From: Mogibacterium sp. | GTDB taxonomy: Bacteria > Bacillota > Clostridia > Peptostreptococcales > Anaerovoracaceae | Assembly: GCA_017434025.1 (NCBI GenBank) | Contig: JAFRGC010000016.1 | Location: forward strand, 1 to 64,000 | Direction: 5' to 3' | DNA: 64,000 nucleotides | Shown here: one piece after another, positions 1-64,000 of the stretch | Position numbering within the stretch: position 1 is the stretch's first letter | Layout of the letters: every line of letters starts with the position of its first letter | Translations under genes and position numbers: made by a program | Notes under the pieces: model-generated | Told to the model about the DNA's origin: nothing | The model's input: the letters and a program-made list of their open reading frames with translations, nothing else | Database searches by the model: none

Positions 1-6
1 AAGCAT
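1..6 (-). CDS. 5' end of a gene running off the window
   Basis: Only the first two codons (Met-Leu) of a minus-strand gene are present. The start is supported by a Shine-Dalgarno AAGGAG about 8 bases upstream, on the complement of 14-20, and by a TATAAT box further upstream. The product cannot be identified. Confidence 0.55.
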
Positions 7-29
7 TTCGAGGTCTCCTTTCTATTACA

Positions 30-85
30 ATTATACTATGGTGAGATCCCGAATCTTGTTTTTTGATTGCCGTTCTTGTTTTTTG
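30..85 (-). promoter_or_regulatory. putative regulated promoter with tandem direct repeats
   Basis: On the minus strand a TATAAT box (complement of 30-35) precedes the truncated gene at the window start. The -35 region is far from consensus. Instead it overlaps the first of two identical 12-base repeats (TCTTGTTTTTTG on the plus strand at 54-65 and 74-85). The repeats start exactly 20 bases apart, so they lie on nearly the same DNA face. This looks like an activator-dependent promoter; that reading is inference. Confidence 0.4.
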
Positions 86-94
86 CTACCAGAA

Positions 95-127
95 AAGCCC
101 TCCCTCCACATAGTGGAGAAAGGACTT
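95..127 (-). terminator. rho-independent terminator
   Basis: A 15-pair stem with several G-U pairs (95-109 with 113-127, loop of 3) is followed on the minus strand by CTTTTCT. It lies downstream of the PLP-enzyme gene and is the second of two consecutive hairpins. Confidence 0.7.
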
Positions 128-140
128 TGTCTACAGTCTG

Positions 141-175
141 AAGGGAGCTGATGCATCTGATGCATCAGCTCCCTT
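141..175 (-). terminator. strong perfect hairpin 3' of the PLP-enzyme gene
   Basis: A perfect 15-bp stem (141-155 with 161-175) with a 5-base loop lies 27 bases after the stop codon of the PLP enzyme. It has no U-tract on the minus strand. It may stabilise the transcript end or act together with the hairpin at 95-127. Confidence 0.55.
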
Positions 176-202
176 TCATATTGTCGGTAAGCGTTACAGT
201 TA

Positions 203-1675
203 CTACAGGTTCTTGAGAAGTCCTGTAGCTTCGTTGAACTCGTTGATGAGCTCATCGACCTTAGCTCTCTCTCTGCGGAGTGCGCCCCATGTATTATCAA
301 CATCATACCAGAGTGCATTGAGCTCTTCGCTTGTTTTGCCCTGCTGTTCTACCCATGTGTAGTACTTGAGGTTGTGGATCCTCTTGCGGTCAGTGTATCT
401 CAGCTCGAGCATGTTGTCTGCCTTCTCGTCGAGGATGTGCTTGTTGTAGTGAAGAGCAGCTTTCTCGTGAGTGTACTCACCCTGCTCGTCCTGCAGCTCT
501 TTGATCCTGGACTGGTACATTACTGCAGAGTCTGTCATGACTGTTGCCAGTACGTCATTCTCTGTCAGTTCATAGTACTTAGCCATCTTGATGCAGCAGA
601 GAAGGTTTGCTATGCCGCTGATGCCGAAGTATCCGAGGAGATCGACGAGTTCTGGGTCAACACCCTGCTCCTTGAGGTAGTCGCGTCCGACCTTCTCGTT
701 GAAGAGTCTGAGGAGGTTCTGGGAATCCTCATCGTCGATAGCGATGACCATATCAGTATTTTTGATATTGTGGATCCATGGAACGTGCTTGTCGCCGATA
801 CCTTCGATCCTGTGTGCGCCGAATCCGTTGTCGAGGAGTGTCGGGCACTGAAGAGCTTCGCCGACTGCGAGTTTTGCAGTTGGATAGAGCTCTTTGAGTC
901 TGTCTCCGGAAGCCATAGTTCCTGCCGAGCCCGAAGTGAAGGCAGCACCGGCGAATCTGTCGCCAGGTCTCTTCATCTCTTCGAATGCCTCTGCGATGGC
1001 GTTACCTGTTACGTTATAATGCCACATATAGTTGCCCATCTGCTCGAACTGGTTGAGGATCCAAACGTCTTCTCTTGTAGCTCTCAGCTCGTGAGTCTTG
1101 TCGAAGATCTCCTTAACGTTGGACTCTGTTCCAGGTGTTGCGATGACCTCGCTGGCGATGTTCTTGAGCCAGTCGAATCTCTCTCTGCTCATTCCTTCCG
1201 GAAGGATGGCTACAGAATATACTCCGAGAAGAGCGCTGTCGAATGCGCCTCCTCTGCAGTAGTTGCCTGTCGAAGGCCATACAGCCTTGTGGTAACCGGA
1301 ATCGAACTGTCCTGTTACCAGCTCAGGAACGAGACATCCATAGGAAGCACCGACTTTGTGGCAGCCTGTAGGGAACCACTTACCGATCATGCAGATGATG
1401 CGGCACTTTACGCCCGAGAGTTCAGGCGGGATAACGATGTAGTTAGGTCCGTGGAAAAGTCCGCCGGATTCTTTCTGCTCGTTCTTCCATGTGATACGGA
1501 AGAGGTTTACAGGATCGATATCCCAGAGTCCTACGCCTTTCAGCTTTTCAAGGATCTTTTCAGGGACTTTCTCAGGATGCATCTGCTGATCGATTGTCGG
1601 CAGGATGATGTTCTGAGCCTTGGCACGCTCGATGTTATTCTTCAAGCCTTTTTCATAGATAGTAAGATCAAGCAT
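203..1675 (-). CDS. PLP-dependent enzyme, fold type II (cysteine synthase/tryptophan synthase beta superfamily)
   Basis: The 490-residue product has the landmarks of a fold-type-II PLP enzyme. These are a Lys in GCHKVGAS (about K107) suited to Schiff-base formation, an STGNYCRGG substrate loop (about 135) and a glycine-rich phosphate-binding loop TSGSAGT (about 247). It is longer than O-acetylserine sulfhydrylases, with an extra charged C-terminal 100 residues. It is probably cytosolic and could be a lyase or dehydratase acting on an amino acid; the substrate cannot be read from sequence. The start at 1675 is chosen because GGAGGT sits 5 bases upstream; an in-frame ATG 36 bases earlier has no such site. 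It lies at the end of a run of peptidase and transporter genes, which suggests amino-acid catabolism. Confidence 0.8.
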   Translation of the reverse strand: MLDLTIYEKGLKNNIERAKAQNIILPTIDQQMHPEKVPEKILEKLKGVGLWDIDPVNLFRITWKNEQKESGGLFHGPNYIVIPPELSGVKCRIICMIGKWFPTGCHKVGASYGCLVPELVTGQFDSGYHKAVWPSTGNYCRGGAFDSALLGVYSVAILPEGMSRERFDWLKNIASEVIATPGTESNVKEIFDKTHELRATREDVWILNQFEQMGNYMWHYNVTGNAIAEAFEEMKRPGDRFAGAAFTSGSAGTMASGDRLKELYPTAKLAVGEALQCPTLLDNGFGAHRIEGIGDKHVPWIHNIKNTDMVIAIDDEDSQNLLRLFNEKVGRDYLKEQGVDPELVDLLGYFGISGIANLLCCIKMAKYYELTENDVLATVMTDSAVMYQSRIKELQDEQGEYTHEKAALHYNKHILDEKADNMLELRYTDRKRIHNLKYYTWVEQQGKTSEELNALWYDVDNTWGALRRERAKVDELINEFNEATGLLKNL

Positions 1676-1851
1676 TTTATACCTCCGTAGGTCATATATT
1701 ATATAGATCAAATATTTCTCAATATGTACTTACCACTATCATTATCATGGCATTACTTTTGAGGTATGTCAATAACTTTTTTAGGATAACTGAAAATTTT
1801 ATAGCATTTCTAATTTTTCTTTTGCCTTCTGCAATTTTCTTTCATATACCA

Positions 1852-2748
1852 TCAATCGTGCTCGTTCATCCAGCGTATCAGTTCGACACAGTATTCATCA
1901 TGTCTGTCGACAAAACACGTGTGGCGTGCTCTCTCCCACAGGATCCATTCTGATCCCGGAATGCCGTCATGCATCGTTTTTGCTACAAGCGGTGAACACA
2001 GGTCAGAGATGCCGCTCATGATAAGCGACGGGATCTCGATCTCGCCGAGACGATCCACATATTCGAAATCCTTAAGAGTGCCGGTAGGCGCAAATTCATT
2101 TGGTCCCCATCCGCATACATATGCTTCTCTGCCGGATCTCTTAGGTCTGCTGCAGCACTCCGGCACATCCTCTCCGAGCCAGTAGTTGCAGTATCTGTCC
2201 ATGTATTCTTCGACAGCAGCATCATATGCCTCACCGGTGAAATCACCGGTTTCCAGGGCTTTATTGATCGCTTCCTGCATATCAGCAGGCATCATTTTGA
2301 TCCGGCGCAGACCTTCACGTTCCCAGAGGCTGCTCGAAGGATGTCCGCTGGAGATGATAAAACTTTTCACGCCTGCTGCTTCTTCCTTGTAGTCGATACC
2401 ATAGCAGATCTGCATCATACCGCCCCACGACTGGCCGATGATATGACAGGTATCCAGGTTCAGATATTTTCTCAGCGCGAAGAGTTCCTGCATCCAGACT
2501 TCTTTGTTCCAGAGCTCAGGATGTCCGTCAAGATAGGAGTTGCCGCATCCGATTTGATCGTACATAACGATCATACGGTCATCTTCGTCAGCGACGTTAT
2601 CGAGTACTTCAAAATAGTTGTGAGTCGATCCCGGTCCTCCGTGCAGACATATCAGTGGTGCTTTGCCGTTATCCAGACGCTCACCGGCGATCCTGTAGTA
2701 TGTCTGATGACCCATAAACGGCATGTAGCCTTCTGTGATCTTAGCCAT
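1852..2748 (-). CDS. proline iminopeptidase-family alpha/beta hydrolase
   Basis: This 298-residue protein has the peptidase S33 signature: HGGPG oxyanion-hole motif at residues 36-40, the nucleophile elbow GQSWGG (Ser107), a candidate Asp in SGISDLCSP and a candidate His in ARHTCFVD near the C terminus. There is no signal peptide, so it is cytosolic. Family members release N-terminal proline or other residues from short peptides. The gene follows an M24 proline peptidase in the same direction, 80 bases away, which supports a role in breaking down proline-containing peptides. Other alpha/beta-hydrolase chemistry (amidase, esterase) cannot be excluded. Confidence 0.8.
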   Translation of the reverse strand: MAKITEGYMPFMGHQTYYRIAGERLDNGKAPLICLHGGPGSTHNYFEVLDNVADEDDRMIVMYDQIGCGNSYLDGHPELWNKEVWMQELFALRKYLNLDTCHIIGQSWGGMMQICYGIDYKEEAAGVKSFIISSGHPSSSLWEREGLRRIKMMPADMQEAINKALETGDFTGEAYDAAVEEYMDRYCNYWLGEDVPECCSRPKRSGREAYVCGWGPNEFAPTGTLKDFEYVDRLGEIEIPSLIMSGISDLCSPLVAKTMHDGIPGSEWILWERARHTCFVDRHDEYCVELIRWMNEHD

Positions 2749-2787
2749 CGTTCATAAACCTTTCATTTTCTAATGCTCCATAGCGAC

Positions 2788-2811
2788 GGACAGGCACTTA
2801 CGTGCCTGCCC
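2788..2811 (-). other. intergenic hairpin
   Basis: A 10-bp stem (2788-2797 with 2802-2811, loop of 4; one G-T pair) lies between the M24 and S33 peptidase genes. Neither strand has a convincing U-tract, so it may be an RNA-processing or stability element rather than a terminator. Confidence 0.45.
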
Positions 2812-2828
2812 TTTCAATTACTTAAATA

Positions 2829-3920
2829 TTATTCTCCGTCAGGAACTACTATCATCTCATCCTTAGGATAATTATTCAGTCTGATGCATCCATCTTCTGT
2901 TATAAGGACGATATCTTCGATTCTGACGCCGATTCCTTCATCATAGAGATAGATCCCCGGTTCAACGGAGAAGCACTGTCCAGGCTCGATTATTTCGTCA
3001 TTAGCAGCACTTACATCTCCAGGCTCGTGGCATTCCATTCCGATCGAATGGCCGGTACGGTGTGTGAAGTACTCTCCGTAACCTTTCTCTGTGATATAGT
3101 CTCTTGCCGCTTTATCTACGTCACTCATCTTAGCGCCAGGCTTAGCTGCTGCGATACCGCGTTTGTTGGCTTCGAGGACGATCTCGTAGATTTCCTTCTG
3201 TCTCTCACTGTATTCACCGATGAATACGGTTCTTGTCATATCTGACGCATAGTTCTGCCAGAGTCCGCCTATATCAAGGATGACACAGTCGCCGTGTTTG
3301 CCCTTGCTCTGATCTGTGATGTGATGCGGATCAGCTGCTCCCTTGGCGTACGCTGTGATCGGATCGAAGGATTTGCCCTCGAAGCCTTCTTCCTTGATCA
3401 GTTCAAAGCATTTTGCGCTGAGTTCTTCCTCAGTAAGTCCTTTGGCTGCCCATGGAATGAGTTTGCCCATGACCTTATCCAGCTTGGCTCCTGACTCGAT
3501 CATCAGTTTCTGCTCTTCCGGGCTCTTGATCTGACGGATCTTGTCCACGATCAGGGACCCGTTGGTATAGCTGCTCGCAGCTCCGAGTTCCTGAAGTCTC
3601 AGCAGGAATTTGGACGGCAGATTTTTGTCGACTCCAAGAGGAGCCTTTTTGTCTGTGAACTGCGCGAGTACAGCAGCCCCATCATCGATGTCGTCATAGT
3701 AAGTGATCGGTACTCCGAGATCCTCATTCTGCGGGAACAGTTTGTTCATGACAAAATGATCATCGCCGTTCACATTAATATACAGCGCGTGGAATCTCTC
3801 TCCAGGATAGATCCATTTGCCGATGAGATAGAAAATAGGAACAGGATCTGAGATAACCAGCTGAGGGATTCCCTTCTCCTGCATCCTTGCTTTGATCCTG
3901 CTTAATTTGTTGTTGTCCAT
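2829..3920 (-). CDS. M24 family aminopeptidase/prolidase (Xaa-Pro peptidase type)
   Basis: The 363-residue product has an N-terminal creatinase-like domain (about 1-130) and a C-terminal pita-bread metallopeptidase domain. All five dinuclear-metal ligands are visible: D216 (ILDIGG), D227 (SDMTRT), H291 (RTGHSIG), E320 (SVEPGIY) and E335 (RIEDIV). Length and layout match clostridial PepQ/YqhT-like enzymes that cut X-Pro bonds. There is no signal peptide. It sits 114 bases downstream of an RbsABC-like transporter operon, in the same direction and separated by a hairpin. A GAGG site precedes the ATG. Confidence 0.88.
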   Translation of the reverse strand: MDNNKLSRIKARMQEKGIPQLVISDPVPIFYLIGKWIYPGERFHALYINVNGDDHFVMNKLFPQNEDLGVPITYYDDIDDGAAVLAQFTDKKAPLGVDKNLPSKFLLRLQELGAASSYTNGSLIVDKIRQIKSPEEQKLMIESGAKLDKVMGKLIPWAAKGLTEEELSAKCFELIKEEGFEGKSFDPITAYAKGAADPHHITDQSKGKHGDCVILDIGGLWQNYASDMTRTVFIGEYSERQKEIYEIVLEANKRGIAAAKPGAKMSDVDKAARDYITEKGYGEYFTHRTGHSIGMECHEPGDVSAANDEIIEPGQCFSVEPGIYLYDEGIGVRIEDIVLITEDGCIRLNNYPKDEMIVVPDGE

Positions 3921-3976
3921 TGAAATTAACCTCTGATTAGTTCGATATCATTATGAAGAATTAAACTATGATCAAC

Positions 3977-4016
3977 GGAAGCCGGGACATCCTGTACATG
4001 AAGGATCCCCGGCTTC
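3977..4016 (-). terminator. hairpin at the 3' end of the transporter and 5' side of the M24 gene
   Basis: The outer stem GAAGCCGGG/CCCGGCTTC is continued by an inner ATCCT/AGGAT pair, in the gap between the second permease (transcribed away from it) and the M24 peptidase. On the minus strand it precedes the permease ORF's neighbour rather than ending in a clear U-run. It therefore lies in the intergenic space after the last permease stop and could end or attenuate transporter transcription before the M24 gene. Confidence 0.45.
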
Positions 4017-4034
4017 AGTTATGAATTGATCTTA

Positions 4035-5399
4035 TTAGCCTGCAATGAGTCTCTGATCTTTGAGTTCTTCAGATTCACCTTCGCCAGGCATCTTGAGCTG
4101 CGCTCTCTTGTTTGCACGCCATACGTACAGACCGAGCGACAGACCGATTACTCCGTATACCATGAATGTACGGAAGTACTCACCGAGAGCAGCCTGACCG
4201 AATACAGCTTTACCGATCTCCGGGCTGAGGATGAACATCGCATGGAACAGCAGGCAGCCTGTGATCGACTGGCCGATCGTAGCTTTATCTACTGAAGCTC
4301 CTCCTACCAGGATAGCAGCTACTGAGAAGTAGCCGACGTTGTTATGAGCTGTATAAGTGTTCAGTGTACCCATGTTCTGGAGATAGATTACCATTCCCCA
4401 TGCAGCGAGTACTGTTGAAATGATCGTTGCAATGACACGTGTACGGTTGACGTTGATACCATTGGCTTCAGCAATAGCCTGATTCATACCGCATGAACGG
4501 AAGTCCTGACCGAGTTTCGTGTTCATGATCCACTGAATGAATACTGCGAGAAGTACTACGACCAGGATCAGTATTACAGGTACATCACGGACTCTGTTGA
4601 GAACACTGCCGGTCACGAGCTGAATGATGAAGTAAACCATTACAGCCGCGCTGAGAAGTGCATAAACAGTGAATGCGATGACATTGAGCTTCGTTGTACG
4701 TCCGTCAGCTTTCGGCTTACGGATGAACTGATTCCACAGCAGGAACAGAAGGATCACTGCTGCCGCACCGATCATGAACGGTACAAATGGGATCTCAAAC
4801 AGATCATCCAGTGAGTATGTGACACTTCCCATGTCGACACTCATACGGATACCGACTCCATCGTACAGGATCATCGGGTGTGCCATAGCTACAGGGATAA
4901 CTGCTCCGATAACGAACAGTACGATGAACTGATATACACCGTTACCGAAGTAACCTACAATGAGTGAGGCGATCATCTCCTGACCTTTGGTCTTGTTGTA
5001 CAGAGTTCCTGTGAGCCATCCGATCAGCACTGCGATAGGCAGCGATATGATGATCATCATAATGAAACCTGTGAGGCCGCCAAAATGCTGTTCATTAGCA
5101 GCGATACCCCAGTAACGTACTGCGATGACAGCGAGCTGTCCGGCGATAGCGCCGACTACGATACCGAAGTTCAGTCCGAGTCCTGCTACGACCGGGATGA
5201 TCAGTGACAGGATCAGGAAGATATTACGGTAAAACCTGTTGCACAGTTCTGTGAAGAATCCGTCCATAGTGAGGTTCTGTGCAGTCAGGAGACCAAGGAT
5301 GATGAATGCCCAGAACAGTATCGTTACGATATGGTCGAGGATCCATGTCTTGAGATCAAATGAAGGCTGACCTGTTACCTTTGCTATCCAGTTATTCAT
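4035..5399 (-). CDS. ABC transporter permease (RbsC/BPD_transp_2 family), second subunit
   Basis: This hydrophobic protein of 454 residues has about ten predicted membrane segments. It carries the family region with ANGINVNRTRVIA and ILVGGASVDKA in its C-terminal half, as in RbsC-type importers. It is about 100 residues longer than the partner permease, mostly through N-terminal and central extensions. Its ATG overlaps the stop of the upstream permease (TAATG), so translation is coupled. It should form the membrane channel with the 349-residue permease and the double ATPase. Confidence 0.88.
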   Translation of the reverse strand: MNNWIAKVTGQPSFDLKTWILDHIVTILFWAFIILGLLTAQNLTMDGFFTELCNRFYRNIFLILSLIIPVVAGLGLNFGIVVGAIAGQLAVIAVRYWGIAANEQHFGGLTGFIMMIIISLPIAVLIGWLTGTLYNKTKGQEMIASLIVGYFGNGVYQFIVLFVIGAVIPVAMAHPMILYDGVGIRMSVDMGSVTYSLDDLFEIPFVPFMIGAAAVILLFLLWNQFIRKPKADGRTTKLNVIAFTVYALLSAAVMVYFIIQLVTGSVLNRVRDVPVILILVVVLLAVFIQWIMNTKLGQDFRSCGMNQAIAEANGINVNRTRVIATIISTVLAAWGMVIYLQNMGTLNTYTAHNNVGYFSVAAILVGGASVDKATIGQSITGCLLFHAMFILSPEIGKAVFGQAALGEYFRTFMVYGVIGLSLGLYVWRANKRAQLKMPGEGESEELKDQRLIAG

Positions 5400-6448
5400 T
5401 AACGGTCACCTCCACTCTTTACCTTGGTCAGTGCGTACAGGATTACGCCGTTCTGGATAATGATACGCATGATATCCGAGAGGTCGGTTCCTGTGAACAG
5501 CTGATTCATTACCGGCATAGCTGTGGTCATAAGACCCTGGAACAGACATACACCGATGAGAACGTTAGGAATACTTGCTTTGCTTGCTGTAGCTCCGCCG
5601 ACCAGAACAGCCGCGACAGCCGGGAACGCCATGTTGAGCGGTCCGTTATACAGCTGGGCATATCCATATCCCTGTGAATAAATGATGATACCGATACCAG
5701 CCAGAATTGTCGAAATGATATTGGCTATGACACGGTTCCTGTCGATATTGAGACCGGAAGCCTCAGCGAACCTAGGGTTCTGGCCGCCGGCATAGATCGC
5801 CATACCAGTCTTGGACTGGAAGAAGAACCATACCAGGAAGCAGAACAGTGCGAATACAAGCATCATTCCGAACGGAATGCCTACACCGGCGATCTCGACC
5901 TTGAGAAGATCGGAAATGATCCTGCTTGCGCCAAAGTTCTTGAACTGGATCGTCTCTCTGAGTCCGTTACCCAGCATCCAGCCCATCTTACGGTTGGAGA
6001 ACGGGATAGCGAGCCAGAAAATATTGAAGAACGCTACGATCGAGAAGCCGGAATATGTAGCGATCGTCATCTCAGCGCCTTTAACTGCGTTCATCAGTTT
6101 GCCGTACAGCCATCCGAGGATGGTGCAGAGAACGATACACAGTGCCAGCGAAGAGAAGATCAGGAACCATCCGCTGAAATCGAACTGCATGCATATCATC
6201 AAGGCCATCAGTCCGCCTTCGATACCTACCGGCAGAGCGAAGTTAGGACCTGTACCGGACTTGATAGCAGGTACCATAGCAAGTACCAGCAGTCCGTTCA
6301 TTCCGACACGGTTCAGGATATCTGTGATAAGTGTCGGTATGGACTGACCCTGTACACCGGCAGTTATCAGAAGAACCAGCAGGAGCAGCCCGACCGCGAA
6401 GGTTGGAATGCCGATCCTGTTGATCGCATTTCCTATTGATTTAGTCAT
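5399..6448 (-). CDS. ABC transporter permease (RbsC/BPD_transp_2 family), first subunit
   Basis: The 349-residue polytopic protein is of the normal size for RbsC-like permeases. The conserved ASGLNIDRNRVIANI and VLVGGATASKAS stretches lie in the C-terminal half. The start at 6448 is chosen because GGAGGT lies just upstream and the ATG overlaps the ATPase stop (ATGACTAA). An ATG 18 bases earlier lacks a ribosome site. A heteromeric permease pair is common in the nucleoside and BMP-lipoprotein branch of this family. Confidence 0.88.
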   Translation of the reverse strand: MTKSIGNAINRIGIPTFAVGLLLLVLLITAGVQGQSIPTLITDILNRVGMNGLLVLAMVPAIKSGTGPNFALPVGIEGGLMALMICMQFDFSGWFLIFSSLALCIVLCTILGWLYGKLMNAVKGAEMTIATYSGFSIVAFFNIFWLAIPFSNRKMGWMLGNGLRETIQFKNFGASRIISDLLKVEIAGVGIPFGMMLVFALFCFLVWFFFQSKTGMAIYAGGQNPRFAEASGLNIDRNRVIANIISTILAGIGIIIYSQGYGYAQLYNGPLNMAFPAVAAVLVGGATASKASIPNVLIGVCLFQGLMTTAMPVMNQLFTGTDLSDIMRIIIQNGVILYALTKVKSGGDR

Positions 6449-8060
6449 TCGGACCACCTCCTGCATTCTTAGCGGCTTTCATGGCCTCTTCTTTGGACAT
6501 GCCGGACATCATCATGCCGTAGACTTCATCTGAATCCGTCGGTGAAAGTTCACCGGCGACTTTGCCTTCACAGATGATAAGGACTCTGTCGCAGATGCTG
6601 CGTAGTTCGGCAAGTTCGGAACTGGTCATGATGATCGTCATACCCTGCTCCTCAGCAAGAGTCTTGAGGAGATCGAGGATCAGCTTCTTCGCTCCGATAT
6701 CGATGCCTCGTGTAGGTTCGGATACCAGCAGCAGATCCGGGTCAAGAGCAAGAGCTTTGCCCACACATACCTTCTGCTGATTGCCTCCTGAGAGAGCGCC
6801 GGCATTCTGTGCTATCGAAGTGCAGCGGATATCGAGGTCCTTGACCATCTTCTCCGCGTTCGCTTTGATAGCGGCTGTATCAGTAAATGTAAATGGTCCG
6901 ATTTTCTTGAGGAATTTGCCCTGTACCTCCATAGCGTTGAACGCGATGTTGAGATCGATCGGGCTCGTGAGGAGAAGTCCTACCCCCTTCCTGTCCTCGG
7001 ACAGGAACGCAATACCTTTCTTGAGGGTTTCATTGGTCTTGGAAACATCCATAGGTTCACCCTTGAATGTCACATCTCCGATGACCGGATACATTCCCAT
7101 CAGTCCGTTGGCAATACCCAGTTTGCCCTGTCCGGCAAGGCCTCCGATACCGAGGATCTCGCCCTTACGGACACTGAAGGTCACGCCTTTGACTTCCTCT
7201 CCAGGCATGTTTACGCGCAGATCCTTAACTGTGAGGATCTCCTCGTCACTGATCTTACGTTCGCTCTCGTCACGGTCAAGTGTGAGAGCACGGCCTACCA
7301 TGAGACGCGCGATCTCGGCAGCCGTAATGTTCTTTGTGTCTTCTGTAGCCACCCACTCACCGTCACGGAGTATGGTGACTCTGTCAGAAAGTCTGATGAT
7401 CTCATCGAGACGATGGCTGATAAAGATGATGCCTATGCCCTGAGCGGCAAGCTTGCGGATAGCATCGAGGAGATGCTCAGTTTCGCTTTCTGTAAGAACA
7501 GCTGTAGGCTCATCGAATACCAGGAAACGTATACCGGTCTTATCGATCTCACGCGCGATCTCGACAAACTGCATATGACCTACCGGAAGACCGTGCACCC
7601 TGGTATACTCCTCGATATCCATACCCATGATATCAAGGGCTTTTCTCGCATCATGCGCCATGCTCTCATGATCAAGAGTCTCGAGGCGTTTGCCGAATAC
7701 TTTCGACATCGGTGAACTCTTGGTTGTCTCACGGTTGAGTTTGATATTCTCAGTAATAGTGAAACCAGGTATCAGCATGAACTCCTGATGGACCATTCCG
7801 ATACCGGCCTGCATCGCATCATACGGATTCATGATGTTGGCATTCTCGCCGCCGATGCGGACTTCACCGGTAAATCCACCGGTTGCATGAATGACCGGCA
7901 TACCGAACAGTATGTTCATCAGTGTGGATTTGCCGGCACCATTCTCACCGATCAGCGCATGGATCTCGCCAGGACGGACATCCATGTTGACGCCTTTGAG
8001 CACCGCGTGTCCTGAGTATTCCTTTCCGACATTGATAAATTCAAGAATTCCGTTGTTCAA
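6441..8060 (-). CDS. ABC transporter ATP-binding protein, double-domain RbsA type
   Basis: The protein has two tandem nucleotide-binding domains in 539 residues. The first has a canonical Walker A (GENGAGKST), Walker B ending VFDEP and an altered signature (PVGHMQ). The second has the degenerate Walker A typical of RbsA second domains (GLAGQGK) but a good signature (LSGGNQQKV). TTG at 8060 is preferred as the start because AAAGGGG lies 7 bases upstream and homology to the family begins right there. The 25 codons upstream encode a terminator-like hairpin and are unlikely to be translated. The gene powers the importer formed with the two permeases downstream. Confidence 0.9.
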   Translation of the reverse strand: MNNGILEFINVGKEYSGHAVLKGVNMDVRPGEIHALIGENGAGKSTLMNILFGMPVIHATGGFTGEVRIGGENANIMNPYDAMQAGIGMVHQEFMLIPGFTITENIKLNRETTKSSPMSKVFGKRLETLDHESMAHDARKALDIMGMDIEEYTRVHGLPVGHMQFVEIAREIDKTGIRFLVFDEPTAVLTESETEHLLDAIRKLAAQGIGIIFISHRLDEIIRLSDRVTILRDGEWVATEDTKNITAAEIARLMVGRALTLDRDESERKISDEEILTVKDLRVNMPGEEVKGVTFSVRKGEILGIGGLAGQGKLGIANGLMGMYPVIGDVTFKGEPMDVSKTNETLKKGIAFLSEDRKGVGLLLTSPIDLNIAFNAMEVQGKFLKKIGPFTFTDTAAIKANAEKMVKDLDIRCTSIAQNAGALSGGNQQKVCVGKALALDPDLLLVSEPTRGIDIGAKKLILDLLKTLAEEQGMTIIMTSSELAELRSICDRVLIICEGKVAGELSPTDSDEVYGMMMSGMSKEEAMKAAKNAGGGPND

Positions 8061-8090
8061 AACGTATCCCCTTTCATTGTCTGTAATCAA

Positions 8091-8126
8091 GAATAAAGCG
8101 GGGGCTACCGCATCCGCGGCGCCCCC
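8091..8126 (-). terminator. intercistronic attenuator between binding protein and ATPase genes
   Basis: The outer stem GGGGGC/GCCCCC (8100-8105 with 8121-8126) encloses CCGC/GCGG with a 4-base loop and is followed by GCTTTATTCTT on the minus strand. It sits 45 bases after the lipoprotein stop. The position is typical for keeping substrate-binding protein in molar excess over the transporter. Confidence 0.8.
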
Positions 8127-8171
8127 TGCGGTCAAATTATGTAAATATTGATGATTTGATACCGTGCCGCT

Positions 8172-9416
8172 TTATCTGTCTCTTGTAGGCTCTCCGAAGT
8201 TCAGGAATCCCTGGAGATATACGAGGTAGTTGTCGAATGTTGCGTGAGTATCAGGATCCTCGTAAGGAACGAGTGAAACATCGGTGTTGCAGTAATCTGC
8301 AAGCAGATCCTGGATAGTCTGTTTATCGCACTTGCCAACTTCGCCGTTCATCCAGAGGAATGCGTACTCTGTAGTAGCTACAGTGTTAGCGATGGAAGCC
8401 GGTACGCTCCATGTTGAGAAGTGTCCGCTGAGTCCATCCTCTTCAAGCTTGGTGTTGATAGCATCGATAGTTGTCTGGAGACCGTTTACAAGATCCTCAG
8501 GGCTCTCGATACCAAGAGCACTCGGGAATCCATGATATGGGCTCGGGCAGCATGGGAGTGCATAGTATGCACCGCTGTCATGAACAGCCTCGATCAGAGG
8601 AACCTGCATAGCGCAGTTTGTTGAGAAGAAGCATGTATCCTGTCCATATTTCTCAACCATCTTAGGAACGTCCTCGAGGATGAACATCTGAGCTCCGGAT
8701 ACACCTGCGTCAGAAGTTGGGTCCGGTGCAGTAGCATCAACGAACTCGATTCCGAGCTCTTCGCACTTAGCCTTGATCAGGTCACGGCATCCGGCAAGAG
8801 GAGCCTGTGCCATATGACGTGGGAAGCTGTAGTGAACGAATGTCTTGCAGCCCATGTCATAAGCCTGCTGAGCGATAGCAGTACCCTTGTTGATCTCATC
8901 GATGGAGATGATGATGTCAGCACGCTTTACGATATCGTCAGCGTTCTCCTGCGGTGTGCAGTAAACGATCAGCAGATCATCCTTCTCTCTTGTCTCGAGA
9001 ACCTTGTCGATCGAAGCGTTGGATCCCGGGCAAGCCTGGTTGATGATGATTGCCTTGTACTCAGGGTCAGCACCGTATTTGCTTACAACAGCTACGAACT
9101 GCTCCTGCTCTGTCATGAAGTTATCCGGCATTACGTCGTGAGTGATACGATCAGCGCCGTACTTGTCTACCATGAAGTCAGCGGAACGGAACTCTTCTTC
9201 GTTCTGCGAAAGAGTGTTAGTGATGATAGCGATCTTGCCCTCACTAGCGTCTCTTGCAGCAACTACTCTCTGCTCGAGTTCACTGAGTTCAACTGTTGCT
9301 TCCGGCTCTGCGGACTCTTCAGCTGCTGGTTCCTCGCTCTTGCCGCATGCTGCCATCATAGAAACGACCATCAGCATGACTACAAGAAGGCTGAGAATTT
9401 TCTTGAATTTCTCCAT
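8172..9416 (-). CDS. DUF3798 lipoprotein, putative substrate-binding protein of the ABC importer
   Basis: The 414-residue product starts with a lipoprotein signal peptide: positive n-region, hydrophobic core and lipobox MAAC with Cys24. A short Glu/Ala-rich linker follows, then a periplasmic-binding-protein-like domain (IAIITNTLSQNEEEFRSAD onward) that I recognise as DUF3798. Its place as first gene before an RbsA/RbsC/RbsC set strongly suggests that it is the ligand receptor. The ligand is unknown. The mature domain is rich in Cys (for example ACPGSN, STNCAMQ, ALPCCPSP), unusual for such receptors. GGAGGAAG precedes the ATG. Confidence 0.85.
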   Translation of the reverse strand: MEKFKKILSLLVVMLMVVSMMAACGKSEEPAAEESAEPEATVELSELEQRVVAARDASEGKIAIITNTLSQNEEEFRSADFMVDKYGADRITHDVMPDNFMTEQEQFVAVVSKYGADPEYKAIIINQACPGSNASIDKVLETREKDDLLIVYCTPQENADDIVKRADIIISIDEINKGTAIAQQAYDMGCKTFVHYSFPRHMAQAPLAGCRDLIKAKCEELGIEFVDATAPDPTSDAGVSGAQMFILEDVPKMVEKYGQDTCFFSTNCAMQVPLIEAVHDSGAYYALPCCPSPYHGFPSALGIESPEDLVNGLQTTIDAINTKLEEDGLSGHFSTWSVPASIANTVATTEYAFLWMNGEVGKCDKQTIQDLLADYCNTDVSLVPYEDPDTHATFDNYLVYLQGFLNFGEPTRDR

Positions 9417-9441
9417 AATTATACTTCCTCCTTAAGAATAT

Positions 9442-9500
9442 GTGGACATAGTCCACTAGCCTATATGAAATAGCAAATACAGATTAGCACATTTATTATA
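9442..9500 (-). promoter_or_regulatory. putative promoter and leader hairpin of the DUF3798 operon
   Basis: A TATAAT box (complement of 9495-9500) without a recognisable -35 lies 79 bases upstream of the lipoprotein ATG. A short perfect hairpin, GTGGAC-TAT-GTCCAC (9442-9456), follows in the leader close to the ribosome-binding site. Confidence 0.4.
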
Positions 9501-9548
9501 GTAAATCAAATATTTATAAATGGGTATTATTCATCAAACAAATACATA

Positions 9549-10976
9549 TCAAGCGTATCCGACTGCCAGTCCCAGGAGCAGGATCGCTGAAGTGAGCACC
9601 AGATTGATGAGCTGGAATCTCCAGGAATATCTGAACCAGTCTCCGTAACTGACATCAGACAGCCCGAGTGTGATCAGCAACCCTGCATTCGTCGGATAGA
9701 TCACATTGCTGAAACCGTCTCCGAATGCGAAAGCGATGATCGCGAGCTGTGTACTGATCCCGAAGAGCTGCGCAAGCGGCGCGATGATCGGGATCAGGAG
9801 GAATGCTTTGGCAGAACCTGATGAGATGAAGAAGTTCATGACCAGGCATATGAGATATATGAACAGGATCACCCCTGCTTTCGGCATGTTGCCTGCCATG
9901 AGCTCGGCGGTGTGCAGCAGCGTATCGAGGATCTTCGACTCGACCATGGTGAATTTGATAGATGATGCCATTAGGATCATAAGAACTGACGGTGAAATAG
10001 CGATGATCCCTCCGATAAAGGTCCTGCCGAGTTCTTTCACCGACATGCCGGATACCAGAACCGACGAGATCCCGGCGACAAGGAACATGAGCGCTACGAT
10101 TATCATCGTGTAATCCTGCAGAACTCTTATGAAGCTGGAGCTCAGGACGATCACGATACCTGCTGTCAGGATCACTGCAAACAGCTTGAGTCCTCTGTCC
10201 ATACGTTCATCCTGCACGTATTCGACCGCAATGCCTGTTTCATCTGCCGGCCGCTCTACTTTGCGTGCATGTCTTCTGATGAACCACAGCAGTACCGCGT
10301 AGATAAGGATAAAAGAAACGATCCTCAGCCACATTCCGCTGAACATCGGTAGCCCAGCGAGACCCTGCGCGACTCCGATCGTGAATGGATTTGCAATTCC
10401 TGCAGCAAATCCGCATCCCGTCGCAAGAAGTGAGATCGCGACACCGGTAACAGCATCCCATCCCAACGCGATCGCAAGAGCAACGACGATCGGTGCCATT
10501 GGAATGACTTCCTCGAACGAGCCCACCAGAGATCCCATTCCCATGAAGAACAGGATGAGAATTGACATGAGTCTGTACTTGACATGCCCGTATCTGTCCA
10601 CGATCTTGCCGAGCATGTAATTCATAAGGCCTCCTGCTGTCAGCGAATTGAAAACTCCGCCGATCACGAGCAGGAATATCAGGACGGCAATGATCGTCCC
10701 GGATCCTTCTGCGCCGAGAACGAGGAACGGTGACAGCAGCCATTTCCAGAATGGAATACCGCCGTCGACATATCTGAATCCGCCTGCCGGATCGATCACA
10801 GTATGTCCTGCTGCATCCACAGTCCGCGCATACTCGCCTCCCGGCACGAATAGAGTCAGCACATATGTTGCGACCATCAGCAGGAAGATAATGCCGATTG
10901 CTATAATGAAAGACCGAACACCGATATTGATGCCCTGACTTTGCTTCTTATCATTATTCTGACTGCTCCCGGACAT
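9549..10976 (-). CDS. YfcC-family membrane transporter
   Basis: This polytopic protein of 475 residues has about twelve membrane segments and a VPGGEYAR motif after the first helix. SFEEVIPMAPIVVALA and ATGCGFAAGIANPFTIGVAQ follow, which I recognise from the YfcC/Dcu-like family in the ion-transporter superfamily. Members are annotated as C4-dicarboxylate or basic amino-acid exchangers, but few are tested. The start at 10976 follows AAAGGGGGAG; an upstream ATG would include that site in the coding sequence. It is 35 bases behind an M20 peptidase in the same operon, so an amino-acid or peptide substrate is plausible. Confidence 0.82.
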   Translation of the reverse strand: MSGSSQNNDKKQSQGINIGVRSFIIAIGIIFLLMVATYVLTLFVPGGEYARTVDAAGHTVIDPAGGFRYVDGGIPFWKWLLSPFLVLGAEGSGTIIAVLIFLLVIGGVFNSLTAGGLMNYMLGKIVDRYGHVKYRLMSILILFFMGMGSLVGSFEEVIPMAPIVVALAIALGWDAVTGVAISLLATGCGFAAGIANPFTIGVAQGLAGLPMFSGMWLRIVSFILIYAVLLWFIRRHARKVERPADETGIAVEYVQDERMDRGLKLFAVILTAGIVIVLSSSFIRVLQDYTMIIVALMFLVAGISSVLVSGMSVKELGRTFIGGIIAISPSVLMILMASSIKFTMVESKILDTLLHTAELMAGNMPKAGVILFIYLICLVMNFFISSGSAKAFLLIPIIAPLAQLFGISTQLAIIAFAFGDGFSNVIYPTNAGLLITLGLSDVSYGDWFRYSWRFQLINLVLTSAILLLGLAVGYA

Positions 10977-11011
10977 GTAGCGTGTCTCCCCCTTTCTGAT
11001 CATTCAGCAGA

Positions 11012-12334
11012 TCATACATGCTGCATCATATATTTATAGTATTCAACTGCCGGTACCAGAGTTGATAGATCAACAGATTCGTTGATGCCATGGATCGTAT
11101 CCATCTGTTCTGCGTCGATCGTAAACGGAAGGAATCTGATGCACTGATCGCAGACTCTTGCAAAGTACCTTGAATCAGAACCGCCTGTCATCAGATATGG
11201 GCAGCATGCATCAACGCCCGGTATCGTTGCTGCAACAGCTTCTTCAACAAGCTTGAATGCTTTTCCGGTGTAATCAGCCATCCCGGACTCGACACTGGAT
11301 TCAAATACTTCTGTTTCAAGACCAAATTTCTCTGCGACTTTGGTGATCGCTTTGATCGAATCCTCCATACCCTGATGATGCGAACATCTCATATCACCAA
11401 CAACCCACGCCTCTCTCGGAATGACATTCACAGCAGTTCCGCCGCCGATCTGAGTGAACGCGATCGTTGTGGATACCATTGATCTGGTCGTCGGTCCCAG
11501 CTTAGACAGAAGTATACCCACAGGGCCTTTCAGTTTATCAGCTTTCTCTGTCAGTTTCCCGGTCTTGCCCATATACGGGGCCATCCTTACGAGCATCTCG
11601 GCTACTGCCGGAGCCAGTCTGATATCGAATACCTGATGGCTGTCCACATATGCCATAAACTTGCCAAGCCTTACAAGCGGTGTATTCTTTCCAGGTGTGG
11701 ACGCATGTCCTCCCTCTGACCTTGCGATGAATCTGAGATTAGCGACACTCTTCTCACCTACGCCTATCATCGCAAAAGTGCCTCTGGCACCAGCCATAGG
11801 TTCACGAACGATATCTCCGCCTTCATCGAATACCATTTCAAAACGTATTCCGTTATCGCGCAGCCATGAGGATATCTCATCAGCTCCCGCACCCATTGTT
11901 TCTTCGTTGCAGGCGGTCTCCAAGTAGAGGTCCCTCGAAGGAACAAATCCGGCTTCAGCAAGTTCATCTGCAGCCTGAAACATTGCCCACAGACCGCCTT
12001 TATCATCGAGAGTTCCACGGCCCCAGATCCTGCCTTCGTCGATTTCTGCACTGAACGGAGGATACTTCCATCCTTCCGGAGCAGCCGGAACTACATCATG
12101 ATGGTTCATGAACAGTACAGGAAGCTGTGAACTGTCGGAGCCTTTCCATCTAAGCAGGAGCGAACCGTTGAATTCCTTGAGTTTGCATACACCTTTGATA
12201 TGCGGGAACATCTCCCACAGAAGTTCATGGAATCGATCGAAATTTTCTTTCGGACTCCCGCACTTTGCGTCGGACACAGTTTCGATTCTTATCATTTTCT
12301 GCAGGTTCTCGATATATTTCTGCTGTCTGTCCAT
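11012..12334 (-). CDS. M20 family metallopeptidase (carboxypeptidase/dipeptidase type)
   Basis: The 440-residue protein has the complete M20 metal set: His and Asp in NHHDVVPA and GRGTLDDKGG, Glu-Glu in NEETMGAG and a C-terminal His in IHGINE. A GGSDSRYF motif precedes the last ligand. A dimerisation domain is inserted between the halves. There is no signal peptide. It resembles ArgE/DapE/carboxypeptidase-S-like clostridial enzymes acting on N-acyl amino acids or dipeptides. It is co-directional with, and 35 bases before, the YfcC transporter. Confidence 0.88.
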   Translation of the reverse strand: MDRQQKYIENLQKMIRIETVSDAKCGSPKENFDRFHELLWEMFPHIKGVCKLKEFNGSLLLRWKGSDSSQLPVLFMNHHDVVPAAPEGWKYPPFSAEIDEGRIWGRGTLDDKGGLWAMFQAADELAEAGFVPSRDLYLETACNEETMGAGADEISSWLRDNGIRFEMVFDEGGDIVREPMAGARGTFAMIGVGEKSVANLRFIARSEGGHASTPGKNTPLVRLGKFMAYVDSHQVFDIRLAPAVAEMLVRMAPYMGKTGKLTEKADKLKGPVGILLSKLGPTTRSMVSTTIAFTQIGGGTAVNVIPREAWVVGDMRCSHHQGMEDSIKAITKVAEKFGLETEVFESSVESGMADYTGKAFKLVEEAVAATIPGVDACCPYLMTGGSDSRYFARVCDQCIRFLPFTIDAEQMDTIHGINESVDLSTLVPAVEYYKYMMQHV

Positions 12335-12382
12335 TCTCCCACCTCTTCTATATGTACTTGATGATAAAACTATGATGGATAT

Positions 12383-12919
12383 CTACCAGGTAACGGCCAG
12401 GTCGAGCTGATAAGGATTCTTCTTCGCGAAGCCTCCTGTGTCGCACACGATACCTTTGCCAAGCGACGTCTCCACGATCGTTCCTCTCGGGCGCAGGTTG
12501 AAATTTGCCGCGACCATGATATAGTCGCCGAGCATTTTGCACCCGTCTTCACGGACCCAGTATTCATCGGTGTAGCCCATACTCCTCATAATATTCACCA
12601 CACCACTCATATTCAGGTTGTAATAAGTCTCTTTGCCGGAAGGTCCATATACAACACCGCGTCCTTTCGACAGATAAGGTCCTTTCCAGCGGTTCTCTTC
12701 TTCGATCCTTCGCTGCTCCTCTTCGTAGGCTTCCACACCCTTGCTGACCATAGGTGCAGGATCAAGTGTGTTCTCTACGAGAGCTACTGTCATCGCATCG
12801 GTTCGCCTGTCGATACGATTTACCATAGAAATATCAAAAATGCCTGCGCAGCAATAAAACACCGCGAGGCATTCGATACAGATCAGTAATTTGATTATCT
12901 CTCTAGTCGATTTCTTCAT
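12383..12919 (-). CDS. membrane-anchored protein with a degenerate 3D-like (double-psi beta-barrel) domain
   Basis: This 178-residue product has one N-terminal membrane helix (about residues 7-28) and a charged linker. Its C-terminal domain contains GTIVETSLGKGIVCDTGGF and ends LDLAVTW. That pattern resembles the 3D domain of cell-wall lytic proteins (GT-x-GYG-DTGG-ID). Two of the three family aspartates are matched, while the first is replaced (VAANF). An outside location facing the wall is likely. The start at 12919 overlaps the end region of the upstream membrane protein. No specific function is assigned. Confidence 0.6.
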   Translation of the reverse strand: MKKSTREIIKLLICIECLAVFYCCAGIFDISMVNRIDRRTDAMTVALVENTLDPAPMVSKGVEAYEEEQRRIEEENRWKGPYLSKGRGVVYGPSGKETYYNLNMSGVVNIMRSMGYTDEYWVREDGCKMLGDYIMVAANFNLRPRGTIVETSLGKGIVCDTGGFAKKNPYQLDLAVTW

Positions 12920-12929
12920 GATCAGCCGA

Positions 12930-14051
12930 TCAGTCCCAGTACCAGAACAGTATGGAGACATCATTGATTGTCACATCCCCAACGCCCAGCGCTTCCTCAG
13001 GGACAGCATCCGATCCTTCCTCCCACTTCTCTATCGGGCAAACCATCAGTCCTGTCAACTCGCAATCGCCGGAATCCGGATCGTCTCCCGAATATCTGAA
13101 CGCGAACACATACTCATTATCGTAGTCATTCAGATAAACATCGTAGCGGACAACCGCATTGTTATCACTGACACCTTCAAACATCGGATACCATTCCATT
13201 TCATCAGCATCAGCTAATGCTGCTATCGCTTCAGCATCACCGTCACCGATCTCGCTGATCCATCCGGTATTGCCTATCGACAGTTCTTCAATATAGCCTC
13301 CTGACATCGATGTCAGTGCAGACTCTTCGTCATAATCCCCATTGTCAGCAATATACTCCGGACCGTCATCAATATACGGAGAGTTATCAGAGAAATCGTT
13401 GATCAACATAGCAGCAATGCTGCAGATAAAGCTTATGGCGAAACACATTATGATGATTGCTGCAACAACCCCTGCCGGTTTTCGCTGACCAGGAATTCTC
13501 CCGGCAGTCGGTTTCTGACCATTCAGCATCGGTTTGAGAACTGTAGATTTCAGCTTCTCATAATCATCTGACATCTTCTTCTCATAGGATCTCGATGAAG
13601 ATGTGGATCTGGCGGTTGATGATGCCTCACGAACTGTACCGGCATTGCCGGAACTGATTTCATAGGAAGTGACCATATCATCGGACGGATACACCGAGAA
13701 TGTCTGGTTCCTAGTATATGCAGCATATTTCTGTTCTGCAGAAGGTTCTGAACTGCGTCTGACAGCAGCGGTTATGAGATCAGCGATAATGACAACAGTT
13801 GTAATGACCGCAAATGATATGAGAAATGCAGAGATATTCGCCTGTTCACCGTCAGTCCACGGGAATGGGAATCCTCTTCTGCCGTCATAAGAGAAAAGCA
13901 GGCCGCCAAAAGTCAGCAGAAGCGATGTGATGATATCCCGGTCGATGAAAGCCAGGATCTTCTCATCAGCATTTCCTGTCGAATAGCGTCTTCCCTTATA
14001 TTTCGGCATTTTGTACTTAGCGGTATGGTATTTATCAGTCTTATTTTGCAT
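12930..14051 (-). CDS. uncharacterised membrane protein with acidic extracytoplasmic domain
   Basis: The 373-residue protein has two membrane helices near the N terminus and a Ser-rich, positively charged cytoplasmic linker. A third helix (VVAAIIIMCFAISFICSIAAMLI) follows, then an acidic C-terminal domain of about 150 residues rich in Asp and Glu (for example DDGPEYIADNGDYDEE). I do not recognise a family for the C-terminal domain. The start at 14051 is chosen because sequence upstream is AT-rich and non-coding in character; the ribosome site is poor. Its stop overlaps the region just before the 3D-like gene, so the two form a pair. Confidence 0.55.
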   Translation of the reverse strand: MQNKTDKYHTAKYKMPKYKGRRYSTGNADEKILAFIDRDIITSLLLTFGGLLFSYDGRRGFPFPWTDGEQANISAFLISFAVITTVVIIADLITAAVRRSSEPSAEQKYAAYTRNQTFSVYPSDDMVTSYEISSGNAGTVREASSTARSTSSSRSYEKKMSDDYEKLKSTVLKPMLNGQKPTAGRIPGQRKPAGVVAAIIIMCFAISFICSIAAMLINDFSDNSPYIDDGPEYIADNGDYDEESALTSMSGGYIEELSIGNTGWISEIGDGDAEAIAALADADEMEWYPMFEGVSDNNAVVRYDVYLNDYDNEYVFAFRYSGDDPDSGDCELTGLMVCPIEKWEEGSDAVPEEALGVGDVTINDVSILFWYWD

Positions 14052-14124
14052 AGTTAACGAATAAAAATTATTGCACCAATTCACTCTCTGGATATTTATT
14101 ATAGCACAGATAAGCATGCTGCGC

Positions 14125-14163
14125 TCAATAAAAGAAAGTCTGCCGCAAAACACGACAGACCTT
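14125..14163 (-). terminator. rho-independent terminator
   Basis: An 11-pair stem (14135-14145 with 14153-14163; two mismatched or G-T pairs) is followed on the minus strand by TTCTTTTATTG. It lies 16 bases after the stop of the LVIVD protein gene and closes that operon. Confidence 0.75.
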
Positions 14164-14179
14164 CTGATTCCTATAATTA

Positions 14180-15571
14180 TTAATCTTCGTATGTCTTGCG
14201 GAGGATGTAGAATCCATCGCTGTTAGCGTCAATGATGATATTGCCTCTGTCATCGACTACTACGTCCTCTGTCATTGCCATCATCGGTCCAGGGAACGGG
14301 AAGCACTTCTTCGTAGGATTTGGAGGAATGAAGTATGCCTTTTCCTTGATATAGAAAGGATCAGATACGTCATACACTCTGAGTCCTGCAGCAAAGTAAC
14401 AATCATAGACCACATCTGTTCTCTGCTCGAGCCATGGCTTGTTGCTCATCGGTTCATGAACATTGTGAGGTCCGAACGGTCCGCCCTTAGAACCTTCCGC
14501 CAGGCAGTAAACATTGAAGTTCGGTGCCGGGAAGCCTTCCGGTACTTCCGGATACGGGAATTCAGCGATCAGCACAGGGTTAGTCGGATCGCTTACATCG
14601 ACCATGTGCAGGTTGTTCATTGCCTGAGCCTGCTTGACTACTCCGTCTTTGATGAAGCCGAATCTCTCACCTTCATTCGTTACTACGACCAGATCTCTTC
14701 CGACAAGCGGAAGTGCAGTATGTGTTCTTGCGCCGGCAAGTCTGCTGGAGAATGCAGGCATGAACTTCAGGTTGCCGAGTGCCTTAGGATGCTTGATGTC
14801 AGAGATATCGAGAACATACAGACCGTCACCGCAGTAACCGCAGTATACCTTGTCACCTACTACGAACGGAGGGCCGTGCAGCCAGCCTTTGTCCATGAAG
14901 TCAGGATTGTGAGGAGCTGAGTGATCCACTTCTCTTCCCGGTACTCCGTAGATGTACTGGTGAGGAGCCCACCAGCGTCCGACTTCAACAGGATTCGTCG
15001 GATCAGCGATACTGACGATCCTGTAGATCAGTCCTTCGAATTCATCAGCTTCCGATGACAGATGTACATAATCTCCGCCATTATACATGAATCTGTGTAC
15101 ACCCATCGAATAAGGAACTCCGCAGTCCCAATATCCGAGATACTCAGGATTCTCAGGATCATTCTTCAGATCATAGATCATGATGCCCTGCAGGCTCTTC
15201 ATCTTATCCCTGTCACCGACAAGAACAGACGGGCCGGATCCCGATGTAAGAGCGAATATCAGTTTGTCATCTGCGATCTGAAGCTTAGGAATCGATGTAG
15301 TTGGATATTCGTCGATATCGAATGGACGCCACTTCTTGATAAACACAGGGTTTCTCGGATCTGTGACATCACTGATCATGATGCCGACGCCATCCGGTCC
15401 CGCTGCAAAGCATGCGCCATAGAGCAGATATCTGCCTGCCTCAGTGCGGTAAAGTCCCATCTGGAACATGCCGCATGTGCCGTCCATGTCGCAATACGAA
15501 AGGACTTCCAGGTTCTTGATGTAACCGTCGTTGCCCTCGCCTTTCGAATAGAAATATTTGCCTTTGCCCAT
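14180..15571 (-). CDS. LVIVD-repeat beta-propeller protein
   Basis: The 463-residue protein has six recognisable LVIVD-type blades built on a D-V/I-S/T-D-P core followed by a W/F-ended strand: ISDVTDPRNP, IYDLKNDPENP, IVSIADPTNP, VLDISDIKHP, MVDVSDPTNP and VYDVSDPFYI. A six-bladed propeller is likely. No signal peptide is visible, unlike many surface LVIVD proteins. His and Cys residues are frequent between blades (HSAPHNP, CGYCGDG, FGPHNVHEP), so cofactor or metal binding is possible. AGGAG precedes the ATG. It is translated 15 bases after the EthD-like gene and is probably co-transcribed with it. Confidence 0.75.
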   Translation of the reverse strand: MGKGKYFYSKGEGNDGYIKNLEVLSYCDMDGTCGMFQMGLYRTEAGRYLLYGACFAAGPDGVGIMISDVTDPRNPVFIKKWRPFDIDEYPTTSIPKLQIADDKLIFALTSGSGPSVLVGDRDKMKSLQGIMIYDLKNDPENPEYLGYWDCGVPYSMGVHRFMYNGGDYVHLSSEADEFEGLIYRIVSIADPTNPVEVGRWWAPHQYIYGVPGREVDHSAPHNPDFMDKGWLHGPPFVVGDKVYCGYCGDGLYVLDISDIKHPKALGNLKFMPAFSSRLAGARTHTALPLVGRDLVVVTNEGERFGFIKDGVVKQAQAMNNLHMVDVSDPTNPVLIAEFPYPEVPEGFPAPNFNVYCLAEGSKGGPFGPHNVHEPMSNKPWLEQRTDVVYDCYFAAGLRVYDVSDPFYIKEKAYFIPPNPTKKCFPFPGPMMAMTEDVVVDDRGNIIIDANSDGFYILRKTYED

Positions 15572-15586
15572 ATTGGTCTCCTGTTC

Positions 15587-16462
15587 TTATCTCATCGTGA
15601 TATATCCACGATACTGTGTGAGATTGTCTGATCTTGCGTAATCTGAGAGGAAGATACCGCTGATTCCATAAGACTTCTTGAGATACGGGAAATCTTCTGT
15701 CTCTGCCCATGCAGGCTTAGCGCACTTCTTAGCTGCTGCTGCAGCCGCATCGCACCATGCCGACTGGCACTCGAACCACATCTCTACGATACGGTCGAAG
15801 TCACAGTTGTTGACTTCCTTCTTGATCTTGCTGGATACGCAGCGTGTGCATCCATCATGAGAAGTCCATGCAGGGATGAATTCTTCTTTGAGCCACTTAT
15901 CGCCTTCTTCAGCGCTGACGCCTTCCGGATACTTGACCATGAACATCCATCTGTAGTTAGGTCCGTCTTCTACTGTACGGCCTTCACCCTTGAAGTCTTC
16001 TTCCCACCATACAGGTACAAATGCGAAGATGAAAGGAACTGTTCCTGCAGCTTCATCACCCTTGGTTGCTCTCGCATCGTCACCTTCAAGATTGATCTCT
16101 TCGGCCTTATCGATGCCATGAGAATGACCCATATCAGGGATATTGTTCTGCCAAACGAGTACATCAGTCGGGAAATACTCAGTCAGAACCTTGTGGTGAT
16201 CTTTCGCAAATCCGATATCATTAGGATTTGCAAGCCAGTAATGCTCGGTCATCTGCATTCTTACGGTTCCGAATCTTGCTCCGCCCGGAGGAGTCGGGAG
16301 TGCAGGATAGAATGCATACTTGCTTACATAAGGTCCGAACTGTGAGATGCTGTCTGGAACATGATATCTGTACAGCCAGTTCTCAAGCTTGATTCTGTAA
16401 TCCTCATGTGCGAGGTCTACAAGAATGATACTTCTTACCGGATAGAAATCAGGTCTGTTCAT
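15587..16462 (-). CDS. duplicated dimeric alpha/beta-barrel (EthD-like) protein
   Basis: This 291-residue protein appears to hold two ferredoxin-like dimeric alpha/beta-barrel modules. The first is at about 10-140 (SIILVDLAHED, ENWLYRYHVPD). The second is at about 155-285 (FMVKYPEGVSAEEGDKWLKEEFIPAWT). That layout resembles EthD and monooxygenase-like barrels, which degrade or carry aromatic or haem-like ligands in other organisms. The second half carries a CTRC pair and an Ala-rich helix. Family placement rests on pattern only. A strong AAAGGAG precedes the start, and the LVIVD gene follows directly. Confidence 0.55.
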   Translation of the reverse strand: MNRPDFYPVRSIILVDLAHEDYRIKLENWLYRYHVPDSISQFGPYVSKYAFYPALPTPPGGARFGTVRMQMTEHYWLANPNDIGFAKDHHKVLTEYFPTDVLVWQNNIPDMGHSHGIDKAEEINLEGDDARATKGDEAAGTVPFIFAFVPVWWEEDFKGEGRTVEDGPNYRWMFMVKYPEGVSAEEGDKWLKEEFIPAWTSHDGCTRCVSSKIKKEVNNCDFDRIVEMWFECQSAWCDAAAAAAKKCAKPAWAETEDFPYLKKSYGISGIFLSDYARSDNLTQYRGYITMR

Positions 16463-16510
16463 TGAGTTATTCTCCTTTCATTATCAAGGATCTTCAGGAT
16501 CCTGTCTGAT

Positions 16511-16548
16511 GGTATAAAAGCAGGCAGGGAAATATTATCCCCTGCCTG
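16511..16548 (-). terminator. intercistronic terminator/attenuator
   Basis: A 9-bp stem CAGGCAGGG/CCCTGCCTG with a 10-base AT-rich loop is followed by CTTTTATA on the minus strand. It separates the flavoprotein gene from the EthD-like gene and would lower expression of the downstream pair or end a separate transcript. Confidence 0.8.
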
Positions 16549-16565
16549 TCTCTATCAGTTAAATA

Positions 16566-17543
16566 TTATTTCTCCTTGGATGGGGATGGTGTAGGAGCGA
16601 TCACGTTTGTATAGTGCTCTTTCCTTGCCTTGAACTCAGGATCCTTGAAGAGGTTCATGAGTCTTCCTTCATTCTGGAAGATATCCTGGCCGTGAGCAGC
16701 TTTGCCCGACAGAATATCGTGTGCATGCCATTCTGTAGCAGGATCGAACTTGAATACCATAGCTCCATCCTCAACTACCAGCTCACCACGGAGTCCGCAG
16801 AGTTCGCACTCAGCAGTAGTTGTTCCCGGGAAGATGTAGAAAGCATTGCCGTGGCAGTGTGGGCATGCGCCCTTCTTGCCCTTCCAGAGATCTACGTTCT
16901 CAGAACCAGGGATCATCAGATGATTGTCAATGATGTACTGAGCTGCCTCTACGAGGTTGCGAGCCATCTCTTTGGTTCTCTCGATCTTGTCTTCCTGCAT
17001 GATAACGTCTTTGCACCATGAGAAATAGTCATTGTCGATGACTTTCCAGCCAGGGCTCATTGCGAGCATAGCGTGATCTGTCTCTGTTCTTACTGCCCAG
17101 TCAGATCCGCCGATAGCGAGGAAGGAGATCGCCTTCTGCATGAAGTATCTCTCATTCAGAGGCTCCTTACCCATCTCTTTGAGCTTCTCATTGAGCCCGA
17201 GGAGCATTCCTGTATCATGTCCAGGTCCCATTCTGTCGCAAACAATGTGGAAGAGTCCGGATCCGCCGGATTCATAGATAGGGTCAACGATGAATACGCC
17301 GTCAGCCTCTACCATCTTCTCATACAGAGCCTTATAATCATCTTTTCTTGTGCAGATCATACCCTTGCCCATTACGAGTCCTCTTGAGCATGCTACGCAG
17401 CCTGTGCATGTCTGGAGATCCCAGTCAAATGCATGGATGAATTCGATCTCTGCACCGAGTCTCTGGCACTCTTCAAGTGCTACTCTGCACATGGTGTCAT
17501 TGTTTCCGTTCTTAGTTCCGAAAGAAATTCCCAGAATCTTCAT
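16566..17543 (-). CDS. flavodoxin-fold NAD(P)H-dependent FMN reductase/iron-sulfur flavoprotein with a C-terminal zinc ribbon
   Basis: The N-terminal 200 residues match the NADPH-dependent FMN reductase fold: ILGISFGTKNGNNDTM phosphate loop, then FIVDPIYESGGSG. Cys46, Cys49, Cys52 and Cys64 form a C-x2-C-x2-C-x11-C array like the compact [4Fe-4S] site of Isf-type flavoproteins. An extra C-terminal domain contains two CxxC knuckles (CPHC 227-230, CELC 246-249), a zinc ribbon not usual in the family. It is probably cytosolic and performs electron transfer or substrate reduction; the substrate is unknown. GGAGGAAATATT precedes the ATG. A long-spaced dyad lies upstream. Confidence 0.75.
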   Translation of the reverse strand: MKILGISFGTKNGNNDTMCRVALEECQRLGAEIEFIHAFDWDLQTCTGCVACSRGLVMGKGMICTRKDDYKALYEKMVEADGVFIVDPIYESGGSGLFHIVCDRMGPGHDTGMLLGLNEKLKEMGKEPLNERYFMQKAISFLAIGGSDWAVRTETDHAMLAMSPGWKVIDNDYFSWCKDVIMQEDKIERTKEMARNLVEAAQYIIDNHLMIPGSENVDLWKGKKGACPHCHGNAFYIFPGTTTAECELCGLRGELVVEDGAMVFKFDPATEWHAHDILSGKAAHGQDIFQNEGRLMNLFKDPEFKARKEHYTNVIAPTPSPSKEK

Positions 17544-17591
17544 AATAATATTTCCTCCTACATAGTCTACAAAATTATGGCTTCTGATTCA

Positions 17592-17624
17592 GTGCCATCT
17601 TTTTATATTTTATCAATCTGGCAC
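17592..17624 (-). promoter_or_regulatory. long-spaced inverted repeat upstream of the flavoprotein gene
   Basis: Perfect half-sites GTGCCA (17592-17597) and TGGCAC (17619-17624) flank a 21-base AT-rich spacer that holds TTGATA and TATAAA-like elements. It lies 49-81 bases before the flavoprotein start. It may be an operator for the nearby LysR protein, though the spacing is longer than a classical T-N11-A box. Confidence 0.4.
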
Positions 17625-17682
17625 GGATGTTGTGAGAATAACATGTGAAAATTAGTAATATTTAACCTCGAATTACAGTCGT

Positions 17683-18171
17683 TTACTGATGATCCGGATA
17701 CTGTGCAGGCTCATTGCAGATAGCTCTTGACCATTTGTCAGCAACGTTGTTCCAGAAGAACGCAATGATCAGAGTCGGTATATAGCAAGGAATGAATCCC
17801 TTGAGTACAGCTGCGATATATGGTCCGAAGCTGAATGCGCCGCCGGCAATCATGCCTACCGCTGTCATGATAAGGTCGAGTATGACACAGAACACAGCAG
17901 CAACAACAACATTCAGAAGGATACCGAACTTAAGTGTTCCCGGCTGAGAGTGCTTAGCTGCGAATGCAAATCCCCATCTTTCTGCATGAAGGAAGTTTAC
18001 GAAGAATGTTACTACATATGCGAGGATCGCCATTCTGATATAATTAGGTCCGTTCAGGCTGCCCGGCGCATCGATATTTGAGAGCGCGAGAGCTACCAAT
18101 GTGATTACAAGGCTCAGTGGCAGGTCCATGATCAGCGCATATACTGCTGTAAGTTTATTGCTCTTCTGCAT
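17683..18171 (-). CDS. four-helix integral membrane protein (DUF2798-like)
   Basis: The 162-residue protein has four predicted membrane helices in two hairpin-like pairs (AVYALIMDLPLSLVITLVALA; MAILAYVVTFFVNFL; FGILLNVVVAAVFCVILDLIM; GFIPCYIPTLIIAFFW). The layout resembles DUF2798 membrane proteins of unknown role. The start at 18171 is supported by AAAGGGG 8 bases upstream; the much longer upstream ORF extends into a terminator hairpin. It lies between the LysR gene and the flavoprotein, and is a candidate partner or transporter for this cluster. Confidence 0.65.
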   Translation of the reverse strand: MQKSNKLTAVYALIMDLPLSLVITLVALALSNIDAPGSLNGPNYIRMAILAYVVTFFVNFLHAERWGFAFAAKHSQPGTLKFGILLNVVVAAVFCVILDLIMTAVGMIAGGAFSFGPYIAAVLKGFIPCYIPTLIIAFFWNNVADKWSRAICNEPAQYPDHQ

Positions 18172-18210
18172 TGTTGAATCCCCTTTCAATATCAACTGAT
18201 TATTATTGTT

Positions 18211-18256
18211 AAAAAAGAAACAAGTTATCTTGTCTATATGATAATCAAGATAACTT
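18211..18256 (-). terminator. rho-independent terminator after the LysR gene
   Basis: The perfect stem AAGTTATCTTG/CAAGATAACTT has a 13-base loop and runs into GTTTCTTTTTT on the minus strand. It would stop read-through from the alaS-ireB-ruvX-lysR transcript into the four-helix protein gene, unless regulated. Confidence 0.85.
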
Positions 18257-18326
18257 ATTTTGTATAATTGTTTAATTTGATATAGATACATAACAGTATA
18301 GTTATGAACCAGTAATATCAACGGGT

Positions 18327-19229
18327 TCAGCGTACTTTGCTGTTTTCCTGATTCTGAATGATATCCTTGAGTATCTCTTCCATAAACAACACTTGCTCCG
18401 TTGTCTTAGTCTTGAGTCTCGCGGTAGCTACGATATCCCTCGCGTTGAACCTCAACCATTTCAAGTCAGCCGCGTCTTTGGCCCATACCCAGTCATCTAC
18501 GATCGCTACACCCATGTTGTTGCGTACACATGTGATCAGCGATTCGTGGTTCTTGACAAATCTCAACTCAGGAATGAATCCATAAGGTCTTGTATATGAA
18601 GCGATAGCGTCTATGATCAGTTTGTCGACGATCTCCCACGGAGCTATAAATATGTCACGGCTGAAGTCTTTGAGGGTTAAATCATTTCTGTCTGCAAGAC
18701 GATGATCCGCTGAATACAGCAGGATCTTCCCGATCTCTGCAACATCATATGACTGGAATTCAAAGTAGTTCTGAACGGAGTTCTTCATGGTCACCGCAAT
18801 ATCCAGAGAGTCTGTAAGCAGTGATGATGTCAGTTCCTTGATGCCGCAGCAGTTGATGACGACCTCTGACTGTGGATATTCGTCATGAAAACGCTTCATC
18901 ATCTCAGGTATTATATTGAAGAGATCCCATCCTTCAAGGAACCCTACCCGGATCGTTCCCTTGGTCTTTCCCAGGATCTGAGCAGCCTCTATCTTAGTAT
19001 TGATCAGATCTGCCTTGTATCTGCTGAACAGATCGAAATACAGTTTGCCCACTTCAGTGAGCTCGGTTCTCTGATTATTGCGCTTGAACAGCTTGCAGTC
19101 CAGCTCCTTCTCAAGAAGCGATATCTGCCTGGAAACAGCAGGCTGAGAAACGTACAATTCTTCAGATGTTTTCGTAAAGCTGAGATTGGTAGCTACAGCC
19201 ATGAAATAATCTATCATCAAATCGTTCAT
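18327..19229 (-). CDS. LysR-family transcriptional regulator
   Basis: The 300-residue protein has an N-terminal winged HTH (about 1-60, with SFTKTSEELYVSQPAVSRQISLLE written here in part as SQPAVSRQISLLE) and a periplasmic-binding-like effector domain from about 90 (GTIRVGFLEGW). Length is standard for the family. It starts 3 bases after the ruvX stop, so it is probably expressed from the housekeeping alaS-ireB-ruvX transcript. A strong terminator then separates it from the genes it likely controls (four-helix protein, flavoprotein, EthD-like and LVIVD genes). The target assignment is inference from position. Confidence 0.88.
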   Translation of the reverse strand: MNDLMIDYFMAVATNLSFTKTSEELYVSQPAVSRQISLLEKELDCKLFKRNNQRTELTEVGKLYFDLFSRYKADLINTKIEAAQILGKTKGTIRVGFLEGWDLFNIIPEMMKRFHDEYPQSEVVINCCGIKELTSSLLTDSLDIAVTMKNSVQNYFEFQSYDVAEIGKILLYSADHRLADRNDLTLKDFSRDIFIAPWEIVDKLIIDAIASYTRPYGFIPELRFVKNHESLITCVRNNMGVAIVDDWVWAKDAADLKWLRFNARDIVATARLKTKTTEQVLFMEEILKDIIQNQENSKVR

Positions 19230-19232
19230 AGA

Positions 19233-19682
19233 TCATCCTCGCTTGTCTTCTTCAGGCATTCTGTCAAGGTATCTCTGCAATATAACGATCGCCGCCTGCC
19301 TGTCGATGATCTTCTTGCGGTCTTCCCGACTCATATTTGCCTCGATGAGCACTTCTTCTGCCTCAGCGGTGGAATATCTTTCATCCTGCCAGTCAACTTT
19401 CACTTTGGACAGTTCGCCTGAACTCCTGAGCTTGTTCTCGAGCATTGTTCTGAACGCTCTGACCTTCTCAGTCTGGACAGAATCTGAATCGTCAAGATTG
19501 AGAGGCAGCCCTATCACAACTCTGGAGCATCCATACTTCCGGATATAATCTATGACCTTGCCGGTATCTTTGCGGATCCCCACTCTTTCGATCGTGGTAA
19601 CTCCGGTCGCGATAATGCCAAGAGGGTCGCTTACAGCGACCCCCACAGTTCTGTCTCCAACGTCAAGTCCGAGAATTCTCAT
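19233..19682 (-). CDS. ruvX: Holliday junction resolvase-like protein RuvX (YqgF)
   Basis: The 149-residue protein begins MRILGLDVGDRTVGVAVSDP, the RNase H-like first strand with its catalytic Asp. It also has VIGLPLNLDDSD, DERYSTAEAEE and a final DRQAAIVILQRYL, all typical of YqgF/RuvX. The family acts in 16S rRNA 5'-end maturation and is proposed to resolve Holliday junctions. Its start overlaps the ireB stop region by one base. The alaS-ireB-ruvX order is the standard Firmicutes arrangement. Confidence 0.95.
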   Translation of the reverse strand: MRILGLDVGDRTVGVAVSDPLGIIATGVTTIERVGIRKDTGKVIDYIRKYGCSRVVIGLPLNLDDSDSVQTEKVRAFRTMLENKLRSSGELSKVKVDWQDERYSTAEAEEVLIEANMSREDRKKIIDRQAAIVILQRYLDRMPEEDKRG

Positions 19683-19939
19683 TATTTCTTCTCGATTCCG
19701 AGATAATTCACCAGGATCTCCTCAAGGAGCTCGTCTCTGTCGATCTTGAGGATGAGATTCCTTGCGTTATTGTGGCTTGTGATATACGAAGGATCTCCTG
19801 AAGTAAGATATCCGACGATCTGATCTACGGCATTGTAACCGCGGTCAGTAAGCGCAGTGTAGATCTCTACAAGAGCTTCTTTCTTATCAAGCTGGCTGTC
19901 CTTGAATCCTTCGAACATGATGGTGTTCTTACTACTCAT
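19682..19939 (-). CDS. ireB: IreB-family regulatory phosphoprotein
   Basis: This 85-residue protein matches the DUF965/IreB family over its full length (DKKEALVEIYTALTDRGYNA, SGDPSYITSHNNARN). In Enterococcus it is phosphorylated on N-terminal threonines by the PASTA kinase IreK and affects cephalosporin resistance. Here the N terminus has Ser2, Ser3 and Thr6 as candidates. It lies between alaS and ruvX, 15 bases after alaS. Confidence 0.95.
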   Translation of the reverse strand: MSSKNTIMFEGFKDSQLDKKEALVEIYTALTDRGYNAVDQIVGYLTSGDPSYITSHNNARNLILKIDRDELLEEILVNYLGIEKK

Positions 19940-19954
19940 TTCTGATCCTCCTTG

Positions 19955-22570
19955 TTATCTGGATAAAACTTCTTCTGCCTTGGCGAATGCTACATCGACC
20001 TTCGATGCGTCCTTGGCACCGGCCTGAGCCATATTGGCCTTGCCGCCACCGCCGCCTCCTGCTGCCTGTGCGACTTCCTTGATGAGCTTGCCGGCATGAT
20101 AGCCTTTGCCGATCAGATCATCACTGACTGATGTTATAAATGTGACTTTGCCGCCATTGACAGCAGCAAATACCATGATTACGTTATCCTTAGCGGCTTT
20201 GACAGCATCAGATATATTCCTAAGCTGCTCTACGTCTGTATCCTCGAATCTTCTTGTAATAAGATCAACACCGCCAACGTTCTTCGCTGATCCAATTATA
20301 TCACCAAGTGATCCGGAAATCTCGTCTGCTTTGAGTTCTTTGATCGTATTCTCAAGACTCTTGATATCAGTCATGACCTGCGCTGCCTTACGTGTAAGGT
20401 CAGTCTCGCTGGATTTGAGTGATGCAGCAACTGTGCTGATCGTCTTCTCCTTGCCTGCCAGGTAACTGATCACATTAGAGCCTGTGATAGCTTCGATACG
20501 CCTTACGCCGGAAGCGATACCACCCTCGCTGATGATCTTGAATCCGCCTACCTTACCGGTATTGTCGATATGAGTACCGCCGCAGAATTCTATACTGTAG
20601 TCTCCCATGCTGACGACTCTTACGATGTCACCGTACTTCTCACCGAAGATCGCCATCGCTCCGAGCTTCTTGGCCTCATCGATAGGCATCTCTTCCATCT
20701 TGATCGGCAGATATTCATCAACCTTCTCGTTGACGATAGCTTCGATCTTCTCGAGCTCCTCAGGTGTTACTGCCTGGAAGTGGTTGAAGTCAAATCTCAG
20801 ATAATCGTCATCCACATAGGATCCAGCCTGCATTACATGATCACCGAGAACATCTCTGAGTGCCTGCTGGAGAAGATGTGTTGCGGAGTGCTGTCTTGCG
20901 ATCTTGTGTCTTCTCACGGCATTGATAGCCAGGTGGACTTCATCGCCACTCTTGATACGCATTGCGAGTCCGGTGTCTTCCGAATGAATTACATGGAGAT
21001 AGATTCCATTCTCCTTGACAACATCCACGATCCTCAAAGTATTGTCACCATGTGTGAATGTACCGGTATCGTATACCTGACCACCGCTTGTAGCATAGAA
21101 CGGTGTGGATTCGAATATAACGAACTTGCGGTTCTCATCGAAGTTACCGACATACATTACCTTGGAATCTGCGGTCTCTGCAGTATATCCCAGGAATACT
21201 GTAGGATCGAGGTGGCTGTATTCAGAAGCGTCTCTCCATGCATCGCCTTCAGTATCTCTCTGATTGGCTCTCGCAAGTTCTTTCTGTGCAGCCATATTCC
21301 TGTTGAATCCGTCGACATCAACAGTCTTGCCCTTCTCTTCAAGGATCTCCTGTGTGACTTCCAGAGGGAATCCATATGTATCGTAGAGTTTGAATGTAAG
21401 GTCACCGGCAAGTACCGTCTCACCCTTAGCATCCATGTCAGCCATGTAGCCTTCCAGGATCTCCACACCTCTGTCCAGAGTCCTTGCGAAGTTGTCCTCT
21501 TCGATCTTGATGATCTTCATGATGTAATCATGATTCTCAACGAGTTCCGGATATGCTCCGCCGGATGTCTTAACTACGCTCTCAGCAAGCTGTACGAGCG
21601 GATTCGGCTGGTTGATACCGAGAAGTTTGCAGTGTCTTGCAGCTCTTCTGATGATCCTCTTGAGGATGTATCCACGGCCTTCGTTGCTTGGAAGGATACC
21701 GTCAGCGATCATGAATGTCATTGATCTCAGATGGTCTGTAACGATCCTGACACTGACATCGACTTTGTGATTGCCTGCCTGATAATCAACACCTGCCATC
21801 TCTGTAATGGAGTCTCTGATATACTTGACAGTATCTACGTCGAATATGGAGTCTACGCCCTGCAGGATGCATGCAAGTCTCTCAAGTCCCATACCGGTAT
21901 CGATATTAGGATGTGCCAGTCTAGGATACGAACCGTCTTCCTGTCTGTCGAACTGTGTGAATACGTGATTCCAGAACTCGAGATATCTGTCGCAGTCACA
22001 GCCCGGCTTGCAGTCAGGCTTACCGCATCCCCATTCAGGTCCGCGGTCATAATAGATCTCTGAGCACGGGCCGCATGGTCCGAGACCGATCTCCCAGAAG
22101 TTATCATCTTTGCCGAGTCTTATGATCTTCTCTTCAGGCATTCCGATGATATCTCTCCAGATCTCGAATGCTTCATCATCATTCTCATAGATCGTAGCCC
22201 AGAGCTTGTCTTTCGGCATCTCAAGCCATTCTGTACAGAATTCCCAGCCCCACTGCAGGGATTCTTTCTTGAAATAATCGCCGAAGCTGAAATTGCCGAG
22301 CATCTCGAAGAAAGTACCGTGACGAGCAGTCTTTCCTACATTCTCTATATCGTTGGTCCTGATGCACTTCTGGCATGTCGTCATCCTCTTGCACGGCGGA
22401 GTCTCAACACCTGCGAAGTAAGGTTTGAGCGGCGCCATACCTGAATTGATGATCATCAGGCTCTTGTCGTTACGTGGTATCAGAGAAGCGCTGCCGCCAG
22501 CATAATGTCCCTTGCTGACGAAGAAATCTCTGAACATATCTCTTAAATCATTTACCCCAAGATTTTTCAT
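19955..22570 (-). CDS. alaS: alanyl-tRNA synthetase
   Basis: The 871-residue, full-length enzyme joins alanine to tRNA-Ala. It has a class II catalytic core (from about 1, with RGRVWxx replaced by the normal AlaS motifs), a DxG-rich middle and the editing domain with zinc ligands HSATH and CGGTH. The C-terminal C-Ala domain ends in a glycine-rich AGGGGGGKANMAQAG. A Cys cluster (CGKPDCKPGCDCD) is inserted in the catalytic domain, a feature of many clostridial AlaS proteins. No T-box leader is visible in the 42-base gap upstream, which contains a TATAAT box. Confidence 0.97.
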   Translation of the reverse strand: MKNLGVNDLRDMFRDFFVSKGHYAGGSASLIPRNDKSLMIINSGMAPLKPYFAGVETPPCKRMTTCQKCIRTNDIENVGKTARHGTFFEMLGNFSFGDYFKKESLQWGWEFCTEWLEMPKDKLWATIYENDDEAFEIWRDIIGMPEEKIIRLGKDDNFWEIGLGPCGPCSEIYYDRGPEWGCGKPDCKPGCDCDRYLEFWNHVFTQFDRQEDGSYPRLAHPNIDTGMGLERLACILQGVDSIFDVDTVKYIRDSITEMAGVDYQAGNHKVDVSVRIVTDHLRSMTFMIADGILPSNEGRGYILKRIIRRAARHCKLLGINQPNPLVQLAESVVKTSGGAYPELVENHDYIMKIIKIEEDNFARTLDRGVEILEGYMADMDAKGETVLAGDLTFKLYDTYGFPLEVTQEILEEKGKTVDVDGFNRNMAAQKELARANQRDTEGDAWRDASEYSHLDPTVFLGYTAETADSKVMYVGNFDENRKFVIFESTPFYATSGGQVYDTGTFTHGDNTLRIVDVVKENGIYLHVIHSEDTGLAMRIKSGDEVHLAINAVRRHKIARQHSATHLLQQALRDVLGDHVMQAGSYVDDDYLRFDFNHFQAVTPEELEKIEAIVNEKVDEYLPIKMEEMPIDEAKKLGAMAIFGEKYGDIVRVVSMGDYSIEFCGGTHIDNTGKVGGFKIISEGGIASGVRRIEAITGSNVISYLAGKEKTISTVAASLKSSETDLTRKAAQVMTDIKSLENTIKELKADEISGSLGDIIGSAKNVGGVDLITRRFEDTDVEQLRNISDAVKAAKDNVIMVFAAVNGGKVTFITSVSDDLIGKGYHAGKLIKEVAQAAGGGGGGKANMAQAGAKDASKVDVAFAKAEEVLSR

Positions 22571-22612
22571 GAAACGTCTCCTTGACTAACAAAACTTCCA
22601 TTTATTATATCA

Positions 22613-22801
22613 TTATTGATCTAATAAATCATCAGTTTCTACAATTTCGATCGATTCGAGCTGAACACGGAATCTTGCTCTGAAATCAGCAAGAAACTCT
22701 GCGCGAAGCACCGCCTGTTCAGCTTTCTCCTCAGGGGTAAGCCCTGTTGATTTTGACTTATGTGCAAGTTCATTTATCCTGTCGATCTTGAATTGTTCCA
22801 T
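22613..22801 (-). CDS. DUF896 (UPF0291/YnzC-like) small protein
   Basis: The 62-residue protein is predicted as a helical hairpin with the family pattern IDRINELAHKSKSTGLTPEE followed by EQAVLRAEFLADFR. The start at 22801 has GGAGG 8 bases upstream; the earlier in-frame ATG has none. YnzC of B. subtilis is in the SOS regulon next to lexA, but no LexA box is seen here. Function is unknown. Confidence 0.88.
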   Translation of the reverse strand: MEQFKIDRINELAHKSKSTGLTPEEKAEQAVLRAEFLADFRARFRVQLESIEIVETDDLLDQ

Positions 22802-22850
22802 CGTGTTTTCCTCCATCAACAGAGATGCTAACACGATGTGTATATCAAAA

Positions 22851-23447
22851 TCAACATGCAGCATCTATCAATTCATCTGACATTCTGAAAGATACAGCAT
22901 CTGCAACGTAGAATAGAAATTCTTTGTTGGTCGGCTTCTTTCCGAAAATCCCCATCCGGTTGGCCCCAGGCTTTCTCTCATTGTCCAGACATGCTGACCT
23001 GATCGCGTTGCGGATATTATGCTCAATGATCGTGGATTTATCATATCCGTATTTCAATGCTACAAAAGGATATACATCCTTGCTCAGCCTTATATCAAAC
23101 GTTTTACGGTCATAGATCACCTGTACGGAATCTACTATATATGTATAGCCGTTGTTGCTCATATGTATCCCAAACTCACTGAGTATCTGGGATATTGTTT
23201 TCATGAACACGACATAACGCTTGTACTCCTCTCGTGATGTCCTCTTTGATGGTTTGGATCCGAACAGATAATCCCAGCTGTTGACCGGTGACGTCAAGCG
23301 ATCAGTAATGCTTATCTTTCTGTTTAATTCGGACAGTTCGTTTACCAAAGATGCCATCACATCATTTTCATTATTATTTTCTTTATTTTCAATATTTCCA
23401 TGATCATTATCTTTTCCATGATCATTTCCATTATCATCTTTTTTCAT
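22851..23447 (-). CDS. Spo0A C-terminal-domain-like DNA-binding protein without receiver domain
   Basis: The 198-residue protein has an Asn/Asp/His/Lys-rich low-complexity start (about 1-30). Its C-terminal half (about 85-190) follows the Spo0A effector domain: LSKDVYPFVALKYGYDKSTI, then HNIRNAIRSAC and KKPTNKEFLFYVADAV (compare GKPTNSEF in Spo0A). The phosphoacceptor receiver domain is missing. In its place is a 55-residue linker. It may be an unphosphorylated regulator related to Spo0A, or a remnant rewired outside sporulation. It is 11 bases after comEA, with an AAGGAGG ribosome site, so the two are co-transcribed. Confidence 0.75.
   Translation of the reverse strand: MKKDDNGNDHGKDNDHGNIENKENNNENDVMASLVNELSELNRKISITDRLTSPVNSWDYLFGSKPSKRTSREEYKRYVVFMKTISQILSEFGIHMSNNGYTYIVDSVQVIYDRKTFDIRLSKDVYPFVALKYGYDKSTIIEHNIRNAIRSACLDNERKPGANRMGIFGKKPTNKEFLFYVADAVSFRMSDELIDAAC
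23371..23445 (-). repeat. AT-rich simple-sequence stretch coding a low-complexity N terminus
   Basis: The first 25 or so codons of the Spo0A-C-like gene are made of repeated GAT/AAT/GGA/AAA triplets and a twice-used GATCATGGAAA block. They code for an NDHGK/NENN-rich tail. Such sequence is prone to slippage, so its length may vary between strains. Confidence 0.6.
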
Positions 23448-23458
23448 ATTTATCCTCC

Positions 23459-24085
23459 TTATACAGTTATAAAATCCTTAATCTTGTCATAAATAGCATC
23501 TCCTATCCCTTTGACCGATTTGATATCTTCCTTCGATCTGAATCTGCTGCCCGTTCTGTACTCTATGATCCTGTCTGCAATGACATCGCCTATACCAGTA
23601 AGATTCATCAGTTCATCCTTGCGCGCTGTATTGATATTGATCAATCCCTGTCCTGTGTCATATGTATACATTGACATGCCGGCATCATTGCCCGCACTGT
23701 CATCATCTTCATTCGGATCTCTTCGGACAGGAATAATGATCTTCTCTCCGTCCTCGACGAAAGCTGCCTGATTGACAGAGCTTGTATCTGCCTGATCTGT
23801 CAGTCCGCCGGCCATCTCGATCACTTCAAAAAGCCTGGTCCCTGCCTCAATGCTGTATACCCCGGGTCTTAAAACCGCACCTCCTATATCTACATAAATT
23901 TCTTCAGCTGCAGTAACCGGATCTGCTTCTTCGATCGTTACAGAAGCCTTAGCCGATTCATGGAGTCTCAATATCACAGCTGCTGACAGAATAAGCAAAA
24001 TGACTCCGATCCTGATAATTGTATTCCTGTCTCTGAACAGGTCTTCGACAGTTGATCTTATTCTGTTTACAGCGCTTCTTCTCAT
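23459..24085 (-). CDS. comEA: ComEA-family SLBB/helix-hairpin-helix DNA-binding protein
   Basis: The 208-residue protein has one N-terminal membrane anchor (IIRIGVILLILSAAVIL). An SLBB-like domain (VDIGGAVLRPGVYSIEAG to IIIPVR) follows. The C-terminal double helix-hairpin-helix is ININTARKDELMNLTGIG and KSVKGIGDAIYDKI. This is the standard layout of the competence DNA receptor ComEA, which binds incoming double-stranded DNA outside the membrane. comEC is not next to it in this window. The start at 24085 follows GGGGAGGT. Confidence 0.92.
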   Translation of the reverse strand: MRRSAVNRIRSTVEDLFRDRNTIIRIGVILLILSAAVILRLHESAKASVTIEEADPVTAAEEIYVDIGGAVLRPGVYSIEAGTRLFEVIEMAGGLTDQADTSSVNQAAFVEDGEKIIIPVRRDPNEDDDSAGNDAGMSMYTYDTGQGLININTARKDELMNLTGIGDVIADRIIEYRTGSRFRSKEDIKSVKGIGDAIYDKIKDFITV

Positions 24086-24119
24086 AACCGGACCTCCCCT
24101 CCGTTCCTGGTGCGCTGCC

Positions 24120-24147
24120 ACTATACTATATCGTCCGATTTTCGCAA
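24120..24147 (-). promoter_or_regulatory. promoter of comEA
   Basis: On the minus strand TTGCGA (complement of 24142-24147) and TATAGT (24120-24125) are 16 bases apart, 34 bases before the comEA start. Upstream, at about 24165-24235, lie several degenerate TGAAAA-type direct repeats that could be regulator contacts. Confidence 0.55.
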
Positions 24148-24278
24148 AGTTAATAAGAGTTTACGGTTCTTTCACGCATTTCGTCAGCGATTCAACACTT
24201 TTCAGCGATTTTTCAACGCTTTTCCGGGGGTTTCGCAATACTTCATCTACATATTGTGGGTATTAGGGAATTAATTGT

Positions 24279-24311
24279 ATGAAAAAAGGCGGATATATGC
24301 CATCCGCCTAT
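24279..24311 (-). terminator. rho-independent terminator after obg
   Basis: The stem GGCGGAT/ATCCGCC is followed on the minus strand by TTTTTTC. It closes the rplU-rpmA-obg transcript. A second, weaker hairpin (AGCGC-based, about 24333-24353) lies between the stop codon and this terminator. Confidence 0.85.
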
Positions 24312-24361
24312 AAATCGATGAAATATTTCAGCGCTCACGGTTGTAAGTGCGCTGTCGGTCA

Positions 24362-25645
24362 TCAATCTTCTGTGTATTCGAACTCGAAATTCTCGATCCT
24401 GACTGTATCTCCTTCTTTGAGACCCATATTCTGTAGCAGCCTGATTCCTCCCTGCTTCACAATATAATTGTAAAGATATCTGATAGAGCTGCTGTCAGTG
24501 AAGTTGGTGGAGTTGAAGATCTTGGTAAGCTGCTTGCCTTCCAGCACATAAGCGCCGTCTTCGTCTCTGTAAGCACTGATCTTCTTATAATCAGCATCAT
24601 ATTCATCTGCAGCAAAGTCATACATCTGAACAGGCTCTTCTTCCGGTTCTTCGTAATGCTCTATCTCGTAGAGAACAGCATTGAGAAGTTCATCGATTCC
24701 CTGTCTGCCAGCTGCGCTGATTGGAAATACCTTCCTGCCTTCTGCTTCCATGAATCTCATGAACTCATCATATTGATCCTGATCTGTTACGAGATCGATC
24801 TTGTTAGCAGCGATGAGCTGAGGTTTCCTGGTCAATTTGACATCAAACTGTTCCAGTTCCGCATTGATCTTACGGTAATCATCGATCGGATCACGCCCTT
24901 CTGATCCGGCAACATCAATGACGTGCACCAGGACTCTGGTTCTCTCGATATGCTTGAGGAATCTGAACCCCAGACCTGCGCCCTGCGATGCGCCTTCGAT
25001 AATGCCGGCGATATCTGCCATGACAAAGCTGGTGTCGTGAAGATACACGACTCCGAGATTAGGATCGATCGTCGTAAAGTGATATCCCGCGATTTTAGGT
25101 TTGGAATTGGTGCAAACCGACAGCAGTGTGGATTTGCCTACATTAGGGAAACCCAGGAGACCTACATCTGCCAGAAGCTTGAGTTCCAGGATGACCTGTC
25201 TCTCTCTTGCGAATCCACCGGCTTCTGCAAAGTTAGGTGCCTGTCTGATACTGCTCTTGTAATGAACATTGCCTCTGCCGCCTCTGCCGCCTTTAGCAGC
25301 AACAAGGCTGTCCCCATCTTCGCACAGGTCCTTCATGAGAAGGCCGGTCTCTTTGTCGATAATAAGAGTACCTACAGGGACTTTGATATACAGGTCTTCG
25401 CCTTTCTTGCCAAAACGGTTGCGCTTCATTCCGTTCTGACCGTTCTCTGCCTGATACTTTCTCTTATACTTGAAGTCCATGAGAGTTCTCAGATTCCGGT
25501 CCGCAACAAAAATGACGCTGCCTCCATCGCCCCCGTCTCCACCGTCCGGGCCGCCGTCCGGTACATAAGGATCTCTCCTGAACGTCACCGCGCCGTTGCC
25601 TCCCTTGCCGGATACTATTGTTATTTCTGCTCTGTCTACGAACAT
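24362..25645 (-). CDS. obg: GTPase ObgE/CgtA
   Basis: This 427-residue Obg-family GTPase of full length has three domains. The N-terminal glycine-rich Obg fold contains GGDGGDGGSVIF; the central G domain has GFPNVGKSTL, DIAGII and ANKID; the C-terminal OCT domain ends ENFEFEYTED. It acts in 50S ribosome assembly and the stringent response. It follows rpmA in the usual order, but a terminator-like hairpin lies between them. Confidence 0.97.
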   Translation of the reverse strand: MFVDRAEITIVSGKGGNGAVTFRRDPYVPDGGPDGGDGGDGGSVIFVADRNLRTLMDFKYKRKYQAENGQNGMKRNRFGKKGEDLYIKVPVGTLIIDKETGLLMKDLCEDGDSLVAAKGGRGGRGNVHYKSSIRQAPNFAEAGGFARERQVILELKLLADVGLLGFPNVGKSTLLSVCTNSKPKIAGYHFTTIDPNLGVVYLHDTSFVMADIAGIIEGASQGAGLGFRFLKHIERTRVLVHVIDVAGSEGRDPIDDYRKINAELEQFDVKLTRKPQLIAANKIDLVTDQDQYDEFMRFMEAEGRKVFPISAAGRQGIDELLNAVLYEIEHYEEPEEEPVQMYDFAADEYDADYKKISAYRDEDGAYVLEGKQLTKIFNSTNFTDSSSIRYLYNYIVKQGGIRLLQNMGLKEGDTVRIENFEFEYTED

Positions 25646-25654
25646 GTTCTTTCT

Positions 25655-25688
25655 CCGAAATAAATAGCCCCTACTGTCGTAGGGGCCT
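25655..25688 (-). terminator. attenuator between rpmA and obg
   Basis: The stem AGCCCCTAC/GTAGGGGC(C) with a 4-base loop (25666-25687) is followed on the minus strand by TATTTATTTC. Partial termination here would give more ribosomal protein than Obg. Confidence 0.75.
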
Positions 25689-25693
25689 TGCCA

Positions 25694-25954
25694 TTATGCT
25701 TCCTGGCTGTAAACGCTGACTTTCTTTCTCTTCTTGTCGTATCTCTCGAACTTAACAGTTCCGTCGATCTTAGCAAACAGAGTGTCGTCTCCGCCGATAC
25801 CAACATTGTTGCCAGGGTGAAGCTTAGTGCCTCTCTGACGCATGATGATGCTTCCAGCGCTTACGTATTCGCCGGCACCTACCTTAAGTCCAAGTCTCTT
25901 GGACTCGGAATCTCTGCCGTTCTTGGAACTTCCTACTCCCTTTTTACTTGACAT
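25694..25954 (-). CDS. rpmA: 50S ribosomal protein L27
   Basis: The 86-residue protein has the classical N terminus [19 protein letters not shown] and [21 protein letters not shown]. It starts MSSKKG and so lacks the Firmicutes N-terminal extension (usually about nine residues ending in FA) that the protease Prp removes. No prp gene is present between rplU and rpmA, only 23 bases. This is consistent with loss of the processing step. Confidence 0.97.
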
Positions 25955-25977
25955 CGAATGTTACCTCCTGTTCCTTA

Positions 25978-26457
25978 TTAGTTGGCCTCGATAGCTGCAA
26001 GGATGTCAGCCTTGGTTGCCTTGGCTGCAACCTCGATGCCCTTTTCCTTAGCGATTGCAAGCAGCTCGTCCTTCTTCATTGATGCGTTAGCCTTAACATC
26101 GTCAACAGCCTCTTTCTCTGCTGCCGGAGCTGCTTTCTTCTCAGCCTTGAAATCGCCAATGCCTGTAACCTTGACGAGTGTATATGGCTGTCTGTGTCCG
26201 TTCTTGCGTCTGTAGTCCTTCTTAGCCTTGTACTTGTAGATGATGACCTTGTCAGCCTTACCCTGCTCGAGGACCTCAGCCTTAACTGCACAACCCTCTA
26301 CGAACGGTGTGCCTACTACGAGCTCCTCACCGCCTACTGCGATGACCTCGTCGAATACTACTGTGTCACCTACCTGAGCGTCGAGCTTCTCAACTCTGAA
26401 CTCATCATCCTGCTGAACTCTGTACTGCTTGCCGCCGGACTTGATAATTGCATACAT
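25978..26457 (-). CDS. rplU: 50S ribosomal protein L21 with a SAP/HeH-like C-terminal extension
   Basis: Residues 1-103 are a complete L21 ([15 protein letters not shown] start, [12 protein letters not shown]-type end seen as [16 protein letters not shown]). A further 56 residues follow: an Ala/Glu/Lys-rich linker (about 104-125) and a helix-extension-helix-like segment (127-159, [16 protein letters not shown] then [10 protein letters not shown]). Related helices occur in SAP and Rho-N nucleic-acid-binding folds. Canonical L21 is about 103 residues, so the tail is an addition. It has good codon and frame continuity and AAGGAGG before the start. Confidence 0.95.
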
Positions 26458-26562
26458 AATTAAATATTCCTCCTTAAACCAGACTCGCCGGATACAGGTG
26501 TACCAGACATTGAACCTAAAGCGTCAGGTACTTCATAGACCTACTCCGAGCGGTTAACCGCG
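26458..26562 (-). ncRNA. putative L21 leader (ribosomal-protein autoregulatory RNA)
   Basis: A 5' untranslated region of about 100 bases separates the promoter from rplU. It begins with the self-complementary GCGGTTAACCGC element and contains further pairing potential (ACCAGAC near 26479 and GTCTGGT near 26500). Its size and position fit the Firmicutes L21 leader element, but I have not aligned it to a model. Confidence 0.5.
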
Positions 26563-26566
26563 AACA

Positions 26567-26595
26567 AGTTTAACATAGAGGAATATTCTCGTCAA
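26567..26595 (-). promoter_or_regulatory. sigma-A promoter of rplU-rpmA(-obg)
   Basis: On the minus strand TTGACG (26590-26595) and TAAACT (26567-26572) are 17 bases apart, close to consensus. It lies about 110 bases before rplU. Confidence 0.8.
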
Positions 26596-26636
26596 GCTTT
26601 ATTTTTCAATATTTTCAAAACATCCGAACTGTCTGA

Positions 26637-27707
26637 TCAGCCTTCGATCACCACGCCGTCTTCATCTACGCGGATATCATTAGCGCTGTCGGGATTTCTC
26701 GATGCGTTGAACTTATCGAGCACGATGGTCCTGATCTCGTCAAGTACAGCAGGATGCTCTTCAAGATAGTTCTTGACATTCTCTCTGCCCTGTCCGATGC
26801 GCTCTCCCTTATAGCTGTACCAGGAGCCTGCCTTATCGATAATATTGAGTTCAGTAGCAGTATCCAGGATATCTCCTGCCAGAGAGATACCTGTACCGTA
26901 CATGATATCAAATTCAGACTTCTTGAACGGAGGAGCTACCTTGTTCTTAACGATCTTGACACGTGTCCTGTTACCGAGCATCTCTTCGCCCTTCTTGATC
27001 GTCTCGACTCTCCTTACGTCCAGTCTCATGGATGCGTAGAACTTGAGAGCCCTTCCTCCGGTAGTGGTCTCCGGATTACCGAACATGATGCCGATCTTCT
27101 CTCTCAGCTGATTGATGAATATGACGCAAGTGTTGGACTTGTTGACTGCGCCGGCGATCTTACGAAGTGCCTGGGACATAAGTCTTGCCTGCAAGCCGAC
27201 ATGAGAATCACCCATCTCTCCCTGGATCTCAGCCTTAGGCACAAGTGCTGCGACAGAGTCTATAACGATGATGTCCAGAGCTCCGCTCCTTGCCAGCATC
27301 TCACAGATCTCAAGAGCCTGTTCACCGGTATCAGGCTGCGAGACGAGCAGTTCATCTACGTTGACTCCGAGATTCTTCGCATAGACCGGGTCGAGTGCAT
27401 GCTCTGCATCGATGAATGCTGCCTGTCCGCCGTTCTTCTGTGCCTCTGCGATTGCGTGCAGTGTGAGCGTGGTCTTGCCGGATGACTCAGGGCCGAAGAT
27501 CTCTATGATCCTTCCCTTAGGATAGCCGCCAACGCCGGTTGCAAGATCAAGACTGATCGAACCAGTCGAAATAACATCGAGATTGCTGACCGGGCCGGCG
27601 TCTCCGAGCTTCATGATCGCGCCTTTGCCGTACTGCTTCTGTATCTGTTCGAGTGCCTGATTGAGAGCTCTCTCTTTCGCTGCATTGTCTGAATTATTGA
27701 TCGCCAT
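26637..27707 (-). CDS. recA: RecA recombinase
   Basis: The 356-residue protein has the RecA core with Walker [24 protein letters not shown] (Walker B region), loop L1/L2 residues and the [20 protein letters not shown] signature. It has a short acidic C terminus. It drives strand exchange and LexA self-cleavage. It is preceded by a consensus promoter overlapping a LexA site, and by GGGAGG before the ATG. Confidence 0.98.
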
Positions 27708-27726
27708 ATTGCCTCCCTGTATTATA

Positions 27727-27740
27727 AGAACATTTGTTCG
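27727..27740 (-). promoter_or_regulatory. LexA (SOS) box of recA
   Basis: On the minus strand CGAACAAATGTTCT matches the Gram-positive LexA operator CGAAC-N4-GTTCG with one mismatch. It sits just downstream of the recA -10 box, over the expected transcription start. This is good evidence for classical SOS control. Confidence 0.88.
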
Positions 27741-27745
27741 TATGT

Positions 27746-27774
27746 ATGATACTTCTATTCTGAGCGGTTGTCAA
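27746..27774 (-). promoter_or_regulatory. sigma-A promoter of recA
   Basis: TTGACA (27769-27774) and TATCAT (27746-27751) on the minus strand have a 17-base spacer. The start would fall inside the LexA box. Confidence 0.8.
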
Positions 27775-27849
27775 TATTATAAATTGAAGCTGCAGGATTT
27801 GTCGAACAACGGTTTCGTTAAATCCTGCATTCTTTTCACTATTTCAAAA

Positions 27850-29079
27850 TTATTTGATCAGTTGGAATACTGTCCTGAGCATCCTGAGTCTGAAGTAGTT
27901 GCGATTCCAGTTGCGGAAGTTCCTCGAAGTATTGATCTCAACTGCGCCGGAAATATCACCGAACGCATATCCTATGTATGCTTCTCCTGCTTCATGTCCC
28001 GGATCAGCATCTGGGCCGGCATATCCTGTAACTGAGATCCCTATATCTGCCCCTGCTCTGCTTCTGGCTCCGGAAGCCATCTGTACAGCAACTTCCGGGC
28101 TGACGACACCATACTCTTCGATCAGTTGAGGAGATACCCCTACCATGTCGGTTTTGGCTTCATTGCTGTAAGTGACATAGGAATAACGCAGCACCTCGGA
28201 TGCTCCCGGAACATTCGTAACTGAAGCAGCGAACAGGCCTCCCGTAGCAGACTCTGCAGCAGCGATGGTAAGTCCTTTCTCTTTTAGCTTGCGGACTACG
28301 ACTGTTTCGAGTTCTTCATCGTCGTAACTGTATATATACTCTCCGACGAGTGTGTTGATCTTATCTATCGTCTCTCTGACCGCAGCCTCAGCCTCGGCAG
28401 TGGTGTCTCTCTGGGAAGCAACTCTGAGAGTACACTCACCTTCTTTGGCATATGTTGCGATCGTAGGATCTGTCTGACCTTCGATCACTGGCAGCAGAGC
28501 GGTTTCCAGATCGGACTCTCCGATACCGATGGTCCTGATCACTTTGTAGACCATCTTCTTCTCCATGAATTGCTCGAGATACTGTCTGGCGCCGTTCTCA
28601 AACAGCCATTTCAGTTCCCTTGGAGGTCCCGGGAAACAGATAGCAACTTTGCCGTTCTTCTCAAGCGCGAACCCAGGTGCTGTACCTGATGCATTGTAGA
28701 ACGGAGTGCATCCCACAGGAAGATACGCCTGTTTGAGATTGTTCTCTGCCATAGTTCTTCCGTGCCTTTCAAAGAAGGCTGTGAGATCCTCAACGACACG
28801 CTCATCTCTGTAGAGCTCCGCACCCATGTATTCGGCAACGATCTCTTTGGTCAGATCATCCTGTGTCGGTCCGAGTCCGCCGGTAAGCAGTACGAGATCT
28901 GTGCTGCTGAATGCTTCGGCGAGCTTGTCTCTGAGCCTGTCAGGATTATCTCCGACAACAAAATGATACATGACGTCGAACCCCATGAGATTGAGATGCT
29001 GTGACAGATACGCAGCATTAGAATTGATGACTTGTCCGAACAGCAGCTCTGTGCCGACTGCAATGATAGAAGTCTTCAT
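27850..29079 (-). CDS. cinA: CinA-family protein (competence/damage-inducible protein A)
   Basis: The 409-residue protein has an N-terminal MoCF-like domain (about 1-170; GTELLFGQVINSNAAYLSQ, LTGGLGPTQDD) and a C-terminal CinA domain (ESATGGLFAASVTNVPGAS, SVTGYAGPDAD). The C-terminal domain in other species is NMN amidohydrolase and the N-terminal domain an ADP-ribose pyrophosphatase. The start at 29079 is used because homology begins at MKTSIIAVGTE; an upstream ATG adds 11 unrelated residues. The usual cinA-recA order is kept. Confidence 0.94.
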   Translation of the reverse strand: MKTSIIAVGTELLFGQVINSNAAYLSQHLNLMGFDVMYHFVVGDNPDRLRDKLAEAFSSTDLVLLTGGLGPTQDDLTKEIVAEYMGAELYRDERVVEDLTAFFERHGRTMAENNLKQAYLPVGCTPFYNASGTAPGFALEKNGKVAICFPGPPRELKWLFENGARQYLEQFMEKKMVYKVIRTIGIGESDLETALLPVIEGQTDPTIATYAKEGECTLRVASQRDTTAEAEAAVRETIDKINTLVGEYIYSYDDEELETVVVRKLKEKGLTIAAAESATGGLFAASVTNVPGASEVLRYSYVTYSNEAKTDMVGVSPQLIEEYGVVSPEVAVQMASGARSRAGADIGISVTGYAGPDADPGHEAGEAYIGYAFGDISGAVEINTSRNFRNWNRNYFRLRMLRTVFQLIK

Positions 29080-29108
29080 GGATTGACCAGTCCTTTCCGG
29101 ATCACAGA

Positions 29109-29639
29109 TCACATAGAGAATACGTCTCTGTTCTTATATACATATTCGCAGCCGGAATATACTGTCATGATAAGCGACAGAATGAATACTGCAAATCCAG
29201 CAGTCATGATCTGAGGTGTGGACTTGACAGCGCATCCCAGCAGCATCAGGATCACAGCGATCATCTGCAGAACAGTTTTGATCTTGCCTGACATCCCGGC
29301 AGCGAGAACTCTTCCCTCACTTGCCGCTACGGTCCTCATTCCCGCGACTATGAACTCTCTTGCAAGGATGATGATCAGCATCCATCCGGTGATCAGTTCC
29401 TCCTCTATGAAAAGGCACAGCGCGGAATAAACGAGTATCTTGTCAGCAAGCGGGTCCATGATCTTGCCGAAATTCGTGACAAGGCCCTGATCCCTTGCGA
29501 TCTTGCCGTCAAAATAGTCGGTCACTGATGCCGCGATGAAAATGATCAGCGCGACAAAGTAGAGGTGTGTCATGAAGGCTACGATGAAAAACGGTACCGC
29601 TATCATTCTTGCCATCGTCAGTTTGTTAGGCAGATTCAT
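29109..29639 (-). CDS. pgsA: CDP-diacylglycerol--glycerol-3-phosphate 3-phosphatidyltransferase
   Basis: The 176-residue membrane enzyme has four to five helices and the CDP-alcohol phosphotransferase motif DYFDGKIARDQG...GKIMDPLADK with all catalytic Asp residues. It makes phosphatidylglycerophosphate for anionic lipid synthesis. The ATG overlaps the rimO stop by 4 bases. Confidence 0.96.
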   Translation of the reverse strand: MNLPNKLTMARMIAVPFFIVAFMTHLYFVALIIFIAASVTDYFDGKIARDQGLVTNFGKIMDPLADKILVYSALCLFIEEELITGWMLIIILAREFIVAGMRTVAASEGRVLAAGMSGKIKTVLQMIAVILMLLGCAVKSTPQIMTAGFAVFILSLIMTVYSGCEYVYKNRDVFSM

Positions 29640-30964
29640 ATGACTTCAACTCCTTCCAGATCGTATTCATATGCGTTTTGTATAAGGACATTAACGATAT
29701 CTCCCGGCAGCAGCTCTTGGAAGCTGGAGAACGTCACTTCACAGTCTATCTCCGGGGAGTCATATCTGGTCCTCCCTGCAAACAGACCATTGTCAAGCAC
29801 CTCGTCTACTATGACTTCATAGATCCTGCCGATCTTGTGTTCATTGAGTTCTTCGCTGATCCTGAGCTGATGCTCCATCACAGCATTCCGTCTCTCCTGA
29901 CGGATCTCTTCGTCGATCTTGCCATCCATGTCAAAAGACGGAGTGCCTTCTTCGTCAGAGAAAGCGAACGCGCCAACTCTGTCAAGCTTCATCGTATCGA
30001 TAAATCCAAGCAGTTCGTCCAGATCTTCTTCTGTCTCTCCCGGAAAACCGACGAGAAGTGTCGTTCTGATATGCACATCAGGAATTCTTGCTCTGAGTTT
30101 ATCAATAGTAGCCCTGATGGAATCTCCTGTGGACTGCCTTCTCATCAGATGAAGAACGTGATCAGCAACGTGCTGGATAGGCATATCGATGTATTTACAG
30201 ATCTTAGGCTCCTCAGCGATCGTTTCGATCAGTTCATCAGTAATACCGTTATCGTAAACATACATCAATCTGATCCAGTCAATGCCTTCGATACGGCATA
30301 GTTTACGGAGAAGCTCCGGCAGACACAGCTTACCGTACAGATCACGGCCGTACTGTGAGGTGTCCTGCGCGATCAGGATCAGTTCCCTGATCCCTGCGTC
30401 CGCCATATCCTGCGCCTCGCGGACGCAGTCTTCGATACGCTTCGATCTGAATGGCCCGCGTATCGAAGGGATCGCGCAGAAGCTGCACGCGTTGTTGCAG
30501 CCCTCTGCTATCTTGAGATATCCGTAATAAGCGCCTTCATCGAATTCTCTGACACGGTATCTCAGATCATCCAGGCGGTCTCCGACCATATCCCGTTCAG
30601 ATACTGCCTGTTCATCCTCTGTCTCACCGATCAGGATCCCCGGCAGATCGTCGTAATCATTGACGCCGAAGAACATGTCGACTTCAGGCATCTCGGCAGC
30701 CAGCTCGTCGTGATATCTCTCAGAGAGACATCCTGTTACCACGAGTTTCATATCACTGCCCTTCTCATCGGCGAGTTCAAAGATCCTCGCGATCGATTCT
30801 TTCTTGGCGTCTTCAATGAATCCGCAGGTATTCACGATCATGATATCGGCTTCCTGCGGATCATAAACGATGCTGCAGCCTCTATCAAGCAACGAGGCTG
30901 CCAGCATCTGTGAGTCATATTCATTCTTCGCACATCCAAGTGTGTCTATATATACTTTCTTCAT
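29636..30964 (-). CDS. rimO: ribosomal protein S12 methylthiotransferase RimO
   Basis: The 442-residue radical-SAM methylthiotransferase begins KKVYIDTLGCAKNEYDSQM, the UPF0004 domain with its Cys ligands. It has the radical-SAM cluster motif CNNACSFCAIP and a C-terminal TRAM domain (about 375-442). The start YIDTLGCAKN is characteristic of RimO rather than MiaB. It modifies S12 Asp. It begins 6 bases after ftsK with a poor ribosome site, so translational coupling is likely. Confidence 0.95.
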   Translation of the reverse strand: MKKVYIDTLGCAKNEYDSQMLAASLLDRGCSIVYDPQEADIMIVNTCGFIEDAKKESIARIFELADEKGSDMKLVVTGCLSERYHDELAAEMPEVDMFFGVNDYDDLPGILIGETEDEQAVSERDMVGDRLDDLRYRVREFDEGAYYGYLKIAEGCNNACSFCAIPSIRGPFRSKRIEDCVREAQDMADAGIRELILIAQDTSQYGRDLYGKLCLPELLRKLCRIEGIDWIRLMYVYDNGITDELIETIAEEPKICKYIDMPIQHVADHVLHLMRRQSTGDSIRATIDKLRARIPDVHIRTTLLVGFPGETEEDLDELLGFIDTMKLDRVGAFAFSDEEGTPSFDMDGKIDEEIRQERRNAVMEHQLRISEELNEHKIGRIYEVIVDEVLDNGLFAGRTRYDSPEIDCEVTFSSFQELLPGDIVNVLIQNAYEYDLEGVEVI

Positions 30965-30970
30965 ATTATA

Positions 30971-33900
30971 TCAGTCATTATAGTGATGGTCCGGATCAAG
31001 GATCTGGCGTCTCACGCTCTCAGGCAGGGAGTTGAAGTAATCCACAGCCGAATTGCCTGAAGGAGCAGCCTGAGCTTCCTTATCAGCCTTCTTCTGTTCC
31101 TTAATAGCATCTTCTGCTATCAGGATCGGTGAATCAGCTATTGTCTCATATTCCGGCTCAGATGCAGGTTCTTCAGATTCCGGTTCCTGCTCAGGTTCTT
31201 CCGCAGGTCCGCCTCCATAGTATTCGTCTTCCGTTATGAGTACCTGTCTCGGTCTTGAACCGTCAGAAGGTCCGATGATGCCCTTCTCTTCGATCTCGTC
31301 GATGATCCTGGCAGCTCTGTTGTATCCGATCCTGAATCTTCTCTGGAGCATCGATACCGAAGCTTGTTTGGATTTGAGGATGAATGCGATCGCATCGTCA
31401 GTCAGTTCGTCCTGTGGCTCTGATCCGCCCTTCTTGTCAGCGTTATCGATAGCATTGCGTAGTTCCTCATCATAGACCGGACCGCCGCCCTCTTTCTTGA
31501 CGAATTTGATGATCTTCTCAGTCTCAGCGTCTGATATATAAGGTCCCTGTACCCTGTAAGGCTTGTTTGAACCGACAGGTGAGAACAGCATATCGCCCTT
31601 TCCAAGGAGTTTCTCAGCTCCTGCCATGTCGAGTATGGTCCTGGAATCGAACTGCGAAGCAACGCTGAAAGCGATCCTTGAAGGGATATTCGCCTTGATA
31701 AGACCGGTCACGACATCGACCGAAGGTCTCTGGGTCGCGACGATCAGGTGCATTCCCGCAGCTCTAGCCTTCTGAGCCAGTCTGCAGATCGAGTTCTCAA
31801 CTTCGGATGGAGCTGCCATCATGAGATCCGCAAGCTCATCGATGATGATAACGACCTGAGGTTTGCAGCTCGCATATTCATGATTAGCGCGCATCAGCTC
31901 ATTGTAGGACTCGAGATCCTTGACGCCTTCCTTGGCAAAAAGTTCATACCTCTTGTCCATCTCTTCGACAGCGATCGCAAGTGCTCTGGAAGCCTTGCGT
32001 GCGTCTGTGACGACCGGCGTCAGCATATGCGGTATGCCGTTATAATTTGCCAGCTCGACGACCTTAGGGTCGATCATGATAAGTTTGAGCTCGGATGGCT
32101 TTGCCTTATACAGGAAGCTGGTAATGATCGTATTGATACATACTGATTTACCGGAACCGGTAGCGCCGGCAATCAGCAGATGCGGCATCTCCTTGAGGTC
32201 CGCAACGATATTGTTGCCGGAGATGTCTTTGCCGACGACAAATGTGATCTTAGACTTCGACTTCATGAACTCTTCCGAATCGATGAGTTCACGTACAAGC
32301 ACAGGTGACGGTTTGTCGTTCTCGACTTCAATACCTACAGCAGCTTTGCCCGGTATCGGAGCTTCAATACGAATCGTCTTGGCTCTAAGGTTGAGTGCGA
32401 TATCATCTGCAAGTCTGGTAATGCTGGAAACCTTGACGCCGGTCGCAGGCTGCACCTCATATCTGGTGACGGAAGCGCCTTGAGTCACCGTAAGTACTCT
32501 CGCGTCAACGCCGAAATCGCGAAGTGTCTGCTCAAGCAGATCAGCCTTCTCTTCCAGCTGGTAGTCAGACATCATCTGTCTGGAACCGGTTGGCTTGCGC
32601 AGCAGGCTCACTGGCGGGAGTACATAAGAAGTATCATCTGCCGGAGTATTGAAGCTGTCAGCCAATGCGGCATCCTCAAGCGTCCGCTGTCCGTCTGCCG
32701 CATTCTTCACAGGTTCAGGCTTTGCGGCTGCGGCCGGTGCTTTGGCAGTACTGCCGGATGATTTCTTTTCTTCAGCAGCCGGCTTAGCAGTATTCCTGCT
32801 CCTGCGCTCTTCGTTCCTGATAGCAACTCCTGCTGCCGCGGCATTTCCTGAAGCAGCGCCGACGCTGCTCAGGCCCTTGCCCCTGCCGGAGCCGCCGTTA
32901 CCCATCAAGCCGTATGATCCTGAATGACCTACTTCATCAGGATCGCCGAGCCCGTACTGCTTATTAACGATCTTCTGCGCTGTTTCCTTAGTATCTTCAG
33001 AATCAGTCCTGATCTTGCGCCCAGGATATCCATAATCACCATCGTCTGCATCGTCATAACGGAAGTCTGCAACATCAAGGGTCCTGCTCATTCCTTCCTT
33101 CTTGTCACCGCCGGTGATCTTGCGGGCAAGTCTGCCGAAAAGCGTATCTCTGTTGATGAGATCCATCACAGAGTTGTCTTTCTGTTCAGGAAGAGTGGAG
33201 TTGTCTATACCGGTAGGCGTAGGCTCCTTCACCCGGGCAGCTACCTCGCCCTTAGCAGCCCTGTACTGTTCGGTCTGTGAAGGGATCTCTTCAGCAGGTT
33301 CGTCTTTGGCGATACCGTTCAGTATCGATTTCCAGATAGATCTTGCCGGTGCCGGCTCGGAAATGACCTCGTCACGACCGGATCGTGACACACTGCTGGC
33401 AGCAATGCCGGTCTTCGGATCTGCCCCTGGAGTCGCTGTCTTCGCGACTGCCATCTGGACTTTGGCCTTCTCTGCCTCATTCATTTCTGACATGATCCTG
33501 CGTCTCTCGATCTTCTTGGCCATGTTGTCAAAGAACCTTGAGATCGGTGAGTTCGCAACGAGGAAAACCGATATCAGCAGGACAGTGCCTGCGATGATCA
33601 GCAGACCCGGCATCCCGAAGAATTTGACCAGCAGAGAGCCGAGCTCCATGCCTATCATTCCTCCGTCGATACCGCTGACACCGTTCAGATAGTATTGAGC
33701 TATGTCTCTGAATCCGTAAGCGAGAGCGTTCTCGTCTATGAATCGGTAAGAGTTAAGTATGCACAGATTGACTATAATGAGAATGCTGAAGAAGATCGTC
33801 CTGCCGCTGATGTGCTGCATCTTGCGGGCCAGCAGGAGGATACCGAACAGAATGACAAGGAATGGGATCGCATATGCGATGATACCGAACAGTCCCATGC

Positions 33901-34192
33901 AAACATCATGGACCGCTCTGCCGAAAGCTCCGGTCGTGTCCATTATGACAGTAAAAACCAGGAACAGTCCGACTGCGAAGAGTGTGATGCTCCAGATCAC
34001 GTCGACATTGCGCCTGTCCTTATCATAATCAGCCTGCATGCGGTCTATGCGTGCCTGCTTGATCTGCTCAGGAGTTCCGGCCTGTGTAGTCTTAGACTTA
34101 GCAGTGCCGGATCCGTTGGCATTAGTCTTCGGTTTATTCTTACTCCCGGGTGGTCTTCCCGGGCCTCTCTTGGTCTGTGTTGTGTTAGCCAT
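30971..34192 (-). CDS. ftsK: DNA translocase FtsK/SpoIIIE
   Basis: The 1073-residue protein starts with a Lys/Pro-rich cytosolic tail and four membrane helices (about 60-215). A long low-complexity linker follows (about 220-560, Ala/Ser/Asp/Gly-rich). The motor has Walker A GATGSGKSVCIN and Walker B VVIIIDELADLMM, and the C-terminal gamma winged helix reads RRFRIGYNRAARIIDEIEEKG. An acidic Glu/Pro-rich extension of about 70 residues after the gamma domain (PAEEPEQEPESEEPASEPE) is unusual. It pumps chromosomal DNA during division. ATG at 34192 is used, with CAGGAG upstream. Confidence 0.96.
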   Translation of the reverse strand: MANTTQTKRGPGRPPGSKNKPKTNANGSGTAKSKTTQAGTPEQIKQARIDRMQADYDKDRRNVDVIWSITLFAVGLFLVFTVIMDTTGAFGRAVHDVCMGLFGIIAYAIPFLVILFGILLLARKMQHISGRTIFFSILIIVNLCILNSYRFIDENALAYGFRDIAQYYLNGVSGIDGGMIGMELGSLLVKFFGMPGLLIIAGTVLLISVFLVANSPISRFFDNMAKKIERRRIMSEMNEAEKAKVQMAVAKTATPGADPKTGIAASSVSRSGRDEVISEPAPARSIWKSILNGIAKDEPAEEIPSQTEQYRAAKGEVAARVKEPTPTGIDNSTLPEQKDNSVMDLINRDTLFGRLARKITGGDKKEGMSRTLDVADFRYDDADDGDYGYPGRKIRTDSEDTKETAQKIVNKQYGLGDPDEVGHSGSYGLMGNGGSGRGKGLSSVGAASGNAAAAGVAIRNEERRSRNTAKPAAEEKKSSGSTAKAPAAAAKPEPVKNAADGQRTLEDAALADSFNTPADDTSYVLPPVSLLRKPTGSRQMMSDYQLEEKADLLEQTLRDFGVDARVLTVTQGASVTRYEVQPATGVKVSSITRLADDIALNLRAKTIRIEAPIPGKAAVGIEVENDKPSPVLVRELIDSEEFMKSKSKITFVVGKDISGNNIVADLKEMPHLLIAGATGSGKSVCINTIITSFLYKAKPSELKLIMIDPKVVELANYNGIPHMLTPVVTDARKASRALAIAVEEMDKRYELFAKEGVKDLESYNELMRANHEYASCKPQVVIIIDELADLMMAAPSEVENSICRLAQKARAAGMHLIVATQRPSVDVVTGLIKANIPSRIAFSVASQFDSRTILDMAGAEKLLGKGDMLFSPVGSNKPYRVQGPYISDAETEKIIKFVKKEGGGPVYDEELRNAIDNADKKGGSEPQDELTDDAIAFILKSKQASVSMLQRRFRIGYNRAARIIDEIEEKGIIGPSDGSRPRQVLITEDEYYGGGPAEEPEQEPESEEPASEPEYETIADSPILIAEDAIKEQKKADKEAQAAPSGNSAVDYFNSLPESVRRQILDPDHHYND

Positions 34193-34233
34193 CAAAAATG
34201 CTCCTGTTCACATATGATGTATTAAACCAATTT

Positions 34234-34261
34234 ATTATACTACAATATATTGATTTTGTAA
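34234..34261 (-). promoter_or_regulatory. promoter of ftsK-rimO-pgsA-cinA
   Basis: TTACAA (34256-34261) and TATAAT (34234-34239) on the minus strand are separated by 16 bases, about 40 bases before ftsK. Confidence 0.65.
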
Positions 34262-34272
34262 CGTTTTTTAAC

Positions 34273-34303
34273 ATAAAAAACAGTGCAAGCATGAAGCTTG
34301 CAC
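34273..34303 (-). terminator. rho-independent terminator after rpmF
   Basis: The stem GTGCAAGC/GCTTGCAC with a 5-base loop is followed by TGTTTTTTATG on the minus strand, 28 bases after the rpmF stop. Confidence 0.88.
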
Positions 34304-34331
34304 CCTTCCATCAATAGTTATCTTGTAATTA

Positions 34332-34511
34332 CTATTCAGCGTTTACAACATCCTTGCCGTCGTAGTAACCGCAGTTAGGACATACTCTGTGTGGAAGCTT
34401 TGGCTCATGGCACTGAGGACAGATCGAAAGTCCGGTAATGCTCTTCTTCATGTTAGCAGCTTTCCTGCCGCTGGTCTTAGCCTGTGATGTTTTCCTCTTA
34501 GGTACTGCCAC
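34332..34511 (-). CDS. rpmF: 50S ribosomal protein L32
   Basis: The 59-residue protein begins [11 protein letters not shown] after the initiator and holds the zinc-ribbon Cys pairs CPQC and CPNC, so it is the zinc-binding form. A GTG start at 34511 is preferred: AAGGAGG lies 8 bases upstream, whereas the GTG 9 bases earlier abuts that site. The DUF177/YceD gene often found before rpmF is absent. Confidence 0.95.
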
Positions 34512-34588
34512 TGTCGACACCTCCTTATATATAAAATTCTGATTATCAGCAAATTCATAATGCGAACAAACTGCCGTCGCACCCGCTT

Positions 34589-34617
34589 ATTATATTCATC
34601 GGTTTCAACGTTGTCAA
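34589..34617 (-). promoter_or_regulatory. consensus sigma-A promoter of rpmF
   Basis: TTGACA (34612-34617), a 17-base spacer and TATAAT (34589-34594) on the minus strand form a full consensus promoter about 75 bases before the L32 start. Confidence 0.88.
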
Positions 34618-34647
34618 CGATTTTTCGGATTTTCTCTGTTGTTCGCC

Positions 34648-34678
34648 AAAAATCGAGGGACTGCACTAGCAGTCCCTC
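34648..34678 (-). terminator. rho-independent terminator of tRNA-Pro
   Basis: The perfect 10-bp stem GAGGGACTGC/GCAGTCCCTC with a 4-base loop is followed by GATTTTTGG on the minus strand, directly after the tRNA 3' end. Confidence 0.88.
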
Positions 34679-34681
34679 TGT

Positions 34682-34758
34682 TGGTCGGGGTGACGAGATT
34701 TGAACACGCGACCTCTTCGTCCCGAACGAAGCGCTCTACCAAGCTGAGCCACACCCCG
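34682..34758 (-). tRNA. tRNA-Pro (anticodon CGG)
   Basis: The 77-base cloverleaf on the minus strand starts CGGGGTG and ends CACCCCG-A-CCA, so CCA is encoded. The anticodon arm CTTCG-TTCGGGA-CGAAG gives anticodon CGG (proline, codon CCG). The T-arm contains GTTCAAATC. It is a single-gene unit with its own promoter and terminator. Confidence 0.95.
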
Positions 34759-34770
34759 GCGTGCATTAAT

Positions 34771-34799
34771 AAAATAACGCAATTGAATTATTATTTCAA
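34771..34799 (-). promoter_or_regulatory. promoter of tRNA-Pro
   Basis: TTGAAA (34794-34799), a 17-base spacer and TATTTT (34771-34776) lie on the minus strand, about 12 bases before the mature tRNA. Confidence 0.55.
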
Positions 34800-34859
34800 C
34801 CCCTAAATTGTATTTATTATTATAATTACCGTTATTTATTTAATGAATAATGCCCGAAA

Positions 34860-36083
34860 TCATTCCGGATATACAGGTCTTATCCTATGGTCGCTGTGGC
34901 CGGCAATGCTCCTGCCCATGATCAGATTGTATATGTCTGCGGCATGTACATCCAGTTCCAGTGATCTCACTGCAGATCCGGAAAGCAGATCCTTCTCCTT
35001 ATTGATATTGGTTATGACAGGAAGCGATGCGAGTTCCTGATTTCTGATCTCGCTCAGCAGTGCCCTGCCGGTATCGTTGAATCCAAGTACGCGGATATAT
35101 CCCGGACAAGCACTGTATGAGCTTCCATCAGCACAATACGCAGACCTTGTGATCCCGAGGAGGATCTGCATGAGCAGTCTGGAGATCCTGGTATATGTGT
35201 ATCTTCTGGATTTGGCTCTTGAGATCAGATCATCCAGCGACTCCGCTTCTCTGATATTGGAATGGAGAAGATTTCCAAGTCCTTCCCCGCCCGACGGGCA
35301 GTCATCAATGTATTCAGGGGATGATGAAATTACCGCATATCTGACCAGATCGAACAGCCTTCTTTCGCGTTCTGTGATATCTGCAGTTCCGAGCGCTCTG
35401 ACAGCAGTGTCAACGTGCTCCGGAACATATCCGGAGACATCTCCGCCTGCACTCATGATGTTCCTTATCCCGGAAGCACTCTGGTATTGCGCATTATCTG
35501 TAACATCCTGTCCATATGATGCTCCGAGCCTCCTGATAGCAACAGGAGCGGCATTCTTCATCTGCCTGATGTATTCCACCGCTAGGATATCATTCGGTCT
35601 TTCGAGCAGTTTGACTGCGTCACTGCTGCCACCAAGCAGCTCGAAAGCTTTCGCCCGGGCAGCAGGATAACTGAATCCATTTCTGCCCAGAGCCCTGATC
35701 TGCTCCTCCAACCGTGTGCTCTCAGCATTGAGGAATTCTGCCGTGTTCCTGAGCAGTTCGAGATCTCCCGACTCGCTGCCGAAAGCAATATGGCTGACCG
35801 TTCCCAGTGATTCCAGCAGACTTACACCGGCAGACGCATATTGACCTGCATTTCCGAGGCAGTGCAAAACAGGGATCTCGATGACGAGATCCGCACCGCT
35901 GCGTAAAGCGTGTTCCGCCCTCTCCCATTTATCGAAAACAGCCGGTGCCCCGCGCTGCACGAAATCTCCGCTCATGGCAACGACTACCGCATCGCATCCA
36001 GTCGTTTTGCGCGCCTGTGCGATGTGATATTCATGGCCTTTATGCAGTGGATTGTATTCAGCTATGATGCCTGCTGCTCTCAT
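34860..36083 (-). CDS. tmcAL: tRNA(Met) cytidine acetate ligase TmcAL (YlbM family)
   Basis: The 407-residue protein begins MRAAGIIAEYNPLHKGHEYH, the nucleotidyltransferase HxGH motif of TmcAL, and continues VVAMSGDFVQRGAPAVFDKWERA. The family uses acetate and ATP to acetylate C34 of elongator tRNA-Met. The start at 36083 is chosen because homology begins there and GGAAGG lies upstream. It is probably the last gene of its transcript before the tRNA. Confidence 0.92.
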   Translation of the reverse strand: MRAAGIIAEYNPLHKGHEYHIAQARKTTGCDAVVVAMSGDFVQRGAPAVFDKWERAEHALRSGADLVIEIPVLHCLGNAGQYASAGVSLLESLGTVSHIAFGSESGDLELLRNTAEFLNAESTRLEEQIRALGRNGFSYPAARAKAFELLGGSSDAVKLLERPNDILAVEYIRQMKNAAPVAIRRLGASYGQDVTDNAQYQSASGIRNIMSAGGDVSGYVPEHVDTAVRALGTADITERERRLFDLVRYAVISSSPEYIDDCPSGGEGLGNLLHSNIREAESLDDLISRAKSRRYTYTRISRLLMQILLGITRSAYCADGSSYSACPGYIRVLGFNDTGRALLSEIRNQELASLPVITNINKEKDLLSGSAVRSLELDVHAADIYNLIMGRSIAGHSDHRIRPVYPE

Positions 36084-36103
36084 GAAATGATGCCTTCCGT
36101 TTA

Positions 36104-36131
36104 GCAAAAGCGGAGCCCGTAAAGGCTCCGC
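36104..36131 (-). terminator. rho-independent terminator
   Basis: The stem GCGGAGCC/GGCTCCGC with a 6-base loop is followed by TTTTGC on the minus strand, 31 bases after the stop of the coiled-coil protein gene and upstream of tmcAL. Confidence 0.8.
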
Positions 36132-36161
36132 GGCAGATCCGTAATGAAGCAGTGATCCCTG

Positions 36162-36737
36162 CTATTCTTCAGTAGGTTCCGCAACAGGTGCTGCAGGATC
36201 TTCACCGAGCTGAACTCTCTCAGCCAGAGTCTTCATCTCCTGACGGTTCTGATTCACTCTTGCGTTGATGTTATTGAGCATTTCAGCAAAGTACTCTGTC
36301 ATCGGCTGGATATACTGGTTGCCAACGCTGGCGATATCCGTCTGCATATCATAGAGAAGCTGATCAATATACTCATAAGATCTGTACTTCATGTAATTTG
36401 CATGATTCTCAGCTTCCTTCATAACAGCATCCGCTCTCTTCTGAGCATCCTTATAGATGCTGTTATTGTTGACAAGATACTCTACCTGGCCCTTAGCCTC
36501 ATTGATCATCCTGTTGTATTCTCTCTTGGCATCATTGATGATACGGTCTTTCTCCTGACCCAGCCATCTAGCCTGCTGGATGTCTCTAGGCAGATTGATT
36601 CTCATATCTTCTATGATCTTCTGAGCTACATCAAGATCAATGATACCCTTCTCTGAGAAAGGCATCCTGCCCGAAGAAGCGATGAGTTCTTCCAGTTCAT
36701 CGAGAAGCGAGATAATTTTGATGCTGTCATCGTTCAT
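36162..36737 (-). CDS. conserved coiled-coil protein of unknown function
   Basis: The 191-residue, almost fully helical protein has a long charged coiled coil (about 50-110; REYNRMINEAKGQVEYLV and AQKRADAVMKEAENHANYMK). A second helical part and an Ala/Pro/Glu-rich tail follow. The helix spacing recalls the stalk-like, ATPase-E or DivIVA-type proteins found next to coaD in Clostridia. There is no membrane segment. Its start overlaps the coaD stop by 4 bases. A cell-division or envelope role is possible but unproven. Confidence 0.75.
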   Translation of the reverse strand: MNDDSIKIISLLDELEELIASSGRMPFSEKGIIDLDVAQKIIEDMRINLPRDIQQARWLGQEKDRIINDAKREYNRMINEAKGQVEYLVNNNSIYKDAQKRADAVMKEAENHANYMKYRSYEYIDQLLYDMQTDIASVGNQYIQPMTEYFAEMLNNINARVNQNRQEMKTLAERVQLGEDPAAPVAEPTEE

Positions 36738-37234
36738 TGTTGTTCCTCCTGCGATATCTTATCGCGTATCTTCTTAATTACATATTCCGGGACCAGTCCT
36801 TCCACACTGCCGCCCAGAGAAGCAACTTCCTTGACCAGGCTGGAACTTACGAAAGAATACTGAGGATCGGTCATGAGAAAGACTGTCTCAGTATCGCCCG
36901 TAAAGAGCCTTGCATTCATATGCGCCATCTGGAGTTCACTCTCAAAATCGGCGGTAGATCTGAGTCCGCGGATATATGCAGAATATCCATTAGCATTAAC
37001 GTGATCAGCCAGCAGCCCGTCATCCAGTTTAATGACATTGACATTCGGGATGTGGCTGGTGACCCTCTTAACGATCTCCATACGCTCATCTGTTGTGAAC
37101 ATACCGTGCTTGCTGTAATTGACTGCTACAGCAACTGTAAGAGAATCAAATATTCTGGCAGCTCTCTCAATGATATTGAGATGTCCATTGGTGATAGGAT
37201 CGAATGATCCGGCATAAAGAGCTTTTCTTTCCAT
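36734..37234 (-). CDS. coaD: phosphopantetheine adenylyltransferase
   Basis: The 166-residue enzyme has the family pattern: KALYAGSFDPITNGHLNIIERA (T/HxGH), YIRGLRSTADFESELQMA and SSSLVKEVASLGG. It carries out the fourth step of CoA synthesis. It is of normal length. It follows rsmD with a 60-base gap, as in many Firmicutes. Confidence 0.97.
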   Translation of the reverse strand: MERKALYAGSFDPITNGHLNIIERAARIFDSLTVAVAVNYSKHGMFTTDERMEIVKRVTSHIPNVNVIKLDDGLLADHVNANGYSAYIRGLRSTADFESELQMAHMNARLFTGDTETVFLMTDPQYSFVSSSLVKEVASLGGSVEGLVPEYVIKKIRDKISQEEQQ

Positions 37235-37294
37235 ATCAGTATTCGTCCTTACTAAAATAAAATTGTAGCAAAATTACAGATCAATCGCAATAAG

Positions 37295-37834
37295 TCACTG
37301 ATAAATGTAGAGATCCACACCGATCGTTCCGTATTTTCTCTCTTTGATCCGGTGAAGGTTCCCGTACGTTTCAGATAATTTATTATCGTACAGATGCTCC
37401 GCAACTACGATGCTGCCTGCATCCAGCACTCCGGCCTCCTGCAGCATCATCATAGCATCCTCGTAATATCCTACGAACTCGTACGGTGGATCCAGTATAA
37501 CGGCGTCCAGTTTCTCATCGATCCTGAAGATACACGTCTTGTAATCACAGTTGAATGCCCGAGCCTTATCTTCCGCTCTGCAAGCACTGATATTGTTCAT
37601 CAGGACCCTGAAATTCTGTCTGTTGATCTCGCAGAAATAGCATCTGTCAGCTCCTCTTGACAGTGCTTCAAGGCCCATAGCTCCGCTCCCGCTGAACAGA
37701 TCAAGGAAGACTCCTCCGGGAACCCATAATCTGATCATGCTGAAGATCGCCTCTCTGACCTTCTCAGTCGTCGGCCTGATCCCATGTGGTATCTCAATAT
37801 TCCTGTATTTGTACTCTCCCGATGTGATCTTCAA
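37295..37834 (-). CDS. rsmD: 16S rRNA (guanine966-N2)-methyltransferase RsmD
   Basis: The 179-residue SAM-dependent enzyme has FLDLFSGSGAMGLEALSRGA (SAM site) and the catalytic ILDPPY. It starts with a TTG codon at 37834; the alternative downstream ATGs would remove the conserved start. AGGACATCAAGG supports this start. Confidence 0.95.
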   Translation of the reverse strand: MKITSGEYKYRNIEIPHGIRPTTEKVREAIFSMIRLWVPGGVFLDLFSGSGAMGLEALSRGADRCYFCEINRQNFRVLMNNISACRAEDKARAFNCDYKTCIFRIDEKLDAVILDPPYEFVGYYEDAMMMLQEAGVLDAGSIVVAEHLYDNKLSETYGNLHRIKERKYGTIGVDLYIYQ

Positions 37835-37855
37835 ACCTTGATGTCCTTTCTATTA

Positions 37856-39895
37856 CTATATTATATCTGAATTGTCTGCGCCTGCTGAATGCTCCATATA
37901 ATCTTCTACATACGACAGGTCGGTGTCCGCAGGATCTGCCATGATGGCATCCGCATCCTCGACAGCCGCCTCAAGTATGTCAGTATATCTGCAAAGCGTC
38001 AGAATGTCTCTGCTGTAATTGCCCGACTGCATCGTACCCATGATATCGCCCGGCCCTCTCAGCCTGTAATCGACTTCACTGATCTCAAATCCGTCGCTTA
38101 TCTCAGCCATCGCCTTGGCTCTGGCAACAGCCGTCTCGGACTTGCTGTAGTTGATCAGATAGCAGTAGGACTGTTTATTGCTCCTTCCGACTCTGCCTCT
38201 CAGCTGATGCAGCTGCGCAAGGCCAAATCTCTCGGAGTTCTCGATCACTATGATCGTTGCGTCAGGCACATCGATCCCGACCTCTATGACCACGGTCGCC
38301 ACCAGTATCCTGATCTTTCCCGCGGCAAAGTCCGTCATGATCGATTCTTTCTCTTCCTTGGCGAGTCTTCCGTGAAGAAGAGCCGCTTCGCAGCCACGAA
38401 ATCGCTTGCAGACCTCGTCATACAGTTTGGTCACTGAGGACAGGTCCTCGTCCTCACTGTCAATGCTCGGAGCAATAATGAATGCGAGATTGCCGGCTTC
38501 CAGTTCTTTCTTTACAGCAGCATAGGCTCTTTCCCGGCTGTCCGGATCCATAGCTCTCGTGATCACCTGTTTTCGTTCAGACGGCCTGGATCTTATGATG
38601 CTGAAATCCATGTCTCCGAATACAGTAGCGGCCAAAGTCCTCGGAATAGGAGTTGCTGACATGACACACACATTCACGCCTCTTCCCTTGCGCGCGAGGA
38701 GTTTGCGCTGATTGACACCGAATCTGTGCTGTTCGTCAGTGATTACCAATGCAAGTTCACTGAACAGTACGTCGTTCTGAATGATCGCATGAGTTCCGAT
38801 CACAACATCGGTACTTCCGTCTGCTATCTTCGCAAGGATCTCGCGGCGTTCTGCAGCTTTCATGCCGCTTACAAGCAACGCTGTGCTGATCCCATACTTG
38901 CCGAGATCGGCTGTCAGTCTCTCATAATGCTGCCTTGCCAGGATCTCTGTCGGTGCCATAAGAGCCGATTGCAGGCCTGAAACAGCACATTTATAGATTG
39001 CTGCTTCGGCAACTACGGTCTTGCCGCATCCAACATCTCCCTGAATAAGTCTGTTCATCGGTCTCGTCATCACCAGATCACGCTCAATGTCCGCAATGCA
39101 TTGCTTCTGACCTTCCGTCAAAGTGAACGGAAGACCAGCAATGAACTCATCGACCGGAGCATCAGGAACTGAAGCATCTTCGCTGGCCGTATCCAGTTTG
39201 TTCCTGCTGATCCTTACAGCCAGCTGATACCTCAGCAGCTGTTCATATATGATCCTGTATCTGGCAGCCTTATAATGCTTCTCACTCTCCGGATAATGGA
39301 TGTTGTGATACGCAAACTCTCTGCTGCAGAGTCTCCTTCGTCTGGAGATATCACTTCCGATCCAGTCATTACCGAAGTCAGTCGACTCAAGCGCGATATT
39401 GATCAACTTGCCGAGATTGCTGCTCGTGACACCCTGTATCGTCCTGTAAACCGGTACGATACCTCTGATATCCCGGTCACTTCCGATCAGTGTCATCTCG
39501 GGATTGGTCCAGACCTTCATGCCATTGCGGAATCTCATCCTGCCGAACAGTACGTATCTGTTACCGACCGTGAGACTCTTACGCAGGTATGGCATATTGA
39601 AAAATGCCGCTCCGAAGACCATCGATTCATCTCTCAGCGTGCATTCCACGATCGTCCTGTGACCGGACAGAGGCCGGACCTGCATGCGCACGAGCTCTCC
39701 GGCAACCAGTGTGTCTCTGTCATCTGTGGCCTGGATCGCAGGAATGATATTTCTTCTGTCTTTGTACTTGACAGGATAATGGTCCAAGAGATCCTCGACA
39801 GTACAAATACCGGCGGCTGCCAGCTGCTGCTGTTTCTTGCCGCCAATACCTCTGATCCTTGATACATCATCATTAAGGTACAGCATCTCAGACAT
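37856..39895 (-). CDS. recG: ATP-dependent DNA helicase RecG
   Basis: The 679-residue protein has the RecG order: N-terminal wedge/OB domain (GIGGKKQQQLAAAGI start; DHYPVKYKDRR), helicase motif I GDVGCGKTVVAEAA, motif II DEQHRFGV and motif VI QLRGRVGRS. It remodels stalled forks. The start at 39895 overlaps the Asp23-family gene by 8 bases. The DAK-domain kinase gene often found before recG is absent. Confidence 0.95.
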   Translation of the reverse strand: MSEMLYLNDDVSRIRGIGGKKQQQLAAAGICTVEDLLDHYPVKYKDRRNIIPAIQATDDRDTLVAGELVRMQVRPLSGHRTIVECTLRDESMVFGAAFFNMPYLRKSLTVGNRYVLFGRMRFRNGMKVWTNPEMTLIGSDRDIRGIVPVYRTIQGVTSSNLGKLINIALESTDFGNDWIGSDISRRRRLCSREFAYHNIHYPESEKHYKAARYRIIYEQLLRYQLAVRISRNKLDTASEDASVPDAPVDEFIAGLPFTLTEGQKQCIADIERDLVMTRPMNRLIQGDVGCGKTVVAEAAIYKCAVSGLQSALMAPTEILARQHYERLTADLGKYGISTALLVSGMKAAERREILAKIADGSTDVVIGTHAIIQNDVLFSELALVITDEQHRFGVNQRKLLARKGRGVNVCVMSATPIPRTLAATVFGDMDFSIIRSRPSERKQVITRAMDPDSRERAYAAVKKELEAGNLAFIIAPSIDSEDEDLSSVTKLYDEVCKRFRGCEAALLHGRLAKEEKESIMTDFAAGKIRILVATVVIEVGIDVPDATIIVIENSERFGLAQLHQLRGRVGRSNKQSYCYLINYSKSETAVARAKAMAEISDGFEISEVDYRLRGPGDIMGTMQSGNYSRDILTLCRYTDILEAAVEDADAIMADPADTDLSYVEDYMEHSAGADNSDII

Positions 39896-40289
39896 TCTTA
39901 CGCACGACCTCAATGCTTCTCTTGACGAGCTGGTCAGACATCACGCCTCTTACATGAAGGGATATTTTCCCCGGCTTCTTCAGTCTGAGCATCTCAAAAT
40001 CATTCTCGACGCGGCTGAATATCTCATCGGCTATATCAGTGATATTGATCCCGAACATCGTGATAACGAATATCTTGACCTTGACGTCCTGTCTCTTTTC
40101 CTGAACTTCAAGCGCATCGAAATAATCAGGATCGATCAGTTTGGAAGATTTCTCTTTGATGATCTTGCCCTTCTTATTGCACAGTAACACTGTATCAGAC
40201 ATCTCAAGAAGGTCACCGATTATCATTCTCTCCAGCACGCCTTTATTGACAGCTATTGCGCCGTGATCATTTCTGAGTATTACTGACAT
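39888..40289 (-). CDS. Asp23/Gls24-family (DUF322) protein
   Basis: The 133-residue protein begins SVILRNDHGAIAVNKGVLERMI. Its pattern, with an initial DHG-I-I/V strand and an alternating alpha/beta core, fits the Asp23/Gls24 family, though the middle is divergent (NKKGKIIKEKSSKLIDP). Members are envelope-associated or stress-related. The position between rpmB and recG is the usual one for this family. GACAGGAG precedes the ATG. Confidence 0.75.
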   Translation of the reverse strand: MSVILRNDHGAIAVNKGVLERMIIGDLLEMSDTVLLCNKKGKIIKEKSSKLIDPDYFDALEVQEKRQDVKVKIFVITMFGINITDIADEIFSRVENDFEMLRLKKPGKISLHVRGVMSDQLVKRSIEVVRKNV

Positions 40290-40349
40290 GATCTTCTCCT
40301 GTCGCGTTTGTCATAATTATTGAAATAAGTATACATTTTTCCGGACAAA

Positions 40350-40379
40350 ACAAAAAGCCTTAAGCCTGACGCTTAAGAC
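40350..40379 (-). terminator. rho-independent terminator after rpmB
   Basis: The stem GTCTTAAGC/GCTTAAGGC with a 5-base loop is followed by TTTTTGTTTTG on the minus strand, 19 bases after the rpmB stop. Confidence 0.85.
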
Positions 40380-40398
40380 CTCCGCTTGTAATATGCTA

Positions 40399-40590
40399 TC
40401 AGACGGCACGGTTGACCTTGCCCGATCTGAGGCAGCTAGTGCATACAGATGCTTTTCTTACTCTGCCGTTATCATTGATCCTGACGGTCTGGATGTTAGC
40501 GTTCCATTTTCTTCTTGTATGGATATTAGAGTGAGAAACTGCGTTTCCTGAAGTCTGACCCTTGCCGCATACTTCACATTTCCTGGACAT
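40399..40590 (-). CDS. rpmB: 50S ribosomal protein L28
   Basis: The 63-residue protein is of normal length, with CEVCGKGQTSGNAVSHSN at the start and CTSCLRSGKVNR near the end. Two CxxC pairs make it the zinc-binding form. The start at 40590 has GGAGG 8 bases upstream. Confidence 0.96.
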   Translation of the reverse strand: MSRKCEVCGKGQTSGNAVSHSNIHTRRKWNANIQTVRINDNGRVRKASVCTSCLRSGKVNRAV

Positions 40591-40644
40591 TTGCCGCACC
40601 TCCTTTGTAGTTTATTTATATGCGCATTTTTCACACGCTCGAAT

Positions 40645-40674
40645 AGTGTAACACAACGAGCAAGCAAAATGCAA
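40645..40674 (-). promoter_or_regulatory. promoter of rpmB
   Basis: TTGCAT (40669-40674), an 18-base spacer and TACACT (40645-40650) lie on the minus strand. A TATAAT box on the plus strand (40725-40730) serves the divergent gene. Confidence 0.6.
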
Positions 40675-40767
40675 GGACTTTTTTTGATGGTTTCCGAGTT
40701 CTTCATTCCGACACATTAGCGTTGTATAATATCTTGTATTTTTATGTGGAAAGAAGATGGTATCACT

Positions 40768-42231
40768 ATGAACAAACTCCTTGGAAAACGAAGGATCATG
40801 ATTATAGCTGCTGCGATCATAGTTCTGTTGGCGGCTGGTTTCATATACATAAGAAATGCGCATATGCAGCTTCTCGATCACACAGAATTTGAAGCATTTG
40901 CCTCCGGGATCGATGAGATCACTGCGGCAGGCGGCTTTGAAGATCAGGCAGCTCTTCGTGATTACATCACGGGATGGGCTGACGATCACAGCATAGAATA
41001 CAAGAAGGACAAGTCCGGCAACATCGTTTTCAATACGCCTGCAGTAGACCGCAAGAAGAACGTGTCCCCTTCTGTCGTTTGTGTAAGTTACAACTATGAG
41101 ACCGCTGCTGATAATGCGAAACTGCTGGCGTCAGCTGCAATGATCGCTGCTGCCGATCTGAAATCCGGCCGTAAGACCGTTATTTTCTGCAATGATGTCC
41201 GTGGTGAAGGCAAAGGCTACAGGTCTGTGAGCAAAAAGCTCCTGTCCGGCAAGCCAAAAGTGATCTATATGGATTACGGCGCTTCTTCCTACCTGTCCCG
41301 GTCTTCTTTCAACAGAGTTCTGTCAGAGATCACGGTTCCTGCAGAAACATCTGAAGTAACAGGTGACGCGGCAGTCAGGATCCATATTGCCGGAATAAGA
41401 CCCGGGGAGATCAACACCAGTATCTCCAGACAGCCTGATCCCGTGAATGCGTTCAGCGTTCTCCTGTCAAGGCTCAAGGCCAAATCTGTGGTGTTCCAGC
41501 TTTCCGATCTGAGCGTAACTTCAGACGGCAATATGTATCCGACAGGACTGGACGCAACGATCATCATCAATTCATACTCCGTATCCTCTTTTACAAAGTA
41601 TATCGACAAGAGAATCAAAGCATGGGAAAGATCCTACAGCGCAGATCATCCTGATCTTATCTATTCTTATGAAGTGATCGATGATCCTGATCTCATTTCT
41701 GATTCTGCATATTCGGAAGAAACATCTGCCACGCTTGCAAATGTACTGTATACGATCCAGAACGGAGCATACAAATATGCATCCGGGGATGATATTCCAG
41801 AGAATCGCGAAGAAGGCGATCTGTGTGGTATCAACTGTTTATATGATGTGCAAGCCGGCGAAGATGCAGTCAGGATCGCGATTATGACGCAGGCTGTTAA
41901 TGAGAGTTATTCGGACAGGATCATTTCTGACAATACAGCTGCTGCAGAACTTTTTGGGTGCAGTATAAGCATAATTGATAGCATCGATCGTTTTAATAAT
42001 GAGAAGGATTCCCTTTCAAGGACGATCCACAAGACGCTTGAGAAAATCTCGGATTCCGGATCATCACTTAAGGACGAGACTGATAACTATTTCACTCCAA
42101 GCTCATATCTGCAGCGTAAGAACAGCAAGGCTGATATCGTGCATATAAGGCTCAATGACCGTTATGCAGCATCATTTACCAATATGATCCTGTACTATAT
42201 CGCCACAAAGGGCAATTTCCTTGCACTTTAA
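40768..42231 (+). CDS. membrane-anchored, probably inactive PepD-like (M20C) protein
   Basis: The 487-residue protein has an N-terminal membrane anchor (IMIIAAAIIVLLAAGFIYI) and an outside domain. Several blocks follow M20C aminoacylhistidine dipeptidases in order: a start like DYITGWADDHSIEYKKDKSGN, KPKVIYMDYG, RIHIAGIRPGEI, PVNAFSVLLSRL and LSDLSVTSDGN. However, the metal ligands are gone: the GHMD-type motif is replaced by SVVCVSYNYE, the EET pair by NDVRGEGKG, and GGHSG by IRPGEI. It is therefore likely a pseudo-peptidase with a binding or wall-related role. The similarity is by eye. The ATG at 40768 has only a weak ribosome site. Confidence 0.6.
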   Translation: MNKLLGKRRIMIIAAAIIVLLAAGFIYIRNAHMQLLDHTEFEAFASGIDEITAAGGFEDQAALRDYITGWADDHSIEYKKDKSGNIVFNTPAVDRKKNVSPSVVCVSYNYETAADNAKLLASAAMIAAADLKSGRKTVIFCNDVRGEGKGYRSVSKKLLSGKPKVIYMDYGASSYLSRSSFNRVLSEITVPAETSEVTGDAAVRIHIAGIRPGEINTSISRQPDPVNAFSVLLSRLKAKSVVFQLSDLSVTSDGNMYPTGLDATIIINSYSVSSFTKYIDKRIKAWERSYSADHPDLIYSYEVIDDPDLISDSAYSEETSATLANVLYTIQNGAYKYASGDDIPENREEGDLCGINCLYDVQAGEDAVRIAIMTQAVNESYSDRIISDNTAAAELFGCSISIIDSIDRFNNEKDSLSRTIHKTLEKISDSGSSLKDETDNYFTPSSYLQRKNSKADIVHIRLNDRYAASFTNMILYYIATKGNFLAL

Positions 42232-42252
42232 TGCCCTATCGCCTATATTCAA

Positions 42253-42281
42253 TGATTATGGGTACTATTTTGTGCTATAAT
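42253..42281 (+). promoter_or_regulatory. extended -10 promoter of the penicillin-binding protein gene
   Basis: TGCTATAAT (TATAAT at 42276-42281, preceded by TG) is a good extended -10 box. The -35 TGATTA (42253-42258) is weak. The start is 37 bases downstream. Confidence 0.6.
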
Positions 42282-42317
42282 TAATAAGATTGATTCCATT
42301 TTTTCAGGAGGCTATTC

Positions 42318-45300
42318 ATGAGATCTGACAGAGACAAAAGAACTGACAGCGAGCGCGAGATAGATGAGTTCCTGTCACAGTTCGAGACCCCTGTAGATGA
42401 ATTGTCGGCAGATATCAATTCATATCTGAGCGAGAAAGACACTACCAAGATGACTGTAGAGAAGACTTTCTACAAGCAGAAGCACGCACAGACAGAGCCG
42501 CTCTTTTCTGCTGTAGATGTTTTCGGATCTGCAGATGAAAATGCCGGCAAAGAAGCTCCTGCAGAGATCCCTGCAGAAACTTCCGCAAAGACAGTATCAG
42601 AAGAATCACCAGCTGTATCTGAAGATGTAACTTCTCCGGAACCGGAGCCGATTGCGGAACCGGATTCTGCTGTAGATCAGGCCAAGCCTGAACCGGTTCC
42701 TGAAGTAGCCGCTGCAGAGACTAAGAACAAGGTCAGTGATGAAAAGCCTGCTGCAAAGCCTGCTACAAAGAAAAGCACTGGCAAGAAGAAATCCGGTAAG
42801 AAGAAAAGCGGCAAGAAAAAGTCCGGGAAGAAGAAATCCAGCAAGAAAAAATCCGCAAGAAGGAAGAACAAAGGCATCTTATACTCTCTCTTCATGAAGC
42901 CGAATAAGTCTTTCGATGAATCCGCTCCTGTCTCGAGAACCAACAAGCCTGCGAAGATCAGCTTCCTTAAGATCTTCCGTGATCTCGTATGCATAGGAAT
43001 GATCGGTGCCCTCTGTGGTCTCATCTATGCTACTTCGTGCATCATGAGCGCACCTAAGATCAATCCTAAAGATATCTATTCTGTCATTGATACATCTTCT
43101 GTGATCTATGATGATCAGGGCAAGCAGATCGACAATGTCTTCTATACAGAGGACCGTAAGGTCGTCTACTATCAGGACATGCCGGAGGATCTGATCAATT
43201 CATTCATTGCAATCGAAGATAAAACGTTCTGGAAGCATCACGGCTTCAACTGGACTCGTATGTTCGGCGCCATCCTTTCCTCTATTACAGGTCATGGCAG
43301 GATCAGCGGAACGAGTACGATCACCCAGCAGCTTTCACGTAACGTCTACCTCGCAGATATCAAGAGTGTACGAAGTATCAAGCGAAAGATCCTGGAGATG
43401 TATTATGCTGCCCGGATCGAGAGTGATCTGAGCAAAGAAGAGATCATTGAGGCATATCTGAACACCATCTATCTGGGCCATGGATGCTATGGTGTCGGCG
43501 CAGCTGCAAAGACATACTTCTCCAAGAATGTCAGCGATCTCAGTCTGGTACAGTGCGCAGCTCTTGCTGCTTTGCCTCAGTCTCCTGACAGCTATGCTCT
43601 GCTCAAATTTGCAAGCGACATGGCTGAAGTGAGCGAAGACTCCAAGATCATTGCCAAAGAGCCTAATACTATAGTAACGAATGATATTGCCAAGGACCGT
43701 CGTGACCTCACGCTCTGGCTCATGCGCGATCAGGGATATATCACACAGGAACAGTATGATGAAAATGCCGGTAAGCCTCTGAATGATTTCATCAAGCCTA
43801 CCCTTGCTTCCAGCAGCAATAACTATATGTACTTCCATGAGTATCTTGTATCTACGATAATTGAAGATCTTATGGACCAGTACGGAATGGAGTACGCAGA
43901 TGCTGAGTGCATGGTCTACACCAAAGGCCTTCAGATCTACTCTACTCTGGACAGTCAGGCTCAGAATATCGTTGTCAAAGAGTTCAAGGACAGCGGTAAC
44001 TTCCCTAGCGTCTCAGCGATCTATAATACTGATGCTGACGGGAACATGCTGAACAATGACAAAGAGATCGCTTTATATAATTACAATCATTTCTTCAACG
44101 AGAACGGTGATTACACGCTTACTTCTGACGATGTAACGATCAATTCCGACGGTTCAGTAACGATCAAGAAAAACCGTTACCTGAACATTTATGAAACCCA
44201 GGTCAATGGAGCTGTAGATTACAGTCTGGAATTCAAGAACTACTACAGGGTCATCGATGACAAGCTCTACTCCATCCAGGGCGGCTACATCAACGTACCA
44301 TCGACCTACAAATCTCTGGATGCTGATGGCAACCTTGTCATCTCATCTGCGTATTTCACGGATCACGAAGGCGCGATGAGGAAGGAAGACGGTAAACTCA
44401 TCATAACCGATGACGCTTATTCACTTGCGTCACGCACCCTGCAGCCACAGGGCGCGATGGTCATCGTTGGAGTCGGCACAGGAGAAGTCAAAGCCATGGT
44501 CGGCGGCAGAACATTCAAAGGCCAGAAGCTTCTCAACCGTGCACTCAACGCCCGTCAGCCGGGATCTTCGATCAAACCTCTCGCGGTTTACGGTGCCGCT
44601 CTTCAGAAGAGTTACGAGCTGGCTGCAAAGAATCAGAAATGGAAGTTTATCGATTTCGATATCGATAAGCAAGGTACCAAGGGCTGGGGAGATTACGTAA
44701 CAGTCCACTCGTCAATCGAAGATGAGAAGACGCATATCGAGAATCGTGACTGGCCTGAGAACGTTACCAGGTCTTTCTCCGGCAAGAACACATTCAAGAC
44801 TGCTATTCAGAAATCCATCAACACATGCGCTGTCAAGCTCCAGCTGCAGGTCGGCAATGAGTTCTCAATGAACCAGCTGCACAAATTCGGTATCACAACT
44901 GCAATTGATGACGAGAGCCAGTACGCTAACGACATGAACCCTGCCGCACTTGCGCTGGGTGCTATGTGCCAGGGTGTTGAACCACTGGAGATGGCACTTG
45001 CTTACGCTTCGTTCCCAGGCAAAGGCATGCTCAATACTCCGGTTTGCTATACCAAGGTTCTTGACCGCAACGGTGATGTGCTGCTCGAAGGTAAATCCGA
45101 ACAGTCGGAAGCTATCAATGAAGGTGTTGCTTTCATTATGACAGATGTGCTTCAGTCCGTTGTCAAGGCTAACGGCTATGGTATTGACGGAGTGAAGACC
45201 GGCGGTAAGACCGGTACTACCAACGACCGTTATGATATCTGGTTTGATGGCTTCACACCGTCATACGCTGCTTCACTCTGGATCGGAACTGACCAGAATG

Positions 45301-45824
45301 TTGAGATGTCGGATCTCTCATACGTTGCAGCAAGACTCTGGGGCAAGATCATCAATCAGATCCCTAGAGCGCTGGAGGGACAGTACCCTGCTCAGCCATC
45401 GAACGTAATATCGAAAGGCGGCGAGTATTTTACTACAGGCACTGAGACCGGACTTACCTCATGGAGCAAGGAAGACGAAGAGAAGAAGCGCAGAGCTGAA
45501 GCCAAGAAGAAGTGGGAAGCAGAACGTGCAAATCACAGAATCTGGATCGAAGAGAAAGGACACTTTGAACAGAAAACTGAGACAGTAACTATCGTAGACG
45601 TTCCTGCATATGATGAGGAAATCACTGAAATGGTGGAAGTCGGCAAAGATGAAGAAGGTAATCCGATCTTTGAACCTCAGCAGAGGACGGTCCATCATGA
45701 TGCTCAGACTCATACCGAGACTCACAATGTAGGGGATCCTTTCTGGGTCGTCGATGAGAAAGGTCACTGGGAATACGAGAAAGGCTGGCGTGACGGAGAC
45801 TTCAAGTACAAGAAGGGTGACTGA
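42318..45824 (+). CDS. class A penicillin-binding protein (PBP1A family)
   Basis: The 1168-residue bifunctional murein synthase is much longer than the usual 650-900. It has an acidic cytosolic N terminus (1-145) and a Lys-rich repeat (151-180), with one membrane helix at about 218-240. The GT51 glycosyltransferase has catalytic Glu300 (AIEDKTFW) and ITQQLSRNVYL. The transpeptidase has the active Ser750 in PGSSIKP, SINT and KTGT at 964-967. After the transpeptidase is a highly charged C-terminal tail with two related EKGHFE/EKGHWE segments. The gene stands alone between a promoter and a terminator. AGGAGG precedes the ATG. Confidence 0.94.
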   Translation: MRSDRDKRTDSEREIDEFLSQFETPVDELSADINSYLSEKDTTKMTVEKTFYKQKHAQTEPLFSAVDVFGSADENAGKEAPAEIPAETSAKTVSEESPAVSEDVTSPEPEPIAEPDSAVDQAKPEPVPEVAAAETKNKVSDEKPAAKPATKKSTGKKKSGKKKSGKKKSGKKKSSKKKSARRKNKGILYSLFMKPNKSFDESAPVSRTNKPAKISFLKIFRDLVCIGMIGALCGLIYATSCIMSAPKINPKDIYSVIDTSSVIYDDQGKQIDNVFYTEDRKVVYYQDMPEDLINSFIAIEDKTFWKHHGFNWTRMFGAILSSITGHGRISGTSTITQQLSRNVYLADIKSVRSIKRKILEMYYAARIESDLSKEEIIEAYLNTIYLGHGCYGVGAAAKTYFSKNVSDLSLVQCAALAALPQSPDSYALLKFASDMAEVSEDSKIIAKEPNTIVTNDIAKDRRDLTLWLMRDQGYITQEQYDENAGKPLNDFIKPTLASSSNNYMYFHEYLVSTIIEDLMDQYGMEYADAECMVYTKGLQIYSTLDSQAQNIVVKEFKDSGNFPSVSAIYNTDADGNMLNNDKEIALYNYNHFFNENGDYTLTSDDVTINSDGSVTIKKNRYLNIYETQVNGAVDYSLEFKNYYRVIDDKLYSIQGGYINVPSTYKSLDADGNLVISSAYFTDHEGAMRKEDGKLIITDDAYSLASRTLQPQGAMVIVGVGTGEVKAMVGGRTFKGQKLLNRALNARQPGSSIKPLAVYGAALQKSYELAAKNQKWKFIDFDIDKQGTKGWGDYVTVHSSIEDEKTHIENRDWPENVTRSFSGKNTFKTAIQKSINTCAVKLQLQVGNEFSMNQLHKFGITTAIDDESQYANDMNPAALALGAMCQGVEPLEMALAYASFPGKGMLNTPVCYTKVLDRNGDVLLEGKSEQSEAINEGVAFIMTDVLQSVVKANGYGIDGVKTGGKTGTTNDRYDIWFDGFTPSYAASLWIGTDQNVEMSDLSYVAARLWGKIINQIPRALEGQYPAQPSNVISKGGEYFTTGTETGLTSWSKEDEEKKRRAEAKKKWEAERANHRIWIEEKGHFEQKTETVTIVDVPAYDEEITEMVEVGKDEEGNPIFEPQQRTVHHDAQTHTETHNVGDPFWVVDEKGHWEYEKGWRDGDFKYKKGD
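42768..42857 (+). repeat. in-gene tandem repeat, six 15-bp units coding KKKSG-type pentapeptides
   Basis: Six consecutive 15-base units starting AAGAA(A/G) code for KKSTG KKKSG KKKSG KKKSG KKKSS KKKSA in the PBP N-terminal cytoplasmic tail. The nucleotide units differ at third positions, so the repeat is old or selected at protein level. Confidence 0.85.
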
Positions 45825-45848
45825 TCTGACACAGTCAATATATTAAGA

Positions 45849-45889
45849 AAAGGCGATGGTTTCACACCCATCGCCTTTGTTTATTTTTT
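45849..45889 (+). terminator. rho-independent terminator of the penicillin-binding protein gene
   Basis: The stem AAAGGCGATGG/CCATCGCCTTT with an 8-base loop is followed by GTTTATTTTTTG on the plus strand. Confidence 0.9.
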
Positions 45890-45977
45890 GATTATGTTTT
45901 CAAAGCCTCAACCCTATGGAAAGACTGGAATGTGATGATTGTGTGAAAGAAGTGTTCATTTATGCATCACAAAGAAG

Positions 45978-46006
45978 TTGACTTGTCAAAATGCCAAACG
46001 TATAAT
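45978..46006 (+). promoter_or_regulatory. consensus sigma-A promoter of the NSS transporter gene
   Basis: TTGACT (45978-45983), a 17-base spacer and TATAAT (46001-46006) are followed 49 bases later by the ATG with AAGGAGG. Confidence 0.85.
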
Positions 46007-46054
46007 AATTGGGTAATCAAATGCTTTGCGCCATTTTTTAAGGAGGTAATTATT

Positions 46055-47425
46055 ATGGAACAAAGTAGCAAAGGCAAATTCGATTCCAATTTCGGATTCC
46101 TTATGGCTTCACTTGGATCCGCAGTAGGTCTTGGTAACCTCTGGTCCTTCCCTTACAAGATGGGTCTTGGCGGAGGATTTGCATTCCTTCTCCTCTACGT
46201 ACTCCTTCTTGTAATCGTTGGTTATCCTCTGGTGCTCTCAGAGATCGCCATCGGACGTAAATCACAGAAGGCAGCTATCGAAGCTTACTATGAGATCCAC
46301 CCTGCGTTCAAGTTCAACGGTGTACTTCAGACTGCAGTTCCGTTCTTCCTGATCGCATTCTACTGCACATTCGGCGGATACATCATGAAGTATCTCGTAT
46401 ACTCCATCATGGCATTCGGCGGCAAGGAGATCGATCCGGGTGCATTCTTCGAAGAATCCCTGCTCAGCAACGGCGGCTCTGCTATGATCTGGATGATCAT
46501 CTTCCTGGCTCTGACAGTTGTCATCGTTCTTGGCGGTGTATCAGGCGGTATCGAGAAGTTCTGCAAGATAGCAATGCCTGCACTCTTCGTAATGCTGGTT
46601 GTTATCGTAATCAGATCCTGCACACTGCCTGGATCAGGCGAAGGTCTCTCCTTCCTGTTCAAGCCACATGCTAATGAAGCAGGTTTCTTTGAGACTATCA
46701 AGCTTGCCGGCGGCCAGATGTTCTTCTCGCTGTCACTTGCTTCCGGATGTCTGATCGCTTATGGTTCATATCTTGATAAGAAAGAGAACCTTGAGAGAGA
46801 CGCTGTATTCATCACAGTTGGTGATACATGTGCTGCTATCCTTGCTGGTATGGCTATCATGCCTGCCTGCACAGCTTACGGAATTGAGCCTGGTGCTGGT
46901 CCTGGACTTCTGTTCATCTCGATGCAGACAGTATTCAACAACCTCGCAGGCGGCAAATTCTTCGGATTCCTCTTCTGGCTGCTGGTATTCTTCGCAGCTC
47001 TGTCATCATCCATCGGTCTGATGGAAGGCGGAATCTCTGCTATTCTCGACAGCAGGATCAAGGCTGGTAAGTCAGTTAACAGATTCGCTGTAACACTGAT
47101 CATGGGCGTTTGGGCACTCGCAGGCAACACCCTGACAACTCTCGACTGCCTTGGTGCAGCTCCGACAGTTGCTTGGTTCCACCTGCTCGGACAGCCTGAC
47201 GTACTGGATGTATGGGATGCTGTAGCTGAAGGTATCCTGATGCCGTTAACCGGTCTGATCATGGCTATCCTGATCGGCTGGGTAGTTCCTCACTACATCG
47301 ATGATGAAGTCGAGAAGGGTTCCAACTTCAAGTCAAGAGGCTTCTTCGATTTCTGCATCAAGTGGCTCGGACCTATCTTCATGGCTCTTATCGTATATGG
47401 TCAGGTAACATCATTCTGGGGCTAA
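46055..47425 (+). CDS. sodium-dependent amino-acid transporter (NSS family)
   Basis: The 456-residue protein has about 11 membrane helices, as in MhsT-type bacterial transporters. It has the unwound helix-1 sodium-site motif GSAVGLGNLWSFPYKMG and a helix-6 region with FFSLSLASGCLIAYGSY. It uses the sodium gradient to import an amino acid. The substrate is probably aromatic or branched-chain by analogy, but this cannot be fixed. The start at 46055 is used because AAGGAGG precedes it and homology begins there; an upstream ATG overlaps the promoter. Confidence 0.92.
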   Translation: MEQSSKGKFDSNFGFLMASLGSAVGLGNLWSFPYKMGLGGGFAFLLLYVLLLVIVGYPLVLSEIAIGRKSQKAAIEAYYEIHPAFKFNGVLQTAVPFFLIAFYCTFGGYIMKYLVYSIMAFGGKEIDPGAFFEESLLSNGGSAMIWMIIFLALTVVIVLGGVSGGIEKFCKIAMPALFVMLVVIVIRSCTLPGSGEGLSFLFKPHANEAGFFETIKLAGGQMFFSLSLASGCLIAYGSYLDKKENLERDAVFITVGDTCAAILAGMAIMPACTAYGIEPGAGPGLLFISMQTVFNNLAGGKFFGFLFWLLVFFAALSSSIGLMEGGISAILDSRIKAGKSVNRFAVTLIMGVWALAGNTLTTLDCLGAAPTVAWFHLLGQPDVLDVWDAVAEGILMPLTGLIMAILIGWVVPHYIDDEVEKGSNFKSRGFFDFCIKWLGPIFMALIVYGQVTSFWG

Positions 47426-47480
47426 TCCCCACAACAGAAAATGGTTCATTGAATCATAAATTAGCGCAAAGTAAGTATAG

Positions 47481-47510
47481 AAAGACCCGGCTCAATGAGC
47501 CGGGTCTTTA
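47481..47510. terminator. bidirectional terminator between convergent genes
   Basis: The near-perfect palindrome AAAGACCCGGCTC/GAGCCGGGTCTTT with a 4-base loop has A-rich and T-rich ends. It serves both the NSS gene (plus) and the GGGtGRT operon (minus). Confidence 0.88.
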
Positions 47511-47551
47511 ACTTGCAGATTTACTTGCCGATCTTCGAGAACTTCCGGTGA

Positions 47552-48571
47552 TCAGAACTTTCCTGCGTTAGCTGCCTCTTCGATCGAAACTGCGACAGAT
47601 ACTGTCATTCCGACCATCGGGTTGTTGCCTGCGCCGATGAGTCCCATCATCTCTACGTGGGCCGGTACAGATGAGGATCCTGCAAACTGAGCGTCAGAGT
47701 GCATACGTCCCATTGTATCTGTCATACCGTATGATGCAGGACCTGCAGCCATGTTGTCCGGATGGAGTGTACGGCCTGTACCACCGCCGGAAGCAACGGA
47801 GAAGTACTTCTTGCCTGCCTCATTGCGCTCTTTCTTATAAGTACCCGCTACCGGATGCTGGAATCTGGTCGGGTTCGTTGAGTTACCTGTGATCGAAACG
47901 TCAACGTTCTCGTGCCACATAACTGCAACGCCTTCCTGAACATCATTGGATCCATAGCAGTTTACCTTAGCTCTCGGGCTGTCAGGGTCCTTGGAATAGC
48001 ACTTGCGGAATACTTCTTTGAGTTCGCCGGTGAAGTAGTCATACTCTGTCTCGACATATGTGAAGCCGTTGATCCTGGAGATGATCTGTGCAGCGTCCTT
48101 GCCGAGTCCGTTAAGGATGACTCTCAGAGGTTTCTGACGTACTTTGTTAGCCTTCTCAGCGATACCGATAGCACCCTCAGCTGCAGCGAATGACTCGTGG
48201 CCTGCGAGGAACGCGAAGCACTCTGTGTCCTCCTCGAGCAGCATCTTGCCGAGGTTGCCGTGTCCGAGTCCTACCTTACGGCGGTCAGCTACAGAGCCAG
48301 GAATGCAGAAAGCCTGAAGGCCTTCACCGATAGCAGCAGCTGCGTCAGCAGCCTTGCGGCATCCCTTCTTGATAGCGATAGCAGCACCTACTGTATAAGC
48401 CCATTTTGCATTCTCGAAGCAGATCGGCTGGATATTCTCTACTGCGTGATATACATCGAGTCCTGCATCCTTAGTGATCTTTTCTGCTTCTTCAATCGAT
48501 CCGATTCCGTATTCTGCCAGTTTGGAAAGGATCTGTTTCTCTCTTCTTTCGTATGATTCAAATGTGATCAT
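47552..48571 (-). CDS. GGGtGRT protein
   Basis: The 339-residue protein carries the signature SGGGTGRTLHPDNMAAGPASYGM near the C terminus (written in part as GGGTGRT, residues about 255-261). That signature names this uncharacterised bacterial family. It also has LGHGNLGKMLL and AFLAGHESFAAAEGAIGIAEKAN, rich in Gly and His and suggestive of cofactor binding. No catalytic chemistry is known to me. It lies 18 bases behind a NifU-like scaffold gene and the two are normally paired, so a role in Fe-S or sulfur handling is likely but inferred. Confidence 0.85.
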   Translation of the reverse strand: MITFESYERREKQILSKLAEYGIGSIEEAEKITKDAGLDVYHAVENIQPICFENAKWAYTVGAAIAIKKGCRKAADAAAAIGEGLQAFCIPGSVADRRKVGLGHGNLGKMLLEEDTECFAFLAGHESFAAAEGAIGIAEKANKVRQKPLRVILNGLGKDAAQIISRINGFTYVETEYDYFTGELKEVFRKCYSKDPDSPRAKVNCYGSNDVQEGVAVMWHENVDVSITGNSTNPTRFQHPVAGTYKKERNEAGKKYFSVASGGGTGRTLHPDNMAAGPASYGMTDTMGRMHSDAQFAGSSSVPAHVEMMGLIGAGNNPMVGMTVSVAVSIEEAANAGKF

Positions 48572-48589
48572 GATTCTTCCCTCCCTGTA

Positions 48590-49282
48590 TTATTCTTTGC
48601 GCGGATCAATGAACTTGACTGCATCCTTAACGCGGCCGTACTGACCGGAGGCCTTCTCTACTGCCGTGGCAGGATCATCGCCCTTCTTAATGAAATCCAT
48701 CATTCTGCCGAAGTTGAGATACTTATAGCCGATGATCTCATCATCTTCATCAAGAGCAAGCTGAGTGATATATCCCTCTGTAAGCTCCAGATAGCGTGGT
48801 CCCTTTTCCAGTGTTCCGTATGTAGTACCGATCATCGATCTGGTACCCTTGCCAAGATCTTCAAGGCCTGCACCGATCTGAAGTCCGCCTTCTGAGAAAG
48901 CACTCTGAGAACGTCCGTAAACGATCTGCAGGAAGATCTCTCTCATAGCAGTGTTGATAGCATCACATACGAGGTCAGTGTTGAGTGCCTCCAGGATGGT
49001 CAGTCCCGGCAGGATCTCGGCTGCCATAGCAGCGGAATGAGTCATTCCGGAGCATCCGAGTGTCTCTACAAGGGCCTCCTGGATGATGCCGTCCTTGACA
49101 TTGAGTGAGAGTTTGCATGCACCCTGCTGAGGTGCGCACCAGCCAACGCCGTGTGTGTAACCGGAAATATCAGTTACTTCCTTGGCCTTGACCCACTTAG
49201 CCTCTTCCGGGATCGGAGCTGCTCCGTGGTGTACGCCCTGATGTACAGGACACATCATCTCAACCTCTTTTGAATAAATCAT
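48590..49282 (-). CDS. NifU-like iron-sulfur scaffold-family protein
   Basis: The 230-residue protein shows the NifU/IscU N-domain pattern around GWCAPQQGACKLSLNVKDG and VETLGCSGMTHSAAMAAEIL. A third region, TDLVCDAINTAMREIF, could supply the third Cys. The N terminus adds MCPVHQG. Length exceeds IscU (about 130) because of a C-terminal domain ending in VEKASGQYGRVKDAVKF. GGAAGGAG precedes the ATG. It is the first gene of the GGGtGRT operon. Confidence 0.78.
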   Translation of the reverse strand: MIYSKEVEMMCPVHQGVHHGAAPIPEEAKWVKAKEVTDISGYTHGVGWCAPQQGACKLSLNVKDGIIQEALVETLGCSGMTHSAAMAAEILPGLTILEALNTDLVCDAINTAMREIFLQIVYGRSQSAFSEGGLQIGAGLEDLGKGTRSMIGTTYGTLEKGPRYLELTEGYITQLALDEDDEIIGYKYLNFGRMMDFIKKGDDPATAVEKASGQYGRVKDAVKFIDPRKE

Positions 49283-49320
49283 AACAGGTCTCCTTCCTCT
49301 GTTAAATTAGTTATATGCTG

Positions 49321-49345
49321 CCGGAACAATCTGAGATCGTTCCGG
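49321..49345 (-). other. intergenic hairpin
   Basis: The 11-bp stem CCGGAAC(A)ATC/GATCGTTCCGG with a 3-base loop lies in the leader of the NifU-like gene, 37 bases before its RBS region. It has no clear U-tract. It could end tldE transcription weakly or act in the leader. Confidence 0.5.
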
Positions 49346-49424
49346 AAAATGCCTATAGTTTATGATATTACATCTGAGAGATTATCGCCATACCTATTAT
49401 CCAATTAATACAACATAAATCATT

Positions 49425-50702
49425 CTATGCTCCTGCCACAGTGACATGTTCGAGTCTTGTGACAGCCGGTATCTCAGCATTGACATACCTTCTCGTCTCT
49501 GATGACATCTTCATGTCAGAAATGTTGTCGAGCATACTCCCGCTGACCGATCCTCCGCTGACCGGAGTGACATTGCCTTTTCCATCATGATAGTAAGCAA
49601 GACGTATCTCACCAAAGATATCCCCGGTCATACCATCGACCTGGAAATCCGAGAACTCTACGATCTCCAGAAACGAACCGGTTCTGATTTCATCAGCTGA
49701 CATGCTGCCGCCGGACACCGCCCAGTTCGTCACATTAAACGAGTCTGTAAGGCCCATATACTGCGAAAACATGCGGCTGCCGATATATTTGACGGGAACA
49801 CCGTTTTCTATCAGCACAGCGTCAAATACGGGCGCTCCTTCGATATCTGAAGAAGTATTGACCGGTGAGCCTTCGAGTTCTCGCAGAGTGCGGAGTGTGA
49901 TCCTGTCACCTGTGTAGTCATCAGAGATCTCTTTGCCGAGTTCGAAGCTGCTCATTCCTCTCAGCACAAATGCTGCATTCATGTTATCGAGGAAATACTC
50001 ATAGACTGACAGCGCAGCATCAGTAGACAGAACTACCGGAGACTGACCTACTGCAGGTGTCGGTTCCGCTCTCAGCCTGTCCTTGCCGAACTGCATGAGT
50101 TCCTCGATATCGTGCTTGAGAAGCTTCCCATCACACGATCCAAGCTCATACAGCCGGTACAGTTCTATCTCATGGCCGTCCTTCCTCGCATTGATAACAA
50201 CATCAACAGTTGCAGAAGGATACTTCTCAGTCACATCGATCCCTTCCGAAGTGATCAGCCTTCTCTCATTCTGCTCTATGAACAGCTCAAAACTGTTCAG
50301 GTCCTCTGTATCGGTCTCGTCGATGCTTTCCATCGTTCTGATGAATGCTTCTGCTTCTTCCGCGAGCGGCTTGAGTTCAGTTTTCACAGGCACATAATCA
50401 GCCGGCTGATTCAGTCTGTATGGCTTGTTCTTCACAAGAGAAGCCCTCTTCACCAGCTCAGCAGCAGTTCTGCGCAGATCGTCATCTGAGTCTGTAGGTG
50501 AAACGTCAGCTGACGCCATTCCCAGGAACTGACCGTCATCCGACATCTTATAAGCTTTGAACTTGATGTGTTCTACGTTCTTCGCGCGATTCTGATCAAG
50601 TCTGTGTTTAATGAAATAGAATTCCCATCCTGTTGTTCTGGTATCTGTTATTTCCCAGGCATCAGCGCCACAGGATCTCATAATATCGATATATCTGTCC
50701 AT
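49425..50702 (-). CDS. TldE/PmbA-family protein (TldD partner)
   Basis: The 425-residue protein of the TldD/PmbA metalloprotease superfamily lacks the HExxxH motif, as TldE subunits do. It has FNVTNWAVSGGSMSADEIR and RLEHVTVAGA at the end, typical of the family. Its ATG overlaps the tldD stop (TAATG), so the pair is translated together to give the TldD/TldE heterodimer, a thin-channel protease that degrades unfolded peptides. Confidence 0.88.
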   Translation of the reverse strand: MDRYIDIMRSCGADAWEITDTRTTGWEFYFIKHRLDQNRAKNVEHIKFKAYKMSDDGQFLGMASADVSPTDSDDDLRRTAAELVKRASLVKNKPYRLNQPADYVPVKTELKPLAEEAEAFIRTMESIDETDTEDLNSFELFIEQNERRLITSEGIDVTEKYPSATVDVVINARKDGHEIELYRLYELGSCDGKLLKHDIEELMQFGKDRLRAEPTPAVGQSPVVLSTDAALSVYEYFLDNMNAAFVLRGMSSFELGKEISDDYTGDRITLRTLRELEGSPVNTSSDIEGAPVFDAVLIENGVPVKYIGSRMFSQYMGLTDSFNVTNWAVSGGSMSADEIRTGSFLEIVEFSDFQVDGMTGDIFGEIRLAYYHDGKGNVTPVSGGSVSGSMLDNISDMKMSSETRRYVNAEIPAVTRLEHVTVAGA

Positions 50703-52135
50703 TATCCGAGCCTCCCTACAGTCTTGAGATACGGGCCGCCGTCAGTGACTTTGACCCATTCCTTGTATCCCTTGCCGCAGCCTCCGCTGCCGTACACGCA
50801 GCGGTCCGTACTGGCCATGGATATATTGCCGAGCAGATCCGGAACATACCCTGTCATGATGACCGGGGATACGACCTTGCCGGTCAGCTTCCCGTCACGG
50901 ATCTCCCTTCCCATCTGGATGATACACTGGATCCCCCAGTGTTTAGGATCTTCCATACCGCTCTGGCAGCCTTCGAGCAGATATCCGAATTTGACAGAAG
51001 CGATCATGTCTTCAAGAGTATCTGATCCTGAATCGAATATCGTATTCGTCATTCTTGTATAAACTTTATGCTCGAAATTCTCTCTCTTGCCGTTTCCTGT
51101 CGGTTCTGTGCCGAGTCTAAGAGCGCTGAGAGAATCACAGATTCCCGTCTTAAGGATCCCCTTGTCTATCTCTGTGACATCACCGGCAAGGACTCCTTCA
51201 TCATCAAAAGCGTAGCTTGTTACGTCTTCAGCGCACAGGGCGCCTTCGTGCATCGTAACGAGATCAGAGCCTACCCGTTTATCGACGTACTGTGCACCGA
51301 GAGCTCTTCCCTTAACGAACATATCCATCTCAACTCCATGGCCAAATGCTTCATGCGCGATAAGGCCTGTTACTTCCGGTGAAGTGATGATCTCGTATTC
51401 GCCCGGAACGATCCGGTCAGCGTCCAGCATCTCCAGTGCGCTTGACACAGCATAATCGAGTTTTCCTTCCAGCTGACTGAACAGTTCAGGGCCGCCGAGG
51501 CCGGATATACTGTCATAGCCGAATCTGTTCTGTCCGTCCCTTCCCACGATCGATGTGACACTGCCTTCACTGTAAACATAGCTTTGGCGCAGATAACGAT
51601 TATCGGTCAAGAAGAGCTTACAGATATGGGTCGACTGGGCGCGAACGATGCAGTCGAGCATATATTCGGACATCGACATGCCTTTGTCCGATATCGCGCA
51701 CAGTTTATCTATGATCTCTGACAGATCAGTCGTTTCCGGCAGCTGTTCTGTCTCTTTCTCGACGAAAAGCTCCGCAGATTCGTCTGTCATTTTGGCTGTT
51801 TCATATACATTCGTCCCGCAAGTTTTCAGAAGCCCGAACTGCGCATCCATCACTGCAGTGATCTCTGCTGCAGCTGCTTCCGGTCTTTCCGGATCAAATG
51901 TGTTGAGAGAGTATTCACTATAGAGTCCGTTCTTATACACCCGGACTACGGTTCCCCTCTCAGTTGTCATAGTCTCACTGCTCACTGTCTTGGAATGCTG
52001 TGAGATGGAGATCCCAAGCCCCCTTGAATCAGTGGACAGCACACTTACATAATCGTACTTCTCCCTCAGGATCGTGATCAGCTTTCTCAAGCCGCTGACC
52101 TGAGAGTTGAGATACTCCGAAAAAGGTGCTTTCAT
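50702..52135 (-). CDS. tldD: TldD-family metalloprotease, catalytic subunit
   Basis: The 477-residue protein has the zinc motif HEAFGHGVEMD (HExxxH) and the C-terminal Gly/Cys loop CVYGSGGCGKGYKEWVKVTDGG. The family works with TldE on peptides and microcin-type precursors. ATG at 52135 is the likely start because it overlaps the upstream stop (TAATG) and GGAGG lies before it; the upstream TTG start has no fit. Confidence 0.92.
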   Translation of the reverse strand: MKAPFSEYLNSQVSGLRKLITILREKYDYVSVLSTDSRGLGISISQHSKTVSSETMTTERGTVVRVYKNGLYSEYSLNTFDPERPEAAAAEITAVMDAQFGLLKTCGTNVYETAKMTDESAELFVEKETEQLPETTDLSEIIDKLCAISDKGMSMSEYMLDCIVRAQSTHICKLFLTDNRYLRQSYVYSEGSVTSIVGRDGQNRFGYDSISGLGGPELFSQLEGKLDYAVSSALEMLDADRIVPGEYEIITSPEVTGLIAHEAFGHGVEMDMFVKGRALGAQYVDKRVGSDLVTMHEGALCAEDVTSYAFDDEGVLAGDVTEIDKGILKTGICDSLSALRLGTEPTGNGKRENFEHKVYTRMTNTIFDSGSDTLEDMIASVKFGYLLEGCQSGMEDPKHWGIQCIIQMGREIRDGKLTGKVVSPVIMTGYVPDLLGNISMASTDRCVYGSGGCGKGYKEWVKVTDGGPYLKTVGRLG

Positions 52136-54078
52136 TACTTCTTCTTCCTCCAATAGATAAATGGTATATTGATCGCGATGGCTGTCAGTACAAGCAGTAC
52201 AAGGAGGATCGGTGCTGCCTTCGCAAAGTCGACCTTAGCAGCCATATTCTCCTGCTGGTCAGGCGTAGCTGCTCCGTCTTCCCCGTACTTATCTGTCATG
52301 TCATCATTCGCGAAAAAGCTGAAATTCTCCGGCCACTGGCCGCCCTTCGATTCGACATATGCTCTGAGATCCTCTTCTACAAGTCCGAACTGACGAGGGC
52401 CATTCTCCAGGATCTGCCGATGATATTCTTCCTCGTCAAAACTGTCTCCGAGCGCTGCATGCACCTGTTCGCGCAGTCCCCACATTTTCGCACTTCCGTA
52501 TCCATATGGAAGATACATTCCAGGTGTTTCAACAGCGTTATCGAACAGATCCTGTGCAATATCAGTCGACATCTGGATCTCGCGGAGCCAGCCTCCGAGC
52601 TGATTTACATCGTATCCAAGACCGTTGACTGCGATATCTGAAGCGGCATACATTGCGTAAGCCAGGAATTCCTCACATGCGATCGACTCAGCCGAGACTC
52701 TGTCGATACCCGATCTGTTGAGCATGATTCGCTCTACGTAATTTGCCCAGCCTTCCTGATATCCCATGATCGAAACATCATGTCTCAGTCTGGATGCACC
52801 GGTATCCTGATACCATGTGAACTGATAGAGATGTCCCGGGAATCCTTCATGCGCAAGTGTGAAATACAGAGTATTGATATCACTTACCGCCTTCGGATTC
52901 ACACGGATGATATTCCTGCGGATATTGTCGACAGGCGCCTGCATATAATATGCCATCGTGTATTCATTGATGACACTCTCATCGAGATAAGAAAGTGTAT
53001 AATCGATATCCGGTCCCTGCGGGAATCCCTCCATATGCGCCATGAGGTATTCTATTACCTCATCCAGAGTCTCCAGGCCGCTGATCGTAGCAGGCTCTTC
53101 GTCGGAGCCGGAAGTCTGGATCAAATTGATGTAATATGCACGCACATCTTTGAATGCTTTGGTCAGAAAATCGAAGTTCTCCTGCAGAGAAGCATCTGAA
53201 CTGCAGTAGTATCTGGCGAGCCAGGTATAGTAATCTTTGCCGTCCGGATAATCATAGATCGAACCGGATACGCTGCGCGAACCTCTCAGTTTCTCGAGTT
53301 CTTCACCTGCTTTCTTGTACGCCGGGAATACTTCATCCATAACGAGACTGCGGTTCTTCTCTTTGTATTCAGCTTTCTGGCCATCATCCAGCCATTCATA
53401 ACTGTCAACATTGCTGTTGAAAACATCTATGAATTCATTGTCTTCTTCCTTCTCCAGCAGCTCATCTATTTCATCCAGAGCGATATCCAGAGATGCATCA
53501 TCAAGGAAGTATCCCTTGGCAGCCTGCTGACCTGTGAAAGCAAGCATTTCATCCATATAGCGAGGGATATCAGCGATCAGAGTAAGATAATCATCCAGAT
53601 CTTCCTGGTTGTAGATCGGGAAATCCATCAGGTAATCCTTGATATTGGTCAATGTCCCGATGTAAGGGCGGAACAGCTCGACATAATCAGGATAGCTGTT
53701 CAGGCCGTTGCAGCATTCTATGTATTCTTCGTAGACAAGATAATCGTGCTGCTGCCGCTCACTGAGATCATCAATTTTGAACTCATGAAGCTTGGCCATA
53801 GCGATCTCACCTTCCTTGAGATCGTCAGCGATCTCTTCGTATGAGATGTGGCCGAACGATACTTCAGGTTTGGTCAGACCGAGTTTGCGATAGTCTTCCA
53901 CGGATGAATGGAGCGACAGATAGTCATCCTCCATCGTAGCTCTCCACTCGCTCTCAAGGAATTCATCGAAGTCCTTGTTATCTGCTGCAGCGACTGCCGG
54001 AACACTCATAACGAATACCATCGAGAATGCCGCGAGCGCGCTTACAATTCTTCTAAGGATCTTGCTGTAATTCTTCAT
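52135..54078 (-). CDS. DUF885-family peptidase/hydrolase, surface anchored
   Basis: The 647-residue protein has a signal peptide (cleavage near AVAAADN, about residue 31-32). The DUF885 domain carries the zinc motif HEGFPGH (410-416) and a downstream GYQEGWANYVE, both typical of the family. A C-terminal membrane helix plus KKK tail (AAPILLVLLVLTAIAINIPFIYW) leaves the domain outside the cell, anchored at both maturation and tail. It is predicted to act on external peptides or esters. It overlaps tldD and follows a PfkB kinase in a five-gene run. Confidence 0.82.
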   Translation of the reverse strand: MKNYSKILRRIVSALAAFSMVFVMSVPAVAAADNKDFDEFLESEWRATMEDDYLSLHSSVEDYRKLGLTKPEVSFGHISYEEIADDLKEGEIAMAKLHEFKIDDLSERQQHDYLVYEEYIECCNGLNSYPDYVELFRPYIGTLTNIKDYLMDFPIYNQEDLDDYLTLIADIPRYMDEMLAFTGQQAAKGYFLDDASLDIALDEIDELLEKEEDNEFIDVFNSNVDSYEWLDDGQKAEYKEKNRSLVMDEVFPAYKKAGEELEKLRGSRSVSGSIYDYPDGKDYYTWLARYYCSSDASLQENFDFLTKAFKDVRAYYINLIQTSGSDEEPATISGLETLDEVIEYLMAHMEGFPQGPDIDYTLSYLDESVINEYTMAYYMQAPVDNIRRNIIRVNPKAVSDINTLYFTLAHEGFPGHLYQFTWYQDTGASRLRHDVSIMGYQEGWANYVERIMLNRSGIDRVSAESIACEEFLAYAMYAASDIAVNGLGYDVNQLGGWLREIQMSTDIAQDLFDNAVETPGMYLPYGYGSAKMWGLREQVHAALGDSFDEEEYHRQILENGPRQFGLVEEDLRAYVESKGGQWPENFSFFANDDMTDKYGEDGAATPDQQENMAAKVDFAKAAPILLVLLVLTAIAINIPFIYWRKKK

Positions 54079-54088
54079 TTCAGTACCT

Positions 54089-55123
54089 CTAACGATGATT
54101 ATTGATGATGCGTCTGCGCTGTCTGCGCGCAGTCTGTATGATCGACTGGTTTACCCTGTCTTCGGTCTTATCGTAATCTGCTGTGTCAGACAGGTCAAAC
54201 TCCGCCAGAAAAGCGGTGATCTGCTCTCTGGAGTCCAGCGCAGTTCCGGAGCCTACTGCTGTAGAACAGATCGCTCCGCAGGCACTTGCAAATTCCAGCG
54301 CCTGTTTGACGGTACTGCCTCTGAGGATCTCTGACGCAAAACCTGCTATGAAATTATCGCCGGCTCCCGTCGCGTCGACAGTGTCTACATTAAACGCCGG
54401 AACATAGATATTTCCTTCCGTTCCTGCATAGTAACAGCCTCGCGCGCCAAGCTTGATGATCACATTCCTGACTCCGCTGGAGAGGAACACTTCTGCCATT
54501 TCCTGAGGATCTTCCTTGCCGGTATAGAACTTTGCTTCATCCTCATTAGGCGTCAGATAATCTATGAGCGGCAGTGAATCAGCGATATCCTCCAGAGTCA
54601 GTCTGCGGAAGTTCGGCAGTTTGGTATCAGCAATTACTGTGGCACCGGATTCAGAGGCAGCTGTCAGGACTGAATGGATCACGTCAGGATCGTTGAACGG
54701 CGCTCTGAACAGAGAACCCAAAATAACTGCGCGGGTCTCAGTCAGCACATTTCTGTACTGCTCAGGGTGAAAATTATATCGGTGAGCCTCATTCGTGATC
54801 GATCTGCGGTTGCCGTCATCCATGACAAAGATCGTCGTGACCGGTGTCGGATGTTCGGCGGATCTCACTATGAGTCCTGTATCCACATTTCTGCGTTTCA
54901 GTTCTTCCGCTATCATATCTCCTGCCGGATCACAGCCGAGAGAACACAGTATCGCAGTCCTGAGTCCCAGCTTAGAAGCAGCGATCGATTCATTGACTGC
55001 ATCTCCTCCGACATTGAGCGTACCTGATATCGCTCTGTATCCGCTGGATACAGGCTCAGGATCGAACCCTCGGATCATGGAATCCAGGATAGCCATTCCT
55101 ATACATATAACGTCATATTTCAT
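54089..55123 (-). CDS. PfkB-family carbohydrate/nucleoside kinase
   Basis: The 344-residue protein has PfkB motif 1 (GGDAVNESIAASKLG) and motif 2 with the anion hole and catalytic Asp (DTVDATGAGDNFIAGF). Ribokinase, adenosine kinase and inosine kinase belong here. It begins 15 bases after adenine deaminase, so a nucleoside or ribose substrate is favoured by context only. The C-terminal 35 residues are Arg/Gln-rich and beyond the normal fold. Confidence 0.88.
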   Translation of the reverse strand: MKYDVICIGMAILDSMIRGFDPEPVSSGYRAISGTLNVGGDAVNESIAASKLGLRTAILCSLGCDPAGDMIAEELKRRNVDTGLIVRSAEHPTPVTTIFVMDDGNRRSITNEAHRYNFHPEQYRNVLTETRAVILGSLFRAPFNDPDVIHSVLTAASESGATVIADTKLPNFRRLTLEDIADSLPLIDYLTPNEDEAKFYTGKEDPQEMAEVFLSSGVRNVIIKLGARGCYYAGTEGNIYVPAFNVDTVDATGAGDNFIAGFASEILRGSTVKQALEFASACGAICSTAVGSGTALDSREQITAFLAEFDLSDTADYDKTEDRVNQSIIQTARRQRRRIINNHR

Positions 55124-55137
55124 ATCTGTTATCCTTC

Positions 55138-56940
55138 TTATTCTGCAAACAGTTCTGAGAACTGGAATACTCTGCAGTCTACCAGACCACGGTTAGTGAG
55201 TCTCAGTTCCGGCAGACACGCAAGCGGTATCAGTGCCATAGTCATATAAGGCGAATTGATCACGCATCCCATCTCCTTCCATGCTGCGTCCAGCTTGCTG
55301 ATCTGGTCAGCCATTTCCTCTACAGGAAGATCGTTCATGAGACCTGCGATCGGGAGCGGAACAAGTGCCAGGACTTTACCATCAGCGACCGCGCACATGC
55401 CTCCGCCGCACTCGATCAGAGTATTGGCTGCAAGTACCATATCTTCGTCATTGGTACCGGCTACTAACAGATTATGCGCGTCATGCGAAACGGTCTGTGC
55501 CATCGCGCCTTTCTTGAACCCAAATCCTTTGAGGAAACCAACACCTTTCGTGCCAGTCTCATGATGGCGCTCGAACACCGCCATTTTCATCACGTCGTTA
55601 TCCGGATCATTCTCGACATAGCCATCTCTGACCTTGAGATCCATGATGCGCTCATAATTGCCTACACGGTTTGGTATGATCTCGATGACGCGCGTCTTTA
55701 CGGTATCACCGGCACCCTCCGGAGCAGCGATCTTAAAGCTGTCAGCGGTGATCTTATAACCTACGTGCATCGTATCGTAAACAAATTCAGGGAATGCCGG
55801 CTGTCCGATCTCAACAGTCATCTTGCCGTTTTCTGCAACGACGTCTCCGTCGATGATGGTGCGTGTGATGCGGATATCGTTCAGATCGTCGAAGAAAACG
55901 ATGTCAGCGCATTTGCCCGGCGTGATGCTTCCCATCTCATGGTCCATGCGGAAGCATGTCGCAGGATTGATCGTTACATACTGTATCGCTTTGATCGGAT
56001 CCAGACCTTCTTTGACAGCGCAGCGCACGATGTGATCCATATGTCCTTCACTGATCAGGGTATCCGGATGTGTATCGTCGGAGATCATGCACGCAAAACG
56101 GTCTTCGATGTTGTTGTCGAGAATTGCACGTATAATGATCGGCATATCGTGCCATGCGCTTCCGTAACGCATCAGTGCGTACATGCCGTGACGCATCTTC
56201 TCGAGCACATCTACTGCGCGTGTGGATTCATGGCAGCATCTGACGCCGGAAGCGATATACGCATTGAGCCCTGCTCCTGTATCAGGTATTGAGAAATGTC
56301 CTGTAACAACCTGATCAGCCTTAAGCGTCTCGGCGAGTTCGCCATGGATGTTCGGCTCAGAACCGAGGACATTCGGGAAGCTCATCATCTCGCCAAGTCC
56401 CATGATACCGTCCCATGTCATCATCTCACGAACCTCTTCCGGTCCGATATGCGAACCGGTATCTTCGAATCCGGCAACAGCAGGTACGCAGGACGGGACA
56501 TTCGCCATAGCCTTGAGAGGTGTTCTCTTAGAGTCCTCTATCATAGCTTTGACGCCTTCAGGTCCACAGACGTTACAGATCTCATGAGGATCCATGAAGA
56601 TTCCTGTAGTACCATGAGGAACTACAGCACGACCATACTCGCCGACACTGATCATTGCGGATTCTACATGGATATGAGCGTCCATGAATCCAGGTGCTAT
56701 ATACTGACCTGTTGCGTCAATCACTTTGGTCTCATCGCCAATGCAGTGAGATGCATCACCAACCAGTGCGATACGTCCCTGTGTTATCGCGACATCAATG
56801 CCTTCCTGGATCTCAGCAGTACATACATTGACCAGCTTGGCATTCCTGATCACCAGTTCCGCCTTCTGTCTGCCCATAGCGACATCTGCCATGATGCGTG
56901 TCACTTCATATAGAGGTTTCTTGCAAAACTTATTCAACAT
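55138..56940 (-). CDS. ade: adenine deaminase
   Basis: The 600-residue amidohydrolase of the Ade family has IAPGFMDAHIHVESAMIS, the FMDPHEICNVCG stretch and MISDDTHPDTLISEGHMD with the metal ligands. The C-terminal subdomain includes MAQTVSHDAHNLLVAGTND. It converts adenine to hypoxanthine and ammonia. The ATG at 56940 has GGAGG 9 bases upstream; the GTG 9 bases earlier overlaps that site. It heads the operon of ade, PfkB kinase, DUF885, tldD and tldE. Confidence 0.95.
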   Translation of the reverse strand: MLNKFCKKPLYEVTRIMADVAMGRQKAELVIRNAKLVNVCTAEIQEGIDVAITQGRIALVGDASHCIGDETKVIDATGQYIAPGFMDAHIHVESAMISVGEYGRAVVPHGTTGIFMDPHEICNVCGPEGVKAMIEDSKRTPLKAMANVPSCVPAVAGFEDTGSHIGPEEVREMMTWDGIMGLGEMMSFPNVLGSEPNIHGELAETLKADQVVTGHFSIPDTGAGLNAYIASGVRCCHESTRAVDVLEKMRHGMYALMRYGSAWHDMPIIIRAILDNNIEDRFACMISDDTHPDTLISEGHMDHIVRCAVKEGLDPIKAIQYVTINPATCFRMDHEMGSITPGKCADIVFFDDLNDIRITRTIIDGDVVAENGKMTVEIGQPAFPEFVYDTMHVGYKITADSFKIAAPEGAGDTVKTRVIEIIPNRVGNYERIMDLKVRDGYVENDPDNDVMKMAVFERHHETGTKGVGFLKGFGFKKGAMAQTVSHDAHNLLVAGTNDEDMVLAANTLIECGGGMCAVADGKVLALVPLPIAGLMNDLPVEEMADQISKLDAAWKEMGCVINSPYMTMALIPLACLPELRLTNRGLVDCRVFQFSELFAE

Positions 56941-57016
56941 GATAGTCACCCTCCTACTGTAATCGTTCCCTTGTCTGATTGTTTATATACAAAATCATTG
57001 TTTTCTTATCCAGTTA

Positions 57017-57022
57017 ATTATA
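57017..57022 (-). promoter_or_regulatory. -10 box of the ade operon
   Basis: TATAAT on the minus strand lies 77 bases before the ade start. A convincing -35 is not visible because the site abuts the gpx terminator. Confidence 0.5.
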
Positions 57023-57038
57023 TCAATTCTGGAGCAAG

Positions 57039-57076
57039 TAAAAAACCTCTATGCGATCAAAGTGATGCATAGAGGT
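57039..57076 (-). terminator. rho-independent terminator of the ohrR-gpx operon
   Basis: The stem ACCTCTATGC/GCATAGAGGT with a 12-base loop is followed by TTTTTTAC on the minus strand, 31 bases after the glutathione peroxidase stop. Confidence 0.9.
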
Positions 57077-57107
57077 ACGGAATAACTGGCTATTCCTGAT
57101 ACTGTAA

Positions 57108-57659
57108 TTACTTGCTGAGTTCAGCTGCCACAGCTGCCTTGACTTCGTCCATGTCTTTCGTTGGCTCAAATCTGGCAATGACTTTTCCTTCGCGGTCTAC
57201 CAGGAATTTCGTGAAATTCCATTTGATATACGCCTTATCGCCAAATGCCTTGTTGTTCATATCAGCAAATTTGTTCAGTGCAGCATTCTTGATGCCTTTG
57301 CCAAATCCTTCGAATGGTTTCTCTGTTGCGAGATATGCAAACAGCGGATCAGCGTTTTCACCATTTACGTCTATCTTGCCGAACTGCGGGAATTCTGTGC
57401 CAAACTTCATTGTGCAGAATTCATGGATCTCATCCTCTGAACCAGGTGCCTGGTTTGCAAACTGATTGCAAGGGAAGTCCAGGATCTCAAAACCCTTATC
57501 TCTGTATTCTTTATACATAGCCTCCAGCGGATCGTAATGTGGTGTGAAACCGCATCCTGTAGCTGTATTAACGATCAGGAGCACTTTGCCCTGATAATCT
57601 GCCAGGCTGACATCGTTTCCCTGTCTGTCTCTAACTGTGAAATCATATACTGTCTTCAT
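57108..57659 (-). CDS. glutathione peroxidase family protein (Cys type)
   Basis: The 183-residue protein has peroxidatic Cys36 in NTATGCGFTPHY, the conserved FPCNQFANQAPGS (Gln66 region) and WNFTKFL. A candidate resolving Cys82 in EFCTMKFGTEFPQF is typical of thioredoxin-dependent Cys-GPx. No selenocysteine codon is used. It reduces hydroperoxides in the cytosol. It follows an OhrR-like MarR regulator by 41 bases and is likely controlled by it. Confidence 0.93.
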   Translation of the reverse strand: MKTVYDFTVRDRQGNDVSLADYQGKVLLIVNTATGCGFTPHYDPLEAMYKEYRDKGFEILDFPCNQFANQAPGSEDEIHEFCTMKFGTEFPQFGKIDVNGENADPLFAYLATEKPFEGFGKGIKNAALNKFADMNNKAFGDKAYIKWNFTKFLVDREGKVIARFEPTKDMDEVKAAVAAELSK

Positions 57660-57700
57660 TTTCCGTTACTCCTTTTCAGTTCATTTTATCTGTGAATTGC

Positions 57701-58144
57701 CTATTTGTTGTTGCTGTTATCCAGAAGCTCATACAGAAGCGTATACAGCATCCGGGCTTTCTCCGGAGGCAAATCGATACATCCTGCCACCTTTTCCGGG
57801 ATCTCTTTGGCTCTGTCCTGCAGTGCTCTTCCTTCATCGGTGAGAGAGATCAGGACTACACGGTCATCCTCTTCACTGCGCTTCTTTTCTATATAACCTG
57901 CCTGCTGCATCTTCTTGAGAAGTGGAGAAAGTGTTCCATTGTCCAGCATGAGTCTGTCACAGATCTCTCCGACTGTGATCCCATCCTTTTCCCACAGTAC
58001 AAGGAAAACAATGTACTGTGTATATGTAAGGCCCAGTGGCTTGAGCAATGGTGTATAGAGACTTATCACACTTCTCGACGCCGCATAGAGTGGGAAGCAC
58101 AATTGATTTGACAGCTTCATTGTCTCGTGGTGATCATATTTCAT
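57701..58144 (-). CDS. MarR-family regulator, OhrR-like
   Basis: The 147-residue winged-helix protein has Cys16 in LCFPLYAASR, the position of the redox-sensing Cys15 of OhrR. TVGEICDRLMLDNGTLSPLLKKMQQAGYI forms the recognition helix region (written across two helices), and an SEEDDRVVLISLT wing follows. It is expected to leave DNA when its Cys is oxidised by organic peroxide. A promoter with a large dyad lies directly upstream, which suggests self-control. The gene order ohrR then gpx replaces the usual ohrR-ohr pairing. Confidence 0.88.
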   Translation of the reverse strand: MKYDHHETMKLSNQLCFPLYAASRSVISLYTPLLKPLGLTYTQYIVFLVLWEKDGITVGEICDRLMLDNGTLSPLLKKMQQAGYIEKKRSEEDDRVVLISLTDEGRALQDRAKEIPEKVAGCIDLPPEKARMLYTLLYELLDNSNNK

Positions 58145-58170
58145 TAAGCATTTCTCCTTTATGTTTGATG

Positions 58171-58205
58171 CAATTATATTTTATCAAATATAATTGGCTT
58201 GTCAA
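58171..58205 (-). promoter_or_regulatory. OhrR-like operator overlapping a promoter
   Basis: A 26-base AT-rich palindrome (58171-58196, CAATTATATTT and its complement around a 4-base centre) lies just downstream of TTGACA (58200-58205 on the minus strand). It covers the likely -10 TAAAAT at 16-base spacing. Binding here would block the promoter, as for OhrR. Confidence 0.75.
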
Positions 58206-58208
58206 TAG

Positions 58209-58240
58209 CAAAAAAAGAAAAAAGACGGAAAAACTCCGTC
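58209..58240 (-). terminator. rho-independent terminator of the lipase-like gene
   Basis: The stem GACGGA/TCCGTC with a 5-base loop is followed by TTTTTTCTTTTTTT on the minus strand. Confidence 0.85.
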
Positions 58241-58288
58241 AGTTTTCTTTCAGACATACCAACTATTTGATTTTGTAGTTGATCAATA

Positions 58289-60862
58289 CTAAACCTGCAC
58301 TGGTTCTGGGTCAGGGTCAGTTTCAGAATCGATTGCATACTCCGGAACGATGATCGGTAATGTAAATCCGCTTCCCGTACTGGCTATGATACTCACCGCG
58401 ATATAATGCAGCGCAGCGGAAACAAAGTGTAATATGACACTATTGCCCCATGCCGTGTTCAGAACCATCAGGATACCTGCCACAAATAGCAGGAATGACC
58501 CGCGGGAGATCCTCGCAGAATGTGTAAGGGACGATATCACAAGCGCAATACCACTGACCATATACATATATGCGATGTATTTCAGATAACCATAATCGCC
58601 CTTAAATGTCCCCAAGTAGAAGATCGCTGCTGCAGACAGCAGGATCCACAACAGGATCCGCACGATTCCAGGTTTGTCTATCCTTGCATAGTTCACGACA
58701 AGCAGGATATAAGCTGCTATATACAGTACAGCTCCTCCGGTAATTGAAGTTGTTATCAAAACATCTGCACCGGTCAGCAGGATCACAGCAAAAATAATCG
58801 TCCGATGGAAACTGTTCTTCTTCCTCCGGTAGCCATAGATTGCAATGACCACGATCAGCAGACCGATCACGATCTTGAAACAATTGATTATGAATGCAGA
58901 AGGCTCATATAGAATCGAGAAGAACTCCTTCGTCAGGAAAAACTGCTGTATCAGGAAGAAGCAGATGATCGGCAGCGGACGGAAACGTGAATCCTTCGGA
59001 ATAAAACCATGTTTGCGTTTGTAGCGATGCCGGTACCACATAGATAACAGCGTGATTATGAACAACGCTGTTGTGACAAGCAGAACCGCTGCCATCAGAA
59101 AGAAAAGTACCAGGTCTCTCCAGCTTACACCCTCCGGAAAACTGTAGGCATCAAGCAGCAGTTCGATGCTTGTCTGTGACTTTTCTGCCTGATATGCCAT
59201 GGAAGTCGTGAAAGTACCTTCTGGATGCAGTTCTCTTCCATATTCATCGTAAGTGATGTTCATCACATCTCCGCTCTGCATATCACTGGTATACCTCATT
59301 GTTTCGTCAGGTGCCTGCCTGCCTACTTTGAAGCCTGCTTCAAGCGCTTCCAGTGTCTGGTCTTTGTTGGACTTAATGGTTATAGTGTATTCACTGTCAC
59401 GTGGGATAAATACAGAGATCTTAAAATCACGGATGCTCAGGTAACGATATGGAGTGATCTCTATCTCTCCTGTTTCAATGGTTTCCAGGACTTCATTATC
59501 CCTTGCAACTGAAACGATTGCATCACCAGTGATATACAGCAGCGTATAATCATAATAATCAGTATATAATTCAGCCGGATCATCTACAGAAAAGACCCAG
59601 GATATATACAGTTCCGGTGTATGCGTCTGCATAACATTCGATCCGACAGATGCATTCTTGTTAAACCGCTTGAAGGAATTCTCTGAGCTGGTGTAGTCCA
59701 TGATCAGACTTGTGATCTGATTCATCATGATATTCGCAGCCATCCGGTTCTCATCATTGATCAGGATCGGGTCATTCGCCATTTCCAGAAGGCGGGACAG
59801 AACACTGACAGCATCATGTTTTTCCCACAGAGCTATGAGATACTTCTGCAGACTGTCAGTATAAGTCTCTACATCCGGGCAGATGCTCAGCAGACAGTCC
59901 ATGAGAACTCTCAGCTGACTGTTCATATCAGGATTGGCCCAATAATTTATACCGGTAATTTCTTTATATATGACATCCGCTTTCTTTCGTTTGGCCCAGA
60001 AATCCGAATCGGTTTCCATTGTCGGTGTGTAGTAAGTAATGCCATACCTGGAATACCCCCAGTCGGCAAACGGAACATTTGTAACCGGATCCATCTTTCC
60101 GCAGATATTGAAGATGTTCTCATATGATTTCGGCTCCTTTTCCCGGACGGTCATCGGAGTTGCGAAAGTATAAGCAAAAACATTTTCCTGTGAGAAAGTA
60201 TCTGAATCTGACAGAAGTGAAGCAGTAATGTTGGAAATTGCCGCAGCTCTCGAGAACCCGGAGACCCAGATCTTCATCTTGCCCTTTAAATGATTCTCGG
60301 AAATATAGCCGAACACGCGGTCATATACAAGATGCGCAGCACTGGCGAATCCTATAGGATTCTTGCCTGTTCCGACAGTCAGGTTGGATTCCCATTCATC
60401 CAGATATCCCTGTCCGCAGATCCCGACAGCGATCAGTACGAAAGAGTCGTCCCCTTCCCCGATCGTCTGATGTCCCATAACAGTGGAAACCGTATACATG
60501 CTAGGGTCTTTATTATAGTCATCACTTCTCAGATCAGAAAATCCCGCCTGATCAAGGAATGAACGGAGATCATAGTCTGCTGCTTTAGTCTCTCTCATTC
60601 GCTTCTTGCTTGGACGGAAAGCGGAAGTCGCAAGACCCAGGGATAATTTTGCGAGATCATGATTGTACACGCGCGCATCATTTTTGAACCATGAGCGGTT
60701 GAACGGTACGCGCATGGAATGATCCGCATGTGTCGTAGTGGCATAGAAAGTATCGATCAGATCGATTGTTCCATCCGATTCTTCTTCTGCGAGAACCGGA
60801 GTGACCTGACTCAGAAATACTATTAATACCATTAACCAGATCAATACTCTTCTCAGTTTCAT
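58289..60862 (-). CDS. secreted lipase-like domain fused to a multi-pass membrane domain
   Basis: The 857-residue protein has a signal peptide (to about VLAEEES). Its outside alpha/beta-hydrolase domain (about 60-420) shows a lipase-3-like elbow IWVSGFSRAAAISN (Ser204), VFAYTFATP and NICGKMDPVTNVPF, which could place the Asp. A beta-rich region follows, then about eight membrane helices from about residue 600 (VLFFLMAAVLLVTTALFII onward). The elbow reads GFSRA rather than GxSxG, so activity is uncertain. The C-terminal helices resemble small exporter-like or unknown membrane modules. It may be a surface esterase or lipase. No partner gene is evident. Confidence 0.65.
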   Translation of the reverse strand: MKLRRVLIWLMVLIVFLSQVTPVLAEEESDGTIDLIDTFYATTTHADHSMRVPFNRSWFKNDARVYNHDLAKLSLGLATSAFRPSKKRMRETKAADYDLRSFLDQAGFSDLRSDDYNKDPSMYTVSTVMGHQTIGEGDDSFVLIAVGICGQGYLDEWESNLTVGTGKNPIGFASAAHLVYDRVFGYISENHLKGKMKIWVSGFSRAAAISNITASLLSDSDTFSQENVFAYTFATPMTVREKEPKSYENIFNICGKMDPVTNVPFADWGYSRYGITYYTPTMETDSDFWAKRKKADVIYKEITGINYWANPDMNSQLRVLMDCLLSICPDVETYTDSLQKYLIALWEKHDAVSVLSRLLEMANDPILINDENRMAANIMMNQITSLIMDYTSSENSFKRFNKNASVGSNVMQTHTPELYISWVFSVDDPAELYTDYYDYTLLYITGDAIVSVARDNEVLETIETGEIEITPYRYLSIRDFKISVFIPRDSEYTITIKSNKDQTLEALEAGFKVGRQAPDETMRYTSDMQSGDVMNITYDEYGRELHPEGTFTTSMAYQAEKSQTSIELLLDAYSFPEGVSWRDLVLFFLMAAVLLVTTALFIITLLSMWYRHRYKRKHGFIPKDSRFRPLPIICFFLIQQFFLTKEFFSILYEPSAFIINCFKIVIGLLIVVIAIYGYRRKKNSFHRTIIFAVILLTGADVLITTSITGGAVLYIAAYILLVVNYARIDKPGIVRILLWILLSAAAIFYLGTFKGDYGYLKYIAYMYMVSGIALVISSLTHSARISRGSFLLFVAGILMVLNTAWGNSVILHFVSAALHYIAVSIIASTGSGFTLPIIVPEYAIDSETDPDPEPVQV

Positions 60863-60921
60863 GTATCCTATACCTTTCTGGCTTCGCTTAGATGGATCTG
60901 TAAACCATGAGATGATCTTCG

Positions 60922-62403
60922 TCAGATAAGAAACTCTTCTTTAACAGCTCGCTTCATCGTCCACATACGGACAAACGCATCGCCTTCGACATGACAGAAG
61001 TGTTCTTCTGCCGTCGGGAAGACACGTGAGGTAAACACTGCTTCACCGTCATTTACAAATATCTCCACGGAACTGCTGTCTATGAATATACGCAAGTGAT
61101 AAAGTCCCTCTTCGAGAGGACGTTTTCTTTCCTCGCCTTCACTGATGTTAAAGCGAGTCTCCATCCTGCCGCGGTCAACCGTTATTTCTTTCTGTGCTTC
61201 GTCACAGCTGATGGTGAGACCTCCACTTCCGTCGGCTTTGGTAAAGAGCGACAGTGAGAATGGACCCGGCCGCACTTCTACTTCGATCTCTGCTCCTTTC
61301 GGTAGTGCAAACACTCCCTGTTCATCAGCCTGTGTCGAAAGACGTTCGTCCCGGAGTTTCTTCAGTTCCGGAAGAGGCTGCTGGATCAGACGGCGTTTCC
61401 TTACGGTCAGTTCCCTAGGAAGAGTCAGACATCCGGACCAGTCTTCTTCATCTGTTGGATAGGACAGATCCGGGACGCCCATCCATGCGATCAGAATAGC
61501 TTTATCAGGCTCCTGCAGATTGTTGGCACAGGCTGCAGCGTAGGAATCAAATCCGAAGTCAAGCACGTGGAACTGTCCATCCGGCTTGAAGGTCAGTGTC
61601 TCCCAATCCATGTTTCCCAGAATATAGCCATTGTGATTCTGACTCCCACCGCGTCCGGGTATCGTCAGATGCTGCGGACAGAACAGCAGAACATCGCGGC
61701 CGCCCAGACGTTCTATGGAAGGACACTCCCACATATCTCCAAAGTTTTCGAATCCGGGTACTTTCAGTTCCCCGGCAAATGTCCACCCATGCTGGAGATC
61801 CTCTGAAGAGTAGATCAAAGCACAGCCGCGTTTGTCTTTCGTCTGCGCTCCGATGATCATGTAATACCTGTCACTTCCCGGCAGACAGATGATCTTCGGA
61901 TCTCTCTGATGCTCTGTGTAATCCGGGTTGGAGCCAAAGAGCGGCAGAGGATACTTTTCCGGCCATCCGCCGCGTCCGAGCCGGGCCAGACACGTATACG
62001 CTTTCCGTGTCCAGTCTGCGTCACGGTGATTGCCCGTATAGTACAGATACATTTTATCACCAATCGGCATCGCTGAGCCGGAATAGACACCTTTGTTATC
62101 ATAGCCGTCATTTTGATCCGGCAGCAGACATACTCCAAGATTCTTCCATGTCACAAGATCCTTGGAAACGATATGATACCAGTGTTTCAAGCCATGTACG
62201 GCGCCCCACGGGCACCACTGATAGAACAGATGCCACTGATTCTCATACCATACGAATCCGTTTGGATCATTCATCAGCCCTGTCACAGCCTGGATGTGAT
62301 ATGTCTGTCTGTAAGCTGATTTCGATATCTTTCCGTACAGTTCCAGGAGTTCCTGTGGATCCTTAAGGTATCTGTACTTCTCCTCTCTGGTCCATTCTCT
62401 CAT
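60922..62403 (-). CDS. sucrose-6-phosphate hydrolase/fructosidase (GH32)
   Basis: The 493-residue enzyme has the GH32 five-blade propeller motifs: nucleophile region NDPNG (45-49), QRDPKI and MWECPS with the acid/base Glu. A C-terminal beta-sandwich ends in SSVEIFVNDGE. No signal peptide is visible, so it is cytosolic and acts on imported sucrose or sucrose-6-phosphate. No PTS, ScrR or fructokinase gene is in the window. AAGGAG precedes the ATG. Confidence 0.92.
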   Translation of the reverse strand: MREWTREEKYRYLKDPQELLELYGKISKSAYRQTYHIQAVTGLMNDPNGFVWYENQWHLFYQWCPWGAVHGLKHWYHIVSKDLVTWKNLGVCLLPDQNDGYDNKGVYSGSAMPIGDKMYLYYTGNHRDADWTRKAYTCLARLGRGGWPEKYPLPLFGSNPDYTEHQRDPKIICLPGSDRYYMIIGAQTKDKRGCALIYSSEDLQHGWTFAGELKVPGFENFGDMWECPSIERLGGRDVLLFCPQHLTIPGRGGSQNHNGYILGNMDWETLTFKPDGQFHVLDFGFDSYAAACANNLQEPDKAILIAWMGVPDLSYPTDEEDWSGCLTLPRELTVRKRRLIQQPLPELKKLRDERLSTQADEQGVFALPKGAEIEVEVRPGPFSLSLFTKADGSGGLTISCDEAQKEITVDRGRMETRFNISEGEERKRPLEEGLYHLRIFIDSSSVEIFVNDGEAVFTSRVFPTAEEHFCHVEGDAFVRMWTMKRAVKEEFLI

Positions 62404-62447
62404 AAGATACTCCTTCCTTGCTATCGCATTTTCACTGAATCGCGAGC

Positions 62448-63074
62448 TTAGAAAATTTGTCCTGGCAGTTTTAGTTTTTGCTTAACAGGAAAAGTACTGT
62501 CGAATCGTTCGACCTCTGTATCTTCTACATAATAACCTTCTGGTGTCTGATAAACTCCTGTGATCCCATTGAGATATCCCGGAGTCAATTCTTTGCAAAG
62601 AAAGAATGAGTCATCTGCACCTTCCGGCAGATCATGATATCTGATGCCGAAGTTACGGGCAAAATCAAAACCGCTTTTGCCGTAGAAGCCGATATTGCCT
62701 TCAAAAAGCACTGCTCCAAATCCCATCTCTTTCGCTCGATCCAGAGAATAGTCAAGCAGCAGCTTGCCGTATCCCTTGCGCTTAAGATCCGGTGTGATGC
62801 AGATCGGTCCCATTGTCAGTACATCGATGTCTCTGCCATCATCTGAATTGATCACCGTTCTCATGAACATGTTCTGCCCGATCAGCTTGCCATTTTGTTC
62901 CATGACAAAATCCAGTTCTTTCACAAAAGCAGGATCGTCACGAAGCACGTGAATAACATAGTGCTCGCTGCATCCCGGCCTGTAAACATTCCAGAACGAT
63001 TCTCTGATAAGGTTCTCAACCTCTCTGTATTCTGCTTTCTTCTCTAAACGTATCGTAATGTCATTTCTATTCAT
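62448..63074 (-). CDS. GNAT family N-acetyltransferase
   Basis: The 208-residue protein has the acetyl-CoA-binding motif A ITPDLKRKGYGKLLLDYSLDRA and motif B GAVLFEGNIGFYGKSGF. The substrate is not predictable. CAGGAGG precedes the ATG. A large hairpin lies in its upstream region. Confidence 0.88.
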   Translation of the reverse strand: MNRNDITIRLEKKAEYREVENLIRESFWNVYRPGCSEHYVIHVLRDDPAFVKELDFVMEQNGKLIGQNMFMRTVINSDDGRDIDVLTMGPICITPDLKRKGYGKLLLDYSLDRAKEMGFGAVLFEGNIGFYGKSGFDFARNFGIRYHDLPEGADDSFFLCKELTPGYLNGITGVYQTPEGYYVEDTEVERFDSTFPVKQKLKLPGQIF

Positions 63075-63110
63075 TGTTTAACCTCCTGAAAATTGTTGAC
63101 TCCAATTGCT

Positions 63111-63154
63111 GACCAGCGGGAGGTTTGTCGTGATCGTCTGCAAACCTCCCGGTC
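63111..63154 (-). other. long imperfect hairpin upstream of the GNAT gene
   Basis: GACC-(AGC)-GGGAGGTTTG at 63111-63127 can pair with CAAACCTCCCGGTC at 63141-63154, with a 13-base loop and a 3-base bulge. On the minus strand it lies 37 bases before the GNAT start and has no U-tract. It may end the methyltransferase-family transcript weakly, or be a leader structure. Confidence 0.55.
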
Positions 63155-63226
63155 AGCCGACAATCTCCAGTGTGTTGTGTAGTTTTCTCAAACAGCACTC
63201 TCCTTGTAAAATTATATGATTTTGCC

Positions 63227-63898
63227 TTACCATATAAAAGGTATGACTTTATATCTGACTTTATTCTTGTATTCTCTGTAACCGTCCAGTCCCTCCTCCA
63301 GAACCGCCTCTTCGTTACGTATCCTCTTCGCTATGATCGGTATATAGAGGAGTATGATCCCGAAAGAGATCACCGACCCCAGCACCAGAGGCATAGCCAG
63401 GAAGAGGATAATGGTACTCATATACATAGGATGGCGCACGATACCGTAGAGTCCGGTATCGACCACTTTCTGCCCTTCCTGGACCTCGATCGTTCTTGAC
63501 AGGTACTCGTTCTCACGAAGGACTTCTGCATACAGTGCGTAAGCAAGAAGGAATACTACTGCCGCGGCATATGAAACCCATGGCGGCAGGACGATCCATC
63601 CGTACCGGTAATTCAGTCCTGCAATTATGAAAGCTGCAAGAAACATCAGGCCACTGAACAGGATCACTTCTTTCTGTTCTGCCTCTTCCTCTCTCGCATT
63701 CAGTCTTTTACGCAATAAGTCCGGACTTGTCCGCATCATTATCAGCCCGGCAATGAACATCGGTATGAAAAGAATACCGATCAACAGCCACGCCTGCCAG
63801 TAATCAAAAGTCCCCGCCGGGAGGAACAGAAGAACTCCCACCAGCAGTAACCCACTTGAGAACTTTATGATTGCCTGTACAAAAAGTTTCGGTTCCAT
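63227..63898 (-). CDS. isoprenylcysteine carboxylmethyltransferase-family membrane protein
   Basis: The 223-residue protein has about five to six membrane helices. Its C-terminal ICMT/PEMT signature reads GLYGIVRHPMYMST, followed by RIRNEEAVLEEGLDGYREY, which binds SAM in homologues. Bacterial members methylate unknown, often lipid or isoprenoid, substrates. A GAGGGG site precedes the ATG. It is separated from the GNAT gene by 152 bases. Confidence 0.85.
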   Translation of the reverse strand: MEPKLFVQAIIKFSSGLLLVGVLLFLPAGTFDYWQAWLLIGILFIPMFIAGLIMMRTSPDLLRKRLNAREEEAEQKEVILFSGLMFLAAFIIAGLNYRYGWIVLPPWVSYAAAVVFLLAYALYAEVLRENEYLSRTIEVQEGQKVVDTGLYGIVRHPMYMSTIILFLAMPLVLGSVISFGIILLYIPIIAKRIRNEEAVLEEGLDGYREYKNKVRYKVIPFIW

Positions 63899-63910
63899 CT
63901 GTTTCCCCTC

Positions 63911-63991
63911 TTAATAGCAATTCTTCAGTGCCTCTTCTATGATGCTGAATTCCTGCCATTTCCGGAATCCAGCCTTGTTATACTGCTTCTT
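63911..63991 (-). pseudogene. possible 3' remnant of a coding sequence at the window edge
   Basis: A 26-codon open stretch with no start codon encodes a charged peptide ending ALKNCY, 12 bases before the methyltransferase-family gene. An in-frame stop at 63992-63994 closes it upstream. It may be the tail of a frameshifted gene continuing past the window, or chance. Confidence 0.25.
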
Positions 63992-64000
63992 TTAACTGTT

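What the first reader, a model, noticed from the sequence alone, without database searches (positions are those of the whole stretch)
14180..19229. Uncharacterised redox cluster: LysR, four-helix membrane protein, zinc-ribbon flavoprotein, double EthD-like barrel and LVIVD propeller
Five adjacent co-directional genes share no described pathway in my knowledge, yet the parts look complementary. They are a reductase-type flavoprotein with a four-Cys motif, a duplicated ligand-degrading/binding barrel, a six-blade propeller, a membrane protein and a regulator. Two internal terminators and a long-spaced dyad suggest separate tuning of the parts. A reductive catabolic or detoxification module for a small aromatic or heterocyclic compound is a testable guess. 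Gene identities are read from motifs; the joint function is inference.
Basis: partly seen in the sequence, partly recalled or inferred. Interest (0 to 1): 0.8.

Follow-up and report, generated by a model that had tools for sequence, protein, structure and literature searches.

The report
Flavonoid-degradation cluster with unassigned propeller protein
Five neighbouring genes, in a bacterium whose closest relatives come from ruminant guts, look like an oxygen-free pathway for breaking down plant flavonols such as quercetin, and the unstudied propeller protein among them is a testable candidate for the one enzyme of that pathway still described as unknown.

Summary
The five genes are there (minus strand, 19229-14180), but two identities change the story. 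The "EthD-like barrel" is a bacterial chalcone isomerase (CHI) and the "zinc-ribbon flavoprotein" a flavone reductase (FLR): consecutive enzymes of gut flavonoid breakdown (flavonol to flavanonol, then to the auronol alphitonin). A 2025 paper calls the alphitonin-cleaving enzyme unknown (PMC12203004). The LVIVD propeller is a good candidate. In 280 genomes of the Eubacterium ramulus family, close LVIVD relatives and CHI occur in the same 8 genomes, in 7 of them on different contigs; phloretin hydrolase and FLR occur without them. In two other lineages LVIVD lies in one gene run with FLR, CHI, a 2-oxoacid:ferredoxin oxidoreductase, a phosphotransacylase and a butyrate-type kinase, which could turn the predicted arylpyruvate into arylacetate plus ATP. 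LVIVD shows seven repeats and four conserved histidines in one register, suggesting a metal site. A flavonoid pathway is well supported; the exact reaction is inference: nothing was assayed and structure prediction was off. Exceptions exist: G189 has CHI without LVIVD; G008, G023 and (weakly) G480 have LVIVD without detected CHI.

The parts
18327..19229 (-). LysR-type regulator; starts 3 nt after the stop of a RuvX/YqgF-like gene (named by eye)
   Evidence: Pfam HTH_1 E 6.2e-19 and LysR_substrate E 1.2e-15; coordinates
18172..18326 (-). 155-nt gap between LysR and membrane gene, probable promoter region of the four-gene unit (inference)
   Evidence: one 9-of-12 promoter-like match at 18266-18238; such matches are as many as in shuffles (14 against 13.6)
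18222..18256 (-). dyad AAGTTATCTTG - 13 nt - CAAGATAACTT, possible operator
   Evidence: not found in the same form in 21 relatives
17683..18171 (-). small membrane protein (about four helices by eye), no Pfam family
   Evidence: relatives in the same place in 24 of 49 loci
16566..17543 (-). flavone reductase (FLR) relative: FMN flavoprotein with Cys-containing C-terminal tail
   Evidence: PDB 7d38 E 3.4e-76 over residues 1-318; FMN_red E 2e-14; residues needed for FLR activity kept
16521..16548 (-). terminator-like hairpin between FLR and CHI
15587..16462 (-). bacterial chalcone isomerase (CHI)
   Evidence: PF18232 E 6.8e-49; PDB 4d06/3zph E about 1e-91 over residues 6-291; catalytic His and Asp present
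14180..15571 (-). LVIVD-repeat propeller protein, seven repeats, four conserved His; candidate auronol (alphitonin) C-C hydrolase
   Evidence: PF08309 E 3.8e-9; conservation; co-occurrence with CHI; gene runs
14133..14165 (-). terminator-like hairpin ending the cluster

Best explanation
The cluster is an anaerobic flavonoid (most likely flavonol) degradation module. FLR reduces the C2-C3 double bond of a flavonol (quercetin to taxifolin). CHI converts the flavanonol to the ring-contracted auronol (alphitonin). The LVIVD propeller then hydrolyses the ring-opened alpha-diketone form of the auronol between the phloroglucinol ring and the adjacent carbonyl, giving phloroglucinol plus an arylpyruvate (3,4-dihydroxyphenylpyruvate), probably at a metal held by four histidines near the propeller axis. 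The arylpyruvate is then oxidatively decarboxylated to arylacetyl-CoA by a 2-oxoacid:ferredoxin oxidoreductase and turned into 3,4-dihydroxyphenylacetate plus ATP by a phosphotransacylase and a butyrate-type kinase; such genes lie in the same gene run in other lineages and, in general form, elsewhere in this genome. LysR probably regulates the unit in response to a flavonoid. Shown here: family identities, conserved linkage, co-occurrence of LVIVD with CHI, gene-run partners in relatives. From print: the FLR and CHI reactions of characterised relatives, and that the alphitonin-cleaving enzyme is unknown. Inferred: that LVIVD is that enzyme, its mechanism, the arylpyruvate intermediate, the regulator's ligand.
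For: (1) FLR and CHI identities with active-site residues kept; print reports apigenin conversion by 11 putative FLRs tested besides that of F. plautii (PMC7862272 passages). (2) Profile: of 391 genomes of the class, 4 have a strong LVIVD hit and all 4 have CHI; 5 have a strong CHI (Fisher p 5e-9, or 4e-7 without the window's genome). Of 280 genomes of the E. ramulus family, 8 have close LVIVD relatives and the same 8 have CHI (p 1e-15, or 4e-9 after taking out 4 genomes known beforehand). 25 of 27 LVIVD-bearing genomes or records tested have CHI. (3) Specificity: of the same 280, 13 have a strong Phy hit, 6 of them without LVIVD and CHI, two of which (G482, G637) have FLR; G684 has LVIVD and CHI but no Phy. 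No PF18089 hit in the window's genome, G001-G007, G015, G147, G327, G381, so something else should do the C-C cleavage there. (4) Gene runs: L036 and L105 hold FLR, CHI, LVIVD, 2-oxoacid oxidoreductase subunits, a phosphate-butyryltransferase-like and a butyrate-kinase-like gene together; L101 has them in one neighbourhood; L018 (LVIVD 90% identical to the window's) and L110 have LVIVD beside the oxidoreductase; L112 and L114 have CHI beside the kinase. (5) E. ramulus, described in print as degrading quercetin via taxifolin and alphitonin (PMC11170127 passage), has LVIVD and CHI. (6) Print calls the alphitonin-cleaving enzyme unknown (PMC12203004 passages) and offers dihydroxyphenylpyruvate as a hypothetical product (PMC11170127 passage). 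(7) His159, 232, 284 and 369 fall in one register of repeats 3-6 and are kept in 26, 27, 27 and 27 of 27 aligned rows, the window included.
Against: No assay and no structure (prediction switched off). LVIVD without detected CHI: G008, G023, and G480 with a weaker LVIVD hit. CHI without LVIVD: G189, and G252 with a weak CHI. The four histidines are mostly kept in three proteobacterial relatives (32-35% identical) whose annotated neighbours include no CHI, so they do not point to this substrate. The oxidoreductase, phosphotransacylase and kinase are not in the window's cluster; an indolepyruvate oxidoreductase and butyrate kinases elsewhere in the genome are weak evidence. Another unassigned gene (X231, weak CbiA/P-loop match) also travels with the oxidoreductase-bearing runs. 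Catenibacillus decagia converts alphitonin to 3,4-dihydroxyphenylacetate, yet its abstract lists FLR, Fcr and Phy and no CHI (PMC11170127 passages); I could not test it for LVIVD. Several genomes, the window's own among them (84% complete), are incomplete, so absences are soft. Fisher values ignore kinship.
Confidence: 0.6

Rival explanations
1. LVIVD acts in the flavanone branch: it hydrolyses the chalcone that CHI makes from a flavanone (to phloroglucinol plus a cinnamate), or does another chalcone-level step, rather than cleaving the auronol.
For: CHI also opens flavanones (PMC9694015 passages); co-occurrence with CHI fits this equally well.
Against: The 2-oxoacid oxidoreductase, phosphotransacylase and kinase in the runs of L036, L101 and L105 are not needed for a cinnamate or arylpropionate; print says Fcr turns naringenin into phloretin without CHI (PMC8398226 passage).
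Confidence: 0.15
2. LVIVD is not the hydrolase but an accessory of the pathway: a flavonoid-binding, sensing, metal-supplying or electron-transfer protein.
For: Many propellers are binding proteins (recalled); the only solved relatives by sequence are weak matches, 5hrm/5ioj; FLR cannot use NAD(P)H directly and its electron chain is unknown (PMC7862272 passage).
Against: The described route needs a C-C-cleaving enzyme after CHI. The other unassigned genes of these clusters are small membrane proteins and X231; X231 was found in only one (L018) of the 28 clusters like the window's. Four conserved His in one register look metal-binding.
Confidence: 0.15
3. Alphitonin is cleaved by a PhlG/Phy-type hydrolase, and LVIVD does something else.
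For: Two CHI clusters without LVIVD (L104, L108) carry a 206/225-aa distant PhlG-like protein in the CHI neighbourhood; many LVIVD-bearing genomes also have Phy: 7 of 8 and 11 of 29 examined besides weak hits and the LVIVD-less G189 and G252.
Against: No PF18089 hit in the window's genome, G001-G007, G015, G147, G327, G381 and G684, all with CHI and LVIVD. The nearest relatives of the 206-aa protein are in the LVIVD-less genomes; 48% relatives occur in four LVIVD-bearing ones, and short hits near 30-50 bits in others, the window's genome included.
Confidence: 0.1

Closest known systems
Flavone reductase FLR of Flavonifractor plautii (PMC7862272; PDB 7d38, equated by recall and by agreeing residue numbers)
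   Same: Full-length match (E 3.4e-76), FMN_red domain plus C-terminal tail; Gly106, Trp149, His271, Ile275 kept in the alignment
   Different: Met10, Ser14 and Lys92, which contact FMN, are Thr, Asn and Ser; activity untested; here in a run with CHI and LVIVD
Chalcone isomerase of Eubacterium ramulus (PDB 3zph, 4d06; PMC9694015)
   Same: Full-length match (E about 1e-91); His33, Asp36 and His73 kept (window His34, Asp37, His74)
   Different: About five residues longer in the lid stretch by the alignment; activity untested
Quercetin route of E. ramulus and C. decagia via taxifolin and alphitonin to 3,4-dihydroxyphenylacetate (PMC11170127)
   Same: Same FLR and CHI chemistry expected; E. ramulus carries the LVIVD protein
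   Different: In E. ramulus LVIVD is not beside CHI; in the window the three genes are contiguous; the cleaving enzyme is not named in the passages I saw
Phloretin hydrolase / PhlG (PF18089)
   Same: Proposed to work alike: hydrolytic C-C cleavage of an acylphloroglucinol
   Different: No sequence relation: LVIVD has no PF18089 match
Haloalkylphosphorus hydrolase (PDB 5hrm), a metal-dependent propeller (metal and fold recalled)
   Same: Weak match to several repeats (summed profile E 1.5e-4); would be a propeller hydrolase
   Different: Best single stretch E 3.4; other substrate class; relation unproven

Membership tests
Flavone reductase (FLR) | FMN-reductase-type domain plus the extra C-terminal tail; full-length similarity to 7d38 | tested here: met
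   residues 1-318 align to 1-305, E 3.4e-76
Flavone reductase (FLR) | Residues whose mutation strongly lowers activity (G106, W149, H271, I275) | tested here: met
   read off the alignment against section 9 of PMC7862272
Flavone reductase (FLR) | Reduction of flavones or flavonols | not testable with these tools
   no assay
Bacterial chalcone isomerase | Chalcone_N domain PF18232 and full-length similarity to solved CHI | tested here: met
Bacterial chalcone isomerase | Catalytic His33 with Asp36 | tested here: met
   window His34 and Asp37 in the alignment and residue list; mechanism from passages of PMC9694015
   only Chalcone_N matches at E up to 1
LVIVD repeat family (PF08309) | Score over Pfam's cut-off | tested here: met
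   36.2 bits against 20.2 for the whole protein; the genome scan with the same family reported no match at E 0.001
PhlG/Phy hydrolases (PF18089) | Sequence match of LVIVD to PF18089 | tested here: not met
   no match at E up to 1
Auronol (alphitonin) hydrolase, proposed | Cleavage of alphitonin to phloroglucinol and an arylpyruvate | not testable with these tools
   genomic evidence only
Metal-dependent propeller hydrolases (5hrm type) | Homology and shared metal ligands | tested here: inconclusive
   summed profile E 1.5e-4, best stretch E 3.4; no structure
LysR-type regulators | HTH_1 and LysR_substrate domains | tested here: met

The most novel reading that the evidence does not exclude
The LVIVD protein founds a new class of metal-dependent beta-propeller C-C hydrolases, and with FLR, CHI and the oxidoreductase-phosphotransacylase-kinase set it makes a self-contained, redox-neutral, ATP-yielding fermentation of flavonols: quercetin + 2 H2O + ADP + Pi to phloroglucinol + 3,4-dihydroxyphenylacetate + CO2 + ATP (water of ATP formation left out), with reduced ferredoxin from arylpyruvate oxidation feeding FLR, whose electron donor is unknown.
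Probability: 0.3. Interest if true: 0.85.

Novelty: new variant of a known kind. Interest (0 to 1): 0.7.

Why it matters
Flavonols such as quercetin are among the most abundant dietary flavonoids, and 3,4-dihydroxyphenylacetate and 4-methylcatechol are their products in rumen fluid (PMC8780962 passages). The enzyme that splits the auronol intermediate is called unknown (PMC12203004). This work names one conserved protein that can be expressed and tested, gives a genetic marker (CHI with LVIVD, no need of Phy) for flavonol degraders in gut and rumen metagenomes, and suggests how the route could conserve energy and supply FLR with electrons.

Tried and rejected
Rejected: EthD identity. Rejected: a chance or single-clade arrangement, since linkage or co-occurrence holds in several families. 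Weakened: that LVIVD merely marks flavonoid degraders in general; Phy and FLR occur without it. Rejected: strict replacement of LVIVD by the PhlG-like 206-aa protein; 48% relatives co-occur with LVIVD in G016, G020, G021, G022. Led nowhere: conservation of the dyad in 21 relatives; quercetin transcriptomes of E. ramulus; annotated neighbours of three proteobacterial LVIVD relatives out of 103 plasmid records with a match; neighbours of LVIVD in E. ramulus, E. oxidoreducens and L043, which apart from a LysR gene in E. ramulus are housekeeping-type or unrelated genes. One search (PF08309 in the own genome) gave no match although hmmscan of the protein did; one search was not used. The oxygen-free cleavage enzyme Fcr was not searched for. 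Literature, seen as listings with some passages: searches showed me no paper that links an LVIVD protein to flavonoids or names an alphitonin-cleaving enzyme. 'LVIVD repeat' occurs in 5 papers of the library, none of them on flavonoids by title or abstract; no listed paper held LVIVD with the other two terms, but papers holding it with one of them could be hidden among 3,953. The library lacks most subscription journals; the CHI ring-contraction paper PMC5055601 is not held. That known flavonoid genes are similarly organised in F. plautii, E. ramulus and C. scatologenes is already noted in print (PMC10470551 passage).
Full report
What is there. The LysR gene begins 3 nt after a RuvX/YqgF-like gene (named by eye), so it may be read with upstream housekeeping genes; a 155-nt gap follows, then membrane gene, FLR, CHI and LVIVD. 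Hairpins with T-rich tails lie between FLR and CHI (16548-16521) and behind LVIVD (14165-14133). A perfect 11-bp dyad with a 13-nt spacer lies in the gap (18256-18222). It was not found in the same form in 21 relatives; 11 of these show other dyads of 9 or more matched pairs, some of which look like terminators.

Identities. The 'barrel' is a bacterial chalcone isomerase: PF18232 E 6.8e-49, PDB chalcone isomerase entries at E about 1e-91 over residues 6-291, with the His33/Asp36 pair described for the E. ramulus enzyme (PMC9694015, passages) at window His34/Asp37. The flavoprotein matches PDB 7d38 over its length, E 3.4e-76. The entry is labelled only 'Cd1' there; that it is the F. plautii FLR of PMC7862272 is recalled, and its residues agree with the paper's numbering. 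The residues whose mutation strongly lowers FLR activity (G106, W149, H271, I275; section 9) are kept in the alignment; Met10, Ser14 and Lys92, which contact FMN, are Thr, Asn and Ser. LVIVD passes PF08309 and shows no signal peptide by eye.

Linkage. Of 49 loci with an LVIVD relative found (L002-L028 and L038; LVIVD 86-99% identical, titled Mogibacterium sp. or uncultured Clostridia/Clostridiales) have FLR, CHI and LVIVD in this order on one strand, 22 of them also LysR and the membrane gene in front. In three of the 28 a DUF1097-type gene stands between CHI and LVIVD (L010, L015, L021). L048 is cut by its contig. Of the other 20, only L036 has FLR and CHI near LVIVD. Outside that set, the C. 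difficile plasmid locus L001 and the unnamed L107 have LysR (divergent), LVIVD, FLR, DUF1097 and CHI. FLR and CHI lie within about 6 kb of each other in 27 of the 34 CHI-bearing genomes among the 42 given; two of the 27 rest on a weak or partial FLR hit (G022, G024) and one on a weak CHI (G252) (my count).

Co-occurrence. In 391 genomes drawn from the class, strong LVIVD hits (E below 1e-90) are in 4 (G000, G147, G327, G381) and all 4 have CHI; CHI is strong in these and in G189, weak in G252. Five further genomes have only short LVIVD hits at E 4e-5 to 9e-4, which I did not count. In 280 genomes of the E. ramulus family, 8 (G011, G017, G025, G026, G465, G632, G643, G684) have LVIVD at E below 1e-150 and the same 8 have CHI; G480 has a weaker LVIVD hit (E 2.3e-35) and no CHI. 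In 7 of the 8 the close LVIVD gene and CHI lie on different contigs; in G684 they are less than 2 kb apart. Fisher p is 5e-9 and 1e-15 (1e-14 if G480 counts as positive), or 4e-9 for the family after taking out four genomes already known to have LVIVD; these values ignore kinship. From the other side, 25 of 27 LVIVD-bearing genomes or records (26 of the 49 loci plus L001 were given) have CHI; G008 and G023 do not.

Specificity. PF18089 (Phy/PhlG) matches 20 of the same 280 genomes at E 0.001; 13 matches are over 100 bits, and I counted only these: 7 of the 8 LVIVD/CHI genomes and 6 with neither (p 5e-10). Two of these six, G482 and G637, have strong FLR hits (FLR was sought in 42 chosen genomes, not in all 280). 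They resemble C. butyricum, which has FLR, Fcr and Phy candidates and left the flavonols tested untouched (PMC11868195, parts 1-3 of 7 read). G684 has LVIVD and CHI without Phy, and no PF18089 hit was found in the window's genome, G001-G007, G015, G147, G327 or G381. So LVIVD goes with CHI more closely than with Phy or FLR, and in these genomes, unless incompleteness hides it, something other than Phy must split the acylphloroglucinol.

Gene-run partners. In L105 one run holds a 2-oxoacid:ferredoxin oxidoreductase (alpha subunit over the cut-off of a VorB-type model; beta- and gamma-like subunits; a small ferredoxin-like protein by eye), a phosphate-butyryltransferase-like protein (under the cut-off), a butyrate kinase (over it), LVIVD, FLR, a DUF1097-like protein, CHI and an MFS relative. 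L036 has the same enzymes, with a membrane protein of no Pfam family in place of DUF1097. L101 has alpha and beta subunits, the transferase, the kinase, DUF1097, FLR, CHI and LVIVD in one neighbourhood. L018, a relative of the window, has the oxidoreductase behind LVIVD; L110 has it beside LVIVD on the other strand; L112 has FLR, transferase, kinase and CHI; L114 has oxidoreductase, kinase and CHI. These are enzymes that could turn an arylpyruvate into an arylacetate with ATP. Print offers the same intermediate as hypothetical for alphitonin cleavage (PMC11170127, passages) and calls the cleaving enzyme unknown (PMC12203004, passages). The C, H and O balance of quercetin + 2 H2O to phloroglucinol + 3,4-dihydroxyphenylacetate + CO2 closes without outside electrons (my arithmetic). 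In the window's own genome an indolepyruvate oxidoreductase and four butyrate-kinase matches over the cut-off lie on other contigs; these families are also over their cut-offs in 2 and 4 of 14 control genomes, so this only permits the route.

The slot without LVIVD. G189 has FLR, CHI, an indolepyruvate oxidoreductase (over its cut-off), a transferase and a kinase (L104) but no LVIVD; in that neighbourhood lies a 206-aa protein with a weak PF18089 match, and G252 (L108) has its 78% relative beside a weaker CHI. Perhaps the C-C hydrolase slot can be filled by a PhlG-like protein. It is not strict replacement: 48% relatives occur in four LVIVD-bearing genomes.

The LVIVD protein. Seven repeats can be laid in register by eye; His159, 232, 284 and 369 fall at the same place of repeats 3 to 6, and repeat 7 has Glu435 there. 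Of 27 aligned rows (the window and 26 chosen relatives) 26, 27, 27, 27 and 24 keep them, and all 27 keep Glu300. In a propeller such residues would face the central channel (inference). The tree puts the window with the Mogibacterium-like rows; the CHI-linked L101 row (45% identical) groups with paralogues that are not beside CHI, so orthology is less clear outside the main clade. The only solved relatives by sequence are the chains 5hrm/5ioj, with weak, scattered matches.

Ecology. Rumen fluid degraded almost 90% of quercetin in 5 h with 3,4-dihydroxyphenylacetate and 4-methylcatechol as major products, as cited in PMC8780962 (passages), so ruminant-gut bacteria with this cluster are plausible agents; that is inference.

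Verdict. Belonging to flavonoid degradation: about 0.93. LVIVD as the auronol-cleaving hydrolase: about 0.6. The rivals are a chalcone-level reaction, an accessory role, or a PhlG/Phy-type enzyme doing the cleavage.

Noticed in passing
L001:7834-13033 (C. difficile plasmid NZ_CP149720.1) and L107: LysR, LVIVD, FLR, DUF1097 and CHI lie in one cluster on a plasmid, so the module can be plasmid-borne.
   Followed up: partly
L104:7847-8467 and L108:10302-10979: A 206/225-aa distant PhlG/Phy-like protein in the CHI neighbourhood of two genomes without LVIVD; a possible alternative C-C hydrolase.
   Followed up: partly
window 18222-18256: Perfect 11-bp dyad with 13-nt spacer between LysR and the membrane gene; not found in that form in 21 relatives.
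   Followed up: yes
L105:16642-17376, L036:4618-5313, L018:11413-12114, L101:3487-4179, L114:7828-8505: A protein of about 225-245 aa (weak CbiA/P-loop match in two of them) travels with the oxidoreductase subunits in these runs; role unknown.
   Followed up: no
window 17683-18171; L001:11635-12147; L105:8996-9505: Small membrane proteins (no family in the window, DUF1097 elsewhere) recur in these clusters; transport of flavonoids or phenolic acids is a guess.
   Followed up: no
E. ramulus genome G017, contigs C30 and C79: Two separate FLR-CHI pairs (FLR 73% and 42% identical to the window's), perhaps for different flavonoid classes.
   Followed up: no
L101:5283-7151, L104:5925-7778: PrpR/PrdR-like sigma-54 activators with PAS domains lie in two of the CHI neighbourhoods, besides LysR genes.
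   Followed up: no
L115, L116, L117: LVIVD relatives (32-35%) with most of the same histidines lie on plasmids of Rahnella, Caballeronia and Sinorhizobium, with no CHI annotated nearby.
   Followed up: partly
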